From: a bacterium
GTDB taxonomy: Bacteria; JAMCPX01
NCBI GenBank assembly: GCA_021789095.1
Contig: JAJYJX010000094.1
Span: 1-9,782 of the forward strand
Length of the DNA stretch: 9,782 bases
Direction: 5' to 3'
Shown: one piece after another, positions 1-9,782 of the stretch
Numbering within the stretch: position 1 is the first letter of the stretch
Layout: each line of letters begins with the position of its first letter
Notes under the pieces: model-generated
Seen by the model: the letters and a program-made list of their open reading frames with translations, nothing else
Databases searched by the model: none
What the model was told of the DNA's origin: nothing
Made by a program: the position numbers and the translations under genes

Positions 1-150
1 ACTTTCATAATCCGCATTCTCGCTCAAATCCCCGTGTCCTCTTGCTTCGGAAAGCGCCTCCACAACTTTTGGCCTCTCATTTTGCTGAAGCGCCTTCAGC
101 TTCTCTTTCAAACTTTCGTAACCCGACTTTGTGACCGGAAATCTATGCAT
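1..150 (-). CDS. greA: Transcription elongation factor GreA, N-terminal 50 residues (cut by window edge)
   Basis: GreA binds the secondary channel of RNA polymerase and stimulates cleavage of backtracked transcripts. Only the first 50 codons are present, all in the N-terminal coiled-coil finger. They begin [18 protein letters not shown] and continue with RPKVVEAL and [16 protein letters not shown]. The last stretch matches the GreA signature (E-A-R-x-H-G-D-L-x-E-N-A-x-Y), whose acidic tip residues act in cleavage. The start at 150 is supported by an AGAGGAG Shine-Dalgarno at 157-163. The gene follows carB by 18 bases with no terminator between, so it is probably the next gene of the same transcript. 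The nucleic-acid-side C-terminal domain lies outside the window. The carB-greA adjacency is, from memory, seen in Geobacter-like genomes. Confidence 0.93.
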
Positions 151-168
151 GTTAAACTCCTCTTTCTC

Positions 169-3100
169 TTAAACAGTCTTATATAAGTTCTGTATGGGCG
201 TAACAGTAATATCGCCGTTTATCAATGCAAGGATCGCCTTGTAAGCGGCATCGGCCCCTTCTATCGTAGTATAATACGGTATATTATAGGTAATTGCGGA
301 CCTTCTTATTGAATAAGAGTCCTTTATGGATTTCTTCCCGAACGTAGTATTTATAAGCATAGCAATCTCACCGTTTTTTATCAGATCAACGATATGCGGC
401 CTGCCCTCCACCACCTTGTTCACGACCCTGACCTCTATGCCGCTCGCCGTCAAGACCTGTGCTGTGCCCCTCGTTGCAACGATGCTGAACCCCAGTTTCT
501 TTAACCCTTTCGCAATGGGCACTATAAGAAGCTTGTCCGTGTCTTTTACACTGATAAAGATAGTGCCCTTTAAAGGCAGCAGTATGTTTGAAGCAAGCTG
601 TGACTTTGCAAATGCCAGCGCAAATGTCCTGTCAATTCCCATTACTTCACCTGTAGACTTCATTTCAGGCCCCAGTATCGTATCCACACCCGGAAGCTTC
701 ACAAAAGGCAGAACCGCCTCTTTCACAGTAATATAATCAGTTATAACCTCCTTTGTAAAGCCCATGTCCTTCAGTTTCCTGCCGAGCATCACTTTTGTGG
801 CAAGCTTTGCCAGCGGCACACCTATGGATTTAGAAACAAACGGTATTGTCCTGCTCGCTCTGGGGTTGACTTCGAGTATATATACCTCGTTGTCCTTTAT
901 AGCGTACTGGATGTTTATAAGGCCAATGACATTCAATGCCTTTGCAAGTATTCTTGTCTGTCTCGAGATCTCGTCCGTCAGGTGCTGTGACAGGGAGAAA
1001 GGCGGCAGCGAACATGCACTGTCACCGGAGTGTATGCCTGCCTCCTCGATATGTTCCATGATGCCGCCGATAACAACGATATCTCCGTCGGAGATCGCAT
1101 CAACATCTATCTCCGTGGCACCATCAAGAAACTTATCAACAAGCACGGGCTTGTCTTCGCTCACGTTCACGGCCTTTTCCATGTACTCGATAAGCTCGTC
1201 ATTGTCGTAAACGATCTCCATTGCCCTGCCGCCCAGCACGTACGACGGCCTGAGTATAAGCGGGAAACCTATTGTATTGCCGATCCTTATTGCCTCTTCA
1301 ACAGACGTGGCTGTATAGCTTGTCGGCTGCCTGAGCTGGAGCCTTTCAAGCAGTTCCCTGAACCTTTTCCTGTCTTCAGCCATATCTATGCTTTCCGGCG
1401 ATGTACCCAGTACCTGTACGCCTGCTGCCTCAAGCCTTTTGGAGAGTTTCAGGGGCGTCTGGCCTCCGAACTGCACGATTAATCCGTACGGGCTCTCAAG
1501 ATCGACGATGTTCATGACGTCTTCGTATGTTACAGGTTCAAAATACAGCTTGTCCGATGTGTCATAATCGGTACTCACGGTCTCGGGGTTTGAATTGATC
1601 ATTATGGATTCATACCCCTCTTCCCTGAGGGCAAAGCTCGCATGCACGCAGCAGTAATCGAACTCTATGCCCTGGCCGATCCTGTTCGGACCGCTGCCCA
1701 GTATTACAACCCTCTTTCTCTGGGATACGACGGACTCATTTTCGTCTTCATAGGTTGAATACAGGTAAGGCGTGTATGCCTCAAACTCAGCACCGCATGT
1801 GTCAACGACCTTGTAAACCGGCTTAACACCATTGCCGGTGCGCACCTTTCGTATCACGGATTCAGCTGTGCCGAGCAGGGACGCAATGTACCTGTCTGCA
1901 AAGCCCATCCCCTTGGCGTCACGTATGATCTTGATTGCTTCGGCATCGGACAGTGAATAACCCCTGAGTGAACTTATCCTGTCTTCGTACCTGATAATTT
2001 CACTTATATTGTTAAGGAACCACGGGTCTATTGCGGTATATTTGTGGATCTCTTCGATTGCAAAGCCCATCCTCAACGCATCACCTATATAGAACAGCCG
2101 GTCAGGGGACGGCCTTTTTAACCCTTCTATCACTTTATCCAATACGGCTGATGTATTATAGTCATCCCTCTTGATCCTGCGTGCCATGCCTGACGCTCCT
2201 GATTCGAGCGATCGTATGGCCTTCTGCAGCGATTCCTTGAATGTCCTGCCTATCGCCATTACCTCCCCTACGGATTTCATCTGTGTTGTAAGGGTATCAT
2301 CCGCCTGTGGGAATTTTTCGAATGCGAACTTGGGTATCTTTGTAACGACATAATCAATCGTGGGCTCGAAAGAGGCCTTTGTGTTTTTGGTAATATCGTT
2401 CGTGATCTCATCAAGCGTGTAACCGATAGCAAGCTTTGTTGCAACCTTTGCAATCGGATAACCCGTCGCCTTCGACGCAAGGGCAGAGCTTCTCGACACC
2501 CTCGGGTTCATCTCTATTACGACCATGTCACCGTTTACAGGGTTGACGGCGAACTGTATGTTTGATCCGCCGCTTTCTATGCCGATCTCGCGCATGATCT
2601 TTATGGCGGCGTTGCGCATGGACTGGTATTCCTTGTCGGTCAGTGTCTGTGCAGGGGCAATGGTTATGCTGTCGCCCGTATGTATACCCATGGGATCAAA
2701 GTTCTCTATGGAACATACAACAATGCAGTTGTCATTTTTGTCCCTCATCATCTCAAGCTCGAATTCCTTCCACCCCAGCACTGACTCTTCAAGCAGGACC
2801 TCATGGGAAGGGCTGACACTCAGGCCGTACTCAACCTTGTCTTCGAATTCCTCTATGTTGTAAGCAACGCTCGCACCCGTGCCCCCGAGGGTGAATGACG
2901 GCCTTATAATCACGGGGAACCCTATGTCCCTTGCAAACCTCATTGCCTCTTCCTTTGAGTGCGTATACTTGCTGAAGGGCACCTTTAGGCCTATCTTCTC
3001 CATCGAGACCTTGAACATCTCCCTGTCCTCCGCCTTCTTGATTGTATCAATCCTTGCGCCTATGAGTTCAACGCCGTACTGCTTCAGTACGCCGCTGTCC

Positions 3101-3408
3101 GACAGTGCAACAGCCATGTTCAGCGCTGTCTGCCCGCCCATGGTAGGAAGAAGAGCATCGGGTCTTTCCGCGGCTATGACCTTCTTCAGTATATCGGGGT
3201 TGATAGGCTCTATGTAGGTCTTGTCTGCAAATTCAGGGTCTGTCATGATTGTCGCAGGATTGCTGTTGACCAGCACCACCTCTATCCCCTCAAGCTTCAG
3301 TGCCTTGCATGACTGCGTGCCCGAATAATCGAACTCCGACGCCTGCCCTATGACTATAGGACCGGAACCTATCAGCATGATCTTCTTTATGTCTCTACGC
3401 TTCGGCAT
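169..3408 (-). CDS. carB: Carbamoyl phosphate synthase large subunit
   Basis: The protein has 1079 residues, the usual family length (E. coli 1073). With CarA it makes carbamoyl phosphate from bicarbonate, glutamine-derived ammonia and two ATP. The order is the standard one: a first ATP-grasp half (start [20 protein letters not shown], then [33 protein letters not shown]), an oligomerisation segment, a second ATP-grasp half ([51 protein letters not shown]), and a C-terminal MGS-like allosteric domain. In that domain T979, T982, K998, N1020 and T1022 line up with the E. coli UMP/IMP-site residues at a constant offset of 5, so UMP feedback is likely (inference). The start at 3408 gives the canonical N-terminus and has GGGG at 3414-3417. 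Upstream in-frame codons to 3516 lie inside the radical SAM gene and are rejected. The stop is TAA at 169-171. Confidence 0.98.
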
Positions 3409-3418
3409 TAATTCCCCA

Positions 3419-4387
3419 TTATTCCTGTATCCATCCGTTCTCAAGTCCGTTTTTCTCAAGGCATTCGATAGCAGCAGCATGCTCGTCCGGTGTAATGCGC
3501 CTTGACAGCTCTTCAAACCGGTAAGCAGCGTTCGCGGGAAAATACTGGCTCATCAGGCTGATGCAGGTGTCCGGTGACAGGCGGTCCGCTATAAACTTCA
3601 TGGATTCGCACGTACCTGCACTATCATGCGGAAGTATCAGATGTCTTATGATCAAGCCCCTGCGTGCAATGCCGTTTTCATCCAGCTCCAGGAGTCCGAC
3701 CTGTCTGTGCATCTCGAGGAGCGCCATCCTGTTAACAGATACATAGTTCCTTACAGTCGAGTACCTGAACGCATGCTTGTCCGATGCATACTTTATATCA
3801 GGCAAATAGATATCGACGATACCGTCAAGCAGTTTGAGCATGCTGAGGGAGTCATAACCGCCGGTATTATAAACAAGAGGTATGCAGAGCCCTTTCTTTG
3901 CAGCCACAGAAACAGCTTCGATAATATGGGGCACAACATGCGTGGGTGTCACCAGGTTTATATTGTGAGCATGCATGTCCTGCAGTTCCAGCATCATGCC
4001 GGCAAGTCCTTCGATCGTGTAATCCTGGCCGTTGTTGAGCTGGCTTATGGGGTAGTTCTGGCAGAACCTGCACCTGAGGCTACAGCCGGCAAAAAATATC
4101 GTACCCGATCCGCGCGTCCCGGACAGGGGAGGTTCCTCCCCGTGATGGAGGTTATAACTCGAGACCCGCACATCCTTGCCCGCAAGACAGATGCCCTTCT
4201 GATTTTCCAGCCTGTTCGTGCGGCAGTTGCGGGGGCAGACCGTGCACGGGGAGAGATGCTTCTTTGACTCTTCTACCCTCCTTTCAAGCTCGCCGCTGTC
4301 CAGGAGTCTTCTGTATGACGGATAGAAATTCCCGGTCCCTGCAGGATAAGACTGCACCACTGTATTGTTGACTGCTTCCATTCCCAT
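3419..4387 (-). CDS. PflX-like radical SAM protein (pyruvate formate-lyase activase-related), function unknown
   Basis: About 322 residues, likely cytoplasmic. The radical SAM motif C-S-L-R-C-R-F-C (Cys102, 106, 109) should hold a 4Fe-4S cluster that cleaves S-adenosylmethionine. N-terminal to it is a four-Cys set (Cys48, 51, 55, 67: CTVCPRNC, then KGIC) typical of the PflX/COG1313 branch and able to bind a second metal centre (inference). Further matches are [20 protein letters not shown], the [10 protein letters not shown] helix, RHLILPHD and SLMSQYFP. The substrate is unknown for this branch, and no glycyl radical enzyme is visible here. Start: ATG at 4387 has AAGG eight bases upstream. 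A GTG at 4393 overlaps the previous stop (GTGA) but sits only two bases from that AAGG, and ATG 4381 is also possible. The gene lies 10 bases before carB. Nothing in the sequence ties it to pyrimidine synthesis beyond location. Confidence 0.87.
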
Positions 4388-4389
4388 AA

Positions 4390-5046
4390 TCACAACCTTG
4401 ACATGCCGTTATAAATCATCAGCGGAGATATCCAGTTATATTTTTCGCTCTTGATGCTCAATGCGGTCAGCTCAAAGACCCTTGCGGCAAACCCGGCATG
4501 GTCAAAACGGTCCACTGCTTCAAGCTGTGTGCGTATGAAATCCTTTGTGCTGTACGGATGGGTACAGTAGGATGCAAGCAGGAATACGCCGTCCCTGGAG
4601 CGCATAAACCGCATGGTCATAATCTCTTTATTCGCATGCAGGCTCATTCCCTCTCCCATCGTGAATTCCAGTTCCTCTCCTGTCATCACATCCGCGGCGA
4701 TATTTTTGTGGTGCCTGTCCATAACCTCGTATATACCCGCATGGCCCGCCCTGAGCGATCGGTACATCTCCTCTTCTTCATATGAAAATCCCAAAAGCTT
4801 TTCTTCATAAAATAGGGATGCAGGGGTTTTACCCGCTGCTTCCCTGCCCATGACCGGCCTGTCGATCAAAAACCAGTGGCTGAACATTATTAGCCTGTCA
4901 TGCATTTCTTCATCGTCCACAGGAGGTATCGGCACCAGAAGGTCGAACTCCCTCCTTGCCAATACCATCTCTCCCCTGAACCTTTCAGACGCAAAGTCAT
5001 AGATGGCTGACAGGCCGCGTTTGAGCATTGTGTTAGCGTCTTTCAT
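4390..5046 (-). CDS. Unrecognised conserved-looking cytoplasmic protein between carA and the radical SAM gene
   Basis: 218 residues from ATG 5046, which overlaps the end of carA by 14 bases. ATG 5028 (212 residues, 4 bases after the carA stop) is equally possible, and neither has a strong Shine-Dalgarno. Longer in-frame reading to 5172 would lie inside carA and is rejected. I do not recognise the family with confidence. Visible are: a basic start (MLKRGLSAIYDFASERFRGE), an acidic patch around residues 42-47 (PVDDEE), HDRLIMFSHWFLIDRP (49-64), GKTPASLFYEE (72-82), an acidic helix-like EEEEMYRSLRAGHAGIYEV (90-108), and MTGEELEFTMGEGMSLH (121-137). The rest is mixed alpha/beta with a hydrophobic C-terminus. 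There is no signal peptide, membrane segment or Cys motif (one Cys, 161). The pattern faintly recalls conserved hypothetical proteins of Deltaproteobacteria, which is a memory-based guess. Composition and reading frame argue for a real gene in the operon. Confidence 0.78.
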   Translation of the reverse strand: MKDANTMLKRGLSAIYDFASERFRGEMVLARREFDLLVPIPPVDDEEMHDRLIMFSHWFLIDRPVMGREAAGKTPASLFYEEKLLGFSYEEEEMYRSLRAGHAGIYEVMDRHHKNIAADVMTGEELEFTMGEGMSLHANKEIMTMRFMRSRDGVFLLASYCTHPYSTKDFIRTQLEAVDRFDHAGFAARVFELTALSIKSEKYNWISPLMIYNGMSRL

Positions 5047-6151
5047 ATACGAGCTTTGCAAACTCCTTGAATATATAACCGGCCTCCCTCGGACCCGGAG
5101 ATGCCTCGGGATGGTGCTGGAATGAAAGTACCGGCCTGGTTTTGTGGACAAAACCTTCAAGCGTCCTGTCATTCAGGTTAATGTGGGTAATATCCGCCTT
5201 GTCCTGAATGGATTCCGGTTTTATGGCAAAACCGTGGTTCTGGACCGTGATCTCGATGCCCCTGGTTTTCATGTTAAGAACGGATTGGTTGGCACCGTGG
5301 TGGCCGAACTTGAGTTTGATAGCCTCGCCTCCGAGAGCAAGGCCCAGAAGCTGGTGCCCGAGACAGATACCGAGTACAGGCTTATTGCTGGCTATCAGCT
5401 CCTTTGTATTTTCAATGATGTATGAAAGAGCTGCAGGATCCCCGGGCCCGTTTGAAAGCACTATGCCTTTGTATTCGTCCCTGAGCAGTTCGCCAACGGG
5501 TGTGGTGCACGGGAACACCCTCACCCTGAGTCCTGCCGAAACAAGAGACCTCAGTATATTCCTCTTGACCCCGAAGTCGTACACGGCAACCAGCGGATTC
5601 TTTTTTTCATGCATGCTCTTATAGCCGTCCTTGAGCGACCATAGCGGCTCATCGAAATCATATGGTTGCTTTGCAGTGATCTCTGTCACAAGGTCCCTGC
5701 CTAAAAGCGGCGGCTGCTTCCCGAGCTTGAACTTCAGTGCTTCCTCGCTTTCATCGAATGACGAGAGTATGCCCATCATTGCGCCCTTTGTCCTGATCCT
5801 CCTTACCAGCATCCTTGTATCAATACCGTACATGCCTATTACATTGTGCCTTGTCATGAAGCTGTCCAGGGACTCCGTTGACCTGAAATTTGACGGATAA
5901 TCAATATATTCCTTTACAATGAACCCGCCGAGGTATGTTTTGTCCGATTCATAATCCTGGGTATTAGTACCGACGTTGCCGATCTGGGTGTATGTCGCAA
6001 CGAGTATCTGACCATAGTAGGACGGGTCGGTCAGCTCTTCCTGGTAACCCGTCATGGACGTGTTAAACACGACCTCGCCTGCGGCAACACCCCTGTAACC
6101 GAAGGACTTACCCCTGAATATGGAACCGTCCTCAAGTACGAGCACTGCCAT
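5033..6151 (-). CDS. carA: Carbamoyl phosphate synthase small (glutaminase) subunit
   Basis: 372 residues, near the E. coli length of 382. It hydrolyses glutamine and channels ammonia to CarB. The N-terminal CPSase domain is clear (LEDGSIFRGKSFG, GEVVFNTSMTGYQEELTDPS). The C-terminal class I glutamine amidotransferase domain starts near residue 186 and carries the nucleophile elbow GICLGHQLLG with Cys263, then His347 and Glu349 in FQHHPEASPGP. These equal Cys269, His353 and Glu355 of E. coli at a constant offset of 6, so the triad is complete. SNGPGDP at 233-239 is the usual oxyanion-side loop. The ATG at 6151 lies 20 bases inside the end of pyrC and has GGAGG eight bases upstream, so translation is probably coupled to pyrC. 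CarB is not adjacent: two other genes, about 1.6 kb, separate the two subunits. Confidence 0.98.
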   Translation of the reverse strand: MAVLVLEDGSIFRGKSFGYRGVAAGEVVFNTSMTGYQEELTDPSYYGQILVATYTQIGNVGTNTQDYESDKTYLGGFIVKEYIDYPSNFRSTESLDSFMTRHNVIGMYGIDTRMLVRRIRTKGAMMGILSSFDESEEALKFKLGKQPPLLGRDLVTEITAKQPYDFDEPLWSLKDGYKSMHEKKNPLVAVYDFGVKRNILRSLVSAGLRVRVFPCTTPVGELLRDEYKGIVLSNGPGDPAALSYIIENTKELIASNKPVLGICLGHQLLGLALGGEAIKLKFGHHGANQSVLNMKTRGIEITVQNHGFAIKPESIQDKADITHINLNDRTLEGFVHKTRPVLSFQHHPEASPGPREAGYIFKEFAKLVYERR

Positions 6152-7454
6152 GTATCTTCCCTCCCAGTATGGTCATGACGGCCCTACCTTTTAATTCCAT
6201 CCCGTGAAAAGGCGTGTTTCTGCCTTTTGATACAAACATGTTTTTATCCACGGTCCATTTTTCCCCGGGATCTATAATAGTAATATCAGCGTCTGCCCCT
6301 GTTTTAAGAGAGCCTTTATCCTTAATATTCAGGATTTCATAAGGCCGTGATGACATCATCTGGACAAGCCTCTTCCTGCTTATTATTTTATCATGAAAAA
6401 GTTTTAAGGAAAGCCCTAAGGACGTTTCAAGCCCTGATATGCCGTTCAAAGCCTTATCGAACTCTATTTCCTTTTCATCGTAGCTGTGGGGCGCATGGTC
6501 CGTTACAATGCAGTCCACCGTACCGTCCGCTATAGCTTCAAGGACAGCCTGTCTGTCCGACTCCGACCTCAGCGGGGGATTGACCTTTGCATTTGTATTG
6601 TATCCCTCAACAGCCTCATCGTTGAGCGAGAAATGATGTGGTGTAACTTCGCAGGTAACGGGTATACCCCTTTTCTTTGCCCATCTGACAAGCTCTATGG
6701 AATACCGTGTGCTTATATGGGCAATATGGAGCCTTGAGTTTGTTTCCCCGGCAATCAGGATATCCCTTGCAACCGCAACACTTTCTGCGGTCTGCGGTAT
6801 GCCGTTAAGGCCAAGTCTGACCGACACAATACCCTCGTTCATGTATCCTGATTTGCTCAATAAAAGTTCTTCCGGATGATCTATAACCGGTATGCCGAGA
6901 GGCTTTACATACAAAAGTGCTTTCCTGAAAAGTCCTGCAGAAGACACGGGCATGCCGTCATCGGATACCGCAACCGCGCCTTCATCAACAAGGTCGTAGA
7001 TCTCCGAGAGTTCAGAACCTTCCAGTGCCTTTGTTATTGACGCTATCGGATAAAGGTTGGTATAGCCGCAATCGTTCGCCTTTGAAATCATATACCGCGT
7101 CACAGATTTGTTATCATTCACAGGTCTTGTGTTGGGCATCGCGCACACGGACGTGAACCCCCCTGTCATTGCCGCCCTTGTCCCTGTCACTATATCCTCC
7201 TTGTACTCGTATCCCGGATCCCTCAAGTGGGTATGCATATCCATAAGACCGGGCACGACCCATTTGCCCGAAGCGTCAATAATCATAAACACCCTGTCGG
7301 GATGACTATTTACAAGCGCCCTGTCACCCTTTATAGTGTAATCCTTTTGATCAATGATACCCTGAATTGTATCACCCTCTATAAGCAGGGCATCTGTCTG
7401 CTCCATGTCCTGTGCCGGGTCTATCAACAGACCATTAATTATCAGTATATCCAT
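6132..7454 (-). CDS. pyrC: Dihydroorotase, class I
   Basis: 440 residues. It closes carbamoyl aspartate to dihydroorotate, the third step. Amidohydrolase fold with metal ligands visible in order: H74 and H76 in DMHTHLRDPG, D165/D166 in SDDG (class I enzymes use an aspartate here instead of a carboxylated lysine), H193 in IDHPEE, H246 in AHIST, and D319 in TDHAPH. EYKEDI, MPNTRPV and TPHHFSL are further class I signatures. Two oddities: the usual IxHCED-type motif reads HPEE, and residues about 37-56 look roughly 14 residues longer than in typical enzymes, in the N-terminal beta-sandwich (comparison from memory). The motifs predict an active enzyme, not one of the inactive PyrC-like partners of some PyrB complexes. 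ATG 7454 has GGAGAGG just upstream inside pyrB, which it overlaps by 20 bases. The stop overlaps carA by 20 bases. Confidence 0.97.
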   Translation of the reverse strand: MDILIINGLLIDPAQDMEQTDALLIEGDTIQGIIDQKDYTIKGDRALVNSHPDRVFMIIDASGKWVVPGLMDMHTHLRDPGYEYKEDIVTGTRAAMTGGFTSVCAMPNTRPVNDNKSVTRYMISKANDCGYTNLYPIASITKALEGSELSEIYDLVDEGAVAVSDDGMPVSSAGLFRKALLYVKPLGIPVIDHPEELLLSKSGYMNEGIVSVRLGLNGIPQTAESVAVARDILIAGETNSRLHIAHISTRYSIELVRWAKKRGIPVTCEVTPHHFSLNDEAVEGYNTNAKVNPPLRSESDRQAVLEAIADGTVDCIVTDHAPHSYDEKEIEFDKALNGISGLETSLGLSLKLFHDKIISRKRLVQMMSSRPYEILNIKDKGSLKTGADADITIIDPGEKWTVDKNMFVSKGRNTPFHGMELKGRAVMTILGGKIHGSART

Positions 7455-8376
7455 GTTCCTCTCCTATAGTATGGTATATGGCTGACATTCTTATTGAAAC
7501 GCCGTTTTCCACCTGCTTCAGTATCCTTGAATGATCAGCATCATCGGCAACGCTGCTCGAAAGTTCCAGTCCCCTGTTTACAGGGCCGGGATGCATGACT
7601 ATTACATCCGGCCTCGCGAGCTTTAAGCGCTGCGCGTTCAGGCCGAAAATCCTGGAGTATTCTCTCGTGGAAGGGAAAAGACCTGTTGCCTGCCTCTCAA
7701 GCTGTATCCTTAACATAATAATAACATCGGCATCCGTGAATGCGTCTTTTGCATCGTAGGTGATGCTCGCACCAAGGGTTGCGAAATCATCGGTAATGAG
7801 TGTTGGCGGTGAAAAGAAATATACCCTGGCGCCGAGTTTGGTCATGCCGTATATGTCGGATCGAGCCACCCTCGAATGATATATGTCGCCTGCAATAACG
7901 ATCTTCAAATCATCGATGCGTTTCTTTTCATCCATGATGGTCATAATATCAAGCATGCCCTGGGTCGGATGCTCGTTTGTTCCGTCACCTGCACTTATTA
8001 TGGGAGTCTTGAGGTGCCTGGACAGCAGTTCCATTACACCTGATGAAGAATGCCTTATAATAAAAACAGCAGGGTGCATTGCTTCTATATTTTTTGCGGT
8101 ATCAATGGTCGTTTCTCCCTTTGATATGCTGCTTGATGTGTACGAGAAATTAACAACATCGGCCGACAGCCTTTTTGCAGCTATCTCAAACGATGTTTTA
8201 GTCCTTGTGCTCGCTTCAAAGAACAGGTTGACGACCGTCTTCCCCCTCAATGTCGGTACCTTTTTTACACTTCTCCTGGAGACATCCCTCATGGAAAATG
8301 CGGTTTCAATAATCTGTTCTATCTCCTTCCTGCTTAAGTATTTTAAACCTATAATGCCTTTGCCGGGAACCATCAT
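7435..8376 (-). CDS. pyrB: Aspartate carbamoyltransferase, catalytic subunit
   Basis: 313 residues, the standard catalytic-chain length. It joins carbamoyl phosphate and aspartate, the committed step. The carbamoyl phosphate loop FFEASTRTKTSFE has S56, T57, R58, T59. Next come the mobile-loop SISKGET (K86), IIRHS (R108), GDGTNEHPTQ with H136 and Q139, SRVARSD (R169), the aspartate-site MLRIQLER (R223, Q225), and MHPGPVNRG. All positions expected for activity are present. No pyrI regulatory chain follows, so control is likely through PyrR and not by an allosteric chain (inference). The start ATG at 8376 overlaps the pyrR stop (ATGA), with AGGAGA a few bases upstream inside pyrR; a second ATG follows immediately at 8373. 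The last codons contain the Shine-Dalgarno of pyrC. Confidence 0.98.
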   Translation of the reverse strand: MMVPGKGIIGLKYLSRKEIEQIIETAFSMRDVSRRSVKKVPTLRGKTVVNLFFEASTRTKTSFEIAAKRLSADVVNFSYTSSSISKGETTIDTAKNIEAMHPAVFIIRHSSSGVMELLSRHLKTPIISAGDGTNEHPTQGMLDIMTIMDEKKRIDDLKIVIAGDIYHSRVARSDIYGMTKLGARVYFFSPPTLITDDFATLGASITYDAKDAFTDADVIIMLRIQLERQATGLFPSTREYSRIFGLNAQRLKLARPDVIVMHPGPVNRGLELSSSVADDADHSRILKQVENGVSIRMSAIYHTIGEEHGYTDN

Positions 8377-8912
8377 AAATCTCCTTTTCTTATTAAATAT
8401 ACTGCATCGTCACTGCTGCCGCTTTCCCTTAATACAACCTTTATCTGATCATCGGCAGAGGTCGGAACATTCTTGCCTATATAATCCGCCTTTATCGGCA
8501 GTTCCCTGTGCCCCCTGTCTATAAGTACTGCAAGCTGTATAACCTGCGGCCTGCCAAGATCTATGACGGCATCCATTGCCGCCCTTATGGTGCGGCCCGT
8601 AAAGAGTACATCATCCACCAGGACTATATAAGATTCACCAACCGGGAATTTTATCTCCGTTGCTTTTACAATAGCTCTGCCTGTTCGCATTGCAACATCA
8701 TCCCTGTAGAGTGTGATATCCAGCGTTCCGTTCAGTACGGGGATCTGCCCGTAAGACCTGATGTATTCTGACAGTCGTTTTGCAAGGAATACGCCGCCCG
8801 TTCTTATGCCTATAAGATATATAGGAACAGATGCATGTTTTTCTATTATCTCATGGGCTATGCGCTTGAGTGCCCTTTCTATTGCTGTGGCATCCATGAT
8901 TATATTCTTCAT
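8373..8912 (-). CDS. pyrR: PyrR bifunctional protein: pyr mRNA-binding attenuation regulator / uracil phosphoribosyltransferase
   Basis: 179 residues, the usual PyrR length. In Bacillus this protein senses UMP/UTP against PRPP, binds a stem-loop in pyr leader RNA and represses the operon; it also has uracil phosphoribosyltransferase activity. The PRPP loop YIVLVDDVLFTGRTIRA lies near residues 95-111. Segments strongly conserved with B. subtilis PyrR include AIERALKRIAHEII (10-23), DITLYRDD, LGRPQVIQLAVLIDRGHREL and ADYIGKNVPTS. The basic RIAHE and DRGHREL stretches that form the RNA-binding face in Bacillus are retained (comparison from memory), which agrees with a perfect binding loop in the leader. 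The ATG at 8912 has GGAGG at 8919-8923, six bases away. An in-frame GTG at 8927 would lie upstream of that site and is rejected. The start overlaps the leader ORF stop (ATGA). Confidence 0.97.
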   Translation of the reverse strand: MKNIIMDATAIERALKRIAHEIIEKHASVPIYLIGIRTGGVFLAKRLSEYIRSYGQIPVLNGTLDITLYRDDVAMRTGRAIVKATEIKFPVGESYIVLVDDVLFTGRTIRAAMDAVIDLGRPQVIQLAVLIDRGHRELPIKADYIGKNVPTSADDQIKVVLRESGSSDDAVYLIRKGDL

Positions 8913-8992
8913 CGCGTTCCTCCGCACAAAAAAAACAGTGGCGCTTCCCGCGCCACTGTTTCAGTATCATGTATTATATTTTTTTGAAACAT
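8909..8992 (-). CDS. pyr leader peptide, 27 codons, spanning the attenuator terminator
   Basis: A short ORF not found by length-limited ORF calling. The ATG (8992-8990) is preceded at five bases by AAGGAGG (8998-9004), the strongest Shine-Dalgarno in the window. The frame runs MFQKNIIHDT..., passes through the terminator stem (TVARE...APL), uses the U-tract as Phe-Phe-Leu codons, then crosses the pyrR Shine-Dalgarno as Cys-Gly-Gly, and stops with TGA at 8911-8909, overlapping the pyrR ATG as ATGA. There are no runs of one amino acid, so amino-acid-level sensing is unlikely. Because the ORF covers the entire terminator, a ribosome close behind RNA polymerase would keep the hairpin from folding, as in the E. 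coli pyrBI leader. That role is inference; the ORF, its Shine-Dalgarno and the overlap are seen directly. Confidence 0.8.
   Translation of the reverse strand: MFQKNIIHDTETVAREAPLFFLCGGTR
8919..8923 (-). promoter_or_regulatory. pyrR: pyrR Shine-Dalgarno, placed between attenuator and start
   Basis: GGAGG lies six bases before ATG 8912 and only four bases beyond the terminator T-run. It decides the pyrR start at 8912 against the GTG at 8927. The site is itself translated as Gly-Gly codons of the leader ORF, so leader translation may feed ribosomes into pyrR. Confidence 0.85.
8928..8961 (-). terminator. Intrinsic terminator acting as attenuator upstream of pyrR
   Basis: On the minus strand a perfect 12-bp stem (8961-8950 AAACAGTGGCGC with 8944-8933 GCGCCACTGTTT) closes a five-base loop GGGAA and runs into eight consecutive T (8935-8928). 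The stem base is A/T and its top is GC-rich. It sits directly before the pyrR Shine-Dalgarno and inside the leader ORF, not after a gene, which marks it as an attenuator. On the plus strand the stem is not followed by T, so it is one-directional. A possible weak competing pairing is UGUUUC (8991-8986) with GAAACA (8962-8957), six pairs, which would melt the lower stem. Confidence 0.93.
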
Positions 8993-8995
8993 TCC

Positions 8996-9036
8996 TACCT
9001 CCTTGTTAACCTCTCAGGATTAACTTAAAGGAAACA
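8996..9036 (-). promoter_or_regulatory. Extended leader stem that can sequester the leader Shine-Dalgarno
   Basis: Outside the PyrR loop the RNA can continue to pair after a three-base bulge (9025-9027, AAU). The 5' arm 9036-9028 (UGUUUCCUU) meets 9004-8996 (AAGGAGGUA): six Watson-Crick and three G-U pairs, covering the whole Shine-Dalgarno of the leader ORF. An upper stem with the PyrR loop, a 5' bulge and a lower stem is the general shape of Bacillus PyrR sites. This suggests that PyrR binding stabilises a form in which the leader cannot be translated. The pairing is seen by eye; its stability was not computed. Confidence 0.55.
9005..9024 (-). promoter_or_regulatory. PyrR mRNA-binding loop
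   Basis: Minus-strand RNA GUUAAUCCUGAGAGGUUAAC folds into a 7-bp stem with hexaloop CUGAGA (8 9017 to 9012 side), closing pairs G-C, U-A, U-A, A-U, A-U, U-G, C-G. The core at 9021-9008, AAUCCUGAGAGGUU, matches every position of the published Bacillus PyrR consensus ARUCCNGNGAGGYU, including the CNGNGA loop. It lies 15 bases after the stop of the membrane-protein gene and is followed at once by the leader Shine-Dalgarno. Together with pyrR as the next gene this makes PyrR binding very likely. In Bacillus such loops act as anti-antiterminators; in Mycobacterium smegmatis a similar loop blocks a ribosome site. Confidence 0.92.
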
Positions 9037-9038
9037 TA

Positions 9039-9437
9039 TTACTCCACTTCTGTTTTTGCTTCCGGGTTAAAATGAAACGTTATTTTGAAATCGTCAACAA
9101 ATTTCACTGTTACAGAATACTGTGCCCTTATGGTTAAACTCTTTGGATCGTTCTGCGTTATGGTAACATCGTCTATCGTGACCGGCGCATGCATGGTTTG
9201 CAATTTAGCTGCAACGTCCGATTTTATGTCCTGCAGAGGCGTGGTTTCGGCCCTGTCTGCATTGACCTCGAAGAGGTTCTGTATCTGGTAATTGATGATA
9301 TAAACAGGCACAATCTTTACACTACCATAAACAATCAAAGCCAGTACAAGGATCCATATGATTGCCGAGAGTTTTGAGCCACCTGTTTGATTACCGGTGT
9401 ATAATCGCTTTACATCCATATTTGGGTATTTATCCAT
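9039..9437 (-). CDS. Small single-pass membrane protein, DUF4845-like
   Basis: 132 residues from ATG 9437. A charged/polar N-terminus (MDKYPNMDVKRLYTGNQTGG) is followed by one hydrophobic segment, about residues 23-43 (LSAIIWILVLALIVYGSVKI), then VPVYIINYQIQNLF and a soluble C-terminal domain with a beta-rich end (TIDDVTITQ, LTIRAQYSVTVKFV, FKITFHF). The layout of one membrane helix, a K-x-x-P-x-Y motif and a short extracytoplasmic domain resembles DUF4845-type and related small Desulfobacterota proteins; this assignment is tentative and the function unknown. No clear Shine-Dalgarno is seen; ATG 9419 and TTG 9455 are alternative starts. The gene ends three bases before the sequence that folds into the pyr leader, with no terminator between, so its transcript probably runs into the attenuator. 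It might be the true first gene of the operon. Confidence 0.78.
   Translation of the reverse strand: MDKYPNMDVKRLYTGNQTGGSKLSAIIWILVLALIVYGSVKIVPVYIINYQIQNLFEVNADRAETTPLQDIKSDVAAKLQTMHAPVTIDDVTITQNDPKSLTIRAQYSVTVKFVDDFKITFHFNPEAKTEVE
9069..9097 (-). promoter_or_regulatory. Possible internal pyr promoter inside the membrane-protein gene
   Basis: TTGACG (9097-9092) is followed after 17 bases by CATTTT (9074-9069), a good -35 but only 3 of 6 for the -10. Transcription from it would start near 9062 and include the full PyrR loop and its 5' arm. It lies in coding sequence, so the match may be chance. The alternative is that pyr RNA comes from the promoter upstream of 9437. Confidence 0.22.
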
Positions 9438-9458
9438 GATTTTAACAACAGTCAATAG

Positions 9459-9487
9459 TTTAAATGACCACGGTCAATCCCTGGCAA
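9459..9487 (-). promoter_or_regulatory. Candidate promoter for the membrane-protein gene (and perhaps the pyr operon)
   Basis: TTGCCA (9487-9482, 5 of 6) is spaced by 17 bases from TTTAAA (9464-9459, 4 of 6). The predicted start is near 9452, about 15 bases before ATG 9437. The spacer holds the dyad TGACC-AC-GGTCA (9465-9476), which could be an operator or chance. Confidence 0.4.
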
Positions 9488-9496
9488 ACCTAAGGG

Positions 9497-9523
9497 TTGA
9501 CTGGATAAAAGTTATAGTATACG
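9497..9523 (+). promoter_or_regulatory. Candidate promoter for the Arg-rich repeat gene
   Basis: TTGACT (9497-9502) and TATACG (9518-9523, 4 of 6) are separated by a short 15-base spacer. Predicted start near 9530, followed by a Shine-Dalgarno AAGGGG (9540-9545). It is divergent from the minus-strand promoter proposed in the same gap. Confidence 0.35.
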
Positions 9524-9551
9524 TCTGATGAAAAATGATAAGGGGTGCCCT

Positions 9552-9782
9552 ATGGTATCAGGATCAACGGGAAAGGAAAAAAGAACAGGAACAGACAGAA
9601 GATCTAATCTTGAAAGGCGTTCCGGCGATGATCGCAGATCCGGGTTTGACAGAAGAGCTGCAAACATTGAAGTAAACACTGATAAAAGATCGGGTATTGA
9701 CAGACGCTCTGGATCCGACAGAAGGTCAGTAATTGACAGGCGGTCAGGCGTTGACAGAAGGGAATTTATAAAGAAATTTGAG
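9552..9782 (+). CDS. Arg/Asp-rich hexad-repeat protein, N-terminal 77 residues (cut by window edge)
   Basis: Open reading frame from ATG 9552 to the window end with no stop, 77 codons. AAGGGG lies six bases before the ATG. After MVSGSTGK the protein is a chain of six-residue units with the core D-R-R-S: EKRT, TDRRS, LERRS, DDRRS, FDRRA, then a linker NIEVN, then DKRS, IDRRS, SDRRS, IDRRS, VDRRE. Acidic positions fall at 9, 15, 21, 27, 33 and then 44, 50, 56, 62, 68, so two five-unit blocks are set one residue out of step. The final EFIKKFE may open a folded domain. Highly charged with alternating acid and base, it is probably disordered or a charged surface helix, with no signal or membrane segment. 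Similar RRSGxDRR motifs occur in small Desulfobacterota proteins and beside signalling domains (memory-based); the function is unknown. Confidence 0.75.
   Translation, partial: MVSGSTGKEKRTGTDRRSNLERRSGDDRRSGFDRRAANIEVNTDKRSGIDRRSGSDRRSVIDRRSGVDRREFIKKFE

Follow-up and report, generated by a model that had tools for sequence, protein, structure and literature searches.

A PyrR site, a leader reading frame and a terminator ahead of a bacterial pyr operon: a probable Thermus-type attenuator in another lineage

The window analysed here (9,782 nt; contig JAJYJX010000094.1 of assembly GCA_021789095.1) carries on its minus strand a leader followed, in this order, by pyrR, pyrB, pyrC, carA, a 260-aa ORF, a radical SAM gene and carB. 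The pyrR product (8373-8912) scores 218 bits against the equivalog model NCBIfam NF003549, above the cut-off of 138, and the regulated operon continues with pyrB (7435-8376; NF002032, 382 bits), pyrC (6132-7454; TIGR00857, 424 bits) and carA (5033-6151; TIGR01368, 454 bits), all on the minus strand. The carB gene (169-3516, minus strand), recognized by its Pfam CPSase large-chain domains, probably belongs to the same operon; the coordinates are those of the ORF as listed and the true start may be further in. The 260-aa ORF between carA and the radical SAM gene (4390-5172, minus strand) matches no Pfam or NCBIfam model. On the other side of the leader, a small DUF4845-like gene (9039-9455, minus strand; PF16137) has its stop (9039) a few bases ahead of the PyrR hairpin, and the end of the same gene is found just upstream of the leaders L018-L021. 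A sigma-70 promoter scan around the leader, including the interval between the DUF4845-like gene and the hairpin, found none. The start of a further ORF (9528-9782, plus strand), which contains repeated DRRSG-like motifs and has no Pfam match, runs off the window.

Inspection of the window sequence places all parts of an attenuator on the minus strand between 9036 and 8909. The Rfam covariance model of the PyrR site, RF00515, which the preliminary description had proposed as a check, matches at 9035-8926 (minus strand) with 59.2 bits against a gathering score of 54, and a genome-wide search with this model gave no other match. A search of the genome for a second PyrR site with a loop regular expression returned one extra match, inside lipB and on the opposite strand, which was set aside as a chance occurrence. 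The predicted PyrR-binding hairpin (8998-9032; fold -10.1 kcal/mol) displays the conserved loop UUUAAGUUAAUCCUGAGAGG at 9029-9010 (minus strand) with 0 substitutions relative to the consensus, as first noticed by eye. Its 3' arm contains a Shine-Dalgarno sequence (SD), AAGGAGG (8998-9004), which is mostly paired within the hairpin in both predicted folds, and the leader RNA as a whole is predicted to fold much more stably than shuffled versions (z -4.5). Five bases past this SD, an ATG at 8992 opens a leader ORF (8909-8992) whose 27 sense codons encode MFQKNIIHDTETVAREAPLFFLCGGTR and whose TGA (8911-8909) overlaps the pyrR ATG (8912) as ATGA (8909-8912). The SD, the start codon, the length of the ORF and the overlap with pyrR are all present as initially described. 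Within the ORF lies an intrinsic terminator (8932-8962; -22.5 kcal/mol) and, in its last part, the pyrR SD GGAGG (8919-8923). The eight T reported earlier were found inside the ORF (8928-8935), the first four bases of the run being counted in the stem; the stem itself has 13 bp in the terminator scan and not the 12 bp first given.

The two other frames of the window close 38-45 nt ahead of the terminator end. A lone open frame of 27 codons is nonetheless unremarkable and weak evidence, chance producing one roughly one time in four by our own estimate; once lineages are compared, the sequences place the layout well beyond chance. In the window's own family, pyrR is found in seven of nine genomes, and in all seven a start codon lies beside the PyrR hairpin and its frame stays open across the terminator. 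Relatives conserving the loop and the terminator but not the frame, which the preliminary description had named as a possible refutation, were thus not encountered in this family. The frame of L017 is one base off relative to the terminator and still open; in the leaders L003-L006 (four species of one genus), the start is an ATG directly after AAGG, and the likely SD is the GAGG of the PyrR loop. In two of these leaders, L005 and L006, AAGGAUGAGCUG is able to pair with CAGCUUUCCUU of the terminator; these two may possess an antiterminator in addition to the leader ORF. As far as these sequences go, the leader is constant within the family and the antiterminator variable.

For the comparison between lineages, loci were collected by a scan of named genomes with the PyrR protein and by running RF00515 against 386 genomes, 78 of which matched. 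The 110 leaders having both a site and a terminator were reduced to 94 clusters at 80% identity, so that a terminator is built into the definition of every cluster; SDs and pyrR starts were assigned by computation, and the start codon was chosen on SD match, spacing and codon type, blind to the downstream sequence. ATG codons peak 8-9 nt past the conserved AAGG, in 32 of the 94 clusters, whereas positions further downstream have about 1.3 each. Of 62 cluster representatives, 49 have an SD frame that stays open across the terminator; for the two shifted frames the numbers are 29 and 27 (p 3.5e-5 by permutation). Among the 60 independent leaders whose pyrR was located, the SD starts within the PyrR hairpin in 52. 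In 40 of the 60 the stop of the SD frame lies past the terminator and between positions -40 and +10 relative to the pyrR start; the other frames do this in 9 and 7 (p <=1e-6), and leaving out the window's own family gives 37, 9 and 7. An exact ATGA ending, as in the window, occurs in 15 of the 60 for the SD frame and in 2 and 2 for the others (p 6e-5; clustering drops close copies and some relatedness remains, so these permutation p-values are guides only). The peptides themselves differ between lineages. Taken across lineages, the sequences indicate that the leader frame is under selection. In L083 (Omnitrophica), the frame, which appears to cross two terminators, is joined to pyrR by ATGA all the same. 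Six leaders (L043, L044, L071, L077, L086, L144) have a short hairpin, GGCAGC-GUGA-GCUGC (loop variants GUGC and GUAA), after the SD and just past the PyrR hairpin; its loop often contains a GTG start, and a structural role is possible because the loop of L086 has GTA instead.

As a control, the class of G059, in which 79 of 81 genomes have an RF00515 match and which we take as the Bacilli on account of this high rate and of its genome sizes, was compared with the leader class on ATG position, open frame and arm pairing. In this control an ATG at +7 to +10 occurs 5 times in 47 leaders, a value equal to background, and of 15 SD starts 8 have an open frame, the other frames being open in 7 and 8. 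The start-codon and open-frame signals of the leader class are missing in the Bacilli control.

In the pyr attenuators of Bacillus subtilis, PyrR acts via an anti-antiterminator (PMC4347634). The window resembles these attenuators in having a PyrR hairpin (RF00515) and an intrinsic terminator upstream of pyr genes, but it is essentially without an antiterminator and carries instead a leader ORF whose SD lies in the hairpin. A classical attenuator of this kind, with PyrR stabilizing the anti-antiterminator, the 3' arm of the hairpin pairing with the 5' arm of the terminator when PyrR is away, and an incidental leader ORF, would fit the span of the RF00515 match, which covers both site and terminator, as well as the pairing available to L005 and L006. 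It would also fit the Bacilli leaders, which do form the antiterminator pairing: their hairpin and terminator arms pair with a mean of -11.1 kcal/mol, better than mismatched arm combinations (mean z -0.80), whereas the mean in the leader class is -7.4 kcal/mol, barely above mismatched arms (z -0.21), and the two groups differ (p 4e-9). However, arm-to-arm pairing in the window amounts to just -1.8 kcal/mol, the weakest among the 94 leader clusters, so that on computed pairing a Bacillus-type antiterminator is essentially absent. A UGUUUC-GAAACA pairing was considered for this role and rejected, as it sits downstream of the PyrR hairpin, where PyrR could have no effect on it; the total energy of the spacer-terminator duplex was likewise abandoned as a measure in favor of hairpin-arm pairing, as it counts pairings beyond PyrR's influence. 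The Bacillus explanation also leaves the frame and ATGA statistics unaccounted for, and we regard it as improbable for the window.

Equally improbable in our judgement is control of translation only, in which PyrR would block the leader and, through the ATGA coupling, the translation of pyrR, the terminator being unregulated. The ATGA overlap and the strong enrichment of stops at the pyrR start speak for such coupling, and so do L066 and L091 (Acidobacteria), where only 10-16 nt, without a terminator, separate the PyrR site from the pyrR start downstream, an arrangement that looks like translational repression of pyrR itself. Mycobacterium smegmatis provides the precedent: its PyrR represses translation from a site overlapping a Shine-Dalgarno sequence. 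The PyrR site of the window overlaps a Shine-Dalgarno sequence as well, but this is the SD of the leader, and the terminator separates it from pyrR, whose own SD (8923-8919) lies beyond. A strong terminator in the leader, between site and gene, would keep the whole operon off unless it is prevented from forming. Moreover, the SD frame closes early, with over 12 nt left before the terminator, in only 2 of the 60 leaders; in the other 58 it comes at least as close as 12 nt to the stem or runs past that point. The other frames close early in 15 and 15 and come this far in 45 and 45.

In E. coli pyrBI, which has no PyrR site, UTP-dependent polymerase pausing is the signal, and leader translation through the terminator keeps the operon on. 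The window shares with it a proposed translation of the leader up to and through a terminator; unlike pyrBI, it has a PyrR site. That the window works in the same way, with the PyrR site as a relic, would agree with a leader crossing the terminator immediately ahead of the operon, but is very improbable given that the SD lies within a consensus PyrR site, that the first gene is pyrR and that the sequence between the start codon and the terminator is rich in A and has no long U tract of the kind expected for pausing.

The closest parallel is found in Thermus. Van de Casteele and colleagues reportedly proposed in 1997, for the pyr operon of Thermus ZO5, that a translating ribosome and not an antiterminator prevents the terminator from forming, and the start site is said to lie about 115 nt before pyrR. 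Among the genomes collected here, two have a PyrR that shares 93% and 89% identity, respectively, with the 1ufr chain, which we take to be the T. thermophilus protein, and a third of the same family has one 76% identical. In these likely Thermus genomes the leaders have 28, 28 and 38 codons, respectively, and run through the terminator, with weaker arm pairing (-6.6 to -7.7 kcal/mol); in the first two, 116 nt separate the start of the PyrR site from that of pyrR. The phylum of G266 was also considered as the group holding Thermus and was set aside as not Thermus-like; the leader analysis there covered only 11 leaders, a small sample. The window has the same anatomy as the likely Thermus leaders, with the SD in or at the PyrR hairpin and a frame open across the terminator; on computed pairing, the window also lacks a functional antiterminator. 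It agrees with the ZO5 scheme in having pyrR first, a PyrR site, a leader read through the terminator and no antiterminator, and in the proposal that a ribosome prevents termination. It differs in belonging to another lineage, in its perfect SD and in its ATGA overlap (in the likely Thermus genomes the overlap is a few bases longer), and the peptide is not conserved. The statement in the preliminary description that no described system joins these parts is contradicted by the reported 1997 proposal and by this shared layout, which many other lineages have as well. Literature searches on a PyrR leader peptide found no discussion of it in the accessible text of the papers retrieved; open papers give the Bacillus mechanism or only name PyrR.

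The best explanation for the window, and in our view a probable one, is a Thermus-type transcription attenuator controlled by PyrR. The parts and their order, the position of the SD in the hairpin, the virtual lack of an antiterminator and the selection on the leader frame can be read in the sequences, and the following scheme is what we infer from there. PyrR with UMP would clamp the leader hairpin and hide the SD; no ribosome would then load, the terminator would fold and transcription would end ahead of pyrR. At low UMP, PyrR would leave and a ribosome would load at 8992, trail the polymerase and cover the 5' arm of the terminator, so that the polymerase reads on; this ribosome would end at the TGA overlapping the pyrR ATG, where it might re-initiate. 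The frame statistics agree with a leader translation that prevents termination. The same mechanism, with PyrR-UMP blocking leader translation and freeing the terminator, had been suggested from the window alone and is now the best-supported reading, its layout being kept in all seven pyrR-bearing genomes of the family. Several observations count against it: some leaders stop inside the terminator and not past it, the relatives L005 and L006 could form an antiterminator too, and in the window the SD and the U-run are roughly 70 nt apart, a stretch in which the ribosome must load and advance about five codons, with no pause site found to give it time.

PyrR is a classic example of attenuation under the control of a protein and is known chiefly from Bacillus. 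The window is probably a further case, in another lineage, of a known and little-tested type of attenuator, and to judge by the leaders compared here this type is apparently common outside the Bacilli. There is perhaps an even chance that, across a large part of the bacteria outside the Bacilli, PyrR usually works through the protein-gated leader attenuator and that the antiterminator version of Bacillus is the special case. If the version relying on leader translation is common, many RF00515 annotations outside the Bacilli would imply a mechanism other than the one usually stated, and the Thermus proposal would be directly testable through one start-codon variant. A repressor gating a ribosome, and the ribosome in turn breaking a terminator, would then be a general design.
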